In this document: one piece after another, positions 1 to 64,000 of the stretch
Numbering within the stretch: position 1 is the first letter of the stretch
How the letters are laid out: the number at the start of each line of letters is the position of its first letter
Assembly (NCBI RefSeq): GCF_015500095.1
Contig: NZ_CP062983.1
Coordinates: 3,720,001 to 3,784,000 of the forward strand
Direction: 5' to 3'
Origin: Phototrophicus methaneseepsis
GTDB taxonomy: Bacteria > Chloroflexota > Anaerolineae > Aggregatilineales > Phototrophicaceae
Length of the DNA: 64,000 nt
Position numbers and translations under genes: made by a program
Notes under the pieces: generated by a model
Database searches by the model: none
Told to the model about the DNA's origin: nothing
The model's input: only the letters and a program-made list of their open reading frames with translations

Positions 1-795
1 CCGGGGAATTATCGTTTGGAGCTGTTTATTGATAATTCCCTGGCTGCTCTAGGCGATGTTACAGTAGCAGGCTCACAATCTGGCCCATTGGCTCGTGTGT
101 TTACCAATGTGGAGTTCAGACGTGCTAACAGCCTTGTAGCGGAGCCTAGTGAGAATACAGGAACGAACTTCCCTGACGGTGCTTATACGCTTTATGCTTA
201 TTTTGACTGGGAGCAGATCGAACCGGGGACGTTGTGGACACTTCAGTGGTCTGTGGATAATGAGGTTTTCTACCGTCAAACAATCCCCTGGAGCAGTTCG
301 CTCAGCGGCAGTGATTTTACGATGCAGCTAACAGCGCCCGGCGGCTTGCCAGATGGCACTTATAGTGTGGACTTGCTCATCAATGATATTGTCCTGGCAC
401 AGGGTGAAGTTAGCATTGGTATTGGGCAGTTACCCATTGATCGGCTGAATCAGGCCGAGGGTGTGCGCCTGGGCGGCCAAATCATCGACCTGGAGACCAA
501 CAAGGGCATTGAGGCAGCTAGTATCTTCATCATTAGCGATCAATTCGCTGTTGAAGATTTCGTCAATGTCGAAACAGGTTGGAATGAAAGCCAGCTTTAT
601 GCCGTCGCCACAACAGACCGAGATGGCTATTTTGAGGTTGACCGCCCTCTTCAGTTTGATACGCCTTATAGTGTATTGATTGAAGTCGAGGGGTATCTCC
701 CCGTCAGTGTTGATGGTTATGAAGTGACCCGTGAACGCCTGCAACAAGAAGGCGGTAACCCGCTTGAAATTCTGATACCTTTAACTCGTGACTGA
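1..795 (+). CDS. C-terminal part of a surface protein with a carboxypeptidase-regulatory-like domain (5' truncated)
   Basis: The reading frame is open from base 1 (first codons P-G-N-Y-R) to a TGA at 793-795, so this is the last 264 residues of a longer protein that begins outside the window. The TTG at base 16 has no ribosome site and is not a credible start. The C-terminal third (about residues 155-250) reads like a carboxypeptidase-regulatory/CNA-B type beta-sandwich: GQIIDLETNKGIEAA, then a TDRDGYFEV turn, then VLIEVEGYLPV. The part before it has an alternating hydrophobic pattern typical of extracellular beta domains. Such domains usually decorate exported proteases or surface proteins. 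The catalytic part, if any, is not visible. It ends 24 bp before tlyA and may share its transcript. Confidence 0.6.
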   Translation, partial: PGNYRLELFIDNSLAALGDVTVAGSQSGPLARVFTNVEFRRANSLVAEPSENTGTNFPDGAYTLYAYFDWEQIEPGTLWTLQWSVDNEVFYRQTIPWSSSLSGSDFTMQLTAPGGLPDGTYSVDLLINDIVLAQGEVSIGIGQLPIDRLNQAEGVRLGGQIIDLETNKGIEAASIFIISDQFAVEDFVNVETGWNESQLYAVATTDRDGYFEVDRPLQFDTPYSVLIEVEGYLPVSVDGYEVTRERLQQEGGNPLEILIPLTRD

Positions 796-819
796 TAAAA
801 GGCCGATGAAAGTGAATCC

Positions 820-1611
820 ATGGCGAAGAAACAACGATTAGATATTCTCGTTCATGAGCGCGGTATGGCACCAAGCCGCGCCAAAGCTCAAGCGCTTATC
901 ATGGCGGGAGATGTCTTTGTAAATGGAGAGCGCGTCGATAAAGCAGGCACTCGTTTTGCTGATGATGTAGAAATATTCGTCAAGGCACAGCCCCCTTATG
1001 TGAGCCGGGGCGGCGAGAAGTTAGCCGGTGCTCTGGAGGCTTTTTCATTTGATGTGAGCGAGATGGTCGCCGCTGATGTTGGCGCAAGTACCGGCGGCTT
1101 TACAGATTGCCTACTGCAAAAAAATGCAAAAAAAGTCTATGCAATTGACGTTGGCTATGGGCAGCTAGCACACAAATTGCGCATTGATGAACGCGTTATC
1201 GTTATGGAACGCACCAATGCCCGTTATCTGGATGCACTGCCGGAACAAATTGATCTCGCTGTGATTGACGCGTCGTTTATCTCCCTCAAACTTTTGCTGC
1301 CCAAAGTCAAATTATGGATGAAACCCCAAGCCCATGTTATTGCCTTAATCAAGCCGCAGTTTGAAGCTGGTAAATCGCAGGTCGGTAAAGGTGGCGTTGT
1401 CAAAGATCAAGACGTTCACGCTCAGATTTTGCGTGATATTCTGCATACCTCGATCGAAGAAGGTTTCCAGGTTGCTGGTCTAACAATCTCCCCTATCAAA
1501 GGGCTAAAAGAAGGCAATACGGAATTCCTTACATGGCTAACCTGGGGTAACGAGCCAACAGACTTTGATCTTGATCAAGCGATTATGACCGTGCTTGAAA
1601 TGGATATATAA
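820..1611 (+). CDS. tlyA: TlyA family rRNA 2'-O-methyltransferase / hemolysin A
   Basis: 263 residues, the normal length for TlyA. An N-terminal S4 RNA-binding domain (about residues 4-65, LDILVHERGMAPSRAKAQ) is followed by an FtsJ-type SAM methyltransferase domain (about 63-245). The SAM-binding motif DVGASTGGFTDCLL is present, as are the catalytic Lys/Asp/Lys elements in SRGGEKL, DLAVIDASF and ALIKPQFEAG. Known TlyA proteins methylate the ribose of C1409 in 16S rRNA, and some also C1920 in 23S rRNA. The 2'-O-cytidine role here follows from family membership. The ATG at 820 has only a weak purine-rich ribosome site. It stands between the truncated surface protein and lepA, all on the plus strand. 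Confidence 0.9.
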   Translation: MAKKQRLDILVHERGMAPSRAKAQALIMAGDVFVNGERVDKAGTRFADDVEIFVKAQPPYVSRGGEKLAGALEAFSFDVSEMVAADVGASTGGFTDCLLQKNAKKVYAIDVGYGQLAHKLRIDERVIVMERTNARYLDALPEQIDLAVIDASFISLKLLLPKVKLWMKPQAHVIALIKPQFEAGKSQVGKGGVVKDQDVHAQILRDILHTSIEEGFQVAGLTISPIKGLKEGNTEFLTWLTWGNEPTDFDLDQAIMTVLEMDI

Positions 1612-1713
1612 CACGCTTTCGCGACTCGCTTAAGTGGGCTGGTCTATACGCGTCTTGTATGAACCGCTATAATCAAATGATCTTGATACCGCCCATTGGC
1701 ACCTAGGTAGCTC

Positions 1714-3519
1714 ATGACGCAATCGCATATTCGTAATTTCTCAATCATCGCACACGTTGACCATGGTAAGAGTACCCTGGCCGACCGTATGCTGGAAATG
1801 ACTCAGACAGTCGCTGACCGCAAGATGCAAGCGCAGCTCCTTGATAGTATGGATCTGGAGCGCGAACGCGGTGTGACGATCAAAGCTTCTGCCGTTCGGA
1901 TGATGTACAAAGCAAAAGACGGCGAGACTTACATGATTAACCTGATCGACACGCCCGGTCATGTAGACTTTACCTATGAAGTGAGCCGCGCTTTACAGGC
2001 CTGTGAAGGTGCGCTCCTCGTTGTTGACGCCAGCCAGGGCATTGAGGCCCAAACGCTGACAAACGTCTACTTAGCGCTAGAGCAAGACCTTGAAGTTCTG
2101 CCTGTTGTGAACAAGATCGACTTGCCAGCAGCCCAACCTGATGAAGTCGCCCAGGAGTTGGAGAACCTCATCGGCACCCCCGCAGAAGAGATTTTGCGTA
2201 TTTCCGCCAAGAGCGGTATTGGGGTGGCTGATGTGCTGGAACTGGTCGTAAAAGAGGTGCCCCCGCCCACTGGTAATGAGGATGCTCCGGCGCGCGCGCT
2301 GGTATTTGATTCACACTATGATGTTTATAAAGGTGTTGTCGCCTATGTGCGCGTCGTCGATGGTGAATTTAAGCCACGCGACCAGTTCCAGCTTATGGCG
2401 ACACACGCTAAGTTCGACCCAGTTGAGATTGGCGTGTTTAATCCGGTGATGGTCCCTGTAGAAAGCCTGAAAGCTGGTGAGGTCGGTTATATTGCGACAG
2501 GCTTAAAGACAATGCAGGAATGCCGTGTGGGTGATACGATCACACTGGCTAACAAAGGGGCTGAAAAACCGCTCCCTGGCTATAAGCAAGTCAAGCCGAT
2601 GGTCTTTGCAGGCATCTACCCTACAGACAATGATGACTATCCAGAACTACGTGATGCGCTCGAGAAATTACAACTTAACGATGCATCGCTGGTATATGAG
2701 CCAGAGACATCACAGGCATTGAATTTTGGCTTTCGTGTGGGCTTCCTTGGTTTGTTCCATATGGAGATCGTACAGGAGCGCCTTGAACGAGAGTATGACC
2801 TCGATATCTTAGCGACTGCACCCAGCGTAAAGTATGAGGTCATCAAGAAAGACGGCACAAGTATCTTTATTGATAGTCCTGCTCAGATGCCTGATGAAAA
2901 TGTTATTGCTGAGGTGCGCGAGCCATGGATGAAGATACAGATTTACACGCCGCAGAATTATATCGGCGGCATCATGGATCTTGTGATTAAGAAGCGTGGC
3001 GAAGTCGTCACAACTGAATACTTGGATGCGAACCGTGTCATTCTGCACTACCTTATGCCTCTGTCAGAGGTTATTGTCGATTTCTATGATCGTCTGAAGA
3101 GTATTTCTCAGGGGTATGCGAGCTTAGACTATCAGTTAGATGATTACCGAGCAGATGACCTTGTGAAGTTGGATGTCCTTGTGAATAACGAGCCGATTGA
3201 TGCGCTTGCGATGATTGTCCATAGAGATCATGCGTATCATAAGGGACAGAAGCTCGTAAGTAAGCTAAAAGAGCTTATTCCTCGTCAGATGTTTGCTGTG
3301 CCTGTACAGGCTGCTGTGGGGAAACGCGTGATCTCTCGTGCGAATATCAGTGCCATGCGTAAGGATGTCCTCGCTAAGTGTTATGGTGGTGATATTACGC
3401 GTAAGAAGAAATTGCTAGAAAAGCAGAAAAAAGGCAAGAAGCGCATGAAGATGGTTGGTGCGGTAGAAGTGCCGCAGGAAGCCTTCATGGCGCTTCTGAG
3501 CCTGGATGACGACGATTAG
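1714..3519 (+). CDS. lepA: Elongation factor 4 (LepA), ribosomal back-translocase GTPase
   Basis: 601 residues, full length for LepA/EF4. The GTPase domain carries G1 AHVDHGKST, the RERGVTIKA switch I region, G3 DTPGHVDF and G4 NKIDLP. EF-G-like domains II, III and V follow (for example [19 protein letters not shown]), and then the LepA-specific C-terminal domain with [14 protein letters not shown] and the conserved basic tail. It acts on the ribosome, reversing or remodelling translocation. The ATG at 1714 is where family homology begins. A TATAAT-like -10 hexamer is visible at 1668-1673 in the gap after tlyA, but no convincing -35 goes with it. The stop codon overlaps the convergent gene on the minus strand by 4 bp. 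Confidence 0.97.
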
Positions 3520-4088
3520 AGTGTGTTCGTCATATCTTGGAGAATAGATTGAGCAAGGGACGCGTGTAGCGTCCCTTTTGCTTCCAGCGATCGTATGATC
3601 GCTGGAAGATCAATGAGCGTACTAAAGCCGACAGATTCGGGTAATGATGGGCTGCTTCCATACAATGCAAGCATATTGATTATACGCAGGCCAACGCGAT
3701 CCGCATCTTTGAGAAGCTGCGAAAATGTATCCTGACTAGTTGTGTGATTGGTGATTAGGCAAGTTGGGTGCCCAACATCGTAAGCGCCAACGAAATCAAT
3801 CACAGGGTTTCCTGTATGATGGTCGTAGTAGACAAGGGGTATTTCGCTAGTCAGGCTTATCGCCTGTGCGATTGACAGTGAATCTTGTAAACAGACGAGC
3901 CTATCAACACCATACGTGCTGATTTTGTCCTGCCCTATCTGCCCTAATGCTAGAAGTAACTCAGGGTATGATGGCATTAGCGCACTATTGAAAATCCACT
4001 TCTTGACATGTCCATCAATAACAAAATGCCCAAATTGAATTGTGCCGGTTTGGAGCAGTATTTCCCCAAGTGCTTCAGGCGTGATCAT
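3516..4088 (-). CDS. Orotate phosphoribosyltransferase-like protein lacking PRPP-binding and catalytic residues
   Basis: 190 residues with the PyrE-like fold pattern: [19 protein letters not shown] at the N-terminus, a PSYPELL segment, [15 protein letters not shown], and [14 protein letters not shown]. At the position of the PRPP-binding motif (family pattern V-V-I/V-D-D-x-x-T-T-G) the sequence reads [11 protein letters not shown], so both acidic residues are gone. The KExKxHGT-type catalytic loop is replaced by YDHHTGNPV. This is therefore probably a pseudoenzyme or ligand-binding paralogue, not a functional OPRT. The start overlaps the stop of the OMP-decarboxylase-like gene by 4 bp (ATGA), so the two are almost certainly co-translated. 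The family call is from eye alignment only. Confidence 0.7.
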
Positions 4089-4657
4089 GCATGGCCTCTC
4101 AGTGTCAGGATATAAGCACGGACCTGCTCAGCAAAATCATCGCCATGGCCCCTAAATAAGGTATCCTCACCTGTGACGCGGATTGTCGTCTGGTCACTGG
4201 CGAACAATATTGCATTGCCTACAGCCGGCAGACATTGAATGGCACCATAAGGCGCATGAGTGCGATAATAATCGACATCTTCTTTTCGATAGACTGTAAT
4301 AGCATCGACATCGAAAGCCGTACGCTCTGTCATGGCTGAATACGTCGGACCAACAAATGGTCCATGTAGGATTTTCACTGTTTCCAGGTCAAGGAGCCCA
4401 ATCGCGCGCTCTAAAGCTCTCGCCCCCGCCCCTGCCAGTGCCATATAGGCTGCAAAATCAAAGATATATGCACAAACAATATCCTGTGTTGCTTCAATAA
4501 TGGCACGACTAAATGGCAAAAATGGATCGTCATAGCGCTGGATCGGGAGCGGCAAACGATCCAAACGAGGGCTTAACAGCAGCGCAATATCACTTGAGCG
4601 GCGCTGCTGTGCTATTGCCAATTTCTCTTCAAAACGGGGCATTTTAGGCTTGCTCAC
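4085..4657 (-). CDS. Type-2 OMP decarboxylase-like protein lacking the catalytic Asp-Lys-Asp motif
   Basis: 190 residues, against roughly 270-280 for type-2 PyrF. The N-terminal half follows PyrF closely: FEEKLAIAQQRRSS, RLDRLP, FSRAIIEATQDIVCAY, then ALERAI. The region FDVDAITV matches the usual FGADAVTV strand. The catalytic motif normally read as D-A-K-R-G-D-I is here HGPFVGP, with no Asp or Lys kept. About 80 residues of the central and late barrel appear to be missing before a C-terminal piece (DDFAEQVRAYILTLR) that matches the PyrF end. I infer a catalytically dead paralogue kept as an intact gene. It overlaps the cinA-like gene by 14 bp upstream and the OPRT-like gene by 4 bp downstream. 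Confidence 0.7.
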   Translation of the reverse strand: MSKPKMPRFEEKLAIAQQRRSSDIALLLSPRLDRLPLPIQRYDDPFLPFSRAIIEATQDIVCAYIFDFAAYMALAGAGARALERAIGLLDLETVKILHGPFVGPTYSAMTERTAFDVDAITVYRKEDVDYYRTHAPYGAIQCLPAVGNAILFASDQTTIRVTGEDTLFRGHGDDFAEQVRAYILTLRGHA

Positions 4658-5888
4658 TTTCTTTCAGCATGCGCCACCCGCGAGAGAATAACCATTGGCT
4701 TACCCAATCCCTTGTCAGATCAAACTGACTGCCAAAACCATAAGCTCGTGATTCAACACGCCCATCAATATAGACTGCGGCAACTGTGGCATAATCAATA
4801 TCCGCCTGTTCCTTCACATCTGGCAGGCTAAGCACGGCAAAAGTCACATCGACCCCTGAGTCCTTAGCGATGCGTTCTGCCACGAGATGGGCCTTTTCGC
4901 GCATATTTGAGGCATTAGAGAACGATTCCTCCCCCACTAGAATCTCGTCTGGGTGATTAAAGTGGTAAGTTTCGCTGACGAGACCTGGATACTCTGGTTG
5001 TAGTCGATGAATAATCGCATCGTTAATGCCCGCTTCCAACAATGCAATCGTCCGATTTTGGGCTTGCAGCAATTTGGCGAAGACCTCTTCTATAACATCA
5101 GATTCTTCCCCAAAAATATAGTCTCCAGCACGTTCATAAACCCGCTGAACAACCGAATCAATCATGGCATCCGCCGCAGCCATATCTATTGCTTTGGTGG
5201 TGATGCGCACATCAATAACCCCCTGATGCGCCGCAAGCCCGATTGTGGGATTAGCCATATTGAGCAGCTCATCGCCCAGCAACTCATCCAATGCACTCTC
5301 ACCAATACCGCCTGTTTTCAACGTCCGCGCTTTGATGATGCCCAGATTATATTTTTCACGCAGATAAGGTATCACAGCGTCTTGCATCAAGAACTTCATT
5401 TCCCGTGGAACACCTGGCAAACTCACAATAACCTTATTGCCAACCTCTACCCGGAAAGAAGGCGCCGTACCAACAGGGTTTTCAATCACAGCAGCGCCTT
5501 CCGGTAAAAAGGCCTGCCGCTTATTATTCTCTGTGATGCGTGCGCGAAATGACGCGAACCGCTCCACAATTGCCTGGAACAATTCTTCATGATAGATAAG
5601 ATCGCGGTCCAGCGCCTGGGCGATGGCTGCACGCGTCATATCATCAACAGTAGGGCCAAGCCCACCACAGGTAATGATAATATCGGCACGCTCAAGCGCG
5701 ATGTTGAGCGCCTGAGCAATGCGCCCCACGTTGTCGCCTACGCTCGTCATAAAATAAAGATTGACACCCAGATCTCGCAGTTGCTGAGCAATATAAACAG
5801 AATTTGTATCTGTCAAGGCACCGAGCAAAAGTTCTGTGCCAATTGCAATGACTTCAGCATTGATATTGTCAAACGGATTGTCGACCAT
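4644..5888 (-). CDS. cinA: CinA-like protein with a degenerate NMN-amidase domain
   Basis: 414 residues from the ATG at 5888, chosen because AAAGGA stands just upstream at good spacing and CinA homology (AEVIAIGTELLLGALTDTN) starts there; the frame extends upstream to 5996 without support. The N-terminal MoaB/Mog-like domain (about 10-175) keeps TCGGLGPTVDDMTR, FLPEGA and SLPGVPREM. A KH-like middle domain follows. The C-terminal domain should hold the ESCTGG motif of the nicotinamide-nucleotide amidase, but the matching stretch is LLEAGINDAIIHRL, so the catalytic Ser and the Cys and Gly around it are absent. The N-terminal domain may still act on ADP-ribose or CoA-type pyrophosphates, as proposed for CinA. 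It is the first gene of a three-gene overlapping unit. Confidence 0.85.
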   Translation of the reverse strand: MVDNPFDNINAEVIAIGTELLLGALTDTNSVYIAQQLRDLGVNLYFMTSVGDNVGRIAQALNIALERADIIITCGGLGPTVDDMTRAAIAQALDRDLIYHEELFQAIVERFASFRARITENNKRQAFLPEGAAVIENPVGTAPSFRVEVGNKVIVSLPGVPREMKFLMQDAVIPYLREKYNLGIIKARTLKTGGIGESALDELLGDELLNMANPTIGLAAHQGVIDVRITTKAIDMAAADAMIDSVVQRVYERAGDYIFGEESDVIEEVFAKLLQAQNRTIALLEAGINDAIIHRLQPEYPGLVSETYHFNHPDEILVGEESFSNASNMREKAHLVAERIAKDSGVDVTFAVLSLPDVKEQADIDYATVAAVYIDGRVESRAYGFGSQFDLTRDWVSQWLFSRGWRMLKESEQA

Positions 5889-6097
5889 TTCATTTCCTTT
5901 TTTGACATAAAATGCGCCACAAAAAGCTGCGAGATATTCTACATCACTGATCTCGCAGCGGGGGTAGCAACAATTCAGATGGCCTAAAAACATCATTTAG
6001 TTTACAAGTGTAAATTTACTGAACAAAAACACAGTCATCATGACCATGCTGATGATTAATATAACAAAAAAACCATGTATTTCGCTCCCTACCAATC

Positions 6098-6126
6098 TTT
6101 GCAATTTCCAGGTTTCGGATTATAAT
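6098..6126 (+). promoter_or_regulatory. Probable sigma-70 promoter of the MalK-like ATPase gene
   Basis: A perfect TATAAT -10 box stands at 6121-6126, with TTTGCA at 6098-6103 as a -35 (4 of 6 matches) and a 17-bp spacer. The predicted transcript starts near 6133, giving a leader of about 100 nt before the GTG at 6237. The rest of the 5889-6236 gap is AT-rich and holds no supported gene. Confidence 0.55.
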
Positions 6127-6236
6127 CTGCTCAGATACAGGGGTTTGTGGGCTGCAAATAATTCGTGCAACCTGCCCAACCTTAAAAATGTAAATAGTAA
6201 GAATACTTCAAACCAAACATTGATCGGAGGACATCT

Positions 6237-7382
6237 GTGGCTGGTGTAACATTTGATCATGTTTACAAGCGTTTCGGTGACGCAACGGTTGTAACTGATC
6301 TAACTATTGATATTCATGATAAAGAATTTGTTGTCTTTGTAGGTCCATCTGGGTGTGGTAAGTCCACCAGCCTGCGTATGCTGGCAGGTTTGGAAGAAAT
6401 CTCTGAAGGCCGTATCATGATCGGCGACCGCGTTGTTAACAACGTCGCTCCAAAAGATCGTGACATTGCAATGGTGTTCCAGAGCTACGCGCTGTATCCT
6501 CACATGACCGTCTACGACAACATGGCATTCGGCCTCAAACTACGTAAAACTCCTAAGCAAATTATCGACGAACGCGTTCATGAATCGGCCAAGAGCCTGG
6601 GTATCGAGCATCTTCTGGATCGCCGCCCCCGTCAGCTCTCTGGCGGCCAGCGCCAGCGTGTTGCTGTAGGGCGCGCCATCGTGCGTGAACCAGCCGTGTT
6701 CTTGATGGATGAACCACTTTCTAACCTGGATGCAAAGCTTCGTGTAGAAGCTCGCTCTTTCATCAGCAAGTTGCACCAGCGCCTTGAAACGACCTTCATT
6801 TACGTGACACACGACCAAGTCGAAGCTATGACAATGGGGTCCCGCATTGTTGTGCTCAACGCAGGTCGTCTACAGCAGATCGACACGCCGTTCAACCTGT
6901 ATCACAACCCGCGTAACGTCTTCGTTGGCGGCTTCATCGGTAGCCCATCAATGAACTTCTTTGATGCGAAATTGCTGCCTGGTGATGGTGATTCAATCAT
7001 TGTCGATACCAACGTCTTCCAGCTCGCCGTCCCGCCGAGCCGCGCAGAACCTTATCGCAGCCATATCGGACAGGAAGTTATCCTCGGTGTGCGTCCGGAA
7101 GATATTCATGACATTGAGTTCCAGCCGCCTGGCATCACCCCGGCTAATATCGAAGCCAATGTCGAAGTGATCGAACAGATGGGCCATGAAATGATCATCT
7201 ACCTTGAAGAAGGTGGTAAGAACTTCATTGCTCGTACCGATCCTCGTACTCAGAGCACTGTTGGTAGCCGTATGGGTGTTGTCATCAACCTGGATAACAT
7301 GCACCTGTTCGACCGTAACACAGAAGACTCACTCGCTTACGAGTACAAGAAAGAAATGCTTGAGCGCGAAGTTGCCAAATAA
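6237..7382 (+). CDS. MalK/UgpC/MsmX-type sugar ABC transporter ATP-binding protein
   Basis: 381 residues from a GTG start with an excellent ribosome site (GGAGG at 6226-6230, 6-nt spacer). The ABC domain has Walker [10 protein letters not shown], the Q-loop in [12 protein letters not shown], signature [14 protein letters not shown], Walker [17 protein letters not shown] and the H-loop in [10 protein letters not shown]. The C-terminal 130 residues form the TOBE/regulatory domain typical of carbohydrate importers ([10 protein letters not shown]). No permease or solute-binding gene is adjacent, so this looks like a shared ATPase serving several CUT1 sugar importers encoded elsewhere, as known for MsmX. 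That role is inferred from isolation. It has its own promoter and terminator. Confidence 0.9.
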
Positions 7383-7405
7383 GCGCCCTCAGCACCAGCA
7401 ACAAG

Positions 7406-7440
7406 AAAAGAGCCCGTCTCGTATGAGACGGGCTCTTTTT
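7406..7440. terminator. Bidirectional intrinsic terminator
   Basis: A perfect 12-bp stem (AGAGCCCGTCTC and its complement, 7409-7420 and 7425-7436) with a GTAT loop is followed by a T run and preceded by an A run. It can terminate both the ATPase transcript (+) and the DUF35 transcript (-). Confidence 0.9.
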
Positions 7441-7492
7441 GCATTAACAGGCAACCTGTATCAAAAACCTGTAAGCAAACGAATTGAATGGG

Positions 7493-7795
7493 TTAGCTAC
7501 CAAGCACCTTGCGGAACTTATAGCCATAAACAATCATGCCCTCACGGCCTTCAGTCGCCAATTTACGCGTCACCATTTCGACGCGATCCCCAATAGCGAT
7601 TTCGCCATCTGTATCCGTAATCTGGGCCGTCACGATTGGACCTTCATCCAAACGTACCAGGGCCAGCATATATGGAGCCTGGGATTCAAACCCGGCTGGG
7701 GGGTCTTGTACGACCGTATATGTATACACTTCACCATAGCCAGAAAAATCAAATGATTCCCCTTGTTCAATGGTGCTGTTGAGCGGCGCAACCAT
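7493..7795 (-). CDS. DUF35-type OB-fold protein (acyl-CoA/HMG-CoA synthase partner)
   Basis: 100 residues covering only the OB-fold half of a DUF35 protein: GYGEVYTYTVVQDPPAGFE, APYMLALVRLDEGPIVTAQ, IGDRVEMVTRKL and IVYGYKF all fit the family. In archaea such proteins bridge thiolase and HMG-CoA synthase and bind CoA intermediates. The zinc-ribbon half that normally precedes it is absent. The gene just upstream encodes what looks like that half, in the same frame but separated by two stop codons (TAG at 7820-7822 and TGA at 7811-7813). The ATG at 7795 has AGAGGA about 10 nt upstream. It is the last gene of the mevalonate block. Confidence 0.75.
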   Translation of the reverse strand: MVAPLNSTIEQGESFDFSGYGEVYTYTVVQDPPAGFESQAPYMLALVRLDEGPIVTAQITDTDGEIAIGDRVEMVTRKLATEGREGMIVYGYKFRKVLGS

Positions 7796-7819
7796 CAGGT
7801 ACGTGTCCTCTCAGACTAA

Positions 7820-7996
7820 CTATGCAACCCGTACTGGCTTCTCGGTGGAAACCTTGGTGGCAACTTCAGCAACAGTCGTGGCAACGGCGACGACTGCAAC
7901 GGGGCGATTCAACATCGTTGCATTGCCGTCGGAGTAACGAACGCCGTTCAAGCGATATAGCTGCTGCTTCATACGCCAGTGACGAGGAACCTGCAT
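7820..7996 (-). CDS. 58-residue protein resembling a cysteine-less DUF35 N-terminal segment
   Basis: The ATG at 7996 has an ideal ribosome site (AAGGAG, 8-nt spacer), which decides the start over upstream ATGs in the same frame. The first 35 residues (VPRHWRMKQQLYRLNGVRY, then NRPVAV) follow the N-terminal helix of DUF35 proteins, whose usual pattern is P-R-x-W-R followed by R-Y-x-L-x-G. The four zinc-ribbon cysteines that should come next are absent; the tail is Ala/Val/Thr-rich. It lies exactly in frame with the OB-fold gene 25 nt downstream. Either a DUF35 protein has split and lost its zinc, or this is a small subunit of its own. The homology is short, so the call is moderate. Confidence 0.55.
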   Translation of the reverse strand: MQVPRHWRMKQQLYRLNGVRYSDGNATMLNRPVAVVAVATTVAEVATKVSTEKPVRVA

Positions 7997-8178
7997 GATG
8001 AATACTCCTTGGAACTGATACTTTCGATATTTGGGCCTCTTATGAGGACCGATGCTGTTCAGCACAATGCTTGTGCTTTTTAGCACGAACACATGGCTAG
8101 TTTATGCTGTTCTCGCTCTCAAAAGCTCTCATGAGAGTCTCTCAGCCTACCAAACGCTATCAAATCGCGCTGAATTGA
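7997..8178 (-). promoter_or_regulatory. Structured leader upstream of the split DUF35 genes
   Basis: This 182-bp gap on the minus strand contains the 16-bp element shared with the mvaA promoter region (8119-8134, inside the perfect palindrome CTCTCATGAGAG at 8126-8137). Three short hairpins follow on the way to the start codon: GTGCT/AGCAC at 8072-8085, GCTG/CAGC just below it near 8053-8062, and CCTC/GAGG around 8036-8049. A separate promoter for the DUF35 genes is likely, because the gap after the thiolase-like gene is much larger than elsewhere in the operon. Confidence 0.4.
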
Positions 8179-9348
8179 CTAAGATGTGCCATCTACAGTG
8201 AGAATATGAGTCACTGCTGTTGATGCCAAACCACCCAGATTCTGGATAAGGGCTTTGCTTGCCCCCTGGACCTGATTATCAACAGCAGAACCACGCAACT
8301 GCAGGCTGGCTTCCACTGCCTGATAAACACCAGCGGCCCCGGCGGGGTTACCCCGGCTCTTCATGCCGCCAAAGGTGCTAATCGGCAATTTACCCGTTAA
8401 ACCGAGATCAGCGCCTTCATTACCAGCGAGCTGCCAACCTGCCCCGCGCTCAGCCAATCCCATCGCTTCGAGAGAAAGAGCGGTCATGATGGTAAATGCG
8501 TCATTCAATTCATACAGAGACATATCGTTGATAGATGCACCAGCTTGATGTAGCGCCTTCTCAGTAGAAGCAGCAACCGCAGAGAAAGACAGCATGTCTG
8601 CCCGCTCCTGGATCATGAAAGCATCCGTTGCAGCCGCACTACCTTTGATATAAATGGGCTGCGGCGACAGATCCGGCGCGCTCTCTGCAGAAGCGATCAC
8701 AACCGCCGCGGCCCCGTCACCATCAGGCGCGCCATCGAATAAGCTCACAGGCTCAGCAACCATAGGCGCCTTTGCAAAAGCCCCTGCCCGCAGCTTATTA
8801 CGATACATGGCATTCGCATTAAGGCTTCCATTCAGGTGCGCATTCAAGCTAAAGCCTTCGAAAGCCCCCAGTTCAACCCCAAATTCATACATATAGCGAC
8901 GCATTAATAAAGCCGCCATAGCAGGCAAAGTGGCCCCATGCCGAGATTCATAGTCTGCATCCAGGCTGATATTACGGGCCGCAACGCGCGCGCTAGCCAC
9001 AATATCAGTCGCCTTCTCAACACCGATAACAAGTGCCGTCCGCACATCGCCAGAAGCGACAGCTAGATGGGCAGCGCGCAAAGCAGCCCCACCAGAAGCA
9101 TCACCGGCTTCAATCGTGTAAGCTTCGACGCCTGTCAAATTGAGAAAATCAGCAATGAGCGCACCTAAATGTGCCTGGCTATTAAACGTGCTACCGTATG
9201 CATTGGCGACGTAGACCACATCAGGACGCTGAACGCCTGCATCCTGTAATGCTTGAATAGCAGCTTCTGCCGCTAATTCACGCAAACTGACACCCCAATG
9301 CTCAGAGACTGGCGTCATACCAACGCCGATAATAGCTGTATTCGTCAT
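8179..9348 (-). CDS. Archaeal-type thiolase-like protein with all three catalytic residues replaced
   Basis: 389 residues from the ATG at 9348 (AAGGAG 11 nt upstream; a GTG at 9360 overlapping the mvaS stop is the alternative). The overall pattern matches archaeal/SCP2-type thiolases that pair with HMG-CoA synthase. The nucleophile motif, normally E-A-A-C-A-S-G-G-A, reads EAGDASGGAA, so Cys is Asp. The HDAF-type motif reads LNDAF (His to Asn) and the GHPxGA motif reads GNPAGAAG (His to Asn). FGGMKSRG and the C-terminal NLGG remain. It probably cannot run the thiolase reaction and may be a structural partner of MvaS. Its place between mvaS and the DUF35 genes matches the archaeal complex. Confidence 0.85.
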   Translation of the reverse strand: MTNTAIIGVGMTPVSEHWGVSLRELAAEAAIQALQDAGVQRPDVVYVANAYGSTFNSQAHLGALIADFLNLTGVEAYTIEAGDASGGAALRAAHLAVASGDVRTALVIGVEKATDIVASARVAARNISLDADYESRHGATLPAMAALLMRRYMYEFGVELGAFEGFSLNAHLNGSLNANAMYRNKLRAGAFAKAPMVAEPVSLFDGAPDGDGAAAVVIASAESAPDLSPQPIYIKGSAAATDAFMIQERADMLSFSAVAASTEKALHQAGASINDMSLYELNDAFTIMTALSLEAMGLAERGAGWQLAGNEGADLGLTGKLPISTFGGMKSRGNPAGAAGVYQAVEASLQLRGSAVDNQVQGASKALIQNLGGLASTAVTHILTVDGTS

Positions 9349-9356
9349 GGTATCGC

Positions 9357-10430
9357 TCACTCCTTCAATTTGCCGCGATAGCGTGCGTAGGTAGCGTAAT
9401 CAATTTCAATGCGGCGGCTGATGTAATCACGCGTTTTCGGAGCCAACGACTGCCGATCTGTAATTTTGTCAGTGACCAGGATGTCGAATGCATCCGACCC
9501 TGCCCCACTACCATAGCTGACCATCAGCAAGCGATCTCCCGGCTTAGCAATATCGAGAATGGCTGTCAGGCCAATCATGCAAGAGCCTGAGTACACATTA
9601 CCGATTTCATTGGCTAACAAACCAACTTCGATTTGCTCAGCACTGAAACCCAGCATCTTCGCCACACGGCTAGGGAATTTAACATTGGGCTGATGGAATA
9701 CTGCATGCGTGTAATCCGATGCACTCGTATCCATCAATTCCAGCAGCTTGCTTGCCGCTGAATAAGCATGTTGGAAATAAGCAGGTTCGCCTGTAAAACG
9801 ATCCCCATGGCTAGGATATGCTTCTTCAGCACGACGCCAAAAGTCAGGCGTATCTGTCACATAGCTGTAGCTACCCTGATAAACTGCAAGCGCTTCTTCG
9901 GCTGGCCCTAGCAAGAAGGCCGCTCCGCCAGAAGCTGCCGTATACTCCAGAGCATCACCAGGACGACCTTGAGCAGTGTCCATGCCGATGCTGAGTGTAT
10001 ACTGCCCCATACCGCTGCCTACGATACCAATAGAAGCCTGGACCGCTTCAGTCCCAGCTTTACAGGCAAATTCCCAGTCAGCGGCCTGGATATTCGGTGC
10101 AGCGCCAATCGCTTCTGCCACGATAGTGCTACTAGGCTTCACCGCATAAGGGTGACTTTCACTACCGACCCACACGGCGCGCAATTTGCTTGGCGATATC
10201 TGTGCACGTTTAACCGCATTACGCGCAGCTTCAATCGACATCGTAATGACATCTTCATCAAGCCCTGCAACGGCCTTTTCCTTAACAGGTGAACCACCAA
10301 GTCCATTGGTCCAGATGCGGGCAACTTCAGACCCAGGGAGTCGGTACTGTGGGACATAAGCGCCGTAACCGACGATACCCACAGCACGATCTGGCTGCAT
10401 CAGCAAGCCATTATGCTTATCAACTGTCAT
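9357..10430 (-). CDS. mvaS: Hydroxymethylglutaryl-CoA synthase, archaeal type
   Basis: 357 residues from the ATG at 10430 (weak GGGA ribosome site); upstream in-frame ATGs up to 10466 lie inside mvaA and are less likely. It condenses acetyl-CoA with acetoacetyl-CoA to HMG-CoA. Catalytic elements are intact: Glu in [15 protein letters not shown], the nucleophilic Cys in [13 protein letters not shown] and the His in [21 protein letters not shown] at the N-terminus and GSGAGSDAF near the C-terminus fit archaeal-type enzymes better than staphylococcal or eukaryotic ones. The start overlaps the end of mvaA by 11 bp, so translation is probably coupled. Confidence 0.93.
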
Positions 10431-11730
10431 GTGATATTGTCCCATCACTGTTGAGCTTTTGAACAAGTTCTTTAGCGTACTCCAATCGAATACGCTGATT
10501 TGCGATCATTTGTTGGGCGATACGGCCAACATCCTGGCTCGCAGCCCCGGCAGCGACCGCAAGCTGCCTCGCGTGCATCCGCATATGCCCCGCTTGTATC
10601 CCATCTGTAGCCAGTGCGCGGATTGCTGCCAAATTTTGAGCTAGGCCCACAGCAGCTACAATTTCCGAGAGCTGCTGTGCAGATGAAATATCGAGGATGC
10701 GCAAAGCAAGCTGTGCCACAGGGTGAACGCGAGTTGCCCCACCCACAATACCAACCGCTAATGGCACATCGATACGACCGCGCAAATTACCATCTTCATC
10801 CTGCCACCATTTCGTCATGCTGGTATAGCGGCCATCGCGTGCAGCATAAGCATGAGCACCAGCCTCGACAGCACGCCAATCATTACCCGTCGCGAGGATG
10901 ACCGCATCAATACCATTCATAATGCCCTTATTATGCGTCGCAGCCCGGTAAGGATCAACTTCAGCAAAGACAGCCGCCTCGACAATCGCCTGTACGACCT
11001 CTTCACCAGTCATTTCACCACGAGCCAATTCCGAGGCAGGAATCATCCCCTCAGCATGGGCTTTACGGCGATCTGTCAGGTTACTCAGGATACGTAAATT
11101 AACACGTCCACTGGTCAGTGCCTCAATGTCAGGCGCGATGTGCTCAACGGCTGTATTAATGATGTTGGCACCCATGGCGTCGCGCGTATCAATAAGCAGG
11201 TGCACAATTAACATATTCCCGACACTGGTGTTGGGATATTGAAAGACCTCGATGTCTCGACTACCACCACCGTATTTAAGGATACTGCCACCAACTTCAT
11301 CAGCTTTAGCTAATAGCATTTGTTTATTAGCTAAAACTTGTTGTTCAGCAGTATCGAGGTTTTCAATATCCAAAACCTGTATTTGACCAATCATGACTGG
11401 ATCATCACTGGAGGTAATGAAACCACCACCTTCACGGAACAACCTTGCAGCATTGCTAACAGCAGCAACAACTGAGGGTTCTTCGATAACCATAGGGATG
11501 AGATAATCTCGATCATTGATACGGAAATTGGTAGCAATACCTAATGGCAAACTGAAAATACCAATGGCATTTTCAATCATATTGGCAGCATCTTCTACGG
11601 ATAGACCTGCTACCCCACTAAGGGTATCACTAGCTGAAGACGAGAGGTCTGTCCACTCAATGAGTGTAGACAATCTCTCTTGCCAACTTTTCTTATAATA
11701 ACCTGATAGTCTGGAGCTCTTCTCGTTCAT
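10420..11730 (-). CDS. mvaA: Hydroxymethylglutaryl-CoA reductase, class II-like
   Basis: 436 residues. It reduces HMG-CoA to mevalonate. Class II features are visible: [17 protein letters not shown], the catalytic Glu in [11 protein letters not shown], the Lys in [20 protein letters not shown] with the Asp right after it, and the His in [14 protein letters not shown] near the C-terminus. Together with mvaS it makes mevalonate for isoprenoids. The kinases and decarboxylase of the lower pathway are not in this window. Degradative class II enzymes run the reverse reaction, but linkage to mvaS supports a biosynthetic role. It is the first gene of the minus-strand mevalonate unit; the 16-bp shared element lies 28 nt upstream. 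Confidence 0.93.
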
Positions 11731-11757
11731 GTTTAGAGCTATATCATGGATGTTCTG

Positions 11758-11773
11758 TCAAAAGCTCTCATGA
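11758..11773 (-). promoter_or_regulatory. 16-bp element shared by the mvaA and DUF35 upstream regions
   Basis: TCATGAGAGCTTTTGA (minus strand) occurs here and, identically, at 8119-8134 upstream of the 7996 start. Here it runs into TTGACA, a good -35 hexamer, and GATATAGC follows. In both copies GAACA lies a few bases downstream of the element, so the similarity extends beyond the 16 bp. It may be a common promoter or operator for the mevalonate genes. Confidence 0.5.
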
Positions 11774-11822
11774 TTGTGAATGATAGTACAAAACTTACCA
11801 TAGCTTGATTGGTTTACTGACT

Positions 11823-12617
11823 ATGCGAAATATATGTATTCTGGGGATTTTTTTACTGCTAACAACAATCACAGCAGAAACACAGGACAAACGCATCTAT
11901 CAAACAGATGGCACATTGAGACGGATCTATACGCCCATTCTGATGTATCACTACATTAGTGAACTACCACCAGAAGCAGACGACATCCGCATAGGGCTTA
12001 CCGTTCTACCACATCAATTTGCTGATCACATGGCTTACTTGCGTGATCAAAATTACCAGACGATATCTATGGATCAACTCGATGAGGCATTGCGTTATGG
12101 TGTGTCGTTACCCCAAAATCCAATCATCCTGACATTTGATGACGGTTACATTGACCATTACACAGCAGCCACACCTATACTCAAACAGAATGGTTTTCAG
12201 GGTATTTTTTACGTGATTACTGCTTTTGCAGATAACAATCTTCCAGGCTATATGAATTGGCAGCAAATCAATGACATCGCAGCAGATGGTATGTGGATTG
12301 GTTCACATACGAAAAACCATGTCGAGCTAACGGATCGAAGTTATGATTATCTCGTCTATGAAATTCTGGGCAGTCTGGAAAGTATTGAACAGCATACAGG
12401 CAACTATCCAACAACGTTTTCTTATCCTATTGGCCGTTATGATGAAACAACCCTGGATGTTGTTGATACAACCGAGATTAAGCGATCTGTGACGACCTTC
12501 CCTGGCGCATATCATACGACTGATAATCGTCATGAAGTGAGTAGGCTCCGAGTGACCTCAGACATGGAAGCCGCTGGGTTAGATCAAATGCTTCGTTTCT
12601 ATCGAGATTTGCGATAA
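11823..12617 (+). CDS. Secreted polysaccharide deacetylase (NodB/CE4 family)
   Basis: 264 residues from the ATG at 11823, where a short signal peptide begins (MRNICILGIFLLLTTITA); a TTG at 11805 extends the frame without a ribosome site. The CE4 fold motifs are present: PILMYHYIS, motif 1 LTFDDGYIDHY with the catalytic and metal-binding Asp pair, motif 2 SHTKNHVELT with the two His ligands, and motif 3 FSYPIGRYDE. It should remove N- or O-acetyl groups from a cell-wall or extracellular polysaccharide outside the membrane; the substrate cannot be read from the sequence. It is monocistronic, divergent from mvaA, with a terminator at its 3' end. Confidence 0.88.
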   Translation: MRNICILGIFLLLTTITAETQDKRIYQTDGTLRRIYTPILMYHYISELPPEADDIRIGLTVLPHQFADHMAYLRDQNYQTISMDQLDEALRYGVSLPQNPIILTFDDGYIDHYTAATPILKQNGFQGIFYVITAFADNNLPGYMNWQQINDIAADGMWIGSHTKNHVELTDRSYDYLVYEILGSLESIEQHTGNYPTTFSYPIGRYDETTLDVVDTTEIKRSVTTFPGAYHTTDNRHEVSRLRVTSDMEAAGLDQMLRFYRDLR

Positions 12618-12657
12618 CGAGTTGTTATAATGACTATGCGAAGTAAACAGATAAAAT

Positions 12658-12682
12658 AAAACCCGACAGGCGCCGGGTCATA
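12658..12682. terminator. Probable bidirectional terminator
   Basis: ACCCG (12661-12665) pairs with CGGGT (12674-12678) across an 8-nt loop, with an A-rich stretch on the left and a T run on the right. It separates the deacetylase gene from the convergent small membrane protein gene. Confidence 0.6.
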
Positions 12683-12700
12683 TTTTTAAAGCAGAATGTC

Positions 12701-12949
12701 TTAGTCAGGCAAAATCTTCGTATCCAGGAAGCGATCCATCCAGATCATCAGAATGACGCCAATCGGGACAGATGTCACTAGAAAGTAGATCGTGCCATAT
12801 GTTTCAATACTCACAGCCTTCGATGCCTGAGCCGAAGTAATGTAAGGCAGCAGATCAAAGCCAACAGTGATGATCAAAAACGTGATCACCGCGCCTAAAA
12901 TCTGAGAAAGAACAACCACCAACAGACGTTTGAGGGTTAGAGACGACAT
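12701..12949 (-). CDS. Small two-helix membrane protein of unknown function
   Basis: 82 residues with two strong transmembrane segments, about residues 8-32 (VVVLSQILGAVITFLIITV) and 50-70 (TIYFLVTSVPIGVILMIWM). A short Ala/Ser-rich loop connects them and the tail is charged (DRFLDTKILPD). The gene is supported by a strong ribosome site (GAGGAG, 6-nt spacer to the ATG at 12949) and a terminator on its 3' side. I do not recognise the family. It lies divergently from the serine palmitoyltransferase-like gene. Confidence 0.65.
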   Translation of the reverse strand: MSSLTLKRLLVVVLSQILGAVITFLIITVGFDLLPYITSAQASKAVSIETYGTIYFLVTSVPIGVILMIWMDRFLDTKILPD

Positions 12950-13027
12950 AAACTACTCCTCTTAGTTCGCACCAATAGAGGTATTGTACCGACGCAATTA
13001 CCCCCATGCAAGTAACGAATCCCATTT

Positions 13028-13063
13028 ACTTGTGTTTTTACTCACAAGTTCACACGTTGTGAA
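13028..13063. promoter_or_regulatory. Two inverted repeats in the divergent promoter region
   Basis: ACTTGTG (13028-13034) and CACAAGT (13043-13049) form a 7-bp inverted repeat with an 8-bp spacer. Directly after it, TTCACA-CGT-TGTGAA (13049-13063) is a 15-bp palindrome. Both sit between the small membrane protein gene (-) and the SPT-like gene (+) and look like operator sites. No cognate regulator is adjacent. Confidence 0.4.
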
Positions 13064-13212
13064 ACTTTTTAAATACTGCTAAACTAACGGCACTGTCATG
13101 CCAGCATAGAGACACCATCCATCCGCATTGCCCTTCTATTAGCAAAACTGCCATTTTGCTCAAATCTCAGGACAATGAAAGTGATAGTTGGTGCCACATA
13201 GGGAGTCATTCC

Positions 13213-14412
13213 GTGGCCGATCTTTTCGATAAAGTTAGTAACTTCACCATCGCCAAAGAAGCAATGGCAATGGGCATATACCCTTACTTCCGCGCCCTGA
13301 GCGACTCAGAAGGGGTTACCGCCACTTTTGAGGGCAAAGATGTGGTTATGCTGGGCTCAAATAACTATCTGGGCCTCACCACCGATCCTCGTGTTCGCAA
13401 AGCGTCTGAAGAAGCACTGCACCGGTTCGGCACAAGCGTAACAGGATCTCGCTTTTTAAACGGCACACTGGAACTCCATCTGGAACTGGAACGCCGTCTC
13501 GCCAAATTCGTAGGTAAAGAAGCTGCACTGGTCTTCTCGACAGGCTACCAGGCCAACCTAGGTGCAATTTCCGCCATCGCAGGCAAAGGCGACATCATTA
13601 TCCTCGACAAAGACGCACACGCTAGCATTGTTGATGGCGTTATGCTCTCTCGGGGCGAAATGAAGCGCTTTAAGCACAATGACCTGGAAGACCTGGAGCG
13701 TGTCCTCAGCAAATCGCCGGAAGAAGCCGGTAAACTCGTCATCGTCGATGGCGTTTACAGCATGGGCGGTGATATCGCTCCTCTGCCAGAAATTGCTGAA
13801 ATCTGCAAACGTCACGGGGCACGCCTGATGGTCGATGATGCCCACGGTGTCGGTGTAACAGGCCAGGGCCGCGGCACAATGGCCCACTTCGGTCTCACAG
13901 ATGAGATCGATCTGATGATGGGTACCTTCAGCAAGAGCTTCGCCTCTATCGGCGGCTTCGTCGCTGGCTCAGCAGACATCATCCACTTCATTCAACATCA
14001 CGCTCGGTCACTGATCTTTTCAGCAGCCCTCCCTGCCCCGAACGCAGCTGCTGTCCTTGCCGCTCTGGATATCATCGAGACAGAACCCGACCATGTTGCA
14101 CGCGTCTGGAAAAATGCAGATTACATGCGTGAACACCTTAAGGAATTAGGCTATAACACCGGGAATAGCAATACACCTATTATTCCGGTCATCATCGGGG
14201 AAAAATACAAAACAGCCCTCACGTGGCGCGCCCTGATTGAAGCAGGCGTCTACACCAATCCGGTTATCCCGCCAGCAACGCCGCCAAACGGCTCGCTGTT
14301 GCGTACAAGCTACACCGCAACCCAAACACAAGATCACCTTGATCGCGCTCTGGCAGCCTTTAAGAAGGTTGGCGTTGATCTTGATCTGATACCTACGGCA
14401 GATCCTGCATAA
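13213..14412 (+). CDS. Serine palmitoyltransferase-like alpha-oxoamine synthase (PLP)
   Basis: 399 residues from the GTG at 13213, preceded by AGGGAG with a 7-nt spacer; an in-frame ATG at 13156 lacks one. It is an alpha-oxoamine synthase that condenses an amino acid with an acyl-CoA. The AMGIYPYFR start, GSNNYLGL, FGTSVTGSRFLNGT and GKEAALVFSTGYQANLG resemble bacterial serine palmitoyltransferases more than KBL or BioF. PLP residues include the DDAHGVG motif and Lys241 in MGTFSKSFASIGGF. If it is SPT it would make 3-ketosphinganine, the first step of sphingolipid synthesis. 2-Amino-3-ketobutyrate ligase or 8-amino-7-oxononanoate synthase activity cannot be excluded. Confidence 0.8.
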   Translation: MADLFDKVSNFTIAKEAMAMGIYPYFRALSDSEGVTATFEGKDVVMLGSNNYLGLTTDPRVRKASEEALHRFGTSVTGSRFLNGTLELHLELERRLAKFVGKEAALVFSTGYQANLGAISAIAGKGDIIILDKDAHASIVDGVMLSRGEMKRFKHNDLEDLERVLSKSPEEAGKLVIVDGVYSMGGDIAPLPEIAEICKRHGARLMVDDAHGVGVTGQGRGTMAHFGLTDEIDLMMGTFSKSFASIGGFVAGSADIIHFIQHHARSLIFSAALPAPNAAAVLAALDIIETEPDHVARVWKNADYMREHLKELGYNTGNSNTPIIPVIIGEKYKTALTWRALIEAGVYTNPVIPPATPPNGSLLRTSYTATQTQDHLDRALAAFKKVGVDLDLIPTADPA

Positions 14413-14437
14413 TCTGCATAACATCATATAGCGAAAA

Positions 14438-14473
14438 CAAAAAAGCGGATGGGATAACCCATCCGCTTTTTTC
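14438..14473. terminator. Strong bidirectional intrinsic terminator
   Basis: A 15-bp perfect stem (arms 14439-14453 and 14458-14472, core GCGGATGGG) with an ATAA loop and A and T runs at its ends serves both the SPT-like gene (+) and the convergent RND gene (-). Confidence 0.92.
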
Positions 14474-14488
14474 ATGCTTCCTTGCCAC

Positions 14489-17400
14489 CTACGAGCCAGA
14501 GTCCTTTGTGTCGACATCCGTCATAGGGGTCTCTCGGCCTAACGAGCGCAGCACAAGCTGTGTGAGCTGCGACAGCACATAATACACTGCCGGCACAACC
14601 AACAACGTGAGCAACATACTGCTCAAAACACCACCAATCACGACTGTACCCAGTTCCTTGGCAATAATCGCACCTTCAGACAGCCCCAGCGACAGGGGTA
14701 TCAGCGCGATAATGGTTGCAATCGTCGTCATGAGGATGGGCCGTAGACGCCGCGCCCCGGCTTCCACAAGCGCATCATACAAACCCATACCACGCTCGCT
14801 CCGGTTCGAGTTCACCCGGTCGATGAGCACGATCGCATTCGTAATCACAAGGCCAAGCAGCATCAACAAGCCAATCATGGCGGAAATACCCAACACGCGA
14901 TCTGTAATCGTCAAAGCAATTGCAGCCCCTACTGGTGCCACAATCACGCTGAAGATGATCGCAATCCAGTACACAAGTGAGCCAAACACCACGATCAGAA
15001 TGATAATGATGATGACAAGCGCGCTCAGAATCGCCACACCCAGATCTTCAAAGCCTTCTGTCTGAATCTGACTATCAAAGCCCTGCGTAATTTCAACACC
15101 ATCAGGCAGTTCTACGTTTTCTGCCAGGACGTCGATCGCTGTCTGTGTAAGCCCGATCGTATCCTCTGTCTCCAGTTCGGCGGTATAGCTTAAGGCAGGC
15201 TTCTGATCAATGCGTACATATGTCACAGAGCCGCCCTCTGCCCCTGGCATAGCAGCAGCCGAAAGATTACTCTCGACATTCGTAATACCATCAATGCCGT
15301 TCAGCGTTTCGATGATAACCGGATCAAGCTCTTCAAGCACAGCCTGATCTGGCCCAGAGAGCACCAGTTCAAAACCACTAAAGCCCTCGCTTGTTAGGCT
15401 GCCTGCAGTTACAGATACATTCTCTTCGCCGAAGATTTCAAAAGCACGATCACGCAGCACATGGACATACTCATCAGCGGCCTCCATGGATGTGATACCC
15501 ACAGTAATATCAGCTACATTTTCGCTTACGCTCTCACCAGCGAAGAGCGCTTCAAAGCTAAAGCCACTCCCACCGACCGTTTCACGGATGGTCGAGCGTT
15601 CATCTTCAGGGATTGTGTCATCAATGAAGTTGGCCATCTCCACCACGAGACGATTTGTCTCGATGATAGAAGTCCCCTCTGGCATATTCACAGATACGGA
15701 AATTTGCGGCTCGCCAAAATCAGGCAAGAACGTAAGTGGCCTAGTTGCCGCGAGGATAACGCTCAGCACAATCGATAGCAGTGCAATGATGATGATACCA
15801 AACCGCGTGGCGTTACTCCTTAGGGCAAACTTCAGTGAAGGCACATAAAGCCGTTCCATCCAGCTATCTTCTTCTTCATGAATTTCACTCGCAGAGATGA
15901 AAATAGAAGCAAGAGCCGGAACAACCGTAATCGCCACGACGAAAGACCCAGCCAGAGCATACGTCACAGCCAGACCAAATGGCAGGAAGAACTCACCGAC
16001 GATACCACCCGTGAAGCCCAGCGGCAGGAAGACAACGACAGCAATCATCGTCGCGGAGAAGATCGCAACAGACACATCGCGGGTCCCCTCGATGATGGCA
16101 TCATGCTTATCAAGGCCACGTTCAATCTCGCGATAGATATTCTCCAAAACCACAATCGAATCATCGACCACGCGCCCAATAGCGACCGTCAGGCCGGAAA
16201 GCGTCATAATGTTGAGCGTTAGCTCCTCAAATGGCAGCCAGTGCATCATCGCCAACGCTGCCAGAATCGACAGCGGAATGCTGATACCAATGACAATCGT
16301 GCTCCGCCAAGCGGGGTATGGTAACGTGCCAGGCCACACAACGATCAATAGACCAGCAATGATGCCGGCAATACCAATCACACGCATCAACGGATCAGCC
16401 AGATCCCAAGCAACCTGCAAATCCCCATTGGCAACGCTATTAAGCGATGACAATTGGAATAGCAGGAAGCCAACAGACAACGCAACAAGCAGTGCGCCAA
16501 CAATGCTACGACCACGCCGTCCCCAGACACCCCCACTCAAGAATATCAGGATGTTAATCACAGCGAAGAAAGCCCCAAGGCTACCTTCCCGGACCACACC
16601 ACTAATAGACTCTTCAATGAAGCTGCTCTGCTCAAAGGCGATTGTCACATCAATATCGTCATTAGCCGCATTCACACCCTCGACGATATCGTTAACCGCG
16701 TAGAATGCCTCAACAGTATTAGCATCTGAGCGCTTGTATACCGTCACAGATAAGCTTGAGTTACCATTCGCCCGCGTAACCTGTGTCGTCGGGATGAAGA
16801 TTTCATCTGCCGTTGCCCGTTCCTGTATCGCCTGAGGCAGCGCAGCAAGCACATCCGGTTGCAACATCTGCAAAGCTTGTGGTTGCAGATTTGTAAGGAA
16901 CGCATCATCTCGCTCATTGATATAGGTCAAAGCATCAACACTCAATTCACCAATGAGGTCAGGCGCCAGGGACGCGCCCTGCCCCGTCAGAAATGAATTG
17001 ACAAACTCCGCTGGGGCGCCAATCACTTCGCTATGTCGCACAATATCCGATGCATTATCAAGTGAATCAACACCAGGGATGAAAGCAACGATCATCTGCC
17101 AGGTTGGCCCCAGGGCGGGCGCATCCGGGTCTGTTGGCTCAATATCTGTATCAACTGTGTAAAGATCAGAGAGTTCCTGCGCGGCTGATGGTGCATCACC
17201 CGATGCAATCGCATCAATCTGGTTACGTGTCTCATCATCTAAACCAGCTAAGACATCCTCAGGTAATTCAGCCAGCACCTCTGGCGAGAGTTTCAACAGA
17301 ACATCTGTAGAAAGTTCCTCAAAGAAATCCGGCTCCTCTTGCTGGAAATACATAATCAACGTCGGCGTTAAGCTATCGAACAGGCGAACCTCATAGCCTG

Positions 17401-19459
17401 TGAAGCGCTCCGGCACGTTATCGTTGATCGTATTCAGCACAGATGCGACGCTACCATTACCCAGGGCAATCAAATCATCCGCTGTCGCCAACGGCATCTC
17501 TATAAACTGCGGCTGATTCGCCAAGGTTGACCATACATCACTCAATACTGGCGAAATACCATCCAGCGCCAAAACATCCAGCGAAAAATAACCAATGACC
17601 TCAGCATTGAGGGATGGAGCAAAATCAGGATCATTCTCAATCAGGAAAGCCACCGCATCCGGCGATAGACACCCAACCAAGGTCTCAGCAATGTTAAAAT
17701 TACCGCCCGTAATATCCAGCAAGCCCACGCCACATTCATTAAGCGCTGGCACAAACTCAGCGATGTTAATCTCAGGCATCTCCATGCCAGCCGTATCGCT
17801 ATCGCCCTGCCCCATTGCGCCAAAAGATTCGCCAAACAGCGTCAACGTATTAAAGAATTCCGCCGCGCTGAACGATGACACACCAAAACTCTCAGCCAAT
17901 TCACCACTCGGCTGAATAAACAGCAAGTCATCAGCCGTATCCATTTCAGCGCCGAACAAATCACCCATCAATGGATAGATAGCGGGCAGTTCCGGGCCTT
18001 CAGGATAATCTTCTGGCTCAACATCAGTCACTGTTTCGGTTGTACTTTCAGTATCATCTGTAGCGGCTACAGCCTCATTGCTACTCTCTGATTCAACAAC
18101 CTCATCCGCTGATGATGCAGCAGTGCCTTCACCCGTGCTAAAAATGCTAAACGTCGCCAGCGGCAAATCAGATAAGCTAAATGTGATGATCTGCGGCGGC
18201 TGAATCCTCCAACTTGTAGGCAGTGTTTCTGGGGCGATTTCGGCCTCGCCTGCCAGGGTCGTCGCAAGGGAAGATGCGGCCAGCGCATCTCGCGTAAAAC
18301 CATCCAAGCTATCAATATAATCGTCTGGCAAAGCCGCAAACACATCATCTGGCAAAGCTGCTAATTGATCCGCATTCAGGTCTTCAACCAGAGAGGGTTC
18401 AATTGCCAGCAGTTGCGTCACATCATCAGGCGTGAGGTCATCTGTCTGGCCTAAAGCGCCAACGATCTTACCCGTTTCGTAAAATTCATTGAAGACATCA
18501 CCCAGGGAACGCGTCAGCGTCACCATTTCTTGCAGGTCAGCCGCCGATTTAAAACCAGGCTCCAGCCAGCCCGCTGGTAATGTCGGAATCGTTTCTGGCA
18601 ATGTCGGTGCATCTAAGCCTAACGAACCAATCGTCGTTTCATCAATGGCTGCAACACCTAGACGTTCAGCAATGACTCGCCTCACATCAGGCGTTAATTG
18701 CAGCAAAAGGACTTCACCTTCGCTATCCTGAGCATCTTCCGTTAATGTCACAGCCGCTTCAGCTTCGCCCGGTAAGGATTGCCCGCCAGAAATATTTACA
18801 CTGGCGACAAGGGAGGCGTTCTCCAATTGGGGCACCAGCTCCTGTTCAATCAAACGTTGTAGAGCCGTCTTTTCACCATCATCTTGCAACGTTTGCGTCG
18901 CCAGGTAGGAAGCAAAGGCCGTGAAGGTTTCATCATTCAACGCCGACCAGACTTCTGGAGAAAGTTGAAATGCGAAGTTTGAGTTATTGCTCGCAAGATA
19001 CAACAGCACATCACCAGGTAACTCAGCCAGACGCTCAGCGGCGAAAACCTGAGAATCAGCGCCTTCTGGCGGCACGATACGCCGCTGAGGCAGCCACATA
19101 CTATCAATCGCCGCCTGGATTTCTCCTTGCAAATGCTGCTGATCGACACCGAAATCATTGCTAGCGATGATAATTGCGCCAATAGTGCTCGATGTCGTCG
19201 ATTCGATATTGACGACTTCCGGCACTGCATCAATTTCTTCCTCAAGTCGTGTCGTCACAACATTCAGAACTTGGTCGCTCGTCATGCCAGAAACTTGTGC
19301 AAGGATAATCGTCTGAGGGAACTCAACCGGGGGCAGCAATTCCTGTTGTAATTCAGAAGCAGCAACACCACCCATCACAATCACCAGGATGACAAGCGCA
19401 AACGTCACCAAGCGAAAACGCACCGAAAGGCGCGTAATAATATCGAAAAACCACCGCAT
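14489..19459 (-). CDS. Giant RND-family efflux transporter with two large insertions
   Basis: 1656 residues from the ATG at 19459 (GAGGAGAG, 8-nt spacer), against about 1000-1050 for normal RND pumps. The core is clear: TM1 near residues 15-36, the proton-relay Asp pair in GRVVDDSIVVLENI (about residue 1096), and the C-terminal TM bundle. About 600 extra residues sit in the first periplasmic loop (roughly 250-885). They are rich in degenerate helical repeats such as LSPEVLAELPEDVLAGLDD and LNADQLAALPDDVFAALPDD. A second insertion of about 65 residues between TM2 and TM3 (about 980-1045) appears to add two membrane helices. No membrane-fusion or outer-membrane partner is adjacent. The substrate is unknown. 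Confidence 0.88.
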   Translation of the reverse strand: MRWFFDIITRLSVRFRLVTFALVILVIVMGGVAASELQQELLPPVEFPQTIILAQVSGMTSDQVLNVVTTRLEEEIDAVPEVVNIESTTSSTIGAIIIASNDFGVDQQHLQGEIQAAIDSMWLPQRRIVPPEGADSQVFAAERLAELPGDVLLYLASNNSNFAFQLSPEVWSALNDETFTAFASYLATQTLQDDGEKTALQRLIEQELVPQLENASLVASVNISGGQSLPGEAEAAVTLTEDAQDSEGEVLLLQLTPDVRRVIAERLGVAAIDETTIGSLGLDAPTLPETIPTLPAGWLEPGFKSAADLQEMVTLTRSLGDVFNEFYETGKIVGALGQTDDLTPDDVTQLLAIEPSLVEDLNADQLAALPDDVFAALPDDYIDSLDGFTRDALAASSLATTLAGEAEIAPETLPTSWRIQPPQIITFSLSDLPLATFSIFSTGEGTAASSADEVVESESSNEAVAATDDTESTTETVTDVEPEDYPEGPELPAIYPLMGDLFGAEMDTADDLLFIQPSGELAESFGVSSFSAAEFFNTLTLFGESFGAMGQGDSDTAGMEMPEINIAEFVPALNECGVGLLDITGGNFNIAETLVGCLSPDAVAFLIENDPDFAPSLNAEVIGYFSLDVLALDGISPVLSDVWSTLANQPQFIEMPLATADDLIALGNGSVASVLNTINDNVPERFTGYEVRLFDSLTPTLIMYFQQEEPDFFEELSTDVLLKLSPEVLAELPEDVLAGLDDETRNQIDAIASGDAPSAAQELSDLYTVDTDIEPTDPDAPALGPTWQMIVAFIPGVDSLDNASDIVRHSEVIGAPAEFVNSFLTGQGASLAPDLIGELSVDALTYINERDDAFLTNLQPQALQMLQPDVLAALPQAIQERATADEIFIPTTQVTRANGNSSLSVTVYKRSDANTVEAFYAVNDIVEGVNAANDDIDVTIAFEQSSFIEESISGVVREGSLGAFFAVINILIFLSGGVWGRRGRSIVGALLVALSVGFLLFQLSSLNSVANGDLQVAWDLADPLMRVIGIAGIIAGLLIVVWPGTLPYPAWRSTIVIGISIPLSILAALAMMHWLPFEELTLNIMTLSGLTVAIGRVVDDSIVVLENIYREIERGLDKHDAIIEGTRDVSVAIFSATMIAVVVFLPLGFTGGIVGEFFLPFGLAVTYALAGSFVVAITVVPALASIFISASEIHEEEDSWMERLYVPSLKFALRSNATRFGIIIIALLSIVLSVILAATRPLTFLPDFGEPQISVSVNMPEGTSIIETNRLVVEMANFIDDTIPEDERSTIRETVGGSGFSFEALFAGESVSENVADITVGITSMEAADEYVHVLRDRAFEIFGEENVSVTAGSLTSEGFSGFELVLSGPDQAVLEELDPVIIETLNGIDGITNVESNLSAAAMPGAEGGSVTYVRIDQKPALSYTAELETEDTIGLTQTAIDVLAENVELPDGVEITQGFDSQIQTEGFEDLGVAILSALVIIIIILIVVFGSLVYWIAIIFSVIVAPVGAAIALTITDRVLGISAMIGLLMLLGLVITNAIVLIDRVNSNRSERGMGLYDALVEAGARRLRPILMTTIATIIALIPLSLGLSEGAIIAKELGTVVIGGVLSSMLLTLLVVPAVYYVLSQLTQLVLRSLGRETPMTDVDTKDSGS

Positions 19460-19591
19460 GTATAGCACTCTCCTCTAGTAGGTAAAACCAGAACCGTCCA
19501 AACACATTACGTAACAAAGCGAAGCTTCGTATCAGCTTGCTAGACGTCATTGTGAAAAAATGAACGGGAAAATAGCAGTTTTGAAAAAGCC

Positions 19592-19619
19592 ATATTGATC
19601 GATCTATATTGATCGATCT
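19592..19619. repeat. Perfect tandem 14-bp direct repeat in the divergent efflux promoter region
   Basis: ATATTGATCGATCT occurs twice head to tail (19592-19605 and 19606-19619). Each copy contains the palindrome GATCGATC. TTGAAA (19581-19586) and TATATT (19605-19610) with an 18-bp spacer could form a plus-strand promoter overlapped by the repeat. It lies in the 410-bp gap between the RND gene (-) and the ABC exporter (+), a natural place for a shared operator. The rest of the gap holds no supported gene. Confidence 0.6.
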
Positions 19620-19869
19620 GTAAGACCTGTAATTGAAGTCCTTGAATATCTTACCACGGCACTTTATACAGAACAATGGAGATGAAAATCACGGATGAAA
19701 ACGAATGCGCAGATTAACTACAATCTATTTAGCTATCTATAAATAACAACACGCGGTGAATTGAGCAAGCGTGACATGGCTATAGAACCATCTATAGACC
19801 ATTCCACAAATACAAAAATGATTTGCTGTACAATAAAAGACTTAATTGCCACATTGTAGAATGTACGTC

Positions 19870-21675
19870 ATGACACAACACGCACAGACGAAAAAACATC
19901 CTTTTTTACGCTTATTGCAATACGCAAGTCAACATCGCCGGAATGTTGCTCTGGCAAGTATATTTTCCGTCCTAAACAAAATTGTCGATCTGGCACCCCC
20001 TGCCCTGATTGGTGTCGCAGTCGATATCGTCGTGGAACAAGAAAATTCCTTATTAGCGCGCATGGGTATTGAAGATGTCTTTACGCAGTTACTGGTGCTG
20101 GGCGTCATCACGCTCATCATCTGGGCGCTGGAATCCTTGTTTGATTACCTCAATCGTCTGATCTGGCGTGGTCTCGCCCAGACTATGGAACATCAACTGC
20201 GAATTGATACCTACTCCCATATCCAATCGTTGGAACTCGCCTATTTTGAAGACCAAAGCACGGGCAACTTGATGTCCATTATCAATGATGATGTCAACCA
20301 GCTAGAGCGCTTCCTGGATATTGGGGCTAACAGCTTAATACAGGTTGCGACGACAGTCATCGTCATCGGCGGAGCATTCTTCTTACTAGCACCGTCTGTT
20401 GCATGGATGGCCGTCATTCCCATTCCGGTTATCATCTATGGGTCTATGTGGTTCCAAAAGCAAATTGGCCCCCGTTATAGCGCTGTCCGTGAACAAGTCG
20501 GTGTTTTAAACAGCCAGCTATCTAATAACCTGAGCGGCATCACAACGATTAAGAGCTTCACAGCTGAAGAGCACGAAGTTGCCCGCATCGAAAAAGCAAG
20601 CCAAGCTTACGAGCATCATAACCGCCGTGCCATTGTACTCAGCGCCGCCTTCACCCCCATTATTCGTATGGCGATTGTCGCGGGCTTCCTTGCCATTATG
20701 ATCTTTGGTGGTGACCTTGTCCTCAAAGGCTCCTTGGCCGTAGCAGCTTACAGCACCATGGTCTTTATGACCCAACGCCTGCTCTGGCCCCTCACCACAC
20801 TTGGCGAAACCTTCGACTTGTATCAGCGAGCGATGGCTTCAACAGCACGCATTATGGACCTGCTCGACGTGCAAACGACAATTGTTGATGGCCCTGAACA
20901 ACTGCCAACAAAGCAAGTCAAAGGGAGCGTTAGTTTTGATGATGTTGACTTCGCTTATTCCAATGGAAAGCAAGTGATTAAAGGCTTATCCTTCGATATT
21001 GAAGCCGGAGAAACAGCAGCAATTGTAGGCTCCACAGGGGCCGGCAAGAGTACCATTATCAAGTTGCTCCTACGCCTCTACGATGTGACGTCTGGTAAGA
21101 TCACGCTCGATGGATACGACTTACGGGAACTCAACATCGAAGATTTGCGCAAAGCCATTGGCCTCGTCAGCCAGGATGTTTTCTTATTCCACGGAACCGT
21201 CCGAGAAAATATTGCTTATGGTTCCTTTGGCGCTAGCGATGAAGACATCATTGCAGCCGCCCAAATTGCAGAAGCCCATGATTTCATCTTATCCTTGCCG
21301 GAAGGCTACGATACTGTCGTTGGCGAACGTGGTCAGAAGCTATCCGGCGGGCAGCGGCAGCGCATTTCTATTGCCCGTGCCATACTCAAAAATCCGCCTG
21401 TGCTCGTCTTAGACGAAGCAACTTCTTCTGTGGATAATGAAACAGAGGCCGCTATTCAACGTTCATTAGAGCGCATCATCGTTGGCCGCACCACAATCGT
21501 GATTGCACACCGCCTCTCCACAATCCGCCATGCGGATGTCATCTTCGTCCTTGAAAACGGTAACCTCATTGAACGCGGTCGCCACGAAGAGTTATTGACC
21601 CAACAGGGCCTCTATGCAGCGCTATGGCGTGTCCAGACTGGTGAGAATCCGGCTATGGTTAATAACCCCAAGTAA
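19870..21675 (+). CDS. ABC exporter, fused permease/ATPase (MsbA/LmrA-like)
   Basis: 601 residues from the ATG at 19870; ATG 19861 and TTG 19846 are in-frame alternatives and none has a clear ribosome site. The N-terminal half is a six-helix ABC exporter transmembrane domain (about residues 20-310) with the coupling-helix element [17 protein letters not shown]. The C-terminal ATPase has Walker [10 protein letters not shown], signature [14 protein letters not shown], Walker [13 protein letters not shown] and the H-loop AHRLSTI. It acts as a dimer exporting a lipid, drug or peptide; the substrate cannot be told from sequence. Divergence from the RND gene suggests a shared regulation of two efflux systems. 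Confidence 0.9.
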
Positions 21676-21755
21676 CGCACCGAATGACACATCGCATTCA
21701 GATGTCAAACTGACAGCATCGCGAGAAACAACCTATTTAAACCCATACAAACCAA

Positions 21756-21786
21756 AAAGCGCGGAGTTCATTACTTCGCGCTTTTT
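21756..21786. terminator. Bidirectional intrinsic terminator
   Basis: AAAAGCGCGGAG and CTTCGCGCTTTT form a long stem with one G-T pair and a 7-nt loop, flanked by A and T runs. It ends the ABC exporter (+) and the GluRS-like gene (-). Confidence 0.85.
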
Positions 21787-21811
21787 GATCCCCACACCCC
21801 AACAAGCCGGC

Positions 21812-22747
21812 TTAGCTTGTTGCTGTCCCTCGATAATGTCGATTACTCAGTTCGCGCAGCTCATCATGATCCAGAACAAGGCCCTGGTTGGGTCGTCCCG
21901 GAGTTTTCAGCAGTAACTGCTCAAGATATTCAACAATGGCTTTAGGATGGTAGCCCTTCTCAAACAGCCGGTCGACCGTTGATTCTTCAAAAACATGGTG
22001 AATCTCAGGATCAATAAACTGAGGCACATGCAACCATAATGGACGTTCCCACCCCAATACGTCATGCAGTACCAGCTCTTCAGCAATTGTTTCAAGAGCG
22101 CTCTCACTCCTGATATGTGTTGTCACTTGCATAAAGTGGTTATCAACCACATTCGCAAAATAAGGCATCGGCATTCCCTCAACAGTTAACAGCGATAGAT
22201 GATCCATTTCACTGCTTTCAAACTGCATCTCGCCCCAGACAGGATCTGTATAAGTGAGCCTTTTATTCTGCTTCACCCGGAGCCGCGCTGTATATTGCTG
22301 TTTAGACGATAAATGCTCTATAACTACGTCATCGTCGTAATCTGCCAGATCAGGCACGATGTTACCGGCCTTATCTGTCGTAAAGAAAGCGTAATCAGCC
22401 TTATCTTCATCAATAAGATAGTGAATGACTTCCTGATAAGAATCATACCGTTCCCGGCGAGCATAAGGATAATACCCACCCAGATCGAGGTGTTCGTCAG
22501 GCTCTAAGTTCAGCCAGGACAACATATTGAAAATTTGTGTTGGGAGTGTAGAACTTAGCGGATCTGGATCACTATCATCCAGATGCACAATGAGGACACC
22601 GCCCGTACTCTTTGCCAGTGTTTTGCCAACCAGCGCTTTACAGGCGTCCTGTAAAGTTAAATATGGCTCAGCACGCAGCGTAACCAGCACAGCTTCCCCA
22701 CACGTTTGGCGCTTCGGCCACTTCATATAAAATGGATTGAGTAACAT
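21812..22747 (-). CDS. Glutamyl-tRNA synthetase-like pseudoenzyme (no HIGH or KMSKS motif)
   Basis: 311 residues from the ATG at 22747 (GGGGGA just upstream). The sequence follows the catalytic Rossmann domain of class I GluRS/GlnRS in order: GGVLIVHLDDSDPDPLSS (family L-R-I-E-D-T-D), GGYYPYARRERYDSYQEVI (family GPYRQSERxxxY), YAFFTT, YTARLRV, then EMDHLSLLTVEGMPMPYFANVVDNHFM (shown by its ends: family D-D-F-V-L-L-R-x-D-G-x-P-T-Y-x-x-x-V-V-D-D). The HIGH region at the N-terminus is replaced by PYLTLQDACKAL, and no KMSKS or anticodon-binding domain is present. ATP and tRNA use are therefore unlikely. It may bind glutamate or an adenylate-like ligand, or serve as a regulator; this is inference. 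Confidence 0.65.
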   Translation of the reverse strand: MLLNPFYMKWPKRQTCGEAVLVTLRAEPYLTLQDACKALVGKTLAKSTGGVLIVHLDDSDPDPLSSTLPTQIFNMLSWLNLEPDEHLDLGGYYPYARRERYDSYQEVIHYLIDEDKADYAFFTTDKAGNIVPDLADYDDDVVIEHLSSKQQYTARLRVKQNKRLTYTDPVWGEMQFESSEMDHLSLLTVEGMPMPYFANVVDNHFMQVTTHIRSESALETIAEELVLHDVLGWERPLWLHVPQFIDPEIHHVFEESTVDRLFEKGYHPKAIVEYLEQLLLKTPGRPNQGLVLDHDELRELSNRHYRGTATS

Positions 22748-22829
22748 AGAATCCCCCACGGATACGTTCTATGTTACTAGATTATGATGGTTATTGTCCT
22801 TAATGTGTCGTCAGTGCGTCGTCTCAATC

Positions 22830-23066
22830 TTACGAATAATAAATACGTTCCCAAATTTGACGAATAACATCTTTTTGATCACGCCACATACGGACATCCA
22901 AGGCTACAGTTTGGGCCTGCTGCAAAACTTCAGGATGTGTATGAAAAAGCCATCTATAAAATTCACTAAAGTTACCCATTACTTTCGTCGTCTCTGCCCT
23001 CAAATGAAGCCGCACAGAATCCTCAAGTTCCCAAAATAACTGCTGCGAGTCCAAGCGAGACTGCAT
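22830..23066 (-). CDS. Small protein of unknown function
   Basis: 78 residues, mostly predicted helical, rich in Trp, His, Arg and Gln (RWLFHTHPEVLQQAQ, WRDQKDVIRQIWERIYY). The ATG at 23066 has a strong ribosome site (GGAGGA, 5-nt spacer), the main support for the gene. It has no signal peptide, membrane segment or recognised motif. It lies 82 bp upstream of the GluRS-like gene on the same strand and may be transcribed with it. Confidence 0.6.
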   Translation of the reverse strand: MQSRLDSQQLFWELEDSVRLHLRAETTKVMGNFSEFYRWLFHTHPEVLQQAQTVALDVRMWRDQKDVIRQIWERIYYS

Positions 23067-23178
23067 CCATCTCCTCCAATCCTACGCTCTCATCAAATCC
23101 TATCATAATAATAACGTAAATGCAATTAATAACACATTCTACATGCAAAGTTATGGCTACCACAACATATCAGAGACA

Positions 23179-23229
23179 TTGTCGCCTTTGTGTCGCAATT
23201 CTGTCACAAAGCGACTGCTCTCTTATAGA
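23179..23229 (+). promoter_or_regulatory. Promoter with SARP-box-like direct heptamer repeats
   Basis: Three heptamers, TTGTCGC (23179-23185), GTGTCGC (23190-23196) and CTGTCAC (23201-23207), are spaced by exactly 4 bp, giving an 11-bp period on one DNA face. This is the known layout of SARP activator sites. The third heptamer overlaps CTGTCA (23201-23206), a possible -35, with TATAGA at 23224-23229 as -10 and a 17-bp spacer. The region also forms a near-perfect inverted repeat (GTCGCCTTTGTG at 23181-23192 and CACAAAGCGAC at 23205-23215). It points to the peptide gene downstream, and a SARP-like regulator gene is its convergent neighbour. Confidence 0.6.
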
Positions 23230-23235
23230 AAACTT

Positions 23236-23500
23236 TTGTAATGTGAATACAAAGCGCGATTGAATGATCAATCGCTGGCGGCAAGACAATCACGAATAGC
23301 AGAGGGGAATGGCTATGAAGTGATTTTCAGCGCAAGCCCTGACTGTGAAACAAAGTTTGGCGACCACGTTCACAGCCAGAGCACCACGCAAGCCCAGAGG
23401 GTATTCGGGGCTCGTTCTGATCGTACAGACTTATATGTCGTTCGTCAACGAGCCAACGCCAATCTCACAACCACAAAAATTGAACAATAAAGGGAAAACC
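23236..23500 (+). promoter_or_regulatory. Long untranslated leader of the small peptide gene
   Basis: About 265 nt lie between the predicted transcription start and the ATG at 23501. Two overlapping frames stay open here but neither has a ribosome site, so I treat the stretch as a 5' leader. It ends with the ribosome site AAAGGGA. A structural or attenuation role is possible but not shown. Confidence 0.35.
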
Positions 23501-23647
23501 ATGGACCGCATGATTCAATGGTTGGCAGTTGCTTTGGTTTCGTTCGTACTCATTGCTGGCCCAGCCGTGGACAGCCTGAGCAATATTGCCGGTACAAGCC
23601 ATTCAATTGAAATTGTCAGTGGCGGTACACCGGGCGACTGCTGCTAG
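23501..23647 (+). CDS. 48-residue exported peptide with Gly-Gly and TPGDCC C-terminus
   Basis: The ATG at 23501 is preceded by AAAGGGA at good spacing, and the frame ends TGCTGCTAG. The product has a short charged start (MDRM), a hydrophobic segment (IQWLAVALVSFVLIAG, about residues 5-20), a polar middle, and the C-terminal tail IVSGGTPGDCC. The layout of a signal or membrane segment, a spacer and a short Cys-ending tail after Gly-Gly resembles propeptides of secreted signals or small bacteriocins. It has its own promoter with SARP-like repeats and its own terminator, and faces a SARP-TPR regulator gene. No family was recognised. Cleavage after Gly-Gly to leave the hexapeptide is a hypothesis. 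Confidence 0.6.
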   Translation: MDRMIQWLAVALVSFVLIAGPAVDSLSNIAGTSHSIEIVSGGTPGDCC

Positions 23648-23676
23648 TCGCAGACAACACATACACTAAATAACTC

Positions 23677-23706
23677 AGGGAATCAGGCTTATCTGATTCC
23701 CTTTTC
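23677..23706 (+). terminator. Intrinsic terminator of the peptide gene
   Basis: GGGAATCAG (23678-23686) and CTGATTCCC (23693-23701) form a perfect 9-bp stem with a 6-nt loop, followed by a TTTTCTTT run on the plus strand. The minus-strand side lacks a good T run. Confidence 0.88.
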
Positions 23707-23741
23707 TTTAGAGAAGCCTACCCTAATAGGAATAACATGGC

Positions 23742-26700
23742 TCAATCTATTTCCAACAATTCCACAAGTGCATCGACAACACGAAAGTGATGTAGTTCAG
23801 GGAAGTTATCCAATCCATATTGAAAGAAGAAAGCCGTTCTATCTAGATGGAAACGTGTAATCGAGCAATCTTTTAATTGCGCAATCTGGTCCCCGAGTAA
23901 AGCCTTTAACCGTCCTACTGTCTCTTCAGTATCGTCAGGCCCTATAATCCATTCCTGCGCCAATACAATAATACTCAAACAATACAACGCCTCTGCAATT
24001 AAAAAAGCAACATCTAGCTTAACAGCGCTATCCAGAGCATGCTTGGCATAACGCTGTGCATCAGCCCAGTTATGGTACTGGAATTCGAGTTTAGCTAAGT
24101 CAATTGCAAAATCGACCGCAAGCCTGGAAGAAACCAACCGAGACGAGAGGATCAGAGCGCGCTTAAATGAGGCTTCAGCGCGGACACGATAATGTTCAGC
24201 AGCTTCTACACGTCCCATACTACGCGCAATATTGGCAATCAGTTCTTGGTGCTGTAGTCGTTCGGCGATATCTGAGGCACGGTTAAGATGAAGTCGCGCA
24301 TCATGAAATCGCCCCAAATAAAAACTTGTAATCCCCAGGTTCAAATTAATATAGCCCTGCCGTTCAAAGTTACCAATCTGCGCAGATAAAGTTTGCGCCT
24401 GCAAGAAGTAATCGAACGCGGCCTCAAAGTCGACAAGTTCCAACCGAATCACACCAAGGGCCGTCACTGAATAGAGCTCGACATGTGGGTTGTTTACTTG
24501 GCGCGCAAGCTCGAGACTTTCCTCCACATAGACACTTGCTTGGTCAAACTTGTTATCAAATATTTCTGTCGAGCCAAGATTCGCTAAAACAGTGCAGAGA
24601 ATGCTTAGATCACCACTCTGGCGCGCATACTGTTTTGCCATCTCCAGATGACGGCGAGACTGCTCTATAGGATAGCTTTTCCTGATGATGATACCCAATT
24701 GCTCATGGATACCAGCCAATAAACTCACTGACTGAGTAGATTCAGCCTGTTCTAGAGCGCTCTGCAAATGCATGCCAGCATCTTCAAATTCACCCTGCTT
24801 AACATCGAGCTTAGCAATGTTAAGCAGCAATTCAGCTTGCATTTCCACATCAACTTCAGATAGCGTCGTCTCAGCCCCACTTAACAAGCGGCGCGCAAAA
24901 TAATACTGTCCACGTGCGATCAAATATGGGACAAAGCGGTTAATGCGGCTAATACCAACAGCATCCAACTCAAAGCAAAAATCGAAAGCGCGCAATATGT
25001 TACGATAATGCTGGTCCAGCAACTCAAACTGGTTTGAATACATTTCTAAATAGCCAAATTCAATCCGGCAAAATTGCGATCGTAAGTATTCCTTATAGGA
25101 TTCATGGCTTGGCAAATTTTGGGCATCTAATGCGCGCAAATACGTACGCGTCAGAGGATGTATCTGATAACGGCCTTCTTCATAATCAATGATGCCGATT
25201 TGACCTAATTTTTTGAGCATGAGTTCAAGTTCGATTTTCGATAGCCGATCTTCCATGCGGTCCAAATCCGCGAGTTGGGGGCCCTCCAATGGATCAAATT
25301 GCAAAATCATAGCAAGAACGAACTTCATGCGTCCTTCCAGCAGTTGCCAGCACCATGCCATCAAGGGATTTTCCGATACAGTCCCTTCAACCTGTGCGAT
25401 TGCATCTGCAATGGATAACTTATAAGCACGGATACTACTAGCCAATATCCTCAATGAAAGCGGTTTACCCTGGGTGACGTTCAGCAACCTGTGAGCATGG
25501 ATGGAAACATCATCGCCAATGCTTTTTTCCTGCTCCATGTATTTTGAGAAGATGCGAGCAACGATCTCAGGCGATGAAATAGGCTGAAGCGCCACATCGA
25601 AGGTATCATTCCAGGCTTCATAAGTACAAACAATCGTTGGGACATGCTCACTCAGCAACTTAATACGGCTTTGCATCTCATGATCAAAAACTTGACCGGA
25701 TTCTTGTTGATCAAGAACGAGTAAATAATCACCTTCATCCAGCAGATTCTCAATGCTCAGATACTTGTTCCGATAATCCAGTGCCACAATTGGCGATTTA
25801 TCCGCTTTTAAAGCAATTGTATTGAGCAAATCTTCAAAATCTGTTTTGAACGTCATCTTAATGTAGATCGTTCGATCAACGAGCTTACCACGCTGACAAG
25901 CAAAGCCAACAGCTCTGGCAAACTCAGACTTACCCATCCCCTGCTCGCCAGAAACCGTCAATACAGACGCTGTATGTTTTGTAAACAAGGCCTCAAAAAC
26001 AGTTTCAAGCTCAGCATCACGCCCAATAACAATGCCACCGGCCCAGATTTTCAGATCATGGATATTGACCCGTGCCACTGTATCCAGCTTGAGAACACCC
26101 AATTCAGGCTGAACGCCACGATCAAAGAGCTGCTTCCAGCCTACAGAAGGGTAACCTATGATGTTGGAGTCGTTTAATTCAACTTCAGTCAGGATATCCC
26201 AATATTGCAGCATTTGCGTATGACGCTGCGTATGCGCAGATAACCAGATCAAATATTGCAGTGGCAAATTCGCGGTTGGCAAGCTCTCATGCCAACGAAC
26301 CGCATACTTGAGCGCAGCCTCATAATTGCCAAAAGTAATCTCATTCTGGATGAGCTTTTCAAGTAACTGGTGAAAACGTGACCTAAGGGCATCATAGTGC
26401 TTTTGCATCCAGGGCTTGAGGCCACGTCGCTTAGAGCTTAAGCCGTAATCTTGCAAGAAATCTTCTTGATATAAATCATAAGCTTGCTTCAGTGAGGTAT
26501 GTACACGCTTTCGTGCTGCAAGCGTCTTTTGTTCAGCTGTCACATCTGATAAGGCAATAAATTCCTGTACATCGATCCAAACCTGGCTGCCATCATAGCT
26601 AAGCGTTGTGCGCTCTGCTTTAATGCATAAATCCCTAACCGATTTCGACAAGCTATGAAGGGCGTGCTTACGAAAGCTTTCCTTATTTGCATCTGTCAGG

Positions 26701-26864
26701 CTCTCATAAAGAACCTGAGTTAAGTGATCGCGATCATAGCTTGGTTTATTTTCAAGCGCCAGATAGATGAGTAAATCTAAGGAAGCTTCTGGGATATCCA
26801 GGTTTTTACCATCCAAGTCAACGATAGGCCTACCGGCCAGCAGTTGTATTCTTAGAACTGACAT
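23742..26864 (-). CDS. SARP/AfsR-like STAND transcriptional regulator with BTAD, NTPase and TPR domains
   Basis: 1040 residues; the ATG at 26864 has a G-rich ribosome site (GGGGGAG). Residues 1-95 resemble a SARP/OmpR-type winged-helix DNA-binding domain (LDLLIYLALENKP, then HALHSLSKSVRDL). Residues about 100-260 resemble the BTAD helical domain (AYDLYQEDFLQDYGL). An NB-ARC/STAND NTPase follows, with GRDAELE, Walker A SGEQGMGKSEFARA (about residue 307) and Walker B YLLVLDQQ. The C-terminal 400 residues are TPR-like repeats (LGITSFYLGRFHDARLHL and others), the usual ligand- or peptide-sensing part. It should be a ligand- and ATP-dependent activator. It is convergent with the peptide gene, whose promoter carries SARP-type direct repeats. 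Confidence 0.85.
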   Translation of the reverse strand: MSVLRIQLLAGRPIVDLDGKNLDIPEASLDLLIYLALENKPSYDRDHLTQVLYESLTDANKESFRKHALHSLSKSVRDLCIKAERTTLSYDGSQVWIDVQEFIALSDVTAEQKTLAARKRVHTSLKQAYDLYQEDFLQDYGLSSKRRGLKPWMQKHYDALRSRFHQLLEKLIQNEITFGNYEAALKYAVRWHESLPTANLPLQYLIWLSAHTQRHTQMLQYWDILTEVELNDSNIIGYPSVGWKQLFDRGVQPELGVLKLDTVARVNIHDLKIWAGGIVIGRDAELETVFEALFTKHTASVLTVSGEQGMGKSEFARAVGFACQRGKLVDRTIYIKMTFKTDFEDLLNTIALKADKSPIVALDYRNKYLSIENLLDEGDYLLVLDQQESGQVFDHEMQSRIKLLSEHVPTIVCTYEAWNDTFDVALQPISSPEIVARIFSKYMEQEKSIGDDVSIHAHRLLNVTQGKPLSLRILASSIRAYKLSIADAIAQVEGTVSENPLMAWCWQLLEGRMKFVLAMILQFDPLEGPQLADLDRMEDRLSKIELELMLKKLGQIGIIDYEEGRYQIHPLTRTYLRALDAQNLPSHESYKEYLRSQFCRIEFGYLEMYSNQFELLDQHYRNILRAFDFCFELDAVGISRINRFVPYLIARGQYYFARRLLSGAETTLSEVDVEMQAELLLNIAKLDVKQGEFEDAGMHLQSALEQAESTQSVSLLAGIHEQLGIIIRKSYPIEQSRRHLEMAKQYARQSGDLSILCTVLANLGSTEIFDNKFDQASVYVEESLELARQVNNPHVELYSVTALGVIRLELVDFEAAFDYFLQAQTLSAQIGNFERQGYINLNLGITSFYLGRFHDARLHLNRASDIAERLQHQELIANIARSMGRVEAAEHYRVRAEASFKRALILSSRLVSSRLAVDFAIDLAKLEFQYHNWADAQRYAKHALDSAVKLDVAFLIAEALYCLSIIVLAQEWIIGPDDTEETVGRLKALLGDQIAQLKDCSITRFHLDRTAFFFQYGLDNFPELHHFRVVDALVELLEID

Positions 26865-27088
26865 AACTCCCCCCTATTTGAATGTCAGTCACTGAATCTA
26901 CACTATCAAAACAGAGTAGATTCTCTCCATGATTATGAACACATCAATTTTAGTAGTTCATAATATATTGTTGGCAAAGTGCCATAATTCTACGAAATTC
27001 ACACCTAGAATATACATAGTATGTAGAATACATCACCCAGGAACGATAAAGACGATAGAATCAGCCGCTTAGATGAGAAAACCAAATA

Positions 27089-27113
27089 GGTAGCTACTGG
27101 CTTTGTAGCTACC
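27089..27113. repeat. Inverted repeat downstream of the Usp-DUF389 gene
   Basis: GGTAGCTAC (27089-27097) and GTAGCTACC (27105-27113) form a 9-bp stem with a 7-nt loop. Each arm itself contains the palindrome GTAGCTAC. On the minus strand only an imperfect T-rich tract follows, so terminator function is possible but weak. The rest of 26865-27162 is AT-rich and must hold the SARP promoter; TGGCA-AAG-TGCCA at 26972-26984 is the only other palindrome seen. Confidence 0.45.
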
Positions 27114-27162
27114 TTTACTGACTAATTTTTAACCATTGATTTTGTTCAATAGCAGTTAGAGA

Positions 27163-29001
27163 TTACTCCCAGTCACTACTATCAATCACACGTTGTACGA
27201 TGATGCGTAGTAAAGCAGGCTTTTCCAGATCATCGCTTAGCATCACCTGGGCCATTTTAACAGTTTCCGGGGAGATTTCGTCAGCGGTCCGAACGGTAGC
27301 TACTACCATTAGCGGGTCTTGTTGGCGGATATCCAGACCTATAATTTCAGCAGGTGCGAAAATCGTCTGGAGCTTTTCTTCAGATATCTTCTCAACGCCT
27401 GGCTGATTGGTGATATTGAGCAAACCACCGATCATAAAAAATACCAGCAAGATACTGCTCAGGATAATGGCATAGCGGCGGCGACGCTCGGCATTTTTTA
27501 GGCGCGTTGGTCGTAGACCAGCCCAATAGAAGACAACTGCCCCAACAAGCGTAATAGATACCAGGTTCGTGACAAAGAGCAATGCAGCACCAATCGCAAC
27601 ACGCCACTCCCCTAGCGATAAGCTCACACCCGCAGTACATATAGGGGGTACCAGGGCTGCCGCAATAGCGACACCAGCAAGCGCCGCAGGAATATCCTTA
27701 CGAGCTGTTGCATAGGCACCGATAAAACCAGCGGCCAGGGCCACACCTGCATCTAAGGGAGATGGATAAGCCCGCCCAAGCATTTCTTTCGTGACGACCG
27801 TCGCTGAAAGCAGAACGCCAGATGTAAAGCCTATTGCCAACACGCCCAGGGCACTTAAAACAATCGTCACCAGGGCCTGTCGCATCAGATTAATCCGCGC
27901 GGTACATAACCCCACAGCAAGTGAAATGATCGGCTGCATCAATGGCGCTACCAGCATCGCCCCAATAATCACCGCTGAGCTGCTCATCAGCAAGCCAAGT
28001 GTTGCAATCACAGCCGCTACAGACAACAGAACAATATAGTCCAGGTCTGGCAGCACACTATCCTTCGCCATCCAAACGATTTGCTCTTGTTCCGTATCTG
28101 TCAGTGCAGGTCGCGTCCAGTTCGCACGTCGCTTGACCTGCACGCGCTTCGGATTCACAGAATCATCAATCGCCCTGGAAACCATCAGAACAGGCCCACG
28201 TGCGCGGTCTAAAATCCGCTGGGGGATATTGCCATAGAGCCACTTTTCTAAAGCAGTTCGCTCAGAAAAACCAACGATGAGCATATCATTTTCATTGGTC
28301 GCAGCGAGGACGCTATCCGCAACCTTGATGCCACGCATCACATTGATAGGCACCTTTTCGCCAGAGGGAATGCGTGTGAGCAAATCTGCGACATGGCCGC
28401 GAGCATCCCGTTCGCTACCCCGGCTGTAGATATGCTGCGCCTCTACAGGCAAATTAAAGCCGTCCGCTAGCCGAATGCCCATTTCAAGGATAACCTTCGA
28501 CGCAATCGACCCACCAACAGGCACCACTACTCGGTCAATATCTGCATCAGCATGTCCGCGCAAAACAGCGACATTACATGGCGCACATTCTGCGACAGTT
28601 TCCACCACACGACCTAACTCAACCTGCCCCCGAACAGAATAGCTCAGGCCAAGCAGAATTAAATCGACTTTGAACTGTGTTGCAATTTCTAAAATACCCT
28701 CTTCAGTGGTAGGGGCTGAATGCGTTATGAATTCAGCAGAAATACGGTCATCCGTATCAATGACATTTTCGACAGCGGCTCGGTACGCCGGACTAATTGC
28801 TAATGTGACTTCGTCATCCTGAGGCACAATGTGTAAAACAATGATGTGCCCGCCTGTGTTCAGCATCATGCGCCGCGCCAGTTGGATTAAAGCAGGAGCA
28901 ATCTGAGGATTTGCCACAGGGATTAAAGTCGTTTGCGCTGTCCAGATAACTGACAGCGGCTCATTGGATTGGAAGATGGGATTGAGCAAAGCCATCATCA
29001 T
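27163..29001 (-). CDS. Tandem universal-stress-protein domains fused to a DUF389 membrane domain
   Basis: 612 residues. Two Usp-like domains occupy the N-terminal half: about 15-150 (TLIPVANPQIAPALIQLA, then DLILLGLSYSVRG) and 160-285 (VVVPVGGSIASKVILEMG, then DMLIVGFSERTALEKWLYG, where the Gly pattern resembles ATP-binding Usp). From about residue 330 a DUF389 membrane domain follows with around six helices and conserved MSSSAVIIGAMLVAPLMQP and LAALVPPICT-like stretches (here AAALVPPICTAGVSLSLGEW). The C-terminal 75 residues are a soluble alpha/beta tail. The function of DUF389 is not established; a Usp fusion suggests a nucleotide- or stress-gated transporter. The start is one of three consecutive ATGs. 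Confidence 0.85.
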   Translation of the reverse strand: MMMALLNPIFQSNEPLSVIWTAQTTLIPVANPQIAPALIQLARRMMLNTGGHIIVLHIVPQDDEVTLAISPAYRAAVENVIDTDDRISAEFITHSAPTTEEGILEIATQFKVDLILLGLSYSVRGQVELGRVVETVAECAPCNVAVLRGHADADIDRVVVPVGGSIASKVILEMGIRLADGFNLPVEAQHIYSRGSERDARGHVADLLTRIPSGEKVPINVMRGIKVADSVLAATNENDMLIVGFSERTALEKWLYGNIPQRILDRARGPVLMVSRAIDDSVNPKRVQVKRRANWTRPALTDTEQEQIVWMAKDSVLPDLDYIVLLSVAAVIATLGLLMSSSAVIIGAMLVAPLMQPIISLAVGLCTARINLMRQALVTIVLSALGVLAIGFTSGVLLSATVVTKEMLGRAYPSPLDAGVALAAGFIGAYATARKDIPAALAGVAIAAALVPPICTAGVSLSLGEWRVAIGAALLFVTNLVSITLVGAVVFYWAGLRPTRLKNAERRRRYAIILSSILLVFFMIGGLLNITNQPGVEKISEEKLQTIFAPAEIIGLDIRQQDPLMVVATVRTADEISPETVKMAQVMLSDDLEKPALLRIIVQRVIDSSDWE

Positions 29002-29170
29002 AATCTTTCACACAATGTTACGACAACATCCACATGCTAGCGGCAAACAGGACATGCAACAACGTGACGATGTTCCCATGTTATTTCGAAATATTAAGCA
29101 GATATCAGCAATTTACCGTTATGCTTTTAAACTAACCCTGTAGAATATGTACAAATCTCTGGAAACCTCT

Positions 29171-29198
29171 CAAAAAAGAAAAACCCCCTTTCGGGGGT
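29171..29198 (-). terminator. Intrinsic terminator of the aldo/keto reductase gene
   Basis: On the minus strand ACCCCC-GAAA-GGGGGT forms a 6-bp GC stem with a stable GAAA tetraloop, followed by TTTTCTTTTTT. It lies 32 bp after the stop codon at 29230. Confidence 0.9.
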
Positions 29199-29229
29199 CC
29201 ATTCATACAAAATTGAGCAACAAGTATGT

Positions 29230-30177
29230 TTAGTCCGCGTCAGCCCCATCGAGGATTGAGGTTACCTCTTTAGCTTCGTCTGCCGTTAAAGACCATGCGG
29301 CAGCCGCAGCATTGGATCGAAGCTGCTCAATCTTCGTCACGCCGGAAATCACAGAGCATACCTGCGGCTGAGCCAATAACCAGGCATGAGCGAGTTCCAC
29401 CATCGTATGTCCATGTTCTTCAGCCCAGGTGGTGAGTTTTTCCAAGATGGTAAAATTCTCATCGGTCATATAAGCCTGGACATAGGGGCTATTTTCGCCA
29501 CGAGAACCCGCCGGAGCGCCTTCACTACGCGTATACTTGCCCGTCAAAAAGCCACCTGCCAATGGAAAGTATGGGATGAACCCTACATTATTCTCTATAC
29601 AGTAAGGAATAACCTCCTTTTCAACTTCTCGTTCGAGCATGTGATAATGCGATTGAACCGTGATAAAAGGCTCCCATCCACGGAATTCCGCCAGCAAATT
29701 CGATTTTGCAAGCTGCCATGATGCATAGTTAGAAGCACCGATATAGCGAATCTTGCCACTGCTAACCAGATCATCCAGCACACGCAATGTTTCTTCAATA
29801 GGCGTATTCACATCCCAACGATGCATCTGATACAAATCAATATGATCCGTTTGCAGTCGCTGTAAGCTATCTTCGACGGCTTTAATAATGTGATACCGTG
29901 ATGAACCTTTATCATTGGTACCCTCACCCGTCGCATTGAAGCCCTTTGTCGCAACAATAAACTGGTCCCATTTCCCCTTCAGGGCATTCCCCAGCGTCTT
30001 CTCGGATTCTTTACCAGCATACACATCAGCCGTATCGATGAAGTTAACACCTAAATCAACAGCCTCGTCGATGATATCTGCCACCGTAGAAGCTGGAACT
30101 TTCCCACCAAATTGATTGGTACCGATACCTATGACAGATACGCGTACACCTGCTGGCCCTAATTGACGATATTCCAT
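29230..30177 (-). CDS. Aldo/keto reductase
   Basis: 315 residues from the ATG at 30177 (AAGGAAG, 6-nt spacer, followed at once by the family start MEYRQLG); the frame extends upstream to 30279 without support. The catalytic tetrad is visible as Asp and Tyr in FIDTADVYAGK, Lys in FIVATKGF and His in YQMHRWD. The NADPH-binding region near the C-terminus (SVISGVTKIEQLRSNAAA) is present. It reduces an aldehyde or ketone with NAD(P)H; the substrate is unknown. The Shaker-beta/YghZ-like pattern (GPAGVRVSVIGIGTNQFGG) is typical of general AKRs. It is monocistronic with its own terminator. Confidence 0.92.
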   Translation of the reverse strand: MEYRQLGPAGVRVSVIGIGTNQFGGKVPASTVADIIDEAVDLGVNFIDTADVYAGKESEKTLGNALKGKWDQFIVATKGFNATGEGTNDKGSSRYHIIKAVEDSLQRLQTDHIDLYQMHRWDVNTPIEETLRVLDDLVSSGKIRYIGASNYASWQLAKSNLLAEFRGWEPFITVQSHYHMLEREVEKEVIPYCIENNVGFIPYFPLAGGFLTGKYTRSEGAPAGSRGENSPYVQAYMTDENFTILEKLTTWAEEHGHTMVELAHAWLLAQPQVCSVISGVTKIEQLRSNAAAAAWSLTADEAKEVTSILDGADAD

Positions 30178-30355
30178 GCCGTACTTCCTTTTATTGTCCA
30201 TTAGATAACTGAGTATGCCAAATACGCCCGAAGCAACGCAAACGTACAAGCAGTCCAACGCCCTGAGATGCATGAGCATCTGGTGAGGCTTTCTCTCCGA
30301 TATTATCGTATTGCGAAAAGTATTAAGGCATTTTGAACCGTATTCATAATCTCTC

Positions 30356-30370
30356 TTAAACGCTGTTTAA
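30356..30370. promoter_or_regulatory. 15-bp palindrome upstream of the alkaline phosphatase gene
   Basis: TTAAAC-GCT-GTTTAA is a perfect palindrome with a 3-bp centre, about 87 bp before the ATG at 30457 in the gap shared with the divergent aldo/keto reductase gene. It looks like a dimeric repressor or activator site. It is not a PhoB-type direct repeat. Confidence 0.4.
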
Positions 30371-30456
30371 CTAGATTGTCGATGTTGCTGTTTATATTCA
30401 GCCTGAATCCAATTTGGATTCATTTGATTAGCGAGACTCTTACGGAGAAGTAACTT

Positions 30457-32274
30457 ATGCGTTTGCTACGTGGGGCTGTCATTGCAGTATTATCTGCCTT
30501 GTTGCTCATCCTGCCGACGGTTGCTCAAGACGCACCTGAGGTCATCATCCTGCCAGTTGACGGAGCTCAATTCCTGCCTGGTGCCTTGTTTGATGTTCGT
30601 GTAGAAGTTCATGCAGAAGAACTCCCCGATGACTTCGCCGTAACGATTAACGGCGAAGACGTGCTGGGAAATGCCGAATTGACCAGTTGGACGGCTGAAG
30701 AAAGCCTGCTCGGTATCGCCACACAAGCAGCAACATGGCGCGATGTGACTTACACAGAACCCGGTGATTACACTGTCGAAGTCGTTGCAGGTGGTGAAAC
30801 ACACACTGTAACCTGGACCGTGCGTGAACCCGGTATGGGCGGTGCAAAGAACGTCATTCTCTTCATTGCTGATGGTGGCTCGGTTGCTGTGAATACAGCC
30901 ACACGCCTGATTTCCCGCGGCATGACCGAAGGCACATATAATGATCGCCTCGCCTTCGAAACATGGAGCGAACTGGGTTTGATCAGCACCTCCGGCCTGG
31001 ATAGCATCATCACCGATAGTGCCAACAGCGCCAGCGCCTATAACACAGGCCACAAGAGTGCTGTCAATGCAACCGGTGTCTACCCGGATACCTCAGTTGA
31101 TCCGCATGATGACCCACAGGTTGAAACATTCGCCAGCATGGTCAAGCGTGTTCTGGGCATGTCCGTGGGCATTGTTACCACTGCGGAATATGTGGATGCT
31201 ACCCCGGCGGCTGTTTGGGCCCATGGTCGTCAGCGGAATAACGCCACTCGCTCAGACTACGCCCTGCAAATCATCGGTGATGGTCTGATGGCTGGCCGCA
31301 TCCCGGAACTACTGCCGGAAGTCATTCTTGGTGGTGGCGCTGATTATCTGCTGCCGCAGACGGTAGATGGCTCTACACGCGGTGATGATATCGACGTGCT
31401 GGCTGCCTACGAAGAAGCGGGTTATACCGTTGTCGAAGATGCAGATGGCCTCAGCAGCATAATGGAAGAGACACCGGCCATGCTCGCTGGCTTCTTCCAC
31501 AGTGGCAACATGGACGTCTGGCTGGATCGTAACGTCTACACCGATAACGTCACAACCTTCCCCAACCAGCCCGGGCTGGAAGAAATGACCCTGGCCGCTC
31601 TGGAAGTCCTGAGCCAGAACGAAAACGGCTTCTACCTGGAAGTCGAAGGGGCCAGCGTCGATAAGCAATTGCATCCGATGGACTTCGACCGTGCCGTTGC
31701 CGACATGATCGAACTGGACCGCACCATTGCAGCGACCATGGAATGGCTTGAAGCAAACGGTATGCTGGAAGATACTCTGCTTGTCTTCGTGCCAGATCAC
31801 GCCCATTCCTTCGATGTCTACGGCACTGTTGACGTAGAAGCCTTCAACGCCGCTGAAGATGTCTTGGGCCGCCGCTTTGCTATCCGCACCTATGCCGCTG
31901 CTGGTTACCCCACCTACACGGACGAAGATGGCGATTACTTCCCGGATGCGTGGGATGTCAATATCACCCTGGCATGGGGCAAGGTTGATAACCCACTCTA
32001 CACGGAAGACTACCAGGTCAGCCCGGTACCGCGCACGCCAAGCATCCGTGATGAAAACGGTAACTACATCCCGAACCCGGATGACGACCCCAATGGCATT
32101 CCTCTCGGTGGCAACCTGGACCCAGCCAGCTCCACCAGCGTTCACACACTCCAGGATGTTCCAGTCTGGGCCAATGGCCCCGGCGCGGAATACTTCGGCG
32201 GTAGCCACGAAAATATCGAAATCTTCTTCGGTATGGCAAACGCCCTGGGTTTGAACCCTGCTGCTAGCGAATAA
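30457..32274 (+). CDS. Secreted alkaline phosphatase (PhoA superfamily)
   Basis: 605 residues with an N-terminal signal peptide (RGAVIAVLSALLLILPTVA). An extra beta domain (about 25-125) precedes the phosphatase core. Core motifs: NVILFIADGGSV (metal-binding Asp; the family usually has GDGM), IITDSANSASAYNTG with the nucleophilic Ser, VEGASVDKQLHPMD for the zinc Asp/His region, VPDHAHS for the Asp-His pair and TSVHTLQDVPVWANGPGA for the last His ligand. It should hydrolyse phosphate monoesters outside the membrane using zinc and magnesium. A Lys in VDKQLHP in place of the usual His next to Asp may alter the metal site. A terminator follows it. Confidence 0.9.
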   Translation: MRLLRGAVIAVLSALLLILPTVAQDAPEVIILPVDGAQFLPGALFDVRVEVHAEELPDDFAVTINGEDVLGNAELTSWTAEESLLGIATQAATWRDVTYTEPGDYTVEVVAGGETHTVTWTVREPGMGGAKNVILFIADGGSVAVNTATRLISRGMTEGTYNDRLAFETWSELGLISTSGLDSIITDSANSASAYNTGHKSAVNATGVYPDTSVDPHDDPQVETFASMVKRVLGMSVGIVTTAEYVDATPAAVWAHGRQRNNATRSDYALQIIGDGLMAGRIPELLPEVILGGGADYLLPQTVDGSTRGDDIDVLAAYEEAGYTVVEDADGLSSIMEETPAMLAGFFHSGNMDVWLDRNVYTDNVTTFPNQPGLEEMTLAALEVLSQNENGFYLEVEGASVDKQLHPMDFDRAVADMIELDRTIAATMEWLEANGMLEDTLLVFVPDHAHSFDVYGTVDVEAFNAAEDVLGRRFAIRTYAAAGYPTYTDEDGDYFPDAWDVNITLAWGKVDNPLYTEDYQVSPVPRTPSIRDENGNYIPNPDDDPNGIPLGGNLDPASSTSVHTLQDVPVWANGPGAEYFGGSHENIEIFFGMANALGLNPAASE

Positions 32275-32285
32275 ACTAGCCTTTG

Positions 32286-32324
32286 AGGGTAGGTGCGCCT
32301 GTAGAGTGCATCTACCCTTTCTTC
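32286..32324 (+). terminator. Intrinsic terminator after the alkaline phosphatase gene
   Basis: AGGGTAGGTGC (32286-32296) pairs with GCATCTACCCT (32308-32318), 11 bp with one G-T, followed by TTTCTTCCTT. It partly insulates the phosphatase from the lipoprotein/ABC genes. Confidence 0.75.
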
Positions 32325-32416
32325 CTTAAGTGCCTTCAAACAATATCACTTATTACACAACCAAAAGACTTTTAAAAAGCATCTCAAATACCGTATGTAA
32401 GAAAGCGAACGATCTA

Positions 32417-33226
32417 GTGAAGCCATACCCTAAGGCATCTAACCTCAGTAAGATCACTATAGGCAGCCTGTTAGGATTGAGCCTATTACTCACAGCATGC
32501 AGCAGTAGCGATGGCCTCAGCGCAGTAACACCTCTGCCAGAGCCAAGCCGTACACAAGCGAGCATCAGCACCCCATCTATAGCGACGATAGGACCAACAG
32601 CCACAACAACGCCGACAATCACCCTGTTACCTGTCATCACAGAAACGATTGATGCCTCAAACCTGCTGGAATCAACCGCTACTGCCGTCCAACAATCCAA
32701 TAACACCCGCTCAATGGGCAGCAGTAACTTCGCCCTCAGAACGCCCACACCCTCAGAAAACAGCTTAGCCCCGGGCGAAGCACGAGAAATGGCTATGGCA
32801 ACAGATATCGCAATGGCACCCGACTTAGAACAAGCCATTCACTTTGATGAACAACCCGTTCCGATCACATTTACTGAATTCTATGATGGGTTTAGCATCC
32901 GCACGGGATTAAAGTTATCGGAAAAGCTCCGTTCTTTAGATGGGCAGAAGGTCATTATGGAAGGCTATGTGGCCCCACCCCTTAAGCCCAAGCTGGATTT
33001 CTTCGTACTGACGCGCATTCAGCTTGCCTTCTGCCCTTTCTGTAGTACAGACGTAGAATGGCCTGATGATATTGCCCTCATCTATTTACCAGAGCAGCAA
33101 ATCCTCTCGTCGGAGTTTCCAGTGCGCATCATCGGGCAAATGGAAGTCGGCTCTTCTGTCGACGCGGAAACAGGCATGGTCAGTCTGGTGCGTATCTACG
33201 CAGACACGATAGAAATCCTTCAGTAA
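32417..33226 (+). CDS. Lipoprotein with a DUF3299-like C-terminal domain
   Basis: 269 residues from the GTG at 32417, which puts the lipobox LLTAC at residues 24-28 of a normal lipoprotein signal; a GTG at 32330 would give a 56-residue leader right behind the terminator. After Cys28 comes a Ser/Thr/Pro-rich linker of about 110 residues. The C-terminal domain (LDGQKVIMEGYVAPPL, LTRIQLAFCPFCS, IIGQMEVGS) resembles DUF3299, an exported OB-like domain often found beside MacB-like ABC transporters. The CPFC pair may bind metal or take part in thiol exchange. Downstream lie an ABC ATPase, a permease and a TlpA-like thioredoxin, so a joint role in metal or redox maturation outside the membrane is likely but inferred. 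Confidence 0.7.
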   Translation: MKPYPKASNLSKITIGSLLGLSLLLTACSSSDGLSAVTPLPEPSRTQASISTPSIATIGPTATTTPTITLLPVITETIDASNLLESTATAVQQSNNTRSMGSSNFALRTPTPSENSLAPGEAREMAMATDIAMAPDLEQAIHFDEQPVPITFTEFYDGFSIRTGLKLSEKLRSLDGQKVIMEGYVAPPLKPKLDFFVLTRIQLAFCPFCSTDVEWPDDIALIYLPEQQILSSEFPVRIIGQMEVGSSVDAETGMVSLVRIYADTIEILQ

Positions 33227-33280
33227 AAGGCCAGTTCATCAAAAGTGACTTCTACCTTTATCACGAAATAGGTACATTCA

Positions 33281-33985
33281 ATGCTGCGACTCGACAAGCT
33301 GAAACATATCTACAACAACACATCACAAACCCCACGCCAGATCCTCGACATCCCAGAATGGGAACTTGAACCGGGTCAACAAGTCTTACTGCGCGGCGTT
33401 AGCGGCAGTGGCAAGACAAGCCTCTTCAACATCATTGCCGGACTGATGCAGCCAACGGCTGGACGCATCTGGTTTGAAGGTACTGATCTATATAAACTGG
33501 GCGAAGCTCAGCGCGATCACTTTCGGGCGCAGCACATCGGCTATGTCTTCCAGAATCATTATCTGCTGCCGACCCTGACCACGTTGGAAAATGTCATCAT
33601 GCCTATGATGTTCGCCCGCGCGCTGCCAGCACAAGTACGCAAAGAGCGCGCAACGGTAATGCTACAACAAGTTGGCTTGCAAGATCATCTGGATCACCGT
33701 CCTGCCCGCCTGAGTACAGGCCAGCGCATGCGCGTCGCTGTGGCCCGTGCGCTGGTGAATCAACCCGCGCTGGTTCTCGCCGATGAACCAACCGCCTCAC
33801 TAGATAGCGCCAGCGCACAAAGCACCATGAACTTAATTCAGGATGTGTGCCAAAAGGCGAATGCCATCTTGATCGTCGCCAGCCATGATCCGGCCCTGTT
33901 CGCTCGTTTCCCACAGATTGTTGATTTAAAAGAGGGGCATTTGCAGCGTAACAACGAAATCACAGAAGAAATCACAACGCCATGA
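33281..33985 (+). CDS. LolD/MacB-type ABC transporter ATP-binding protein
   Basis: 234 residues. Walker A GVSGSGKTS, Q-loop YVFQNHYLLPTLT, signature LSTGQRMRVAVARAL (Thr in place of the usual first Gly), Walker B LVLADEPTASLD and H-loop VASHDP are all present. It belongs to the LolD/FtsE/MacB class, which couples ATP to mechanotransmission rather than classical transport. It overlaps the permease gene by 4 bp (ATGA), and the two products should form one complex with the lipoprotein upstream as a likely partner. Confidence 0.9.
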   Translation: MLRLDKLKHIYNNTSQTPRQILDIPEWELEPGQQVLLRGVSGSGKTSLFNIIAGLMQPTAGRIWFEGTDLYKLGEAQRDHFRAQHIGYVFQNHYLLPTLTTLENVIMPMMFARALPAQVRKERATVMLQQVGLQDHLDHRPARLSTGQRMRVAVARALVNQPALVLADEPTASLDSASAQSTMNLIQDVCQKANAILIVASHDPALFARFPQIVDLKEGHLQRNNEITEEITTP

Positions 33986-35283
33986 TGTATGATCTGCATA
34001 TCGCCTGGCGCAATATCCTGAATCGCCCCATCCAGACGATCGTCCCCGTGTGGGTGGTCGCCCTGGCGATTGCGCTCTCAGTCGCTGTCATCGCCCTGGC
34101 AGATGGCGCAGAACAAGGCGTCGTCGATGCCAGTGATCCATTTGGGGTACTGGTGATTGGGTCTGCAGGCAGTGGACAACAACTGGTCTTGAGCAGTGTT
34201 CTCTTGCAGGGCAATCCCATTGGCAACATCCCCTATGATGTGTATGAATCCCTGGAAGCCGACCCACGCATCCAACTGACTGTACCCCTCGCTTTTGGAG
34301 ATAATGTCGGCGGTTCGCGCATCATCGGCACCAACGAAAACTTCTTCCAATTACGCCGCACTCAATCATCTCCTCCGGCTTTTCAGATCGCTCAGGGTCG
34401 GCTTTTCGCGGAGATTGAGCCAGATCATGAAGAAAGCGAATACCAAAACGAAGAAGACCATCACAAGGGCCTCTATGAAGCCGTTTTAGGCGCAGAAGCG
34501 GCCCGACGGCTTAAGCTAACAATCGGAGATCGTTTCCTGGGGACCCATGGTGTCGGTACAGGAATAGCGGAAAATATCCATGCGGAAAATCCTTATACCG
34601 TTGTAGGCATCCTCGAACGGACAAACACAGCCTATGACGCCGCTGTCTATACACAGTTGGAAAGTGTCTGGCATGTTCATGCTCACCCGGACATCCCTGG
34701 TAGCGCCCTCATTGCGGAATCAGGCGCATCCGGCCAGGCAGATGAGATTACAGCGATACTCGTACTCCCCACAGGCTTTATTGAACAAAACCAGATTGTG
34801 CAAGAATTCTATGTGGACCCGACGATGCAAGCAGCTTTCCCAGGGCAAGAGCTCGGCCAACTGTTACAGATGCTCAACCAAGGCCAACAAATCCTAAATA
34901 TTGTCGGCTATCTCGTCCTGGCGATTGCTGGCTTAACACTCTTTCTGTCCATGTATAACGCCATTCTCACACGCCGCCAGTCAATTGCCATTATGCGCAG
35001 CCTGGGCAGCAGCCGCGCCAATATCTTCCGTGTAGTGATCTTTGAAACGTTGATTGTCTCCATCCTGGGTGCGCTTATCGGGCGTGTGCTCGGTTATGGC
35101 TTAGCTTATCTCATCGCGGAGATATTTAGCCAGCAGTCGAGCATCCCGGTAGTGATACGCATTCTGCCGAATTTAGAGGTATTGCTATGGACTCTATCAC
35201 TGGGTGTTGGCTTGCTCGCGGGGGTGGTTCCGGCCATGATGGCCTATCGCGTCAATGTGGTGGAAAACTTGTTTCCATCTTAG
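33982..35283 (+). CDS. MacB/FtsX-type ABC permease
   Basis: 433 residues with the class signature: one N-terminal helix (about 17-38, VPVWVVALAIALSVAVIALAD), a large extracytoplasmic MacB_PCD-like domain (about 45-300), then three C-terminal helices (NIVGYLVLAIAGLTLFLSMY, FETLIVSILGALIGRVLGYG and LWTLSLGVGLLAGVVPAMMA). The loop RRQSIAIMRSLGSSRANIFRVVI is the conserved FtsX cytoplasmic coupling region (given here across positions 335-357). A His/Glu-rich stretch (EPDHEESEYQNEEDHHKG) in the outer domain could bind metal. It forms a pair with the ATPase gene and its 3' end overlaps the TlpA-like gene by 97 bp. Confidence 0.88.
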   Translation: MMYDLHIAWRNILNRPIQTIVPVWVVALAIALSVAVIALADGAEQGVVDASDPFGVLVIGSAGSGQQLVLSSVLLQGNPIGNIPYDVYESLEADPRIQLTVPLAFGDNVGGSRIIGTNENFFQLRRTQSSPPAFQIAQGRLFAEIEPDHEESEYQNEEDHHKGLYEAVLGAEAARRLKLTIGDRFLGTHGVGTGIAENIHAENPYTVVGILERTNTAYDAAVYTQLESVWHVHAHPDIPGSALIAESGASGQADEITAILVLPTGFIEQNQIVQEFYVDPTMQAAFPGQELGQLLQMLNQGQQILNIVGYLVLAIAGLTLFLSMYNAILTRRQSIAIMRSLGSSRANIFRVVIFETLIVSILGALIGRVLGYGLAYLIAEIFSQQSSIPVVIRILPNLEVLLWTLSLGVGLLAGVVPAMMAYRVNVVENLFPS

Positions 35284-35798
35284 CGGCACTTACCTTATGT
35301 AGTGGCTTATTGGCCGGCTGTAACGCGAATGAGCCACAGGTAACAACTTACAGAATAGAACAAGCACCCCCCACAGCCACAGAAGAACCGTTTTATGCCT
35401 GGGACTTCACACTAACAACACTTGATGACACCATAGTGACGCTGAGTGACCTACGCGGGCAATGGGTTATCATCAACTTCTGGGCGACATGGTGCGAACC
35501 CTGCCAGCAGGAAATACCATTTCTCAACGACTTGCACACATCCCAACCGGACCTCGTCGTGCTTGGCGTCAACGTGCGAGAAGAAAAAGCGCTTGTACAG
35601 CAGTTCGCCCATGAATACGCCTTAGCCTTCCCTATTCTTCTTCACCCAGATGACCAGATGCTCATCAATTACAATGTCATGGGGCTACCTCAGACTCTAC
35701 TCGTTGATCCAACAGGCATCGTCAAATTACGCCAATTCGGTCCTCTAGACATAGAGACCTTCAAAGCAGAGTTATTCCCACAAATGAGGGATACGTAG
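35187..35798 (+). CDS. TlpA/ResA-like thioredoxin lipoprotein
   Basis: 203 residues. The ATG at 35187 is the only usable start and has GAGG 7 nt upstream, although it lies 97 bp inside the permease gene in another frame. A lipoprotein signal ends at LLAGC (Cys45), after an unusually long polar leader that reads the permease end in the second frame. The thioredoxin domain (about 70-200) has the active site WATWCEPCQQE and the cis-Pro in VMGLPQTLLVDP. It should be a membrane-anchored thiol reductant acting outside the cell, perhaps on the CPFC pair of the DUF3299-like lipoprotein or in cytochrome or metal-site assembly. Confidence 0.88.
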   Translation: MDSITGCWLARGGGSGHDGLSRQCGGKLVSILAALTLCSGLLAGCNANEPQVTTYRIEQAPPTATEEPFYAWDFTLTTLDDTIVTLSDLRGQWVIINFWATWCEPCQQEIPFLNDLHTSQPDLVVLGVNVREEKALVQQFAHEYALAFPILLHPDDQMLINYNVMGLPQTLLVDPTGIVKLRQFGPLDIETFKAELFPQMRDT

Positions 35799-35802
35799 GA
35801 AG

Positions 35803-35831
35803 CAAAAAGGCCCGGATAGTATATCCAGGCC
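35803..35831 (-). terminator. Intrinsic terminator of the OpuC-type operon
   Basis: On the minus strand GGCCTGGATA and TATCCGGGCC form a 10-bp stem with one T-G pair and a 3-nt loop, followed by TTTTT. It lies about 42 bp after the stop at 35873. Confidence 0.85.
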
Positions 35832-35872
35832 CCAAATACGAACCGTGTAAAAGTGCTAGCCCTGTAAAAGTG

Positions 35873-37540
35873 CTAACGCTCGATCTGCAAGCCGCGCGGT
35901 GTCATCACGAACTCGATACGGCCAAGCACATAGTCAATCAGAATAGCGAGCAGCGCTGCCGGGATCGCACCCAACAAGATGAAAGCATCAATCGTCATAG
36001 AAAGGCCGCTAGCAATAGGCGTACCCAAACCACCAGACCCCACAAATGCGCCCAACGTCGCTGTGCCCACATTGATGACCATACTGGTACGAATACCAGC
36101 CATAATCACACTGCTGGCAATGGGCAGCTCGATCTGCAATAAGATCTGCATCGGCGTCATACCCATACCACGTGCAGAATCAATCACGGAATCATCGACA
36201 GCTTCTAAGCCAGCAATGGTATTACGAACCACTGGCAAAAGCCCGTAGGCCACGAGTGCGATAATGGCAGGCCAGAAACCAAAGCCAATGATCGGCGCCA
36301 TAAAGGCCACAATTGCGATTGTTGGCACTGTCTGGCCACTATTGACCAGATTGTTCACCAGAGGCAGCAATTCACGGAAGTCCTCGCGCGTTACAAGAAT
36401 ACCGAACAACAAACCCGCCGGGATCGTGATCAAAGACGAGACAATAACCAGTTCAAGGTGCTGTGCTGCGAACTCAATCACCGTCGCATTCGGGTGCACA
36501 AGCTGTGCGCTCGTCGGGAAGATGCCGTGTAACACAAAATCCCAAAGTGGCTCATGGCCGAAGATCGACCAGAATAAGAAGAAAACACCTACGACACGCA
36601 CCAAAGGTTTGATCAGCTTATCGCCTTTGCGCTGGTAGAAGAAATACAGCACAAATTCCAACACAGCAAACCCAAGTGTAAAGAGATACAGCGGCACGCC
36701 TGTGTTCAGCGGTAAAATCCGCAGCACTCTTTCAGAGCTCGTTGCTAAAGAAAACAGCCACAAATTAACCTGTAGAGAAGCCCTCGGGTAGTAGTCATTG
36801 AGGGCATCTTCCACACGACTGACAACCTGATTCTCGACAGCCCCTGCGCGATACGTCGCAATGAGGCGATCAGGATAAATCGTCAGTGCTTCTAGTGCAG
36901 TGACGCGCTCAAACAAGAATTGGGCTAATTCAGTTCCATTTTCCCCAGCTTCGCGCGTATTATAGCTTTCTTCTTCCTCTTGAGGGATCAAAGAGGCCAC
37001 GTAGCGACCATATCGCCATGTCTCGTCGCTTGTTGTAAAGACGAGTGTTTGCCCTGCATCACCGCTGGCAGCAGCACTGGTGATGGTTTCAGAGTCGTTC
37101 AGAACAGCATTAGTGACGGGCCGCTGTGCACGTCGCAGCATAAGGTCCGATTCAATGTCATTATCGTAGAGAATCGTAATCGTCTGCGGCTCAATCAACA
37201 CTTCCACAACATCGGGTACATTGCTGAATAAGACTGCCGCTACAGGGTTGGTCGTATCCTCCGTGAAGGTACCCGTCTCTACATTGCTGGAATCCTCCGG
37301 TACGACGTTATATTCAAACGTACCCCCTACCACGTCAATCTGTATGGTGTTTTCAGCTTCCACAGTTTCTGTCGCCACCTCAAAATCAGGCGGGAAGCGT
37401 TCTTCATCATGCAGCGTAATGACGACGGTACTTAAGGCGAATACGACAATCGTAATCAGGACCCATACCACAGCAGCAACAGGCAACCCTCTCGGATTTG
37501 TGTTTTCCTGCAACACATTTTTATTCTTTTCATCGGGCAT
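35873..37540 (-). CDS. OpuC-type compatible-solute permease with two Nfu-N-like outer domains
   Basis: 555 residues; ordinary OpuCB/OpuBB permeases have about 210. The C-terminal 220 residues are the permease (IPAGLLFGILVTR, GQTVPTIAIVAFMAPIIG, the EAA-like loop DSARGMGMTPMQILLQIELP). After an N-terminal helix (about 20-42) come two domains of about 80 residues that resemble the N-terminal domain of Nfu/NifU scaffold proteins: TNPVAAVLFSNVPDVVEVLI with TITILYD, and GTELAQFLFERVTALEALTI with DRLIATYR. Two or more helices then lead into the permease. The Nfu-like pieces would face outside. It is translated from an ATG overlapping the stop of the ATPase gene. Confidence 0.8.
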   Translation of the reverse strand: MPDEKNKNVLQENTNPRGLPVAAVVWVLITIVVFALSTVVITLHDEERFPPDFEVATETVEAENTIQIDVVGGTFEYNVVPEDSSNVETGTFTEDTTNPVAAVLFSNVPDVVEVLIEPQTITILYDNDIESDLMLRRAQRPVTNAVLNDSETITSAAASGDAGQTLVFTTSDETWRYGRYVASLIPQEEEESYNTREAGENGTELAQFLFERVTALEALTIYPDRLIATYRAGAVENQVVSRVEDALNDYYPRASLQVNLWLFSLATSSERVLRILPLNTGVPLYLFTLGFAVLEFVLYFFYQRKGDKLIKPLVRVVGVFFLFWSIFGHEPLWDFVLHGIFPTSAQLVHPNATVIEFAAQHLELVIVSSLITIPAGLLFGILVTREDFRELLPLVNNLVNSGQTVPTIAIVAFMAPIIGFGFWPAIIALVAYGLLPVVRNTIAGLEAVDDSVIDSARGMGMTPMQILLQIELPIASSVIMAGIRTSMVINVGTATLGAFVGSGGLGTPIASGLSMTIDAFILLGAIPAALLAILIDYVLGRIEFVMTPRGLQIER

Positions 37541-38682
37541 CAGGCGACACCCCCTGACGTTTCCACAATGGAATCGGGGTCATAGGCTGCGAGGTCTTGT
37601 AGGGCTTTCAGTGTAATCGTGCCCACGAGTTTACCGTGGCGGTCGACTACTGGCGTAATGCGGAAGCCTCTGGCAACCATGGCGCTTAATGCCTCACGGG
37701 CCGTTGCATCGTCGCGTACGGCAATATCTATCCATGGAGCTTCGAACATAGCTTCTGTGAGAGATGTATTTTCTTTCATCTCTTCTCTATCAATCCAACC
37801 TTTTAGAGTAGAATCACCCTTATCAACAATGAAAATGCAATTCTGCTCTGACTCTCTAAAAATCCGAGCAGCATCTTCAATAGAGGCATCCAACGTAACC
37901 GTGCGGCGGGAGGTGTCCATTAGGTTTTTAATCCGAATGAGTCCCAGCCGCTTCAGCGTGCGATCTGTACCCACAAAATCGCGGACGAAGCGATTAATGG
38001 GATGCGCTAAAATCGTATCCGGCGTATCGTACTGCACCAAATGGCCATCACGCATAATGGCGATGCGGTCACCCATTTTAATGGCTTCATCAATGTCATG
38101 CGTCACAAAGATAATCGTCTTGCCAACGCGTTCCTGGATTTGGAGGAACTCCGCTTGCAACACTTCGCGCGTGATGGGGTCTACAGCGCCAAACGGCTCA
38201 TCCATGAGCATAATTGGCGGATCTGCCCCTAGCGCACGCGCTACACCGACACGCTGCTGCTGACCGCCAGAAAGCTGGCGCGGATATTTATCACGCGAAA
38301 TATCAGGATCCAGCCCAACCAGCTCCAACAGTTCATCCACACGCCGACGAATACGATTTTCGTCCCAATGCAGCAAGCGCGGCACAAGAGCGATGTTATC
38401 CGCAATGGTCATGTGTGGCAGCAAGCCGATTTGCTGGATCGCATACCCGATTTGACGACGCAGTTCTTCAGCAGGTAGCTCCGTATTCGGCTGACCATCA
38501 ATGAGGATTTCCCCGCTGGTAATACTGATGAGCCGATTAATCATCCGCATAGATGTGGTCTTCCCACATCCACTCGGCCCAATCAAGACGCAGATCTCAC
38601 CTTCAGGGACCAGTAAGTTCAGGTCATCAACAGCCCTGAAGCCATTGGGATACTGCTTAACGACATTTTTGAATTCAATCAT
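37540..38682 (-). CDS. OpuCA/ProV-type ABC ATPase with C-terminal CBS domains
   Basis: 380 residues. The ABC domain has Walker A GPSGCGKTT, Q-loop AIQQIGLLPHM, signature LSGGQQQRVGVARAL, Walker B IMLMDEPFGAVD and H-loop VTHDIDEA. From about residue 250 two CBS motifs follow (DTSRRTVTLDASIEDAARI and AREALSAMVARGFRITPVVD), as in OpuA/OpuC ATPases, where they sense ionic strength or cyclic-di-AMP. It powers uptake of glycine betaine, choline or carnitine-type solutes together with the two flanking permeases and the binding protein. It abuts the second permease by a TGATG overlap. Confidence 0.93.
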   Translation of the reverse strand: MIEFKNVVKQYPNGFRAVDDLNLLVPEGEICVLIGPSGCGKTTSMRMINRLISITSGEILIDGQPNTELPAEELRRQIGYAIQQIGLLPHMTIADNIALVPRLLHWDENRIRRRVDELLELVGLDPDISRDKYPRQLSGGQQQRVGVARALGADPPIMLMDEPFGAVDPITREVLQAEFLQIQERVGKTIIFVTHDIDEAIKMGDRIAIMRDGHLVQYDTPDTILAHPINRFVRDFVGTDRTLKRLGLIRIKNLMDTSRRTVTLDASIEDAARIFRESEQNCIFIVDKGDSTLKGWIDREEMKENTSLTEAMFEAPWIDIAVRDDATAREALSAMVARGFRITPVVDRHGKLVGTITLKALQDLAAYDPDSIVETSGGVA

Positions 38683-38707
38683 CTAGTGGCTCCATACTCC
38701 ATGAGAA

Positions 38708-40330
38708 CTATTGTGACGGGCGTTGAATACCGGGCGAAATAAGCAACCCTTCCAGAATTTGCAGCAGCGCATCCAGCACGACCGCCAGGATAATAGCCGG
38801 GATCGCACCTAATAGGATGAGATCTACAGAGGTTGTGTTCACACCCAGTAGTATAAAGTCGCCGAGGGCACCAGCACCGATAATCGATGCAACAGCCGCA
38901 ATACCAACCAACGAAATGGCCGCGTTACGCACACCAGCCATGATGATGGGGAGTGCTAAGGGCAACTCAATCTGGAAGAAGATTTGCGCAGCCGTCATGC
39001 CCATCCCTTTGCCAGAATCAATGATGGCCGGGTCAACATTTTTCAGGCCGGCGTAGGTGTTGCGCACCAGGGGCAATAAAGAATACAACGTTAGCGCGAT
39101 GATAGCCGGTGCAGTCCCAATCCCAGAAACACCCAGGTTACGAATGGTGATATCAGCTAGCTGCCGGCCACGGATCACCTGTCCTGCGCCATTAAGGCCT
39201 AGATACAATAAACCGACTAACGAAAGCGCCAACAAACCATAACGCACATAGCGAAGCCGCTTGGCTGTCGCTTCACGCTCAATCCGGCGACCAAGCCACA
39301 GCAAGACCGGGAACTGAAGCACACCCAGAGCCACCCAGATGACAACTTGCCGCAAAGATTCATCCAAGAAGATATTGAGGATGACCCTGAAGCCAAACGT
39401 AATCAGCAGAATGGTGATCAAGGCCAAGGGGATAAACATGACAGCAAATGAGAGGATAATACTCCACGAACGCAATCGTTCTGGCAAACTTCCCTGAATG
39501 AATCTCAAAAAGAAGAGAAGGACAAGGCCAACAACGAGCATCATTAGGATAAAGCCTGCAACTTCAACAAAAGCGCGGTCCCCTAATCGAGCTAAGGGCA
39601 CCAACAACACACCAAATAAAGCCAGGCTTGGGATCGTCTGAATAATGCCAACTGTATACAAAATCATGTCTTCGGCACGCTCATCACGCGCCGCCCATAA
39701 ACCAAGCGCAATGCCGATTACAAGGCCAGCCGCCAGCGAAACCAGGACGAATACAAAATGCTCGATGAACCGCTGCCCCAATGTGGCACCACGTTCATAG
39801 AACTCCACCATAATGGAGAAAATATCCAGTGTACCGCTGAGCAGCATCAGTAAGACCAACACAGGACCTATTAAACTTGCAATCAGGCGAACAATGCTGG
39901 CTGTCTTTTCCGCGACAAGATCGCGCAGGCCACCAAACAAGACAATGTAGCCACCCAGTAAGCCCAGTGCAATGGCGCTAGATGTAAAAATACGAGGATT
40001 ACTGATCCGCGTACCCTCTTCGAACAGCGCCTCTGAGCCTTCCAACAATTGAATGCCAGCCCCCGCAGAGAGCAACAGCGTCAGGAAGATAAGCAAGTTG
40101 CCGATGATAACCAACGACCAACCACGCCGACCACGCTCCTCCATAAAAGACAGGGCTATAGGCAGCAACGCAAGGATGAACAACACCAGGAAACGTGTAT
40201 CGCCCGGAATTTCAAATAGATTGACCGGAATACCGGAGGCCAGACGATTCGGCTTAATTTCCAACAAAGGCAGGAAGAAAAAGCCAAATGTGGCAATAAC
40301 ACTCCCTAAAATAGAAATGCGGTTACTAAT
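38708..40330 (-). CDS. OpuC-type compatible-solute permease, enlarged, probable ATT start
   Basis: 540 residues if translation begins at the ATT at 40328-40330, which has a near-ideal ribosome site (GGGGAGGT, 6-7 nt spacer) and leads straight into TM1. The ATG at 40417 would add 29 polar residues and has no ribosome site; it is the fallback. The C-terminal 220 residues are the binding-protein-dependent permease, with DSGKGMGMTAAQIFFQIELP as the EAA-like loop. The N-terminal 300 residues add about seven more membrane helices, including FFFLPLLEI, FLVLFILALLPIALSF and AIALGLLGGYIVLFGG. No binding domain is fused. It is the second permease of the OpuC-like set. Confidence 0.85.
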   Translation of the reverse strand: MSNRISILGSVIATFGFFFLPLLEIKPNRLASGIPVNLFEIPGDTRFLVLFILALLPIALSFMEERGRRGWSLVIIGNLLIFLTLLLSAGAGIQLLEGSEALFEEGTRISNPRIFTSSAIALGLLGGYIVLFGGLRDLVAEKTASIVRLIASLIGPVLVLLMLLSGTLDIFSIMVEFYERGATLGQRFIEHFVFVLVSLAAGLVIGIALGLWAARDERAEDMILYTVGIIQTIPSLALFGVLLVPLARLGDRAFVEVAGFILMMLVVGLVLLFFLRFIQGSLPERLRSWSIILSFAVMFIPLALITILLITFGFRVILNIFLDESLRQVVIWVALGVLQFPVLLWLGRRIEREATAKRLRYVRYGLLALSLVGLLYLGLNGAGQVIRGRQLADITIRNLGVSGIGTAPAIIALTLYSLLPLVRNTYAGLKNVDPAIIDSGKGMGMTAAQIFFQIELPLALPIIMAGVRNAAISLVGIAAVASIIGAGALGDFILLGVNTTSVDLILLGAIPAIILAVVLDALLQILEGLLISPGIQRPSQ

Positions 40331-40483
40331 GGCTCTACCTCCCCACAGGTAACTTCGGAGTATAATTCGTTTCGATAAGCTGGTTTGGAAGGCCGGGGAC
40401 CATCCGACCTTCCGCATTTCTGGTTTGTCAGACCAAAGGTGTCCGGTTTTTCAACTGGGCACCCCCTATAAAACAAGTTTGGT

Positions 40484-41428
40484 CTAGCCGTCGATGAAGC
40501 CGCTTTCAGCCAGCCAGGATGTAGCGACTTCAGCCGGATTTTCACCGTCAACCTCAACACGAGCGTTCAGCGTCTGCAAAGTGACGTTATCCAGCGCACG
40601 GAAAATCGGGTTCAGGATACCAGCGATTTCCGGATTGGCACGCAGTACTTCGCCACGGAAGACAGGCGTCGGCGCGTAGATTGGCTGGGCACCCATCGGA
40701 TCTTCCAACACGACGAAGTTATAAGCCTGCAAAGCGCCATCCGTTGCATAAGCCATTGCAACATTGACGTTATTCGCGCCTTCGTTCAGGGCCTGTTCCG
40801 TCTGTGCAGGGGTACCAGCAGCGATGATCAGTAGCTGATCTTCTGTCAGATCAAAGCCATACATTTCTTCAAAAGCAGCAATGCCGTCTGGACGCTGAGC
40901 AAATTCATCACCTGTTGCCATGTAGACTTCACCACCGGAATTCACATAATCTGCAAAGTCCATTGCGGTGTAGACGTCATTTTCTTCAGCGAATTCAGAC
41001 GTAACAGCAAACGCATACGTGTTGTTTGCTGGGGTTGGTTCCAGCCAGACGAGGTCGTTAATAGCTGCATCGTAAGAGCTTACGAGAGCATAACCCAGGT
41101 CACGATCGTTGTAGGCTTCGTCAGGGATATTGGTCCAATCGACATCGCTGAAGTAGTTATACAGCGCTGTGCCTGTGTACTCAGCGTAAACATCAATCTC
41201 GCCATTGACCAGCGCATCACGATTAACCTGCGTGCTGCCAAGGTTCGTACGATCTTCAACGGTGTAACCTGCATCTTCAAGTGCAGCTAACATAATCTGA
41301 CCGAGGACAATTTGTTCAGTGAACTGCTTCGACCCAACACGAATGGCTTCGTCTTGTGCAGAAACTGTTGCACCAATCATTCCCAAAGAAAGGGCCATAA
41401 CAACCAAAAGAGAGATAAATCGACGCAT
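40484..41428 (-). CDS. Glycine betaine/choline-type substrate-binding protein (OpuCC/OpuBC-like)
   Basis: 314 residues from the ATG at 41428 (AGGAG, 6-nt spacer); the frame extends to 41458 without support. A signal peptide (RRFISLLVVMALSLGMIG, cleavage near VSAQ) precedes an OpuAC-type binding domain: IRVGSKQFTEQIVLGQI, VNRDALVNGEIDVYAEYTG and a WLEPTPANNTYAFAVT stretch. These are typical of the OpuBC/OpuCC class that binds choline, betaine or carnitine through an aromatic cage. No lipobox is seen, so it may be free or anchored by an uncleaved signal. It is the first gene of the operon, with a long gap before the permease where structured RNA may lower downstream expression. Confidence 0.92.
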   Translation of the reverse strand: MRRFISLLVVMALSLGMIGATVSAQDEAIRVGSKQFTEQIVLGQIMLAALEDAGYTVEDRTNLGSTQVNRDALVNGEIDVYAEYTGTALYNYFSDVDWTNIPDEAYNDRDLGYALVSSYDAAINDLVWLEPTPANNTYAFAVTSEFAEENDVYTAMDFADYVNSGGEVYMATGDEFAQRPDGIAAFEEMYGFDLTEDQLLIIAAGTPAQTEQALNEGANNVNVAMAYATDGALQAYNFVVLEDPMGAQPIYAPTPVFRGEVLRANPEIAGILNPIFRALDNVTLQTLNARVEVDGENPAEVATSWLAESGFIDG

Positions 41429-41820
41429 ATTTTCTCCTATACATAGATAAACGAACACAAAAATTGATGTCGCGGCATCTCAGATGCCGATTTCATCCAA
41501 ATCAAAAGAGAGCGTTTAAAAACTTAAACGTTCTGCGGCATGTATGACGTCAACACAACGGCTTACACCGGGGGAATATGACAAAGATGTTCGTGCGGCG
41601 ATTATTGAACCCCGTTCCACACGAACGAGATCGAAGAAATAGCCAAATACGAGAACATGATAAATGAGATACTGTAAATGTTCTGGACCGACTATATAGA
41701 GGAATTACGAAAAATTCAAGTCATATCTATTAAGTCGTGGTTAAACATCAGTGGTGATACTGTGCCAGGGATAACCCTGGCACAGTTGATATTTGTTACT
41801 CGTGGAGCGACATGACGTGA
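41429..41820 (-). promoter_or_regulatory. Upstream region of the OpuC-type operon with two palindromes
   Basis: This 390-bp stretch has no supported gene. CGGCATCT-C-AGATGCCG (41473-41489) is a perfect 17-bp palindrome, and CGTTTAA-AAAC-TTAAACG (41513-41530) is an 18-bp inverted repeat. Both lie 45-100 bp upstream of the binding-protein start and look like operators for osmotic or substrate control of the importer. Confidence 0.45.
41759..41786. repeat. Perfect 12-bp hairpin at the 3' end of the alpha-mannosidase gene
   Basis: ACTGTGCCAGGG (41759-41770) and its complement (41775-41786) enclose an ATAA loop. It lies 35 bp after the alpha-mannosidase stop on the minus strand. No T run follows, so it may protect the 3' end or act as a factor-dependent terminator. 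Confidence 0.7.
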
Positions 41821-44800
41821 TTATTCGGCCACGATACGCAAGGTCACAATTTCATAAGGACGCAAGCTGAGCGTCACCTGATCGTTTGTGACATCGAGTT
41901 GTTCCTGGTTTTCTTCTAACAAATTGCAATGATAGATGGCCTTCACAGGGAAGCCCACATTCAGTGTAACAGGGCCGCGGTTACGTTCACCCTCATACAG
42001 GCGCACGATGATACCTTCACCATCTTCAGCGAGCTTAACGGTTTCGATCACAGCATTACGGCTATCGACGCCAACAAGCTGCTGGCCTAATGACTGCCCT
42101 GCCCCAGCTACCGAGCGCAAAATCACCGGATCATTCAGATCATAAGCATTTTCAGGGACGCCATTGCGCCAGTCCCCTGTGTGCGGCAGCAAGCTGTAAA
42201 TCATCTTGTGCTCGCCCTGGTCTGCAATCGGATCTGGCATGGTCGCGCTCTTGAGCAGTGAGAGACGCATCACATTATGCAGAACATCATAGCCATATTT
42301 GCTATCGTTCAGCAGTGCAACGCCATAATTGCCTTCGCTGAGATCAGCCCATTTCTGTGCAGCCGTCTCGAAGCGGCCCCAATCCCATGACGTATTGCGA
42401 TGCGTGTTACGCTCCACATTACCCCATTGAATATCAAAGGTCGCCGTTGGGCTGAGCACATCCACCGGGAATGCAGCCTTCAGCAAGGTATGGCTTTGAT
42501 GCCAATCAACATGCGTATCGAAGTCAATGCGCTTGCTATTGTGATAGATATAAATGCGCTGAGTAATCGTGCTGCTGCGGTAAGTGCGCTCGACCAACAG
42601 TGCCGCACGAACAGGCCCCGTTTCGATGACTTCTACACGATCAGCTGCATCCAACTTTTCGACGCGATCATCGTAGAAGATATCCACATCCCAGGCGTCC
42701 CAGTCCAATGGACGATCTTCCATCGCCAACAACTGGTTGCCAACTTCGCCTTCAGCAAGCACTTCACGCGAGGCTTCTTTATCGAAGAGGCTGACAATAT
42801 CGCCATTCTCAGCAAACGTTACGCGCATTAAGGCATTTTCAACGACCAGTGAATCACCATCTTCGGTCACACTCAGCGCGGATGATTGCTCAGGGGCAGC
42901 ACCGCTCGTCAGCGGCATGACTGAGAAAGCCGGCAATTCTGGCAAATCAACCAGCGTGCCACCTTCAACAGCCTGTGTCAGCAAGGCGCTGCCATCACGG
43001 GTATCAAGCAGGCCACCATTGATTGTTTCCGGCAGCAAGCCAACACGATCGCCTGTGAATGTCGTCGGGTTAATAGCCATGGCGACAGCATCGGCAGATA
43101 GCGTATTAGATAAAGCGGCCAGAGCTGCATCACGGGTTTGCTCACCCAATTGACGAATGCGCGCGTAGTCACGCGTACTATCTTCGTATACAGGCGTGAT
43201 GGAAGAACCCGGCAGAATATCATGGAACTGATTCAAGCAGATGAGTTCCCATGCTTCCGCGAAAGCATCAGCCGGATACTCAAAACCAGCAACTTGAGAG
43301 GCTAGAGCAGCTACGAATTCAGCATCGTGCAGCAAGAATTCGCTCTTACGGTTGTTCCACTTGTTACGAGCCTGGCTCGTCAACGTACCACGATGCAGTT
43401 CCAGGTAGAATTCACCGTTCCAGGTGGGCAGTTCATCAGCCACTTCTCGCTCGACCCCATCCAGGAATTCCTTTACTGTACCGGCACGAACTCTCGGAGC
43501 ACCCGGCATACTGGATAAGCTCTCGATATTCTCGATCATCTCGCGAGTTGGGCCACCGCCACCATCACCATAGCCATAGGCGGTGATGAGTTCGTTATAG
43601 GTTTCCTTCTGGTGGAAGTTCTCCCACGTCCCCATAATTTCCTTGGCGTCCACCACCGCATTATATGTCGTGGAATAAGGCAGCAGTTCACTGCCGGAAG
43701 GCGTCGTGAGGAAGTGCGTCAGAACCTTGGTACCATCAATACCCTGCCACCACAATAACTGGAACGGCATCTGATTGTACTGGTTCCAACTCATCTTATG
43801 CGTGATGAAATACTCCATCCCGGCCTGTTTGATGAGCTGAGGCAGTGCCCAACTATAGCCAAAGGTATCCGGCAGCCAGAGCACAGGCGTATCGACATCC
43901 CCGAAATGCTTACGGAAGTACGTCCGGCCAAGCAGGAACTGCCGCGCCAAGGATTCCGGCCCGGTCGCGTTACAATCTGGCTCGACCCAGGTCCCACCAA
44001 TCAGTTCCCAACGACCTTCTGCGACACGCTGTTTAATGCCTTCGAAGATTTCTGGGTAGACCTGTTCTGTATATTTGTATAGCTGCGGTTGGCTCTGGGT
44101 AAAGTGATACTCCGGGTATTGCTCCATCAGGCGCAGTACATTGCTGAAAGTACGACCCGCCTTACGCCGAGTGTGGCCCAACTGCCAAAGCCATGCCACA
44201 TCAATGTGTGCATGCCCCACGCCGATGATATCAACGTCCATCGGTTCGCCAGCTTCTTCAAGGCCCTTCACAAGGGTTTCAAGGGCTGCCGGGACGCTCT
44301 CATAGAATGCCTCTGTGCGGATGGGATCACGCGTATCCAACACTTTAAAGGCTTCATCGAGTACGTTCAGGATACGGCCCTTAGCTGTCTCGTTGTCATC
44401 TAACAAGCGCGAAATTTCCAGCGCCATACGAGCACGTGCAATAAAATCGCGCGTGGGCTGATGTACCTGCACAACCGCGCATTCTTCCATATAGAGCTTC
44501 GTCTTGGAATTCGGATTCCGCTGCCAACCACCCAGGCCAGTCCAGCCATGGAGTGCCAGGGCGTGTGTCTGCCCATCTTTAACGGAATTCGGCAGCATGA
44601 TTTCATGATGATGGCGATCCGCAGATGCATAGGACTTGCCGTCGATATAAGCTAAAGCTTCAGGATGGCTGAAGTCGCCGGATTTGCCAAGCGGCAAATG
44701 CAGGACGACGGGCGCATTTTTGTCCCAATCCGCCGGGACTTCGAACGTCGTCCGCATAATGAAATCTGTAAACCACGTACCCCAATAGGTGAATGGCTCC

Positions 44801-44976
44801 AGAATCTGCCAATCATCATCATTAACATCAGGGGCAACGGGAGGTTCGACATCGGGGCTAGAAAGTGTCTTAAAACGAAACGGAGGAATAACATGCCGCT
44901 GCTGGTATTCAAGCGGCTGAATCAACTTAAGCCGAGACTCTATTTTCTGTGGCGTCCAATAAATACTGTGCTTCAT
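41821..44976 (-). CDS. GH38 alpha-mannosidase
   Basis: 1051 residues from the ATG at 44976; the AGGAG upstream is rather far (13 nt), and an ATG at 45012 has none. GH38 motifs are clear: the zinc ligands in GVGHAHIDVAWLW, RWELIGGTWVEPDCN, and the nucleophile Asp in WLPDTFGYSWALPQ. The middle helical domain and C-terminal beta-sandwich domains complete a normal-sized enzyme. There is no signal peptide, so it acts in the cytoplasm on imported mannosides. It is the last gene downstream of a Dpp/Opp-type importer and a GntR-LacI regulator, which supports mannoside use as the purpose of the locus. Confidence 0.95.
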   Translation of the reverse strand: MKHSIYWTPQKIESRLKLIQPLEYQQRHVIPPFRFKTLSSPDVEPPVAPDVNDDDWQILEPFTYWGTWFTDFIMRTTFEVPADWDKNAPVVLHLPLGKSGDFSHPEALAYIDGKSYASADRHHHEIMLPNSVKDGQTHALALHGWTGLGGWQRNPNSKTKLYMEECAVVQVHQPTRDFIARARMALEISRLLDDNETAKGRILNVLDEAFKVLDTRDPIRTEAFYESVPAALETLVKGLEEAGEPMDVDIIGVGHAHIDVAWLWQLGHTRRKAGRTFSNVLRLMEQYPEYHFTQSQPQLYKYTEQVYPEIFEGIKQRVAEGRWELIGGTWVEPDCNATGPESLARQFLLGRTYFRKHFGDVDTPVLWLPDTFGYSWALPQLIKQAGMEYFITHKMSWNQYNQMPFQLLWWQGIDGTKVLTHFLTTPSGSELLPYSTTYNAVVDAKEIMGTWENFHQKETYNELITAYGYGDGGGGPTREMIENIESLSSMPGAPRVRAGTVKEFLDGVEREVADELPTWNGEFYLELHRGTLTSQARNKWNNRKSEFLLHDAEFVAALASQVAGFEYPADAFAEAWELICLNQFHDILPGSSITPVYEDSTRDYARIRQLGEQTRDAALAALSNTLSADAVAMAINPTTFTGDRVGLLPETINGGLLDTRDGSALLTQAVEGGTLVDLPELPAFSVMPLTSGAAPEQSSALSVTEDGDSLVVENALMRVTFAENGDIVSLFDKEASREVLAEGEVGNQLLAMEDRPLDWDAWDVDIFYDDRVEKLDAADRVEVIETGPVRAALLVERTYRSSTITQRIYIYHNSKRIDFDTHVDWHQSHTLLKAAFPVDVLSPTATFDIQWGNVERNTHRNTSWDWGRFETAAQKWADLSEGNYGVALLNDSKYGYDVLHNVMRLSLLKSATMPDPIADQGEHKMIYSLLPHTGDWRNGVPENAYDLNDPVILRSVAGAGQSLGQQLVGVDSRNAVIETVKLAEDGEGIIVRLYEGERNRGPVTLNVGFPVKAIYHCNLLEENQEQLDVTNDQVTLSLRPYEIVTLRIVAE

Positions 44977-45070
44977 TAGTGTTGCACTTCTCCTGTTATA
45001 AATGGTCAGCATGAGTGATGCTGGTCAATAATGCGTTGTGAAAACGCAGTGCCTCAAAAATAAGATGCAT

Positions 45071-45111
45071 TTGGCTGACAAGCAATGCCAGATAGCCTAC
45101 TTGTCAGCCAA
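45071..45111. repeat. Long intercistronic stem-loop between the importer and alpha-mannosidase genes
   Basis: TTGGCTGACAAG (45071-45082) and CTTGTCAGCCAA (45100-45111) are perfect 12-bp arms with a 17-nt loop. It lies in the 160-bp gap after the OppF-like stop (minus strand). It lacks a clean T run on either side and probably sets the relative expression of the hydrolase or stabilises the upstream message. Confidence 0.75.
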
Positions 45112-45136
45112 AAATGTCACCCTTGTAATCGAATCT

Positions 45137-46132
45137 TTATGCTTTGACTTCTTCTTTAGTAACTTGCTCATCATAGAGGAAGCACGAAGCCAGATGTTCA
45201 CGTTCCCCCACCTCATAAAGCGGCGGGAAGTTCGTTAAACAGTGATCCATACGATGAGGGCAGCGAGGATAAAAACGACAGCCATTCCGGTGCGATGTGC
45301 GCATTTCTTCTTCCGGCGGGAGGATAATCTCGCCTTCCCAACGGATGTTGGGGTCTGGCTTGGGGACTGAATCGACCAACAGTTGCACATAAGGGTGCTT
45401 CGGCGCATCAATAACATCTGTCGCCTTCCCTGTTTCGGCCACTGTTCCCTGATACAGCAAGAAAATCCGGTCACCGATTTGGTAAGCAGTACTCAAATCA
45501 TGCGTGATATACAGGAAAGAAATGTTTGATTCTTCCTTTAAACGCATCATCACATCCAGGATGGAAGCACGAAGTGACGCATCGACCATGGATACAGGCT
45601 CATCCGCTACGATGAGCTTCGGCTTTACCATATAGGCCCGCGCCATCATGATACGTTGGCGCTGCCCACCGCTCAATTGGTGCGGATACTTGCGCAGCAC
45701 ATCTTCACCGTATAAACCCACAACATTCAAAGCTTCTTCGATCATCTCGCGAGATTCTTTTTTGTTGCGGGCCATGCTGAAGTTCTTCATGACCAAATCA
45801 AAGACATGTTGCACACGATAGTACGGATTATACACGCCAAAGGGGTCCTGGAACACGGCCTGAACGTTGCGACGATATTCTTTTATCTGTTTGCTGTTCG
45901 CCACAGACATATCCTGCCCCTGGAAGATAATCTTCCCAGAGGTCAGGCCCGTAAAACCCAGAACGAGATTGGCAATCGTCGTCTTACCGCTGCCGCTTTC
46001 GCCTGCAATCGTCACAATTGAAGCAGGCTGCTCATTAATTGTGAGATTGAAGTCCTGGAGCGCCACGACATCGTTTTGACCCTGCTTGTAAATCTTGGTC
46101 GCATTAAGGATTTGTAGCAATGTCTCGGACAT
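45137..46132 (-). CDS. Oligopeptide/oligosaccharide ABC ATPase, OppF/DppF-like
   Basis: 331 residues from the ATG at 46132 (GGGAG, 8-nt spacer), overlapping the OppD-like gene by 29 bp; earlier ATGs in the frame lack support. Walker A GESGSGKTT, signature [14 protein letters not shown], Walker B LIVADEPVSMVD and H-loop YITHDLSTA are present. The C-terminal region carries the Opp-family extension with a Cys cluster (FYPRCPHRMDHC) that in relatives binds an iron-sulfur cluster or zinc. Partner of the OppD-like ATPase in one importer. Confidence 0.93.
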   Translation of the reverse strand: MSETLLQILNATKIYKQGQNDVVALQDFNLTINEQPASIVTIAGESGSGKTTIANLVLGFTGLTSGKIIFQGQDMSVANSKQIKEYRRNVQAVFQDPFGVYNPYYRVQHVFDLVMKNFSMARNKKESREMIEEALNVVGLYGEDVLRKYPHQLSGGQRQRIMMARAYMVKPKLIVADEPVSMVDASLRASILDVMMRLKEESNISFLYITHDLSTAYQIGDRIFLLYQGTVAETGKATDVIDAPKHPYVQLLVDSVPKPDPNIRWEGEIILPPEEEMRTSHRNGCRFYPRCPHRMDHCLTNFPPLYEVGEREHLASCFLYDEQVTKEEVKA

Positions 46133-47132
46133 CGATGATGCTCCCATCTGGTTGTTCTTTATATAAGTGACAGGCCACCTGCTGGTTGGGCGCAATGTTA
46201 ATCATGGGCGGTGGAATACGGCGACATTCATCCATCACGAAGGGACACCGCAGTTGGAAGATACATCCTGGCGGCGGGTTACGCGGATCATGCGTAATGC
46301 CCTCCGTGATTTTGAGTGGTTTGCGCTCGGTCAACGACGGGACAGATTCAATCAACAACTGGGAATACGGATGCCCAGGGTTATGGAACAATTCCTGCAC
46401 GCCAGAAATCTCCACAATGTGCCCGGCATACATCACAGCAATGCGGTCAACCATCTGCGCCATCAAGCCCATATCATGCCCAATCATGATCATGGAGACG
46501 CCCAGCATTTCCTTCACCCGCAGCATCGTCTGTGCCACAACGCGCTGCACCACAACATCCAGCGCGCTGGTGGATTCATCCGCGATAATCACATTCGGAT
46601 TCAGTGCAATCGCCATCGCAATACACACACGCTGCTTCATACCGCCGCTCAATTCATGCGGGTACATATTGTAGATACGGCCTGGCAGCCCCACCATCGA
46701 GAACAATTCCAGGACGCGTTTCTTCAGCTTTTCCGAGCTTTGGCGGCCTTCATGCGTTTCGATCACGTCTTTGATCTGAGCGCTGATCTTCATCGTCGGA
46801 TTAAGCGAGTTCATTGCACCTTGTGGAATCAGCGCAAGCTTCGTCCAACGGCGCTTGCGGAGTTCCTCTTCGGATAAATCCAGGAGGTTATCACCATCAA
46901 GCCAGACTTCACCCGATACAATACGCCCAGGAGGCGTGATCAATTGCAGGATACCCATCGCCGCTGTCGATTTACCACAGCCAGATTCGCCCACAAGGCC
47001 CAGCGTTTCACCTTCATACAGGACGAAGTCAATGCCATCTACCGCGAGCACATCGCCTTTTGGCGTTTCGTAGTAGACACGCAAATCCTCAACATCCAGG
47101 ATGACATTTTGTTCATGTTCTGCTTCGTTCAT
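46104..47132 (-). CDS. Oligopeptide/oligosaccharide ABC ATPase, OppD/DppD-like
   Basis: 342 residues. Walker A GESGCGKST, Q-loop ALIPQGAMNSLNP, signature ELSGGMKQRVCIAMA, Walker B VIIADESTSALD (Ser where DEPTSALD is usual) and H-loop IGHDMGLMAQM. The C-terminal Opp extension ends in CIFQLRCPFVMDECR, a Cys cluster like that of its partner. GHIVEISGVQELFHNPGHPY is the typical OppD tail, here at about residues 245-264. It lies 12 bp downstream of the DppC-like permease gene in a tightly packed operon. Confidence 0.93.
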   Translation of the reverse strand: MNEAEHEQNVILDVEDLRVYYETPKGDVLAVDGIDFVLYEGETLGLVGESGCGKSTAAMGILQLITPPGRIVSGEVWLDGDNLLDLSEEELRKRRWTKLALIPQGAMNSLNPTMKISAQIKDVIETHEGRQSSEKLKKRVLELFSMVGLPGRIYNMYPHELSGGMKQRVCIAMAIALNPNVIIADESTSALDVVVQRVVAQTMLRVKEMLGVSMIMIGHDMGLMAQMVDRIAVMYAGHIVEISGVQELFHNPGHPYSQLLIESVPSLTERKPLKITEGITHDPRNPPPGCIFQLRCPFVMDECRRIPPPMINIAPNQQVACHLYKEQPDGSIIDVRDIATNP

Positions 47133-47144
47133 CTTATACTCTCT

Positions 47145-48110
47145 CTAGCTCGAGGCGCGACGCAAACGCGGGTTTGCGATCTCATCAAAACCGAGGTTGA
47201 TAAGAAGCAGACCAATAAACATAAGCGCCAACAACAACGTTGGTAAGCCCCACCACCACCACATATTACGCAGCAAAGCGGCAGCGCTAATGGCATCATA
47301 GATCGTACCGCCAAGCGTAGGCACACGCTGCGGCCCCAGGCCCAAAGTCTCTAGCCCGACTGCTGCCAGAATGGCACCGGTCGCATTACCGATGAAGCTG
47401 GCAAACAAATATGGGATCAGGTTCGGCATCATCTCGCGGAACATAATATCAAAGGTTGATGCACCGGAGAGTTTCGCCATCTGTACATAACCACTTTCGC
47501 GCATACTCAATACCTGCGCACGGATAAGCCTTGTTGGCGAAGGCCAAGCAAAAGCCGCAATCAAGAGTGCCATCGTCGTAATATCAACCTGCCTCATGAC
47601 CGATTGAATCACGATCAGCACCATCAAAGAAGGTATTGTGATCGTAACGTCCGATAGCAAGCGAATGACATCATCGACCCGCCCGCCTACAAAACCGGCT
47701 GTAAAGCCCAGGACGATACCCGCGGCCATACCTGCTGTCGCCGCTACAATACCGATCAGGAAAGAGTTTGGCGCACCCAGGATAATGACAGCTAACATAT
47801 CACGGCCACTGTTTTCGGTCCCTAATGGATGCTCCCAGGTTCCTTCCTGGCCGCGTGAATTGACAAAGCCAACAGGGGGCAAGTTCAACGGCGAAGAAGC
47901 CGTATAAGCCAGATTTGTATCCCATACAAAACGGCCAATAATGCCAACCAGGAGGATCACAGCGATCATACTGGCACCTGTAATGAGCTTCGGATTCAGC
48001 CAGGGCGTATCCCACTTGTTGAAGCGCCCCATCGTCCGGGTTAACTGTCCTGACGGGGCCTCAGCCTCAGCCAGGACAGGTTGCTCGACATTGGTTGGTA
48101 CTGTAGACAT
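47145..48110 (-). CDS. ABC permease, OppC/DppC-like
   Basis: 321 residues; GGAGG 9 nt before the ATG at 48110. A polar N-terminus of about 45 residues leads to six helices. The first is TGASMIAVILLVGIIGRFVW, followed by a long outer loop, and the BPD_transp_1 region has the EAA motif around KLSGASTFDIMFREMMPNLI (about residues 215-235). The sequence GTENSGRDMLA is characteristic of DppC/OppC. It makes a heterodimer with the DppB-like permease encoded just before it. Confidence 0.93.
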   Translation of the reverse strand: MSTVPTNVEQPVLAEAEAPSGQLTRTMGRFNKWDTPWLNPKLITGASMIAVILLVGIIGRFVWDTNLAYTASSPLNLPPVGFVNSRGQEGTWEHPLGTENSGRDMLAVIILGAPNSFLIGIVAATAGMAAGIVLGFTAGFVGGRVDDVIRLLSDVTITIPSLMVLIVIQSVMRQVDITTMALLIAAFAWPSPTRLIRAQVLSMRESGYVQMAKLSGASTFDIMFREMMPNLIPYLFASFIGNATGAILAAVGLETLGLGPQRVPTLGGTIYDAISAAALLRNMWWWWGLPTLLLALMFIGLLLINLGFDEIANPRLRRASS

Positions 48111-48112
48111 GG

Positions 48113-49123
48113 CTAGCTACCTCCGTGAGAAATACGCGGATCGATGAACGGATAGGCCAGGTCGATAATCAGTACAGCCAGCGCTGTCATCACAATGATC
48201 ATAAATGACGTACCCTGAATGACTGCGAAGTCCTGGTTCACAATCGCATCATAGATAATGGTACCCATACCCTGATACGCAAAGATATATTCAACAAGGA
48301 TTTGCCCACTGACGAGCGTGCCTAGTGTAATTGCAAAAGCCGTAATCTGTGGCAGGATAGCGTTCCGTATCATATAGCGATACAGCACATAGAAAGACTT
48401 CAAACCCTTCGCACGTGCCAGATGCATGTAATCTTCACCTTCAATGGTGATCATCATGCCGCGCATACCCAGTGCCCAATAACCAAAACTCACAAGAATG
48501 ATGGAAAGCGCTGGTAGTGTGCCATGCTTAATCACACTCCCGATAAATTCCAGATTAAAACCGGGCTGCACACCAATTTCGTAAGCACCCAGCATCGGGA
48601 ACCAATTCAATAGGAAGGCAAAGATATAGAGAAGGAATAACGCTGCAAGAATCGATGGTACGGATGTAAAGACCATCCCCAAGGGGATAAGCACCTTGAT
48701 AAGCCGGGGCGTCTTCGTCCAAACCATAATGGCACCCAACAGATTACCCAGGACAAAAGTGATCGTCACAGCGACCAACAACAAACCAAGCGTCCAGGGC
48801 AATGCACGCCCGATAATTTCGCTAACAGGTGTTGGGAAATACGCCAGAGAGGGGCCGAAATCCAGACGAATGATATTGCCCAAATAGCGCACATATTGCA
48901 CAGCGAGGGGGTCATTCAGGCCGAAGCGCTCTTTCCAACCTTCGATAATAATGTCAGAATTTTCCACATAACCCGCTGTGCGCGTCATGCGGCTGACCAT
49001 TGCGGTAACCGGGTCCCCAGGGGCAAGACGTGGTATCAACCAGATCACAGTTGCCGCAAGCCATACCGTCAAAAAAAAGATGCCTATTCGACGTATTAAA
49101 TAATTACGCGGGATCTTACCCAT
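48113..49123 (-). CDS. ABC permease, OppB/DppB-like
   Basis: 336 residues. The family start (NYLIRRIGIFFLTVWLAA), the outer-loop motif APGDPV, the GLNDPLAVQYVRYL segment, and the EAA-like loop MHLARAKGLKSFYVLYRYMIRN (about residues 232-253) are all present with six helices. The ATG at 49123 has GAGG 5 nt upstream. It is followed after 2 bp by the DppC-like gene and preceded by a strong palindromic stem-loop that separates it from the binding-protein gene. Confidence 0.93.
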   Translation of the reverse strand: MGKIPRNYLIRRIGIFFLTVWLAATVIWLIPRLAPGDPVTAMVSRMTRTAGYVENSDIIIEGWKERFGLNDPLAVQYVRYLGNIIRLDFGPSLAYFPTPVSEIIGRALPWTLGLLLVAVTITFVLGNLLGAIMVWTKTPRLIKVLIPLGMVFTSVPSILAALFLLYIFAFLLNWFPMLGAYEIGVQPGFNLEFIGSVIKHGTLPALSIILVSFGYWALGMRGMMITIEGEDYMHLARAKGLKSFYVLYRYMIRNAILPQITAFAITLGTLVSGQILVEYIFAYQGMGTIIYDAIVNQDFAVIQGTSFMIIVMTALAVLIIDLAYPFIDPRISHGGS

Positions 49124-49206
49124 TACGACCTCTTCAAAATAATGAACCTCATGAGAAGGTATTCGCTTGTTCTATTCGTTTGTCATGTGTTTTGTTGGTT
49201 AATGTA

Positions 49207-49230
49207 GGGGGCGAGGATATCCTCGCCCCC
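49207..49230. repeat. Perfect 24-bp palindrome between the binding-protein and permease genes
   Basis: GGGGGCGAGGAT is followed directly by its own reverse complement, giving a very stable GC-rich hairpin in the transcript 10 bp after the binding-protein stop. No T run follows. Such intercistronic stems usually raise binding-protein mRNA relative to the permease mRNA. Confidence 0.8.
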
Positions 49231-49239
49231 TGGCTTTAT

Positions 49240-50997
49240 TTATTCACCACCGGCTTTTGTCAGGTGATGGATGATCTGGTGGGTGCTGTTCCACCAGGTC
49301 GCTGGATGGTTGTAGTTATTTTCCTGGGTCGGCCAGCCAGTCCAGTAGGTGGTATCGAACGGTACCAACTTGGAAGCCTGAACGAGAGGAATGATCGGCA
49401 TTTCGTCATACAGGTATTGGTAAGCTTCTGCCACCATGCCTGGGATGCTCTCGTCACCGAGAGGCAGGGTGCCGATTTCGTCCACGATCTCTGTATAAGC
49501 AGCCGTGCCTTCAGTATCCCAACGGACCCAGTTGTTGCTACCAGGGGCGCGTTCGCCAACCGGTACAACAAAGTGGGATGTGTAGCGGTTCATGGAGTTC
49601 CACGGTTCGTTAACGGAGCCACAGGAATCCCAGTCGTAAGCCAGTTCGAATTCACCATTGTTAACGAGATCACCATGGGTCGCGCCAGTTACAGGGCGGC
49701 TCACAGCGTCGATGCCTGCATTACGCAGTTGTTCGACGATCACGTCAACGGTACGGGTGTATTCGATGCTGCTGTTGTTGACAACGATGTCAGCTGTCAG
49801 GACCTGGCCGTCTTTTTCATACAGACCCTGCCCATTCAGTGCCCAACCTTCAGCTTCGATCATCGCCTGACCAGCCGCCACGTCAGCGGTCGGGGAAAGC
49901 GACATACCAGCTTCTTCGATTGCGCCGATGAAGGGTTCCATACCACCGTATTGCACAAACATGCTGCGCGACGGAGTGGATGTGCCTTCGTAAGCAACAT
50001 CAATGATTTGCTGACGATCAATGATGAGATTTACAGCATTGCGCATATTTGCGCTGTCCCACGGGGCAACTGTCGTATTGAAGGAAAGCTGACGCGGGCA
50101 AGGATCGGCCCATGCATACGGCAGATCACCATACCAGGCAACAACATTCGAGTTACGTGCCTGAATCGCCTCGAAGGCACCCAGGGTCAGGCTCATCACA
50201 CTATCAAGTTGGCCATTAGACATCAACTGAGCGCGGTTTTCTTCTGTACCCGTGATCATCCAGATCAGGCGCAGCGGTTCTGGCAGTTCCTGGAACCCAG
50301 CAGCAGCACCCCACCAATCGTCATCACGGTCCCATACCATACGGTTGGTTTCCGCACTGGTCAGGGTATAGGGGCCCGTACCAACCGGCCAGCCCTGTTC
50401 TTCATCGTAGAACGTAAAGGTGAATGGATCCTGACCTTCCCAGATGTGCTCAGGCATAATGAGGACACTACCCCAAATACGCACTGAGAAGTAATCCAAT
50501 TGGAAGCGAGGATTCGGCTCAACCAGGTTGAACTGAACAGTCAGATCGTCGATTTTCTCAACGCTTTCGACCCACTGCTGCATATTGGCGGCTTCTGCAA
50601 GTGTCGCTGTTTCATCGCCCAACAACATGTTGATCGTGAAAACAACATCATCTGCATTGAAGTCTTCGCCATCGGACCATTTAACGCCTTCACGGAGTGT
50701 GAGCGTCCAGACGTCAAGCGTCTCGTTAGGTTCGAAGCTCAGGCCCAGCCACGGCTCGATTTCACCAGTTTCATAATTCAGGATGAAGAGCGGTTCCCAC
50801 ATTGCCTGATGAGCACCATGGTTCCGCAGGGTACCGGGGACCAACCAGTTGAAATTGGTCGGGTTAGCAATATTAGAAGAGTCAATGTCGAAAATGACTG
50901 TATCTTCGCGAGCCACATCTTGCGCAAAGACATTAGCCGAAAGCGCAAACATCCCAATAATCAGGACGAGCACCAGCCCAAACTTGCTTTTGAACAT
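49240..50997 (-). CDS. Extracellular solute-binding protein, family 5 (Opp/Dpp-like)
   Basis: 585 residues with a strong ribosome site (GGAGG, 6-nt spacer) and signal peptide (GLVLVLIIGMFALSANVFAQ). SBP family 5 pattern: EPLFILNYETGEIEPWLG, TLTLREGVKWSDGEDFNADD, GTGPYTLTSAE and the C-terminal YQYLYDEMPIIPLVQAS. Family 5 proteins bind peptides, nickel or, in several thermophiles, manno-, gluco- and xylo-oligosaccharides. The downstream GH38 enzyme argues for mannosides. No lipobox is seen. It is the first structural gene after the regulator and probably the most expressed, given the stem-loop after it. Confidence 0.92.
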   Translation of the reverse strand: MFKSKFGLVLVLIIGMFALSANVFAQDVAREDTVIFDIDSSNIANPTNFNWLVPGTLRNHGAHQAMWEPLFILNYETGEIEPWLGLSFEPNETLDVWTLTLREGVKWSDGEDFNADDVVFTINMLLGDETATLAEAANMQQWVESVEKIDDLTVQFNLVEPNPRFQLDYFSVRIWGSVLIMPEHIWEGQDPFTFTFYDEEQGWPVGTGPYTLTSAETNRMVWDRDDDWWGAAAGFQELPEPLRLIWMITGTEENRAQLMSNGQLDSVMSLTLGAFEAIQARNSNVVAWYGDLPYAWADPCPRQLSFNTTVAPWDSANMRNAVNLIIDRQQIIDVAYEGTSTPSRSMFVQYGGMEPFIGAIEEAGMSLSPTADVAAGQAMIEAEGWALNGQGLYEKDGQVLTADIVVNNSSIEYTRTVDVIVEQLRNAGIDAVSRPVTGATHGDLVNNGEFELAYDWDSCGSVNEPWNSMNRYTSHFVVPVGERAPGSNNWVRWDTEGTAAYTEIVDEIGTLPLGDESIPGMVAEAYQYLYDEMPIIPLVQASKLVPFDTTYWTGWPTQENNYNHPATWWNSTHQIIHHLTKAGGE

Positions 50998-51140
50998 TTA
51001 AAGCCTCCAAAAAAATAAAGTTTTATAAGATCCCACATAGCAACCTGAGTTTTTCTTCGTTTCACCTCCACATCAGTGATCAATCACCCATCAAGCGGGG
51101 AACGAATCAGCGAGTGCGCTGCAGCGACGTCAGGGCAGTG

Positions 51141-52319
51141 TTAGTCGTTCAGCCCATGCTTCAGTTTGCGAGAGGCGACACTTGTCGAGGCTCTCGCACG
51201 TAATTGGGTTGGCAGTAGCACAACACGTGGTGGCCCACTGTAGCAACCCTCGATGCGTTCAATAAGTAATTTGGCCGCTTGCTGGCCAATCGCGAAGTAA
51301 TCTTGTGCAACGGTTGTTAGCGGTGTTGGTAAATAAGAAACAATATCAATATCATCGAACCCAACAACTGAAAGGTCGTCAGGGATGCGAAGTCCAATCC
51401 GATTCGCAGCCTTAGAAGCCAGCAGCGCGACATTATCATTAATCGCGAATATCGCCGTTGCTTCTTGCTGATGCTGCTTTAAAAGTTCAGCAATATCTCC
51501 TACGACCTGGAGATCACTGCCACTATGAGCGTTAAGCACTGCCTCGAAGTGAATTTCTTCATCAGGCTCGCCAAATAGCCAGGGATCATAAGGCTCCAAA
51601 CCAGCATCACGCATCGCATCTTGATAACCACGATAACGATCTGCAATAGGGAGCAGTTCCATAATCCGACAGCTCAAAAAGCCAATGTGCTCATGGCCTA
51701 GCTCAATCAAATGCTGGACGGCACTATAGCCCCCAGCATAATTATCGCTGGCAACGTAATCACACACCACATTATTGAATGTCCGATCCATGACCGTGAT
51801 CGGTGGCAGATGATTCTCGACCATTTCAGCCAGATATTCTGAATGGCAGCTTGCGACACTAGGCCACAAAAGCACACCCATCACATCATCATGCTGAATT
51901 TGCTCTAAGAGCCTGCGCTCTTCCGCGACATTGGAAGCTGAATTGCAAAAGAAGACTGGATACCCCGCCGCACGTGCAATACCCTCTGCCCCACTCAACA
52001 ATTGGCGTTGCATAGGACGTTCAAAATCTGTAACCATGAAGGCAATCGGGCGATTGCTGTTGCTGCGCTCACGCAATTGAGTGACGAACGTGCCACGGCC
52101 TGGCATGCGTTCGATCAACCCTTCCATCTCCATCGTGCGAAGCGCATGACGGATGGTACTACGACTGATCCTCAATCGTTTCTGAAGTTCTGTTTCTGAA
52201 GGAAGCCGAAAACCAGCAGGCCAACGCTTAGAAAGTATAAGATGCCTGATCTGATTCGTCAGCTGCTCATGGAGCGGGATAACGCTCTCATGGGAGATTT
52301 TTATGTCTAAATGGCCCAT
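51141..52319 (-). CDS. GntR-LacI hybrid transcriptional regulator (AraR-like)
   Basis: 392 residues from the ATG at 52319; no strong ribosome site at any start. Residues 8-75 are a GntR winged helix (PLHEQLTNQIRHLILSKRW, then LPSETELQKRLRISRSTIRHAL, given as its two ends, and GRGTFV). Residues about 90-380 are a LacI/PBP1-like sugar-binding domain (AFMVTDFERPMQRQLL, VMDRTFNNVVCDYVASDN, GHEHIGFLS, DDLSVVGFDDIDIVSYL, PLTTVAQDY). This is the AraR architecture, normally a repressor released by a sugar. It lies directly upstream of the importer and alpha-mannosidase genes and likely answers to mannose or a mannoside. Confidence 0.92.
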   Translation of the reverse strand: MGHLDIKISHESVIPLHEQLTNQIRHLILSKRWPAGFRLPSETELQKRLRISRSTIRHALRTMEMEGLIERMPGRGTFVTQLRERSNSNRPIAFMVTDFERPMQRQLLSGAEGIARAAGYPVFFCNSASNVAEERRLLEQIQHDDVMGVLLWPSVASCHSEYLAEMVENHLPPITVMDRTFNNVVCDYVASDNYAGGYSAVQHLIELGHEHIGFLSCRIMELLPIADRYRGYQDAMRDAGLEPYDPWLFGEPDEEIHFEAVLNAHSGSDLQVVGDIAELLKQHQQEATAIFAINDNVALLASKAANRIGLRIPDDLSVVGFDDIDIVSYLPTPLTTVAQDYFAIGQQAAKLLIERIEGCYSGPPRVVLLPTQLRARASTSVASRKLKHGLND

Positions 52320-52840
52320 AAACAAGAATCTCAAACAGAAAAATAAGTCAGAATATTTATTGAAGATAGTTTGTTCGTACCTGTACCTACAATTCCGAAC
52401 TTAACGTAATTATAAAGGCCTGTCAAGGAAATAAATGATTTTGTTGACAATAATGAAACAAATATACGTATAAGCTGGCAATATCTGCCATCTATTGAGT
52501 TATTTTATACGAAGTGGTTGCTATTAGCGACTTTTTCATTCCATGACGCATAATGATAAATGCGATCTGGATTGTAGGTAGACCTCTCATTTTTCTTACT
52601 CCATTATAAGGCCGGCCATAGTGCGGCGCTGTATCACTACCATGGCTCCTTGTGCATATAGAATAAAATACATTCATGCAGACAATACCCCAACTGCAGG
52701 CAGTTCCCGCAACTTGGGATGTGCCTATTGGCAAGTCCACATTGAATCACTCATCAGACCCAGCGTCTCGGCTGAAGTGCTCGATTGATTCGCACATGGT
52801 GAAACGTTGAAAGTCCATCTTGATATAACCTTGTTTCGAA
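52320..52840. promoter_or_regulatory. Intergenic region upstream of the GntR-LacI regulator
   Basis: About 520 bp without a supported gene. TATACGTATA (52463-52472) is a perfect palindrome close to the GTACGTAC core of known AraR operators and is a candidate autoregulatory site. TTGACA occurs on both strands (52444-52449 plus; near 52430 minus), the latter facing the regulator gene. No terminator was found between the DUF389 stop and this region. Confidence 0.4.
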
Positions 52841-54118
52841 TCATGCAGGTGGCTCAAGCACACTAATATCGATAAGCGGCGTCACATGATAGCCTTCTTC
52901 AGCAATACGAGCCTGAATAGATTGCCGAAGTTGCGACTGAATTGCATCGTCTGATTGTGTTGTATTTTCAGAAGGTTGAACGTACAACACAATCAGCAAA
53001 GAATTCTGCCCCTGAATATCCGTTCGCGTAAAGCGCGTTTGCATTTCGATCAAGTTTGCGTCGGTATAGTCGTCAAACACATCACGAATGTCATTTGCAA
53101 CTTCTTGGGCGACAGAAGCACGCTGTAACTTCGGAGGGTCCGTTCGCTGCCACAGTAGTAAACCCGCAAGTGCAACCACTGTAACAACCATCCCTACCGG
53201 GAACAGCCATCGTTTACCACGCTCATAATGCCCCCCTCTAGCCTTTAAGTCGTTTAAGCGCAAGACGATAGTGCCTGATAAATTAATGGCGACGAGCTGT
53301 AGCAATACCACAAAAATCGAAGTGCGGACCAGATCCCATTCACCAAGCACGATACCAATGCCGATCAGATCAACAGGCGGGCCCAACGACGCAGCGACCA
53401 ATAAGCCAGAAACAGTCCCTGAAACAAGGCTGCTGCTACTTGACTGAATCAAGCTCAGTGCCCCACCAACCCCTACAACCAGCGGAATCAGAACCGCTAG
53501 TTCAGAGATTTGGCTCATACTATCCATCTGCTGCGTGATAATGTTCAGCCCGATGAGGATTGAAAGTGCCGCACTGACAACGACCATTGCCAGAATAGCA
53601 ACAACATACCGCGTCAAACTGTGACGCATGAGCATAATGTCCCCGCGTGCAATAGAAATCGCGAGGTTCATCGCAGGACCAGCCAGTGGCGAAACGAGCA
53701 TACCAGCAATCAGCAGCACCACAGAATTAATATAGAGCCCAAGCCAGATAAGTAACCCCCCGGCGACCGCATAACCCAGGAAGCCCTTCCAGGAGCCAAT
53801 GCTCTGTAAGCCACTTAAGAACACCTCAATCGGGCTGAGCAGATCAATATCCGTGACCTGGTCTGGTATCTGCGCGGTATCCAGTCGAAAGGAATAGACG
53901 CCTGTGGGGACTAATGTCACGCTTGTATCCGGGAAGCGATTAAGGTCCTCAAATAAGCCTTCAATTTTTCGATTCGACACATTCGCGATAAACATCTGCG
54001 TTGGGCCGACTTTCCCTTCTGCATCAACCTGCGTCAGATTGATGGGTTCATATGATTCGATTGTCTGTTTGGCCTCATTGCTGTGTTCACGAGGCACCTG
54101 AATAAAAATCTGTCTCAT
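52841..54118 (-). CDS. DUF389 family membrane protein
   Basis: 425 residues. An N-terminal soluble alpha/beta domain (about 1-100, RQIFIQVPREHSNEAKQTI) is followed by six or seven helices with DUF389 hallmarks (SVVLLIAGMLVSPLAGPAMN, SLGPPVDLIGIGIVLGEW) and a soluble C-terminal domain (about 340-425). This is the second DUF389 protein in the window, and it lacks the Usp domains of the first. Its biochemical role is unknown. It is the last gene of the run starting with the VKOR-like gene, but a terminator upstream of it (54142-54169) makes it partly independent. Confidence 0.85.
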   Translation of the reverse strand: MRQIFIQVPREHSNEAKQTIESYEPINLTQVDAEGKVGPTQMFIANVSNRKIEGLFEDLNRFPDTSVTLVPTGVYSFRLDTAQIPDQVTDIDLLSPIEVFLSGLQSIGSWKGFLGYAVAGGLLIWLGLYINSVVLLIAGMLVSPLAGPAMNLAISIARGDIMLMRHSLTRYVVAILAMVVVSAALSILIGLNIITQQMDSMSQISELAVLIPLVVGVGGALSLIQSSSSSLVSGTVSGLLVAASLGPPVDLIGIGIVLGEWDLVRTSIFVVLLQLVAINLSGTIVLRLNDLKARGGHYERGKRWLFPVGMVVTVVALAGLLLWQRTDPPKLQRASVAQEVANDIRDVFDDYTDANLIEMQTRFTRTDIQGQNSLLIVLYVQPSENTTQSDDAIQSQLRQSIQARIAEEGYHVTPLIDISVLEPPA

Positions 54119-54141
54119 GACGATTTCACCTTTGGGCTATA

Positions 54142-54169
54142 TAAAAAAATCCCCTTTTTATAAGGGGAT
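54142..54169 (-). terminator. Intrinsic terminator after the P19-like gene
   Basis: On the minus strand ATCCCCTT and AAGGGGAT form an 8-bp stem with a 5-nt loop followed by TTTTTT. It lies 34 bp after the P19-like stop and 24 bp before the DUF389 start. Confidence 0.88.
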
Positions 54170-54202
54170 CATCAATTGTTCAGAGGTTACCCGGCAACGC
54201 AA

Positions 54203-54754
54203 CTACCCTTGCCCGGTTTCGATTTTTACGCTGTCAAAATCGACTTCGACATCTTCAGCGTATCGTTTGCCATTTTTCTCATCATGACGCGGGAAATCTG
54301 GCGCTTCAACGCGGACGTGCATTTTATAGGTGCCGGATTGCGTCACTTTCCAATTGCGGCCGTAATGATATAGCCACGGATGCCAGACAAACGGTTGTTC
54401 ATGTGTCCCCATTTCCTTGCCATCCGGATCTATCAGTGTGACGTGAACCTTTAAGTTAGGGATAAAGCGATTATCTGCACCATCACGCACAGAAACTTCG
54501 ACATGAACGTTTTCTTCATCGGGCTCGCGCCATTCTAGATTGCCACTTTTCATGTGGTGCATACCCTCAGCCTTTTCAACGGCATAAGCGATGACATAAT
54601 CACCGACACGCTTTTCACCGCCATCGTCGGCAACATCCTTCGCCATATGGTTGAGGGTGCTGACGTAGACGTCACCCTGGGCACGCGCCATATCCAGTTC
54701 ATTATTTTCTGCTTCGTCGGATTTCTTCATTGGTGGTGTTCGATAAGCACTCAT
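54203..54754 (-). CDS. P19/Tp34-like iron-transport-domain protein without signal peptide
   Basis: 183 residues from the ATG at 54754 (GGAGGAG, 6-nt spacer). The second half (about 75-180) resembles the Fe2+-transport P19/Tp34 immunoglobulin-like domain: VHVEVSVRDGADNRFIPNL, VHVTLIDPDGKEMGTHE, HPWLYHYGRNWKVTQSGTY and VRVEAPDFPRHDEKNGKRY. Metal ligands in P19 proteins are Met, His and Glu residues; HHM (about 68-70) and the His residues in HPWLYHYG are candidates. Known members are periplasmic, yet no signal peptide is present here. It may be a cytoplasmic metal-binding stress protein. It lies 65 bp downstream of the TreS-like gene. Confidence 0.6.
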   Translation of the reverse strand: MSAYRTPPMKKSDEAENNELDMARAQGDVYVSTLNHMAKDVADDGGEKRVGDYVIAYAVEKAEGMHHMKSGNLEWREPDEENVHVEVSVRDGADNRFIPNLKVHVTLIDPDGKEMGTHEQPFVWHPWLYHYGRNWKVTQSGTYKMHVRVEAPDFPRHDEKNGKRYAEDVEVDFDSVKIETGQG

Positions 54755-54819
54755 GGTTATCTCCTCCAATTACCTTATATTGATCGTTTTATAGATGTTG
54801 ATTGCCGAATATAAGACGG

Positions 54820-56469
54820 CTATTTGTTCTCTGTGTTGACTCGCCCGTCTTTGCGCACGCGGAACCAGCGGTAACCATATGGCTCCAGCTTGACCTCGTG
54901 TTCACCATCATTATCAACAGGGACGTATTCCTGATCCCCTAACAGATCAACCACGCCATCATCAGGAGAGCCAAAGTCAAGCGTGACCGATGCCTTCTTA
55001 TTGGCGAAATTGTGAATGGCAATCAACGTCTGTCCATCCCATGTGCAGCGATGTGCCAGTGTATGCGCGTCATCCGTCTCAATGAGCTCAAACTCACCTG
55101 CGCCGAACTCAGGGCACTGTCTGCGTACGCTGATCGCTTTTTTCATCCAGGAAAGCAGCGAATCTTCATGGCGCTGCTGCTCAACGACATTCACCTTTTC
55201 ATAGCCATACTCGCCATCATCAATGACCTTACGAACGAGGTCATCAGCAGGCGCGTTAGAAAATCCACCATTATCCTCAGAGGACCATTGCATCGGCGTG
55301 CGCACACTGTTGCGCTCTGGCAAAGACATATCATCACCCATACCGATCTCCTCGCCATAACGAATAATTGGCGTCCCAGGCAGGGTAAAAATCAGGCTAT
55401 GAGCAAGCTCTAGCTGGTGGCGGTTGTTGCTCAGCATCGGCGCCAGACGACGGCGAATGCCACGATTATAGATACGCATCGTCTCTTCAGGAGCGAATTT
55501 GTCGAACACGAATTTCTGTGTTTTATCGTCCAGGCGGCCCAGATCAAGTTCATCATGATTACGCAGGAAGTTGGCCCATTGCCCCATTTCCGGGATTTCT
55601 GGGATTTTCTTGATGCCTTCAATCAAGGGCGTGGCTTCTTCTTTCGCCAAGGCGGCAAACAAATGTTGATTGCCCATGAAGTTGAACAACATGTGCATTT
55701 TATCGCCGTCGCCAAAGTACTCGTCAACGAGGTCCATTTTGACATTGGCTTCTGCTAGCAAGACGGAATCACCCTGTCGCCATGATAAAAACTGACGCAG
55801 ATTCCTGATGTAGTCATATTTGTTATCAAAGGCAACTTTATCGAATTGATCTTGTTCAATCACGAACGGTATCGCATCAACGCGGAACCCAGAGATGCCC
55901 AGCTTCAGCCAGAAGCCCATAATTTTCCGGATTTCTTCCTGAACATCTTTATTGCCAATGTTCAAATCTGGCTGATGTTTATAGAAGCGGTGGAAATAGT
56001 ACTGCCCTGCTTGTTCGTCATACGTCCAGGTGCTCTCTTGCGGCCCAGGGAAGACAACCCCTGCAGGGTCCTCCGGCATCTCATCTTCCCACAAATAGTA
56101 ATCATGATATTTGGAATCTTTGCCCTGACGCGCTTTCTGAAACCAGGGATGATCAATCGAGGTATGGTTAATCACAAGGTCGATAATAACGCGGATACCA
56201 TAGTCGTTGGCTGCATACGTAAAATCCACAAAGTCGCCCAGGGTCCCAAGCCGAGGATCCACACTATAATAGTCCGAAATATCATAGCCATTATCCCGGT
56301 TTGGCGTAGGATAGAATGGGTTCAGCCAGATGCAATTAATACCCAGGCTGGTCAGATACTCCAGTCGATCCGTCAGTCCAGCAAAATCACCGACTCCATC
56401 ACCATTTGAGTCCTGAAATGTTTCGACATCCAATTCATAGATAATGGCATTCTTGTACCACAAACGCAT
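54820..56469 (-). CDS. GH13 alpha-amylase family enzyme, trehalose synthase-like
   Basis: 549 residues. GH13 motifs in order: region I DLVINHTS, region II GFRVDAIPF with the nucleophile Asp, region III VLLAEANV with the acid Glu, and region IV FLRNHDELDL with the stabilising Asp. WYKNAIIYELDVETFQDSNG and GINCIWLNPFYPTPNRDNGYDI fit trehalose synthase (TreS) and related maltose/trehalose transglycosylases (each given in part). The RTPMQW motif is typical of the TreS/oligo-glucosidase group. It probably interconverts maltose and trehalose in the cytoplasm, a stress-protection role that fits the neighbouring genes. No kinase domain is fused. Confidence 0.88.
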   Translation of the reverse strand: MRLWYKNAIIYELDVETFQDSNGDGVGDFAGLTDRLEYLTSLGINCIWLNPFYPTPNRDNGYDISDYYSVDPRLGTLGDFVDFTYAANDYGIRVIIDLVINHTSIDHPWFQKARQGKDSKYHDYYLWEDEMPEDPAGVVFPGPQESTWTYDEQAGQYYFHRFYKHQPDLNIGNKDVQEEIRKIMGFWLKLGISGFRVDAIPFVIEQDQFDKVAFDNKYDYIRNLRQFLSWRQGDSVLLAEANVKMDLVDEYFGDGDKMHMLFNFMGNQHLFAALAKEEATPLIEGIKKIPEIPEMGQWANFLRNHDELDLGRLDDKTQKFVFDKFAPEETMRIYNRGIRRRLAPMLSNNRHQLELAHSLIFTLPGTPIIRYGEEIGMGDDMSLPERNSVRTPMQWSSEDNGGFSNAPADDLVRKVIDDGEYGYEKVNVVEQQRHEDSLLSWMKKAISVRRQCPEFGAGEFELIETDDAHTLAHRCTWDGQTLIAIHNFANKKASVTLDFGSPDDGVVDLLGDQEYVPVDNDGEHEVKLEPYGYRWFRVRKDGRVNTENK

Positions 56470-56524
56470 TCCTTCACCTTTCTTAACCTTACTTCAGAGT
56501 TATGCAATAATGTTATGAACTATG

Positions 56525-57022
56525 TTAGCTCTTATGGTCATTTACAATGTCATAAGTTGGCTGACCCTTGTACAAGTTATCGAACAAGAAGCTCAACCCA
56601 ACACCCCACACAACATGCGCCACAATCATGAGCACATTGCGCTGAGATGGCTTCTCCGTTGCAGGCTCCAAAATGCCTGTCGCGGGTAACCATCCCAGGT
56701 AACTGAACATCCATACACCAATACCGTACAAACTGCCTTTAAGCATATTTGGAAGTGGCAGTTGGTCTACAAACGGATACAAAGCCCCGACACCTGCACC
56801 ATATGAAAAATGTGCGGCCACTGTTGCTGCCAGATGATGCTTATCTTCTACGGCATCCAGATTCATGGCCCGCAGCGTATTTCGTGTGACCTCATGAGGG
56901 GGCAAGGGGCCTTTTTGCCACCAAGGCAACCATCGCCGCATCGCCATCATAGAGATCGTCATCGGCACAGTAGCGATAAGTCCAGCAAACGCCCCTTTTA
57001 TAAACATGTTTTTCCAGGCCAT
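56525..57022 (-). CDS. YagU-like/DUF1440-type membrane protein
   Basis: 165 residues; AGGAGGG and 6-nt spacer before the ATG at 57022. About four helices: FIKGAFAGLIATVPMTISMM, AATVAAHFSYGAGVGALYPF, YGIGVWMFSYLGWLPATGI and LMIVAHVVWGVGLSFLFDNL. The pattern resembles YagU/DUF1440-type inner-membrane proteins linked to acid or general stress. The function is unknown. It stands between the SDR and TreS-like genes in the same orientation with short gaps, so it belongs to the same stress-type operon. Confidence 0.65.
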   Translation of the reverse strand: MAWKNMFIKGAFAGLIATVPMTISMMAMRRWLPWWQKGPLPPHEVTRNTLRAMNLDAVEDKHHLAATVAAHFSYGAGVGALYPFVDQLPLPNMLKGSLYGIGVWMFSYLGWLPATGILEPATEKPSQRNVLMIVAHVVWGVGLSFLFDNLYKGQPTYDIVNDHKS

Positions 57023-57060
57023 GACCTACCCTCCTAAAGCGCGATGAACGCTAAATGCGA

Positions 57061-58071
57061 TTAACGCTTGTTGCGCGCAACGAACGCAGACGCAAATATC
57101 ACAGCGAGACTACCCACCAGCGCCGTTACCAATTCTCGATTTTTCGCAATCCAGAACTGCAAACTGCTGCTCTTTGAGCGATCAACAAATGCACCATGCG
57201 CACCTTGATCACCAGGTACCGTATCCCAGAGATTATTTGGTCGATCTGGATCACGCGACTCAGAAGTCTGCTGAGATTCAAAGCCAGTCCGGCTCAAATA
57301 GTAGTCCACAAAACCCGGCAGCAATTTATTCCCTAAAATGGCCTGCAACGACGACCCACCGACGATGTATTCTCGGCGTGGATGCTCTGCTGCCCAGACA
57401 ATCGCTTCGGCAGCGACTTCCGGCTCAAAAATGGGCGGGACAGGTTGTGCTTTGTTGGGCAAGCGGCTTTTCACCCACCCAAACTGGGGGGTGTTCAAAG
57501 CTGGCATCTGCACCATCGTCACTTTGACGTTACTCTCGTCATGTAACAGTTCAACCCGTAAGGAATCCATGAAGCCTTCGACCGCATGTTTCGCGCCACA
57601 ATAAGCTGATTGCAGCGGGATGCCACGATAAGCCAGTGCAGAGCCAACCTGTACAATGACGCCCTTATCTCTTGGCAGCATTCGCTTTAAAGCGGCCAAA
57701 GTGCCGTATACATAGCCCAGATATGTCACATCCGTAACACGCTTGTATTCCTCAGGTTCCATCTCTTTAACAGGTGAGAATACAGATACCATCGCATTAT
57801 TAACCCAGATATCAATGGGACCAAAAGCCTCTTCCACAGCAGAAGCGGCAGCCTCAACCTGATCCGCATCTGCGACATCGGTTTGGATAACGATAGCTTG
57901 CCCACCCAATTGCTCTACTTCATGTTTCGCGGCTTCCAGACGCTGTACAGAACGCGCCAATAAGCCAATATGGGCACCTTGTTTTGCAAAAGCTCTCGCC
58001 GTTGCGCGGCCCACACCCGCAGAAGCACCTGTAATAACCACAACTTGAGGATGAATCGCCAAATCGCTCAA
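57061..58071 (-). CDS. Short-chain dehydrogenase/reductase with a C-terminal membrane anchor
   Basis: 336 residues from the TTG at 58071, which has an excellent ribosome site (AAGGAG, 6-nt spacer); a TTG at 58128 extends the frame without one. Rossmann motif VVITGASAGVGRATA, NNAMV, the catalytic Ser in VQVGSALAY and YCGAK are complete. After about residue 270 a non-conserved tail leads to a C-terminal hydrophobic helix (LVTALVGSLAVIFASAFVA), which should anchor the enzyme to the membrane. The substrate is unknown. It is tightly linked to the SPW-repeat and VKOR genes upstream. Confidence 0.9.
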   Translation of the reverse strand: MSDLAIHPQVVVITGASAGVGRATARAFAKQGAHIGLLARSVQRLEAAKHEVEQLGGQAIVIQTDVADADQVEAAASAVEEAFGPIDIWVNNAMVSVFSPVKEMEPEEYKRVTDVTYLGYVYGTLAALKRMLPRDKGVIVQVGSALAYRGIPLQSAYCGAKHAVEGFMDSLRVELLHDESNVKVTMVQMPALNTPQFGWVKSRLPNKAQPVPPIFEPEVAAEAIVWAAEHPRREYIVGGSSLQAILGNKLLPGFVDYYLSRTGFESQQTSESRDPDRPNNLWDTVPGDQGAHGAFVDRSKSSSLQFWIAKNRELVTALVGSLAVIFASAFVARNKR

Positions 58072-58136
58072 TTGATTCTCCTTAAACTTGCCAATAGCCT
58101 TGTGTATGATTCGCTGTATATTTTTCAATTAATCGT

Positions 58137-58499
58137 TTAATCATTCGCCCGTTCGGCATGTTCTGGGCGCCATAGGGCCGTCCAACCACCACCAAAATGT
58201 CCTTCGACCTTGCCGCGTATCATCGAAACGCCAATAACCACGACGCCCACAGCAATACTGTTGATCACAGCAGCACCTTCGTATCCCAGTAACAAGGGTG
58301 CAATAATTAACCATGCACCCCAGAAGGCATTCACACGTCGTAACTCGCGTGTTGTTTCCCAAATAGCGATTACTGCAAAAGTCGCAATTAGAGGCCCCAT
58401 GATGCGGTCATTGTTCGCTGCGGGGACGCCATAATCCAGAACAGCAGGCGCTGCCATCAGCCAGATACCCAGGGCTGCATTAATCAATCTAGGCCACAT
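58137..58499 (-). CDS. SPW-repeat membrane protein
   Basis: 120 residues with four helices arranged as two SPW-type units: INAALGIWLMAAPAVLDYG and VNAFWGAWLIIAPLLLGYE each carry the W-L-x-x-A-P core of the SPW repeat. The ATG at 58499 overlaps the VKOR-like stop by 11 bp and has GGAGG 9 nt upstream. The function of SPW proteins is not established. They often sit beside stress and redox membrane genes, as here. Confidence 0.8.
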   Translation of the reverse strand: MWPRLINAALGIWLMAAPAVLDYGVPAANNDRIMGPLIATFAVIAIWETTRELRRVNAFWGAWLIIAPLLLGYEGAAVINSIAVGVVVIGVSMIRGKVEGHFGGGWTALWRPEHAERAND

Positions 58500-59082
58500 C
58501 AGGCGTCACCTCCGGCTGCACAGATGCTGAAACAGGCGCTGTATCCATGCCCCAGAAAGCCCGCCATACCGAGCGATCATCTGTATCATGAACGCGCCGC
58601 AGATACTGTAAACTCGCTAACATCTCATCCATAGCGGGGCCAATCATCAAAACTGAAATTGCTGCTGTTGTGAGGCAAAGCGTGCACCAAGCACCAACGA
58701 CCACGGGTTGCATCATCACAAGACCAATGCTTACGGCCCCGAGCGGCCCAACAGCCAGGCCAAAAATGATGACAATCCATGGCATCGTTCGCCAGCGATC
58801 ACGTCCACCAATAGCGCCGGTTACAACATCAAGTATGTATCCCAGAGCTCCCAGAGCAGCATCCGGTATAGGGAAAGCTTCAGAAATCCCAGACGTCAAA
58901 ACACGCCGTGTGCCATCACCAAAAAAAGGCTCCCACACAGAATCGATGAGGTTAAATTGGAATAACGCCATATAAGCAGCGATGAAAAAACCTATAAGCG
59001 CCAATATAATGATGGGCATTCGTTCTGCCCAAGTAGAGGGGTTATAACTCCATCCAGGGGGACGCAAGTTTTGTGTAGGCAC
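58489..59082 (-). CDS. VKOR-like membrane protein keeping only the CxxC active site
   Basis: 197 residues from a GTG at 59082 with AGGAG close upstream. Four helices and the redox motif GAWCTLCLTTA (about residues 132-142) fit the vitamin K epoxide reductase family, which oxidises DsbA-like thiol partners using a quinone. The outer-loop cysteines of most bacterial VKORs are missing: the usual C-x-x-V-L-S/T-S stretch reads TRRVLTSGISEAF. Electron relay through the loop is therefore not possible in the standard way. No DsbA-like gene is adjacent. It is the first gene of the stress-type run. Confidence 0.8.
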   Translation of the reverse strand: MPTQNLRPPGWSYNPSTWAERMPIIILALIGFFIAAYMALFQFNLIDSVWEPFFGDGTRRVLTSGISEAFPIPDAALGALGYILDVVTGAIGGRDRWRTMPWIVIIFGLAVGPLGAVSIGLVMMQPVVVGAWCTLCLTTAAISVLMIGPAMDEMLASLQYLRRVHDTDDRSVWRAFWGMDTAPVSASVQPEVTPDVA

Positions 59083-59420
59083 GCGCTCCTAAACTTCCTA
59101 CTAACAGCTAAATATGTTGTAATCGTGTGTACCATCGTCAAGTAGTATTTCAGCTGTGCCTAAAAAACATATGAACTCAAACATAAGACAACAAAATATA
59201 AGATGAACAACACATAAGCTGTAGTGTAAAGTGAGGAAATAACGTTAATTATATTTATGTAATAATATATCTATTTGATTAGCACCATGATCGTAAATGC
59301 CTGATAATAATTATTCTGGCAAAATCAAATGACATTCCTCATAACTTTTACACAAATTTGCCCTGAATTCTATTATCCTAGTAAGTAGGTATTGGTATCA
59401 TGTATTGGTAGACAGTCATT
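59083..59420. promoter_or_regulatory. Divergent AT-rich promoter region
   Basis: About 340 bp between the VKOR-like gene (-) and the histidine kinase gene (+). It is notably AT-rich, especially 59160-59300, and holds no supported gene. Promoters for both directions must lie here, but I could not single out one -35/-10 pair with confidence. Confidence 0.4.
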
Positions 59421-62138
59421 ATGAGTGCAGAAGATCTTCTCTCGCTATTGACACAAATTGTCTTTGTAACGCTGGGCATCTCTACTTTAGTTGAGTATCT
59501 CCGATATCGTGATGAAGCTCGCCGCGATACGATGTTGGCGTTCGCTTCTATCGCTATTCCCATCGCCATCTCTCTTATCAATCGGTTCATTACCCTGCCG
59601 ACAGAGCTAACCATCGTAAGCGCTGTTTTCCTTATTGGTCATCCTTATTTCTTACTACGCCTGACAAAGTATTTTCAGCCTTTACCGTTTTATTTAACCG
59701 TTATTGCCATTTTGGGCATGGTCATCATTCCCATTTTATTCCTTCTAAATCGTGCGCTCGTCCCAGCTGAGATTGCCATGGCGATCATATTGTATTTCGT
59801 CGTTTTCGATGGCTATTCAATGCTGGTTTTTGTACGAGGAGCTATCTTAAGCTCTGGCATTGCGCGTAAAAGGCTGCGATTTGCGGCGGCTGGTGCAGGC
59901 TTGCTCGCGCTTGTCCTCATCCTGGCAGGGATTCGTTACTTCCTTCCAGAACTTTATACATCGCTGTCTCCTTTTATCCAGATTTCAGCTATCAGCGCCG
60001 GGTTGGCATTTTATTTTGGCTTTGCAACCCCCCGTTGGCTTCGTAGGACATGGCAGTACGATGAATTACGCAGCTTCCTCACCTATATTGGTCAGCAGCC
60101 CGTTCATACGCATTCTCTAAAGAGCTTTGTCAACGAATTGTGTACCACCGCAAACGAAGCTGTGACGGGATTAGCATCTTTTGTGCTAGCCAAAAATGAA
60201 GAAGATCATACATGGGAAGTGATCGGATCAAACCAGGGGCAAGCGATCAATATGAATCCCGCCATGTTGAACGATAGCAACATCATCAATAAAGTCTGGC
60301 AGACGCAAAAGGAATGCTTCATTTCAGAAAAATCCTCAATGGAAAAACTGGACGATAAAGTACTCCCACGCACAGATGCTAATGCATTCCTGATTATCCC
60401 TGTTACATCTTTAGAACATATGCTTGGCGTGCTCGTGGTGATGATGAGCCAGGATCCGCTTTTCTTGCAGGATGATCTGGCGCTTCTACGCTTGTTAGCT
60501 CAGCAGGCTGCTGTTTTCCTTAAAAATATGCAACTACTGGAAGAGACACAGCTTTACTCCGAAGGACTAAAACAGACTGTCAGCGTCCGCACATCCCAAC
60601 TGAGAGAAAGTGAAGCGCGGTTTCAGAATATCTTTGAATACGCCGCTGTTGGCATCGCCCATCGCTCCCTGGAAGGCAGCTATTTAGAGGTAAATGAACG
60701 ATTCTGCCAGATTCTGGGTTATTCTACGGAAGAAGCGCAGAACCTCACCGTGGACGCAATCACCCATCCCGAAGATTTACCAAGTGAACACGCTTGTATC
60801 GAGCAGCTTTTGCAAGGCAATATACCCAACTACAGCATTCAAAAGCGATACACACATAAAGAAGGCTATACGGTCTGGGCAGATGTCACGACATCGCTTG
60901 TACGCAAACCCGGCGGTGAGCCCGATTATTTCATTACGGTCCTATTAGATATCACCTCACAACTGGAATCCGAAGCCGCCCAACAAACAGCCGAAGCACG
61001 ATTTGCACGTGTCCTGGATACAACAGCTGAAGCAGTGATTTCTGTCGATAACTCTTATAAAATCATCCTATTCAACAAGAGTGCTGAACGTATTTTTGGC
61101 TATTCTTCTGAGGAAATGATTGGGCGTTCGCTCGATATTTTATTACCCCCTGGCATGGCACAAGCACATCACCATTACATGACGGCCTTTGCAGAGGGTG
61201 ATGACATTGCACGCGGTATGGGCCAGCGCGGGAGAGAGCTCTCTGCAAAAGATAAAAGTGGGCGTGTCTTTCCTATTGAAGCTTCCGTCTCTAAGCTGAC
61301 TGAAGGGGAACAAGTTATTCTGACTGTGTTCATTCAAGATGTCACCGAAAGGCGAAAAGCGCGCGAAGCTCTTTTACGCATCAATGAGGAGCTTGAACAA
61401 CGCGTCGCTGAAAGAACATCCCAACTGCAAGCTGCAAATAAAGAGTTGGAAGCATTCAGCTATTCTGTATCACATGATCTCCGAGCACCGCTACGCGCAA
61501 TCGACGGCTTTAGCCAGGCTATTCTGGAAGATTATGAAGAAAAGCTCGATGAAGATGGACAAGAATTCCTATCTATCATCCGGGCAGAAAGTCAACGTAT
61601 GGGGCAACTCATTGATGATTTGTTGGATCTCTCGCGCCTATCACGGACGGCCCTCAACCAGAAAAACATCAATCTGAGCACCATCGTTACAGAAATTGCC
61701 CAGGAATTGCAAAAACAGCATCCGAATCGCCAGGTCGAGTTTGTCATAGAAGAAGATTTATGGGCCTGTGCAGATGCTCGTCTCATACGGATTGCCTTGC
61801 AAAACCTGCTTGGCAATGCGTGGAAATACTCAGGTAAACAAAAAGTAGCCTGCATAGAATTTGGGATGTTGAAATCATCTGAACAGACAGAAGATGAAGA
61901 AACTGGAACCATTTATTACGTGCGGGATAACGGAATTGGATTTAATATGGATTATGTACACAAACTATTTGGTGCATTCCAACGTTTACATAGTTCTTCT
62001 GAATTTGAGGGAACAGGTATCGGCTTAGCGACAGTTCAGCGGATTATTCATCAGCATGGCGGGACGATCCGTGCTGAAGGGGTACTTCATGAAGGTGCCA
62101 CATTCTACTTTAGTTTAGGAAGAGAAAGCTGCGCATAG
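59421..62138 (+). CDS. 7TM-GAF-PAS-PAS sensor histidine kinase
   Basis: 905 residues. Seven hydrophobic helices fill residues 1-205 (for example FYLTVIAILGMVIIPILFLL). A GAF-like domain lies at about 225-375, then two PAS domains at about 390-515 (FQNIFEYAAVGIAHRSLEG) and 520-640 (ARVLDTTAEAVISVDNSYK), a coiled coil, and HisKA with the phospho-acceptor His685 in YSVSHDLRAPLRAIDGF. The HATPase has N-box NLLGNAWKYS, G1 DNGIGF and G2 GTGIGLATV. The HisKA type is that of bacteriophytochrome-like kinases, whose partners are Rcp1-type regulators, and one is encoded next. The signal is unknown. Confidence 0.92.
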   Translation: MSAEDLLSLLTQIVFVTLGISTLVEYLRYRDEARRDTMLAFASIAIPIAISLINRFITLPTELTIVSAVFLIGHPYFLLRLTKYFQPLPFYLTVIAILGMVIIPILFLLNRALVPAEIAMAIILYFVVFDGYSMLVFVRGAILSSGIARKRLRFAAAGAGLLALVLILAGIRYFLPELYTSLSPFIQISAISAGLAFYFGFATPRWLRRTWQYDELRSFLTYIGQQPVHTHSLKSFVNELCTTANEAVTGLASFVLAKNEEDHTWEVIGSNQGQAINMNPAMLNDSNIINKVWQTQKECFISEKSSMEKLDDKVLPRTDANAFLIIPVTSLEHMLGVLVVMMSQDPLFLQDDLALLRLLAQQAAVFLKNMQLLEETQLYSEGLKQTVSVRTSQLRESEARFQNIFEYAAVGIAHRSLEGSYLEVNERFCQILGYSTEEAQNLTVDAITHPEDLPSEHACIEQLLQGNIPNYSIQKRYTHKEGYTVWADVTTSLVRKPGGEPDYFITVLLDITSQLESEAAQQTAEARFARVLDTTAEAVISVDNSYKIILFNKSAERIFGYSSEEMIGRSLDILLPPGMAQAHHHYMTAFAEGDDIARGMGQRGRELSAKDKSGRVFPIEASVSKLTEGEQVILTVFIQDVTERRKAREALLRINEELEQRVAERTSQLQAANKELEAFSYSVSHDLRAPLRAIDGFSQAILEDYEEKLDEDGQEFLSIIRAESQRMGQLIDDLLDLSRLSRTALNQKNINLSTIVTEIAQELQKQHPNRQVEFVIEEDLWACADARLIRIALQNLLGNAWKYSGKQKVACIEFGMLKSSEQTEDEETGTIYYVRDNGIGFNMDYVHKLFGAFQRLHSSSEFEGTGIGLATVQRIIHQHGGTIRAEGVLHEGATFYFSLGRESCA

Positions 62139-62172
62139 GCACACAAGTGAGCCATAAATGGAGAGATACAAA

Positions 62173-62598
62173 ATGAGTACGATTTTAATCGTTGAAGATA
62201 ACCCCAGTGATCTTCGATTAATGATGCGAGCATTTAAAAAGAGTAATTTAACCAATGATCTGGCAACAGCTATCGATGGTGAGCAGGCCCTAGACTATCT
62301 TTTTGGTCAGGATGGCGACGAATATCGTCACGCTTTACCCGTATTGATCTTGCTGGATATCAAGCTACCGAAGATAGACGGCCTTGAAGTCCTTGAGAAA
62401 ATCCGTAACCATGAAAGAACGCAGATGCTCCCCGTTGTAATCTTGACTTCCTCAAAAGAACAAGAGGATGTCGCCAGAAGCTATAAGCTCGGCGTTAACA
62501 GTTATATCCGAAAACCTGTGGACTTTAATCATTTCGTAGAAGCCGTTCAACAGATGGGGTTGTACTGGCTGGTATTGAACGAAAGTCCCTTTCATTAA
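62173..62598 (+). CDS. Rcp1-type single-domain response regulator
   Basis: 141 residues from the ATG at 62173 (GGAGAG, 7-nt spacer); an ATG at 62158 contains that ribosome site and is unlikely. A lone receiver domain: acidic pocket VEDNPSD, phospho-acceptor Asp62 in LILLDIKLPKIDG, Thr in VILTSSKEQ and Lys in YIRKPVDF. The insertion LFGQDGDEYRHALP before the acceptor strand is typical of Rcp1-like partners of phytochrome-class kinases. It has no output domain, so it should pass the signal by protein contact or phosphotransfer. Confidence 0.92.
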   Translation: MSTILIVEDNPSDLRLMMRAFKKSNLTNDLATAIDGEQALDYLFGQDGDEYRHALPVLILLDIKLPKIDGLEVLEKIRNHERTQMLPVVILTSSKEQEDVARSYKLGVNSYIRKPVDFNHFVEAVQQMGLYWLVLNESPFH

Positions 62599-62609
62599 AG
62601 AGAGACACA

Positions 62610-64000
62610 ATGGACAAGCTTTTGCGCGCTTTAATTTTAGAAGATTCACAGAGTGATACCCTCTTATTGGTAAGGCAGTTACAACGCGCAGGCTATCTGG
62701 TTGAATACACTCGAGTTGAATCCGCCGAAAGTATGACATCGGCACTTGAACAACAAGAATGGGATATCATCCTTTCTGACTTTTCAATGCCGAACTTTAG
62801 CGCAACGGCAGGGCTGGAACTATTGAAGCAAAAGGGGCTCGATATCCCCTTTATTATTATCTCAGGCACCATGGGCGAAGAAAATGCCGTCACAGCGATG
62901 AAGGCTGGTGCGCAGGATTATTTCCCTAAGGGGAAAACAACACGTCTGGCTGCGGCTATTGACCGCGAATTACGCGAAAAGCGAGACAGAGACCAGCGAC
63001 GGATTACGGAACAAGAACTAAGACAAGCTGAAGAACGCTTTTCAAAAGCGTTCCAGGTCAGCCCGATTGGGATTACTATCAGCAGCAGCGAAGGCTATTT
63101 CTTGTCTGTCAATGATGCTTTCCGGCGCATGTTAGATGCTAATTCCGGGGAGATTGTTGGACGCACGGCGTTCGAACTGGATATCTGGGTAAATCAAGAT
63201 GATCAGGAGTTGTTGGATACATCGAACACATCAAAAAAACCTGTACGCGATGCTGAAATTATCATCCAGACCGTGTCAAAGAAAACCAAATATGTGACTG
63301 TCTCCACTGAGTTTATCGAAGTCAGCCAGGAAAATTGCGTCCTGGCTATGTGGCAAGACATCACAGGCCGTAAACAGGCCGAACAAACACTCAAGCAAAA
63401 TACGGAACTGATTCAACTTTTGCAGGTCGTAACCGTTGCCGCCAACGAAGCTGACAACATCAATGAGCTGCTACAATTTGCCATTGATCGCATCTGCGAA
63501 TATGCAAACTGGCCTCTGGGACATGTGTATTTGCTCTCTAGGGGTACCGATACACAGTTGATCTCATCGAAGATATGGTATTGTTCCGACCCAGAAAAAT
63601 ACGGTGACTTCCAACGTCGGTCAGAGAGAATCCATTTTGACAAAGCAGTAGGCGGGCTTGTACATAGGGTTTTCATGAGGCAGGCCCCAGAGTGGATATT
63701 AGGGCTGCAACCGGATTCCAAATTTCTACGGGCAAATATGACCTTAGAAGTCGGTTTACAATCCGTCTTCGCCTTCCCCATCTTTGCCCAACACGATGTT
63801 GTCGCAATCATGGAATTCTTCTCAACGAAAGCGGATGAACCACACCTGGCATTGTTAGACACGATCCCTCATATCGCAGCCCAGATCGGGCACATGATCG
63901 AACGTGAGTGGAGCAATAGTGAAATACGCGCGCTTTATCAGGCAACAGGTTATCTATTCAACGCTGAAAGCATTCATGAGCTCTCGCAGCAAATTGTCCG
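62610..64000 (+). CDS. Receiver-PAS-GAF signalling protein, 3' end outside the window
   Basis: The frame starts at the ATG at 62610 (AAAGAGAG upstream) and is open to the last base, so at least 463 residues are encoded and the C-terminus is missing. Residues 1-125 are a receiver domain (LILEDSQSD, acceptor Asp57 in IILSDFSMPNF, IIISGTMGEENAV, the Lys in YFPKGK). A PAS domain follows at about 145-255 (FSKAFQVSPIGITISSSEG), then a GAF-like domain from about 275 (LLQFAIDRICEYANWPLGH). Another domain begins near residue 440, most likely PAS/GAF or a kinase core. A hybrid kinase or a diguanylate cyclase end are both possible. It is the third gene of the signalling unit. Confidence 0.85.
   Translation, partial: MDKLLRALILEDSQSDTLLLVRQLQRAGYLVEYTRVESAESMTSALEQQEWDIILSDFSMPNFSATAGLELLKQKGLDIPFIIISGTMGEENAVTAMKAGAQDYFPKGKTTRLAAAIDRELREKRDRDQRRITEQELRQAEERFSKAFQVSPIGITISSSEGYFLSVNDAFRRMLDANSGEIVGRTAFELDIWVNQDDQELLDTSNTSKKPVRDAEIIIQTVSKKTKYVTVSTEFIEVSQENCVLAMWQDITGRKQAEQTLKQNTELIQLLQVVTVAANEADNINELLQFAIDRICEYANWPLGHVYLLSRGTDTQLISSKIWYCSDPEKYGDFQRRSERIHFDKAVGGLVHRVFMRQAPEWILGLQPDSKFLRANMTLEVGLQSVFAFPIFAQHDVVAIMEFFSTKADEPHLALLDTIPHIAAQIGHMIEREWSNSEIRALYQATGYLFNAESIHELSQQIV

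Follow-up and report, generated by a model that had tools for sequence, protein, structure and literature searches.

A candidate fast-diverging peptide cassette with an AfsR-type regulator and degenerate aminoacyl-tRNA synthetases in Chloroflexota

A 64,000-nucleotide stretch of the Phototrophicus methaneseepsis genome (G000; contig NZ_CP062983.1, positions 3,720,001 to 3,784,000; hereafter the window) contains what looks to be a new and rapidly changing peptide system. The locus comprises a gene for a 48-residue Cys-tailed peptide, a large AfsR-type regulator and a paralogue of an aminoacyl-tRNA synthetase, and its most likely reading is a rapidly diverging peptide cassette that regulates itself. 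To the whole explanation, in which the cassette stands under its AfsR-type regulator, the peptide would be the sensed signal and the dead synthetase would serve as a partner, we assign a probability of about 0.4. The features of the cassette, in window coordinates, are as follows.

21812-22759, minus strand: pseudo-GluRS, class I catalytic domain only, with HIGH replaced and the KMSKS loop deleted
22795-22823, plus strand: second repeat array with an 11-bp period (TGTCCTT, TGTCGTC, CGTCGTC), in the gap that separates the 78-aa gene from the start of pseudo-GluRS
22830-23066, minus strand: gene for a small protein of 78 aa, upstream of pseudo-GluRS
23180-23208, plus strand: three heptamer direct repeats (TGTCGCC, TGTCGCA, TGTCACA), 11-bp period, SARP-box-like, upstream of the peptide gene
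23224-23229, plus strand: -10-like TATAGA, 15 bp past the last repeat; putative peptide promoter, not called by the consensus scan
23391-23418, plus strand: leader stretch AGCCC...GGGGCT, possible hairpin, common to G000 and G009
23501-23647, plus strand: peptide gene, 48 aa, with a signal-peptide-like hydrophobic N-terminus and the tail SGGTPGDCC
23677-23706, plus strand: terminator hairpin with T-run, in the gap where the peptide and regulator genes converge
23742-26864, minus strand: AfsR-type regulator, 1040 aa, with an N-terminal SARP region including BTAD, NB-ARC and a TPR array

The peptide gene and its product

The peptide frame runs from ATG 23501 to the stop codon at 23645-23647 and encodes MDRMIQWLAVALVSFVLIAGPAVDSLSNIAGTSHSIEIVSGGTPGDCC. 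The first-pass annotation had reported this frame, with its hydrophobic start and a tail ending in TPGDCC, as convergent with a regulator of 1040 residues, and both claims were confirmed, the two genes lying 94 bases apart. The ribosome site claimed for the peptide gene is present (AAAGGGAAAACC-ATG) but weak in the window, its counterpart in the related genome G009 being better (AAGGAGA). In the window sequence, an alternative in-frame GTG at 23345 would give a 100-aa product; the 48-aa form is supported because G009 has no in-frame upstream start. Between G000 and G001, two species of one genus, the peptide genes show 21, 14 and 32 differences at codon positions 1, 2 and 3, and different codons are used for 16 of 25 identical residues. 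This codon-position pattern, together with the recurrence of Cys-tailed peptides beside related regulators, indicates that the frame is more than chance.

The N-terminus is signal-like as judged by eye and hydropathy only, and the peptide is probably Sec-exported. Plausible cleavage sites, likewise read by eye (THA-C in G815, AHA-A in G004 and VSA-S in G806), would leave mature peptides of about 10-26 residues. The C-terminal octapeptide has the form x5-G-x-C, often C-x4-G-x-C, and in the window reads SGGTPGDC followed by a further Cys. With each frame read from its first M, x5-G-x-C was found near the C-terminus in 9/9 candidate peptides entered in the count (the other eight being 39-54 aa long), compared with one of 45 hydrophobic short background ORFs; that single ORF is the peptide of G220, which is also one of the nine entered and lies 187 bp from a SARP-STAND-TPR regulator. 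The nine were taken from eleven candidates, leaving out the G379 peptide, which by eye agrees with the motif, and the second peptide of G004, which does not. When 396 genomes of the class were searched with a peptide profile (G009 lying outside this draw), strong matches were obtained only in G000 and G001, weaker ones being judged by frame length and not singly.

The regulator family and its neighbourhood

The window regulator gave Pfam matches to BTAD (28.2; cut-off 22.1), to NB-ARC in the NB-ARC/AAA region (23.6; cut-off 23.5) and to TPR_12 (50.5; cut-off 30.1; E 2.4e-13). A winged helix was not called by Pfam in the window regulator; one was called in the more distant G220 relative. Its Walker A motif is intact (GEQGMGKS), and the motif is also present in the eight readable family regulators and in that of G220. 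PADLOC returned nothing beyond a generic TPR match.

A profile search across 154 genomes of the order, with five candidates scored per genome, set apart eight regulators at E<=4.9e-89, three of which had been used to build the profile; the family cut was chosen after seeing the data and lies at the drop between 4.9e-89 and 6.6e-34. A ninth family member is a second copy. The relatives' regulators are 1037-1077 aa long, apart from a longest frame of 1137 aa in G009 and an incomplete copy, G815b. Conservation of the small frame or its tail in relatives had been preset as a test of the pairing, and the outcome did not refute it: a short gene for a signal-like, Cys-tailed product was found within 1 kb of the regulator in six of the nine loci, two of the three misses being truncated by contig ends. 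G821 has regulator and pseudo-synthetase, and no peptide was found there. G004 carries a more distant regulator, with a TGA inside the frame, and tandem peptides, and has no synthetase in its contig. The peptide filter gave no match elsewhere in the nine loci and two in 39 background loci totalling 544,489 bases (the neighbourhoods of other SARP/TPR regulator matches, plus L278); since the filter, including its loose list of ribosome sites, had been tuned to peptides seen beforehand, these background counts serve as controls, not as independent tests.

The cassette has diverged much further than its surroundings. Between G000 and G001, regulator and pseudo-synthetase are 27-28% identical and the peptide 52%, compared with 83% for an ABC exporter and 73% for an MMPL protein (73-83% for the left-flank genes) and 84% for GltX. 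Among relatives, the cassette neighbourhood is constant while the outer flanks differ. The ABC exporter gene (19846-21675) was considered as a part of the cassette and rejected: it is adjacent in G000 and G001, and its best match in G009 lies about 640 kb away. The cassette contains no importer. Among the matches listed from a regulator search of the phylum, most are without the SARP part and three include it (G378, G231 and G069); no synthetase or peptide match was found near the regulators of G378 and G231 (loci L220 and L221). The matches listed from plasmid records either carry a gltX annotation (except one, unannotated) or are of TPR type, and no relative was found in viral contigs.

Degenerate synthetases of two classes

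The element found most constantly beside the regulator, absent from the first-pass annotation, is an aminoacyl-tRNA-synthetase paralogue that adjoins 9/9 family regulators, GluRS-like (class I) in three and LysRS-like (class II) in six. Signature motifs are lost in all eight copies long enough to judge, the incomplete G815a copy being left out. In the three pseudo-GluRS, the HIGH position reads LTLQDA, LALQDA or LPVSDT, compared with MHIGNL in the GltX of G000 and G001, and the KMSKS loop is deleted, KLSKR being present in all three host GltX. In the pseudo-LysRS, FRxE of motif 2 is lost in four of five and kept in G851, HN.EFT after motif 2 is lost in 5/5, and motif 3 (GGFGMG-DR) has lost its Gly-rich part in 5/5 and kept DR in 4/5, its Arg being lost in G806. 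All six cassette synthetases scanned with NCBIfam fell under the cut-offs; two pseudo-GluRS scored 111.8 and 184.7 against gltX_bact (cut-off 289.95; the G001 copy is not among the scores), and GluQ-RS models also scored below cut-off on them. Judging from their sequences, the cassette synthetases are most likely catalytically dead. No CDPS or LanB model was among their matches, and synthetase models lead every list.

A first structure model of the window pseudo-GluRS, built from three sequences, had a pLDDT of 35 and was discarded. A model built with 28 true GltX rows, to which it partly owes its fold, reached 85.6, and fold search and PDB sequences point to a GluRS-like fold. The gene probably starts at ATG 22747 instead of GTG 22759. 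Among the matches listed from a GluRS search of the phylum, all but the window's own have frames of at least 459 aa. A GluRS-like frame of 383 aa, ending near a contig end, was seen in G040. The adjacent 78-aa protein has a 45% homologue at the same place in G009; no homologue was found in G001, and it has no Pfam or NCBIfam match.

Repeats and other putative control elements

The two arrays in the cassette's intergenic region are the only threefold arrays in the window. Repeats with 11-bp spacing were found in intergenic regions of seven of nine cassettes, threefold in five and twofold only in two more, against a background of 19 threefold and 121 twofold matches in 2,041,172 strand-bases, the pattern having been derived from G000 and G001. 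The G806 cassette has no match to the pattern and G851 one distant twofold match. Of the six cassettes with peptides, only those of G000 and G001 have clear arrays preceding the peptide gene; in the Lys-type cassettes, the repeats are located between pseudo-LysRS and regulator. In a pattern-free test for three copies at 11 bp, G000 stands out (1/300 shuffles), compared with 84/300 for G001 and 104/300 for G009.

A promoter of its own, as claimed for the peptide gene, was not borne out: the sigma-70 consensus scan found none on the plus strand near 23230, and only the -10-like TATAGA follows the repeats. The 15-bp gap between them is unlike the 8 bp given for SARPs, and the true -10 may differ. 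The leader stretch folds little better than shuffles (z -1.7 in G000 and -1.0 in G009), and a search for known RNAs in the 260-nt leader gave nothing relevant in Rfam on L001, L010 and L011. The proposed terminator held up, the hairpin at 23677-23702 being strong (fold z -4.1).

Comparison with known systems

We know of no peptide signalling of such build outside Firmicutes and of no large SARP that has a peptide as ligand, and neither was found among the matches listed from open-licence literature. RRNPP systems are described as having propeptides of 10-100 aa, Sec export and adjacent receptors of 250-500 aa with TPRs (PMC10075063). The window system resembles the RRNPP/RRNPPA systems of Firmicutes in its small, exported-looking propeptide adjoining a TPR regulator, but its receptor, putative as such, has 1040 aa with NB-ARC and SARP parts, it belongs to another phylum, and it includes a pseudo-synthetase; it is not an RRNPP member. 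The peptide-signalling pair of the first-pass annotation thus finds partial support, in the conserved linkage and in the SARP-type repeats that precede the peptide gene in G000 and G001, while the regulator exceeds the RRNPP receptor size.

In Streptomyces, AfsR is described as using 11-bp direct repeats at the afsS promoter, its NOD and TPR parts inhibiting its SARP domain (PMC10936776). Large SARP targets are described as direct repeats spaced 11 or 22 bp, the 3' repeat lying 8 bp from the -10. Since the window regulator has the AfsR domain order (SARP-NOD-TPR), control of a small gene by a SARP-STAND-TPR regulator has a precedent in AfsR-AfsS, which the window system also resembles in its 11-bp repeats and small gene (PMC10936776). 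Among the differences, the window system encodes a Cys-tailed small product that looks exported, has a degenerate synthetase beside its regulator, does not show the 8-bp spacing and has its regulator and peptide genes in convergent orientation. MalY and Aes, two unrelated enzymes, are described as holding MalT (PMC10427625), and MalT with MalY, Aes and MalK offers a possible parallel for a STAND activator with enzyme-like modulators; the window system differs in that its synthetase paralogues have lost active-site motifs and are encoded inside the cassette.

The cassette synthetases resemble GluRS and GluQ-RS (YadB), or LysRS and EpmA, in overall sequence and, for the Glu type, in modelled fold, but the Glu type lacks HIGH and KMSKS and the Lys type has degenerate motif 2 and Gly-rich motif 3. 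PEARLs, cyclodipeptide synthases and AcmF/SbzA are described as tRNA-dependent and partly aaRS-like in peptide or natural-product pathways; the cassette synthetases match no such family, PEARLs being LanB-like and cyclodipeptide synthases resembling Tyr/TrpRS.

Alternative explanations

The rapid divergence between sister species at a position that is syntenic, and the short mature peptides with Cys loops as read by eye, would also suit a bacteriocin that harms related cells. The regulator would then be a mere activator, and the dead synthetase would confer immunity, for instance as a decoy of a peptide-targeted Glu- or Lys-tRNA synthetase; two synthetase classes would suit different peptide targets. 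However, the adjoining ABC exporter does not move with the cassette, the peptides have no obvious membrane-active charge pattern by eye and nothing points to a synthetase as target, and we consider this explanation unlikely. We regard it as improbable that the pseudo-synthetase, without activating an amino acid, adds or transfers a residue from aminoacyl-tRNA to the peptide before export. The loss of ATP motifs with a GluRS fold kept in the model would agree with such maturation, and TglA, a 50-residue peptide, is described as being extended by Cys from tRNA (PMC9016710). Nevertheless, the Cys residues here are already encoded, one chemistry would be needed from two unrelated synthetase folds, pseudo-LysRS lack FRxE in 4/5 and, in G806, the motif 3 Arg, and no catalytic residues could be proposed.

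Quite improbable, in our view, is that the small product acts as a membrane-anchored or intracellular regulator in the manner of AfsS. The afsS gene adjoins afsR, as the small gene adjoins the regulator here, and domain order and repeat-type sites agree, but the Cys-rich C-termini and the signal-like N-termini, with cleavage sites that are plausible by eye, have the look of exported products, and the peptides have no charged cytosolic domain. The family is small (8/154 genomes of the order), as it might be were the short frame no gene or the linkage accidental; against this very improbable reading stand the codon-position pattern, the recurring tail, the background control and the constant neighbourhood despite different outer flanks.

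Proposed mechanism and implications

In the preferred explanation, that of a sensed peptide with a dead-synthetase partner, the regulator would bind the 11-bp-spaced direct repeats and activate the gene of the dead-synthetase paralogue and, at least in G000, that of the Sec-exported mini-peptide. The TPR sensor of the regulator would detect the extracellular peptide, either itself or by way of a partner, giving positive feedback, and the dead synthetase would be a cytosolic partner holding or tuning the STAND regulator, like MalY and Aes with MalT. A broader proposal, which we hold tentatively and with some doubt, is that this is a new kind of chloroflexotal peptide system: two dead synthetases of unrelated origin, class I Glu-type and class II Lys-type, would have been recruited to one cassette and would act on or with a secreted x5-G-x-C mini-peptide, either as aminoacyl-tRNA-dependent modifiers free of ATP activation or as a cytosolic peptide receptor gating the AfsR-type STAND activator.

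Short, defined parts allow the system to be reconstituted in a laboratory host. The presence of dead synthetases of two classes beside one regulator family raises the question of what they bind; if they act on or receive the peptide, cell-cell signalling would be linked to the tRNA-charging machinery. Should the peptide prove to be the ligand, a class of natural inducers would be added for regulators of the AfsR type, and orphan SARP-STAND-TPR regulators would become testable.

A convergent peptide-regulator pair in the window and in two relatives

The window lies in a genome of 5.63 Mb assembled as one contig. Both genes that the first-pass annotation had proposed as a signalling pair were confirmed by ORF reading, as it had described them:

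23501-23647, + strand, gene for the 48-residue peptide ending in SGGTPGDCC
23742-26864, - strand, gene for the 1040-residue AfsR-type regulator

Domain search returned BTAD, NB-ARC/AAA and TPR matches in the regulator and no Pfam or NCBIfam match for the peptide. A terminator had been claimed too, and a strong hairpin terminator is present between the two genes; for the claimed promoter, a scan did not confirm a consensus site. At 23391-23418, a leader stretch common to P. methaneseepsis and genome G009 across genera may form a hairpin; it had no Rfam match.

Among 61 relatives, 22 genomes matched the regulator at E<=1e-10, mostly with partial coverage, and full-length homologues were found in two, G009 from another genus (36% identity) and G001 from the same genus (28%). 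The peptide search matched G001 (52%, E 2.9e-9) and gave no other convincing match; a third peptide, MNRVRNLLAATIILIVLVGGTMAQHTLSTLPTQSIFQTSGFPGNCC, was found by ORF scan of the G009 locus. All three genomes have the peptide and regulator genes facing each other, with a hairpin after the peptide gene (fold z -4.1 in P. methaneseepsis, -2.5 and -2.2 in the other two). The right-hand flanks, judged by eye, differ among them.

A synthetase paralogue adjoins every regulator of the family

Across the peptide gene from the regulator, all three genomes encode a protein of 315-363 aa with a GluRS catalytic domain (pseudo-GluRS), a synthetase paralogue that the first-pass annotation had missed. Alignment with the GltX of all three hosts showed that pseudo-GluRS lacks HIGH and the entire KMSKS loop; both motifs are seen in GltX of P. 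methaneseepsis and G001, and only KLSKR is visible in that of G009, whose sequence was taken from an internal Met. The two copies scored, of three, both fell below the gltX and GluQ-RS cut-offs. A structure model made with 28 true GltX rows added (pLDDT 85.6), its fold lent in part by those rows, matched GluRS structures in a fold search. One further gene separates pseudo-GluRS from the peptide:

22830-23066, - strand, gene for a 78-residue protein, family unassigned

Its counterpart at the same place in G009 is 45% identical, and no homologue was found in G001. A perfect inverted repeat, each arm 15 bp long (AGATATTCTCTAGTT...AACTAGAGAATATCT; locus L062, 8172-8204), stands in front of pseudo-GluRS in G001. 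By eye, a TIR-like/NTPase/FGE-like protein can be recognized downstream of pseudo-GluRS in G009 (locus L063, 2388-6908, - strand), as can a small BTAD-like regulator.

A profile of the three regulators, searched over 154 genomes of the order, matched 15 genomes at E<=1e-25. Eight full-length regulators, three of which had supplied the profile, matched at E<=4.9e-89 and are taken as the family, the next match being at 6.6e-34. Each of the five new members (G851, G806, G821, G813 and G815) is adjoined by a class II LysRS-like gene (pseudo-LysRS), the first one in G815 running off its contig with some 144 residues matched. When one of the LysRS-like proteins was used as query, another appeared in G815, encoded divergently to a second regulator:

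L277 (G815), 8834-10252 and 10540-11072, second pseudo-LysRS/regulator cassette

The readable start of this regulator is 75% identical to the first, and the second cassette (G815b) is, judging by sequence, a recent copy of the first (G815a). A synthetase paralogue is therefore found beside 9 of 9 regulators, three Glu-type and six Lys-type. Five Lys-type proteins have enough length for the motifs to be read: four have lost FRxE, and all five HN.EFT and the Gly-rich part of motif 3, with the mildest decay in G851. Separate LysS copies are present in 7 of the 8 family genomes (no match at 1e-10 in G009), and the six aligned all carry the motifs degraded in pseudo-LysRS. In the regulator tree the three Glu-type rows form one group (92/92, just missing the star of the tool) and four of the Lys-type another (100/100), the placement of G851 being unsure.

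Cys-tail peptides accompany most of the regulators

As the first-pass annotation had suggested, relatives were searched for short Cys-tail genes, using a filter for ATG, 28-80 aa, a hydrophobic start, ribosome-site-like bases and a Cys tail. Such genes were found within 1 kb of 6 of 9 regulators (P. methaneseepsis, G001, G009, G851 with two, G806 and G815a). In G813 and G815b the contig ends at the regulator 3' side, where the peptides of G806 and G815a sit; the same filter gave no match within 1 kb in G821, and none further in the nine loci away from the regulators. The background, 39 neighbourhoods of other SARP/TPR regulator matches (544,489 bases), held only two matches, so that most of those regulators lack such a peptide. 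Both matches lie near regulator frames, that of G379 at roughly 0.4 kb from apparently broken NB-ARC/TPR-like frames, and that of G220 at 187 bp beyond a SARP-BTAD-NB-ARC-TPR regulator and convergent with it.

L212 (G851), 7414-7569 and 7889-8044, tandem pair of related Cys-loop peptides preceding the regulator
L216 (G004, with a more distant regulator), 8534-8828, two related peptides
L225 (G220), 7510-7629, - strand, short gene whose exported-looking product ends in SCDWAAGHCGG, convergent to the regulator gene

Nine peptides, including that of G220 and one of G004, carry x5-G-x-C (SGGTPGDC, GGGDPGFC, TSGFPGNC, CEPSMGTC, CEYGPGTC, CEGYPGSC, CPGNPGTC, CDWAAGHC and SPKGPGPC); the second G004 peptide lacks it. 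Among 45 hydrophobic short background ORFs, one, that of G220, has G-x-C within its last eight residues. No synthetase match was found in the 14.6-kb contig of G004 or the 7.9-kb contig of G220, which belongs to another family of the class; from G220, the peptide-regulator pair may predate the synthetase link.

Candidate control sites

As described in PMC10936776, SARP targets carry direct repeats with a spacing of 11 or 22 bp. Scanning both strands of the 64-kb window located two three-copy sites, its only ones:

23180, TGTCGCC-N4-TGTCGCA-N4-TGTCACA
22795, TGTCCTT-N4-TGTCGTC-N4-CGTCGTC

Three-copy arrays also occur in cassette intergenic regions of G009, G813, G815a and G815b (the last two being recent copies), two-copy repeats only in those of G821 and, at two places, of G001, and neither in those of G806; the single two-copy match of G851, well upstream of the first peptide, was left out of the count. 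The background was 19 three-copy and 121 two-copy matches in 2,041,172 strand-bases. Three points count against SARP-type control: in a pattern-free three-copy test P. methaneseepsis stands out (1/300 shuffles), and G001 (84/300) and G009 (104/300) do not; clear arrays upstream of the peptide are found in P. methaneseepsis and G001 only; and the gap to a -10-like box is 15 bp, departing from the SARP rule.

Divergence and interpretation of the cassette

Between P. methaneseepsis and G001, identity is 83% for the ABC exporter, 73% for MMPL and 84% for GltX, versus 27% for pseudo-GluRS, 28% for the regulator and 52% for the peptide; the values against G009 are 42%, 37% and 38%, respectively, with GltX at 61%. 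The cassette has thus either been replaced or diversifies fast. The peptide N-terminus tracks genus. The tail of P. methaneseepsis, PGDCC, is nearer to PGNCC of G009 than to PGFCCS of G001, and the regulator shows the same affinity, only a hint from three genomes.

Gene conservation, linkage, the loss of motifs, the repeats and the divergence are observations. We infer that the peptide would be exported and may serve as a ligand of the regulator, which would control transcription, with a role for the dead synthetase. A bacteriocin with decoy immunity is the stronger of the two main rivals, though improbable, and a tRNA-dependent enzyme modifying the peptide is somewhat less probable still. RRNPP systems, with which the pair had been compared, differ in receptor size, by which this regulator falls outside them; AfsR-AfsS is not known to include a synthetase or an exported Cys peptide. 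No paper on the peptide/regulator/synthetase combination was among the matches listed from the open-licence literature. Each part alone is of a known fold or kind, but neither RRNPP nor, as far as is known, AfsR-AfsS covers the assembly of peptide, regulator and synthetase paralogue.
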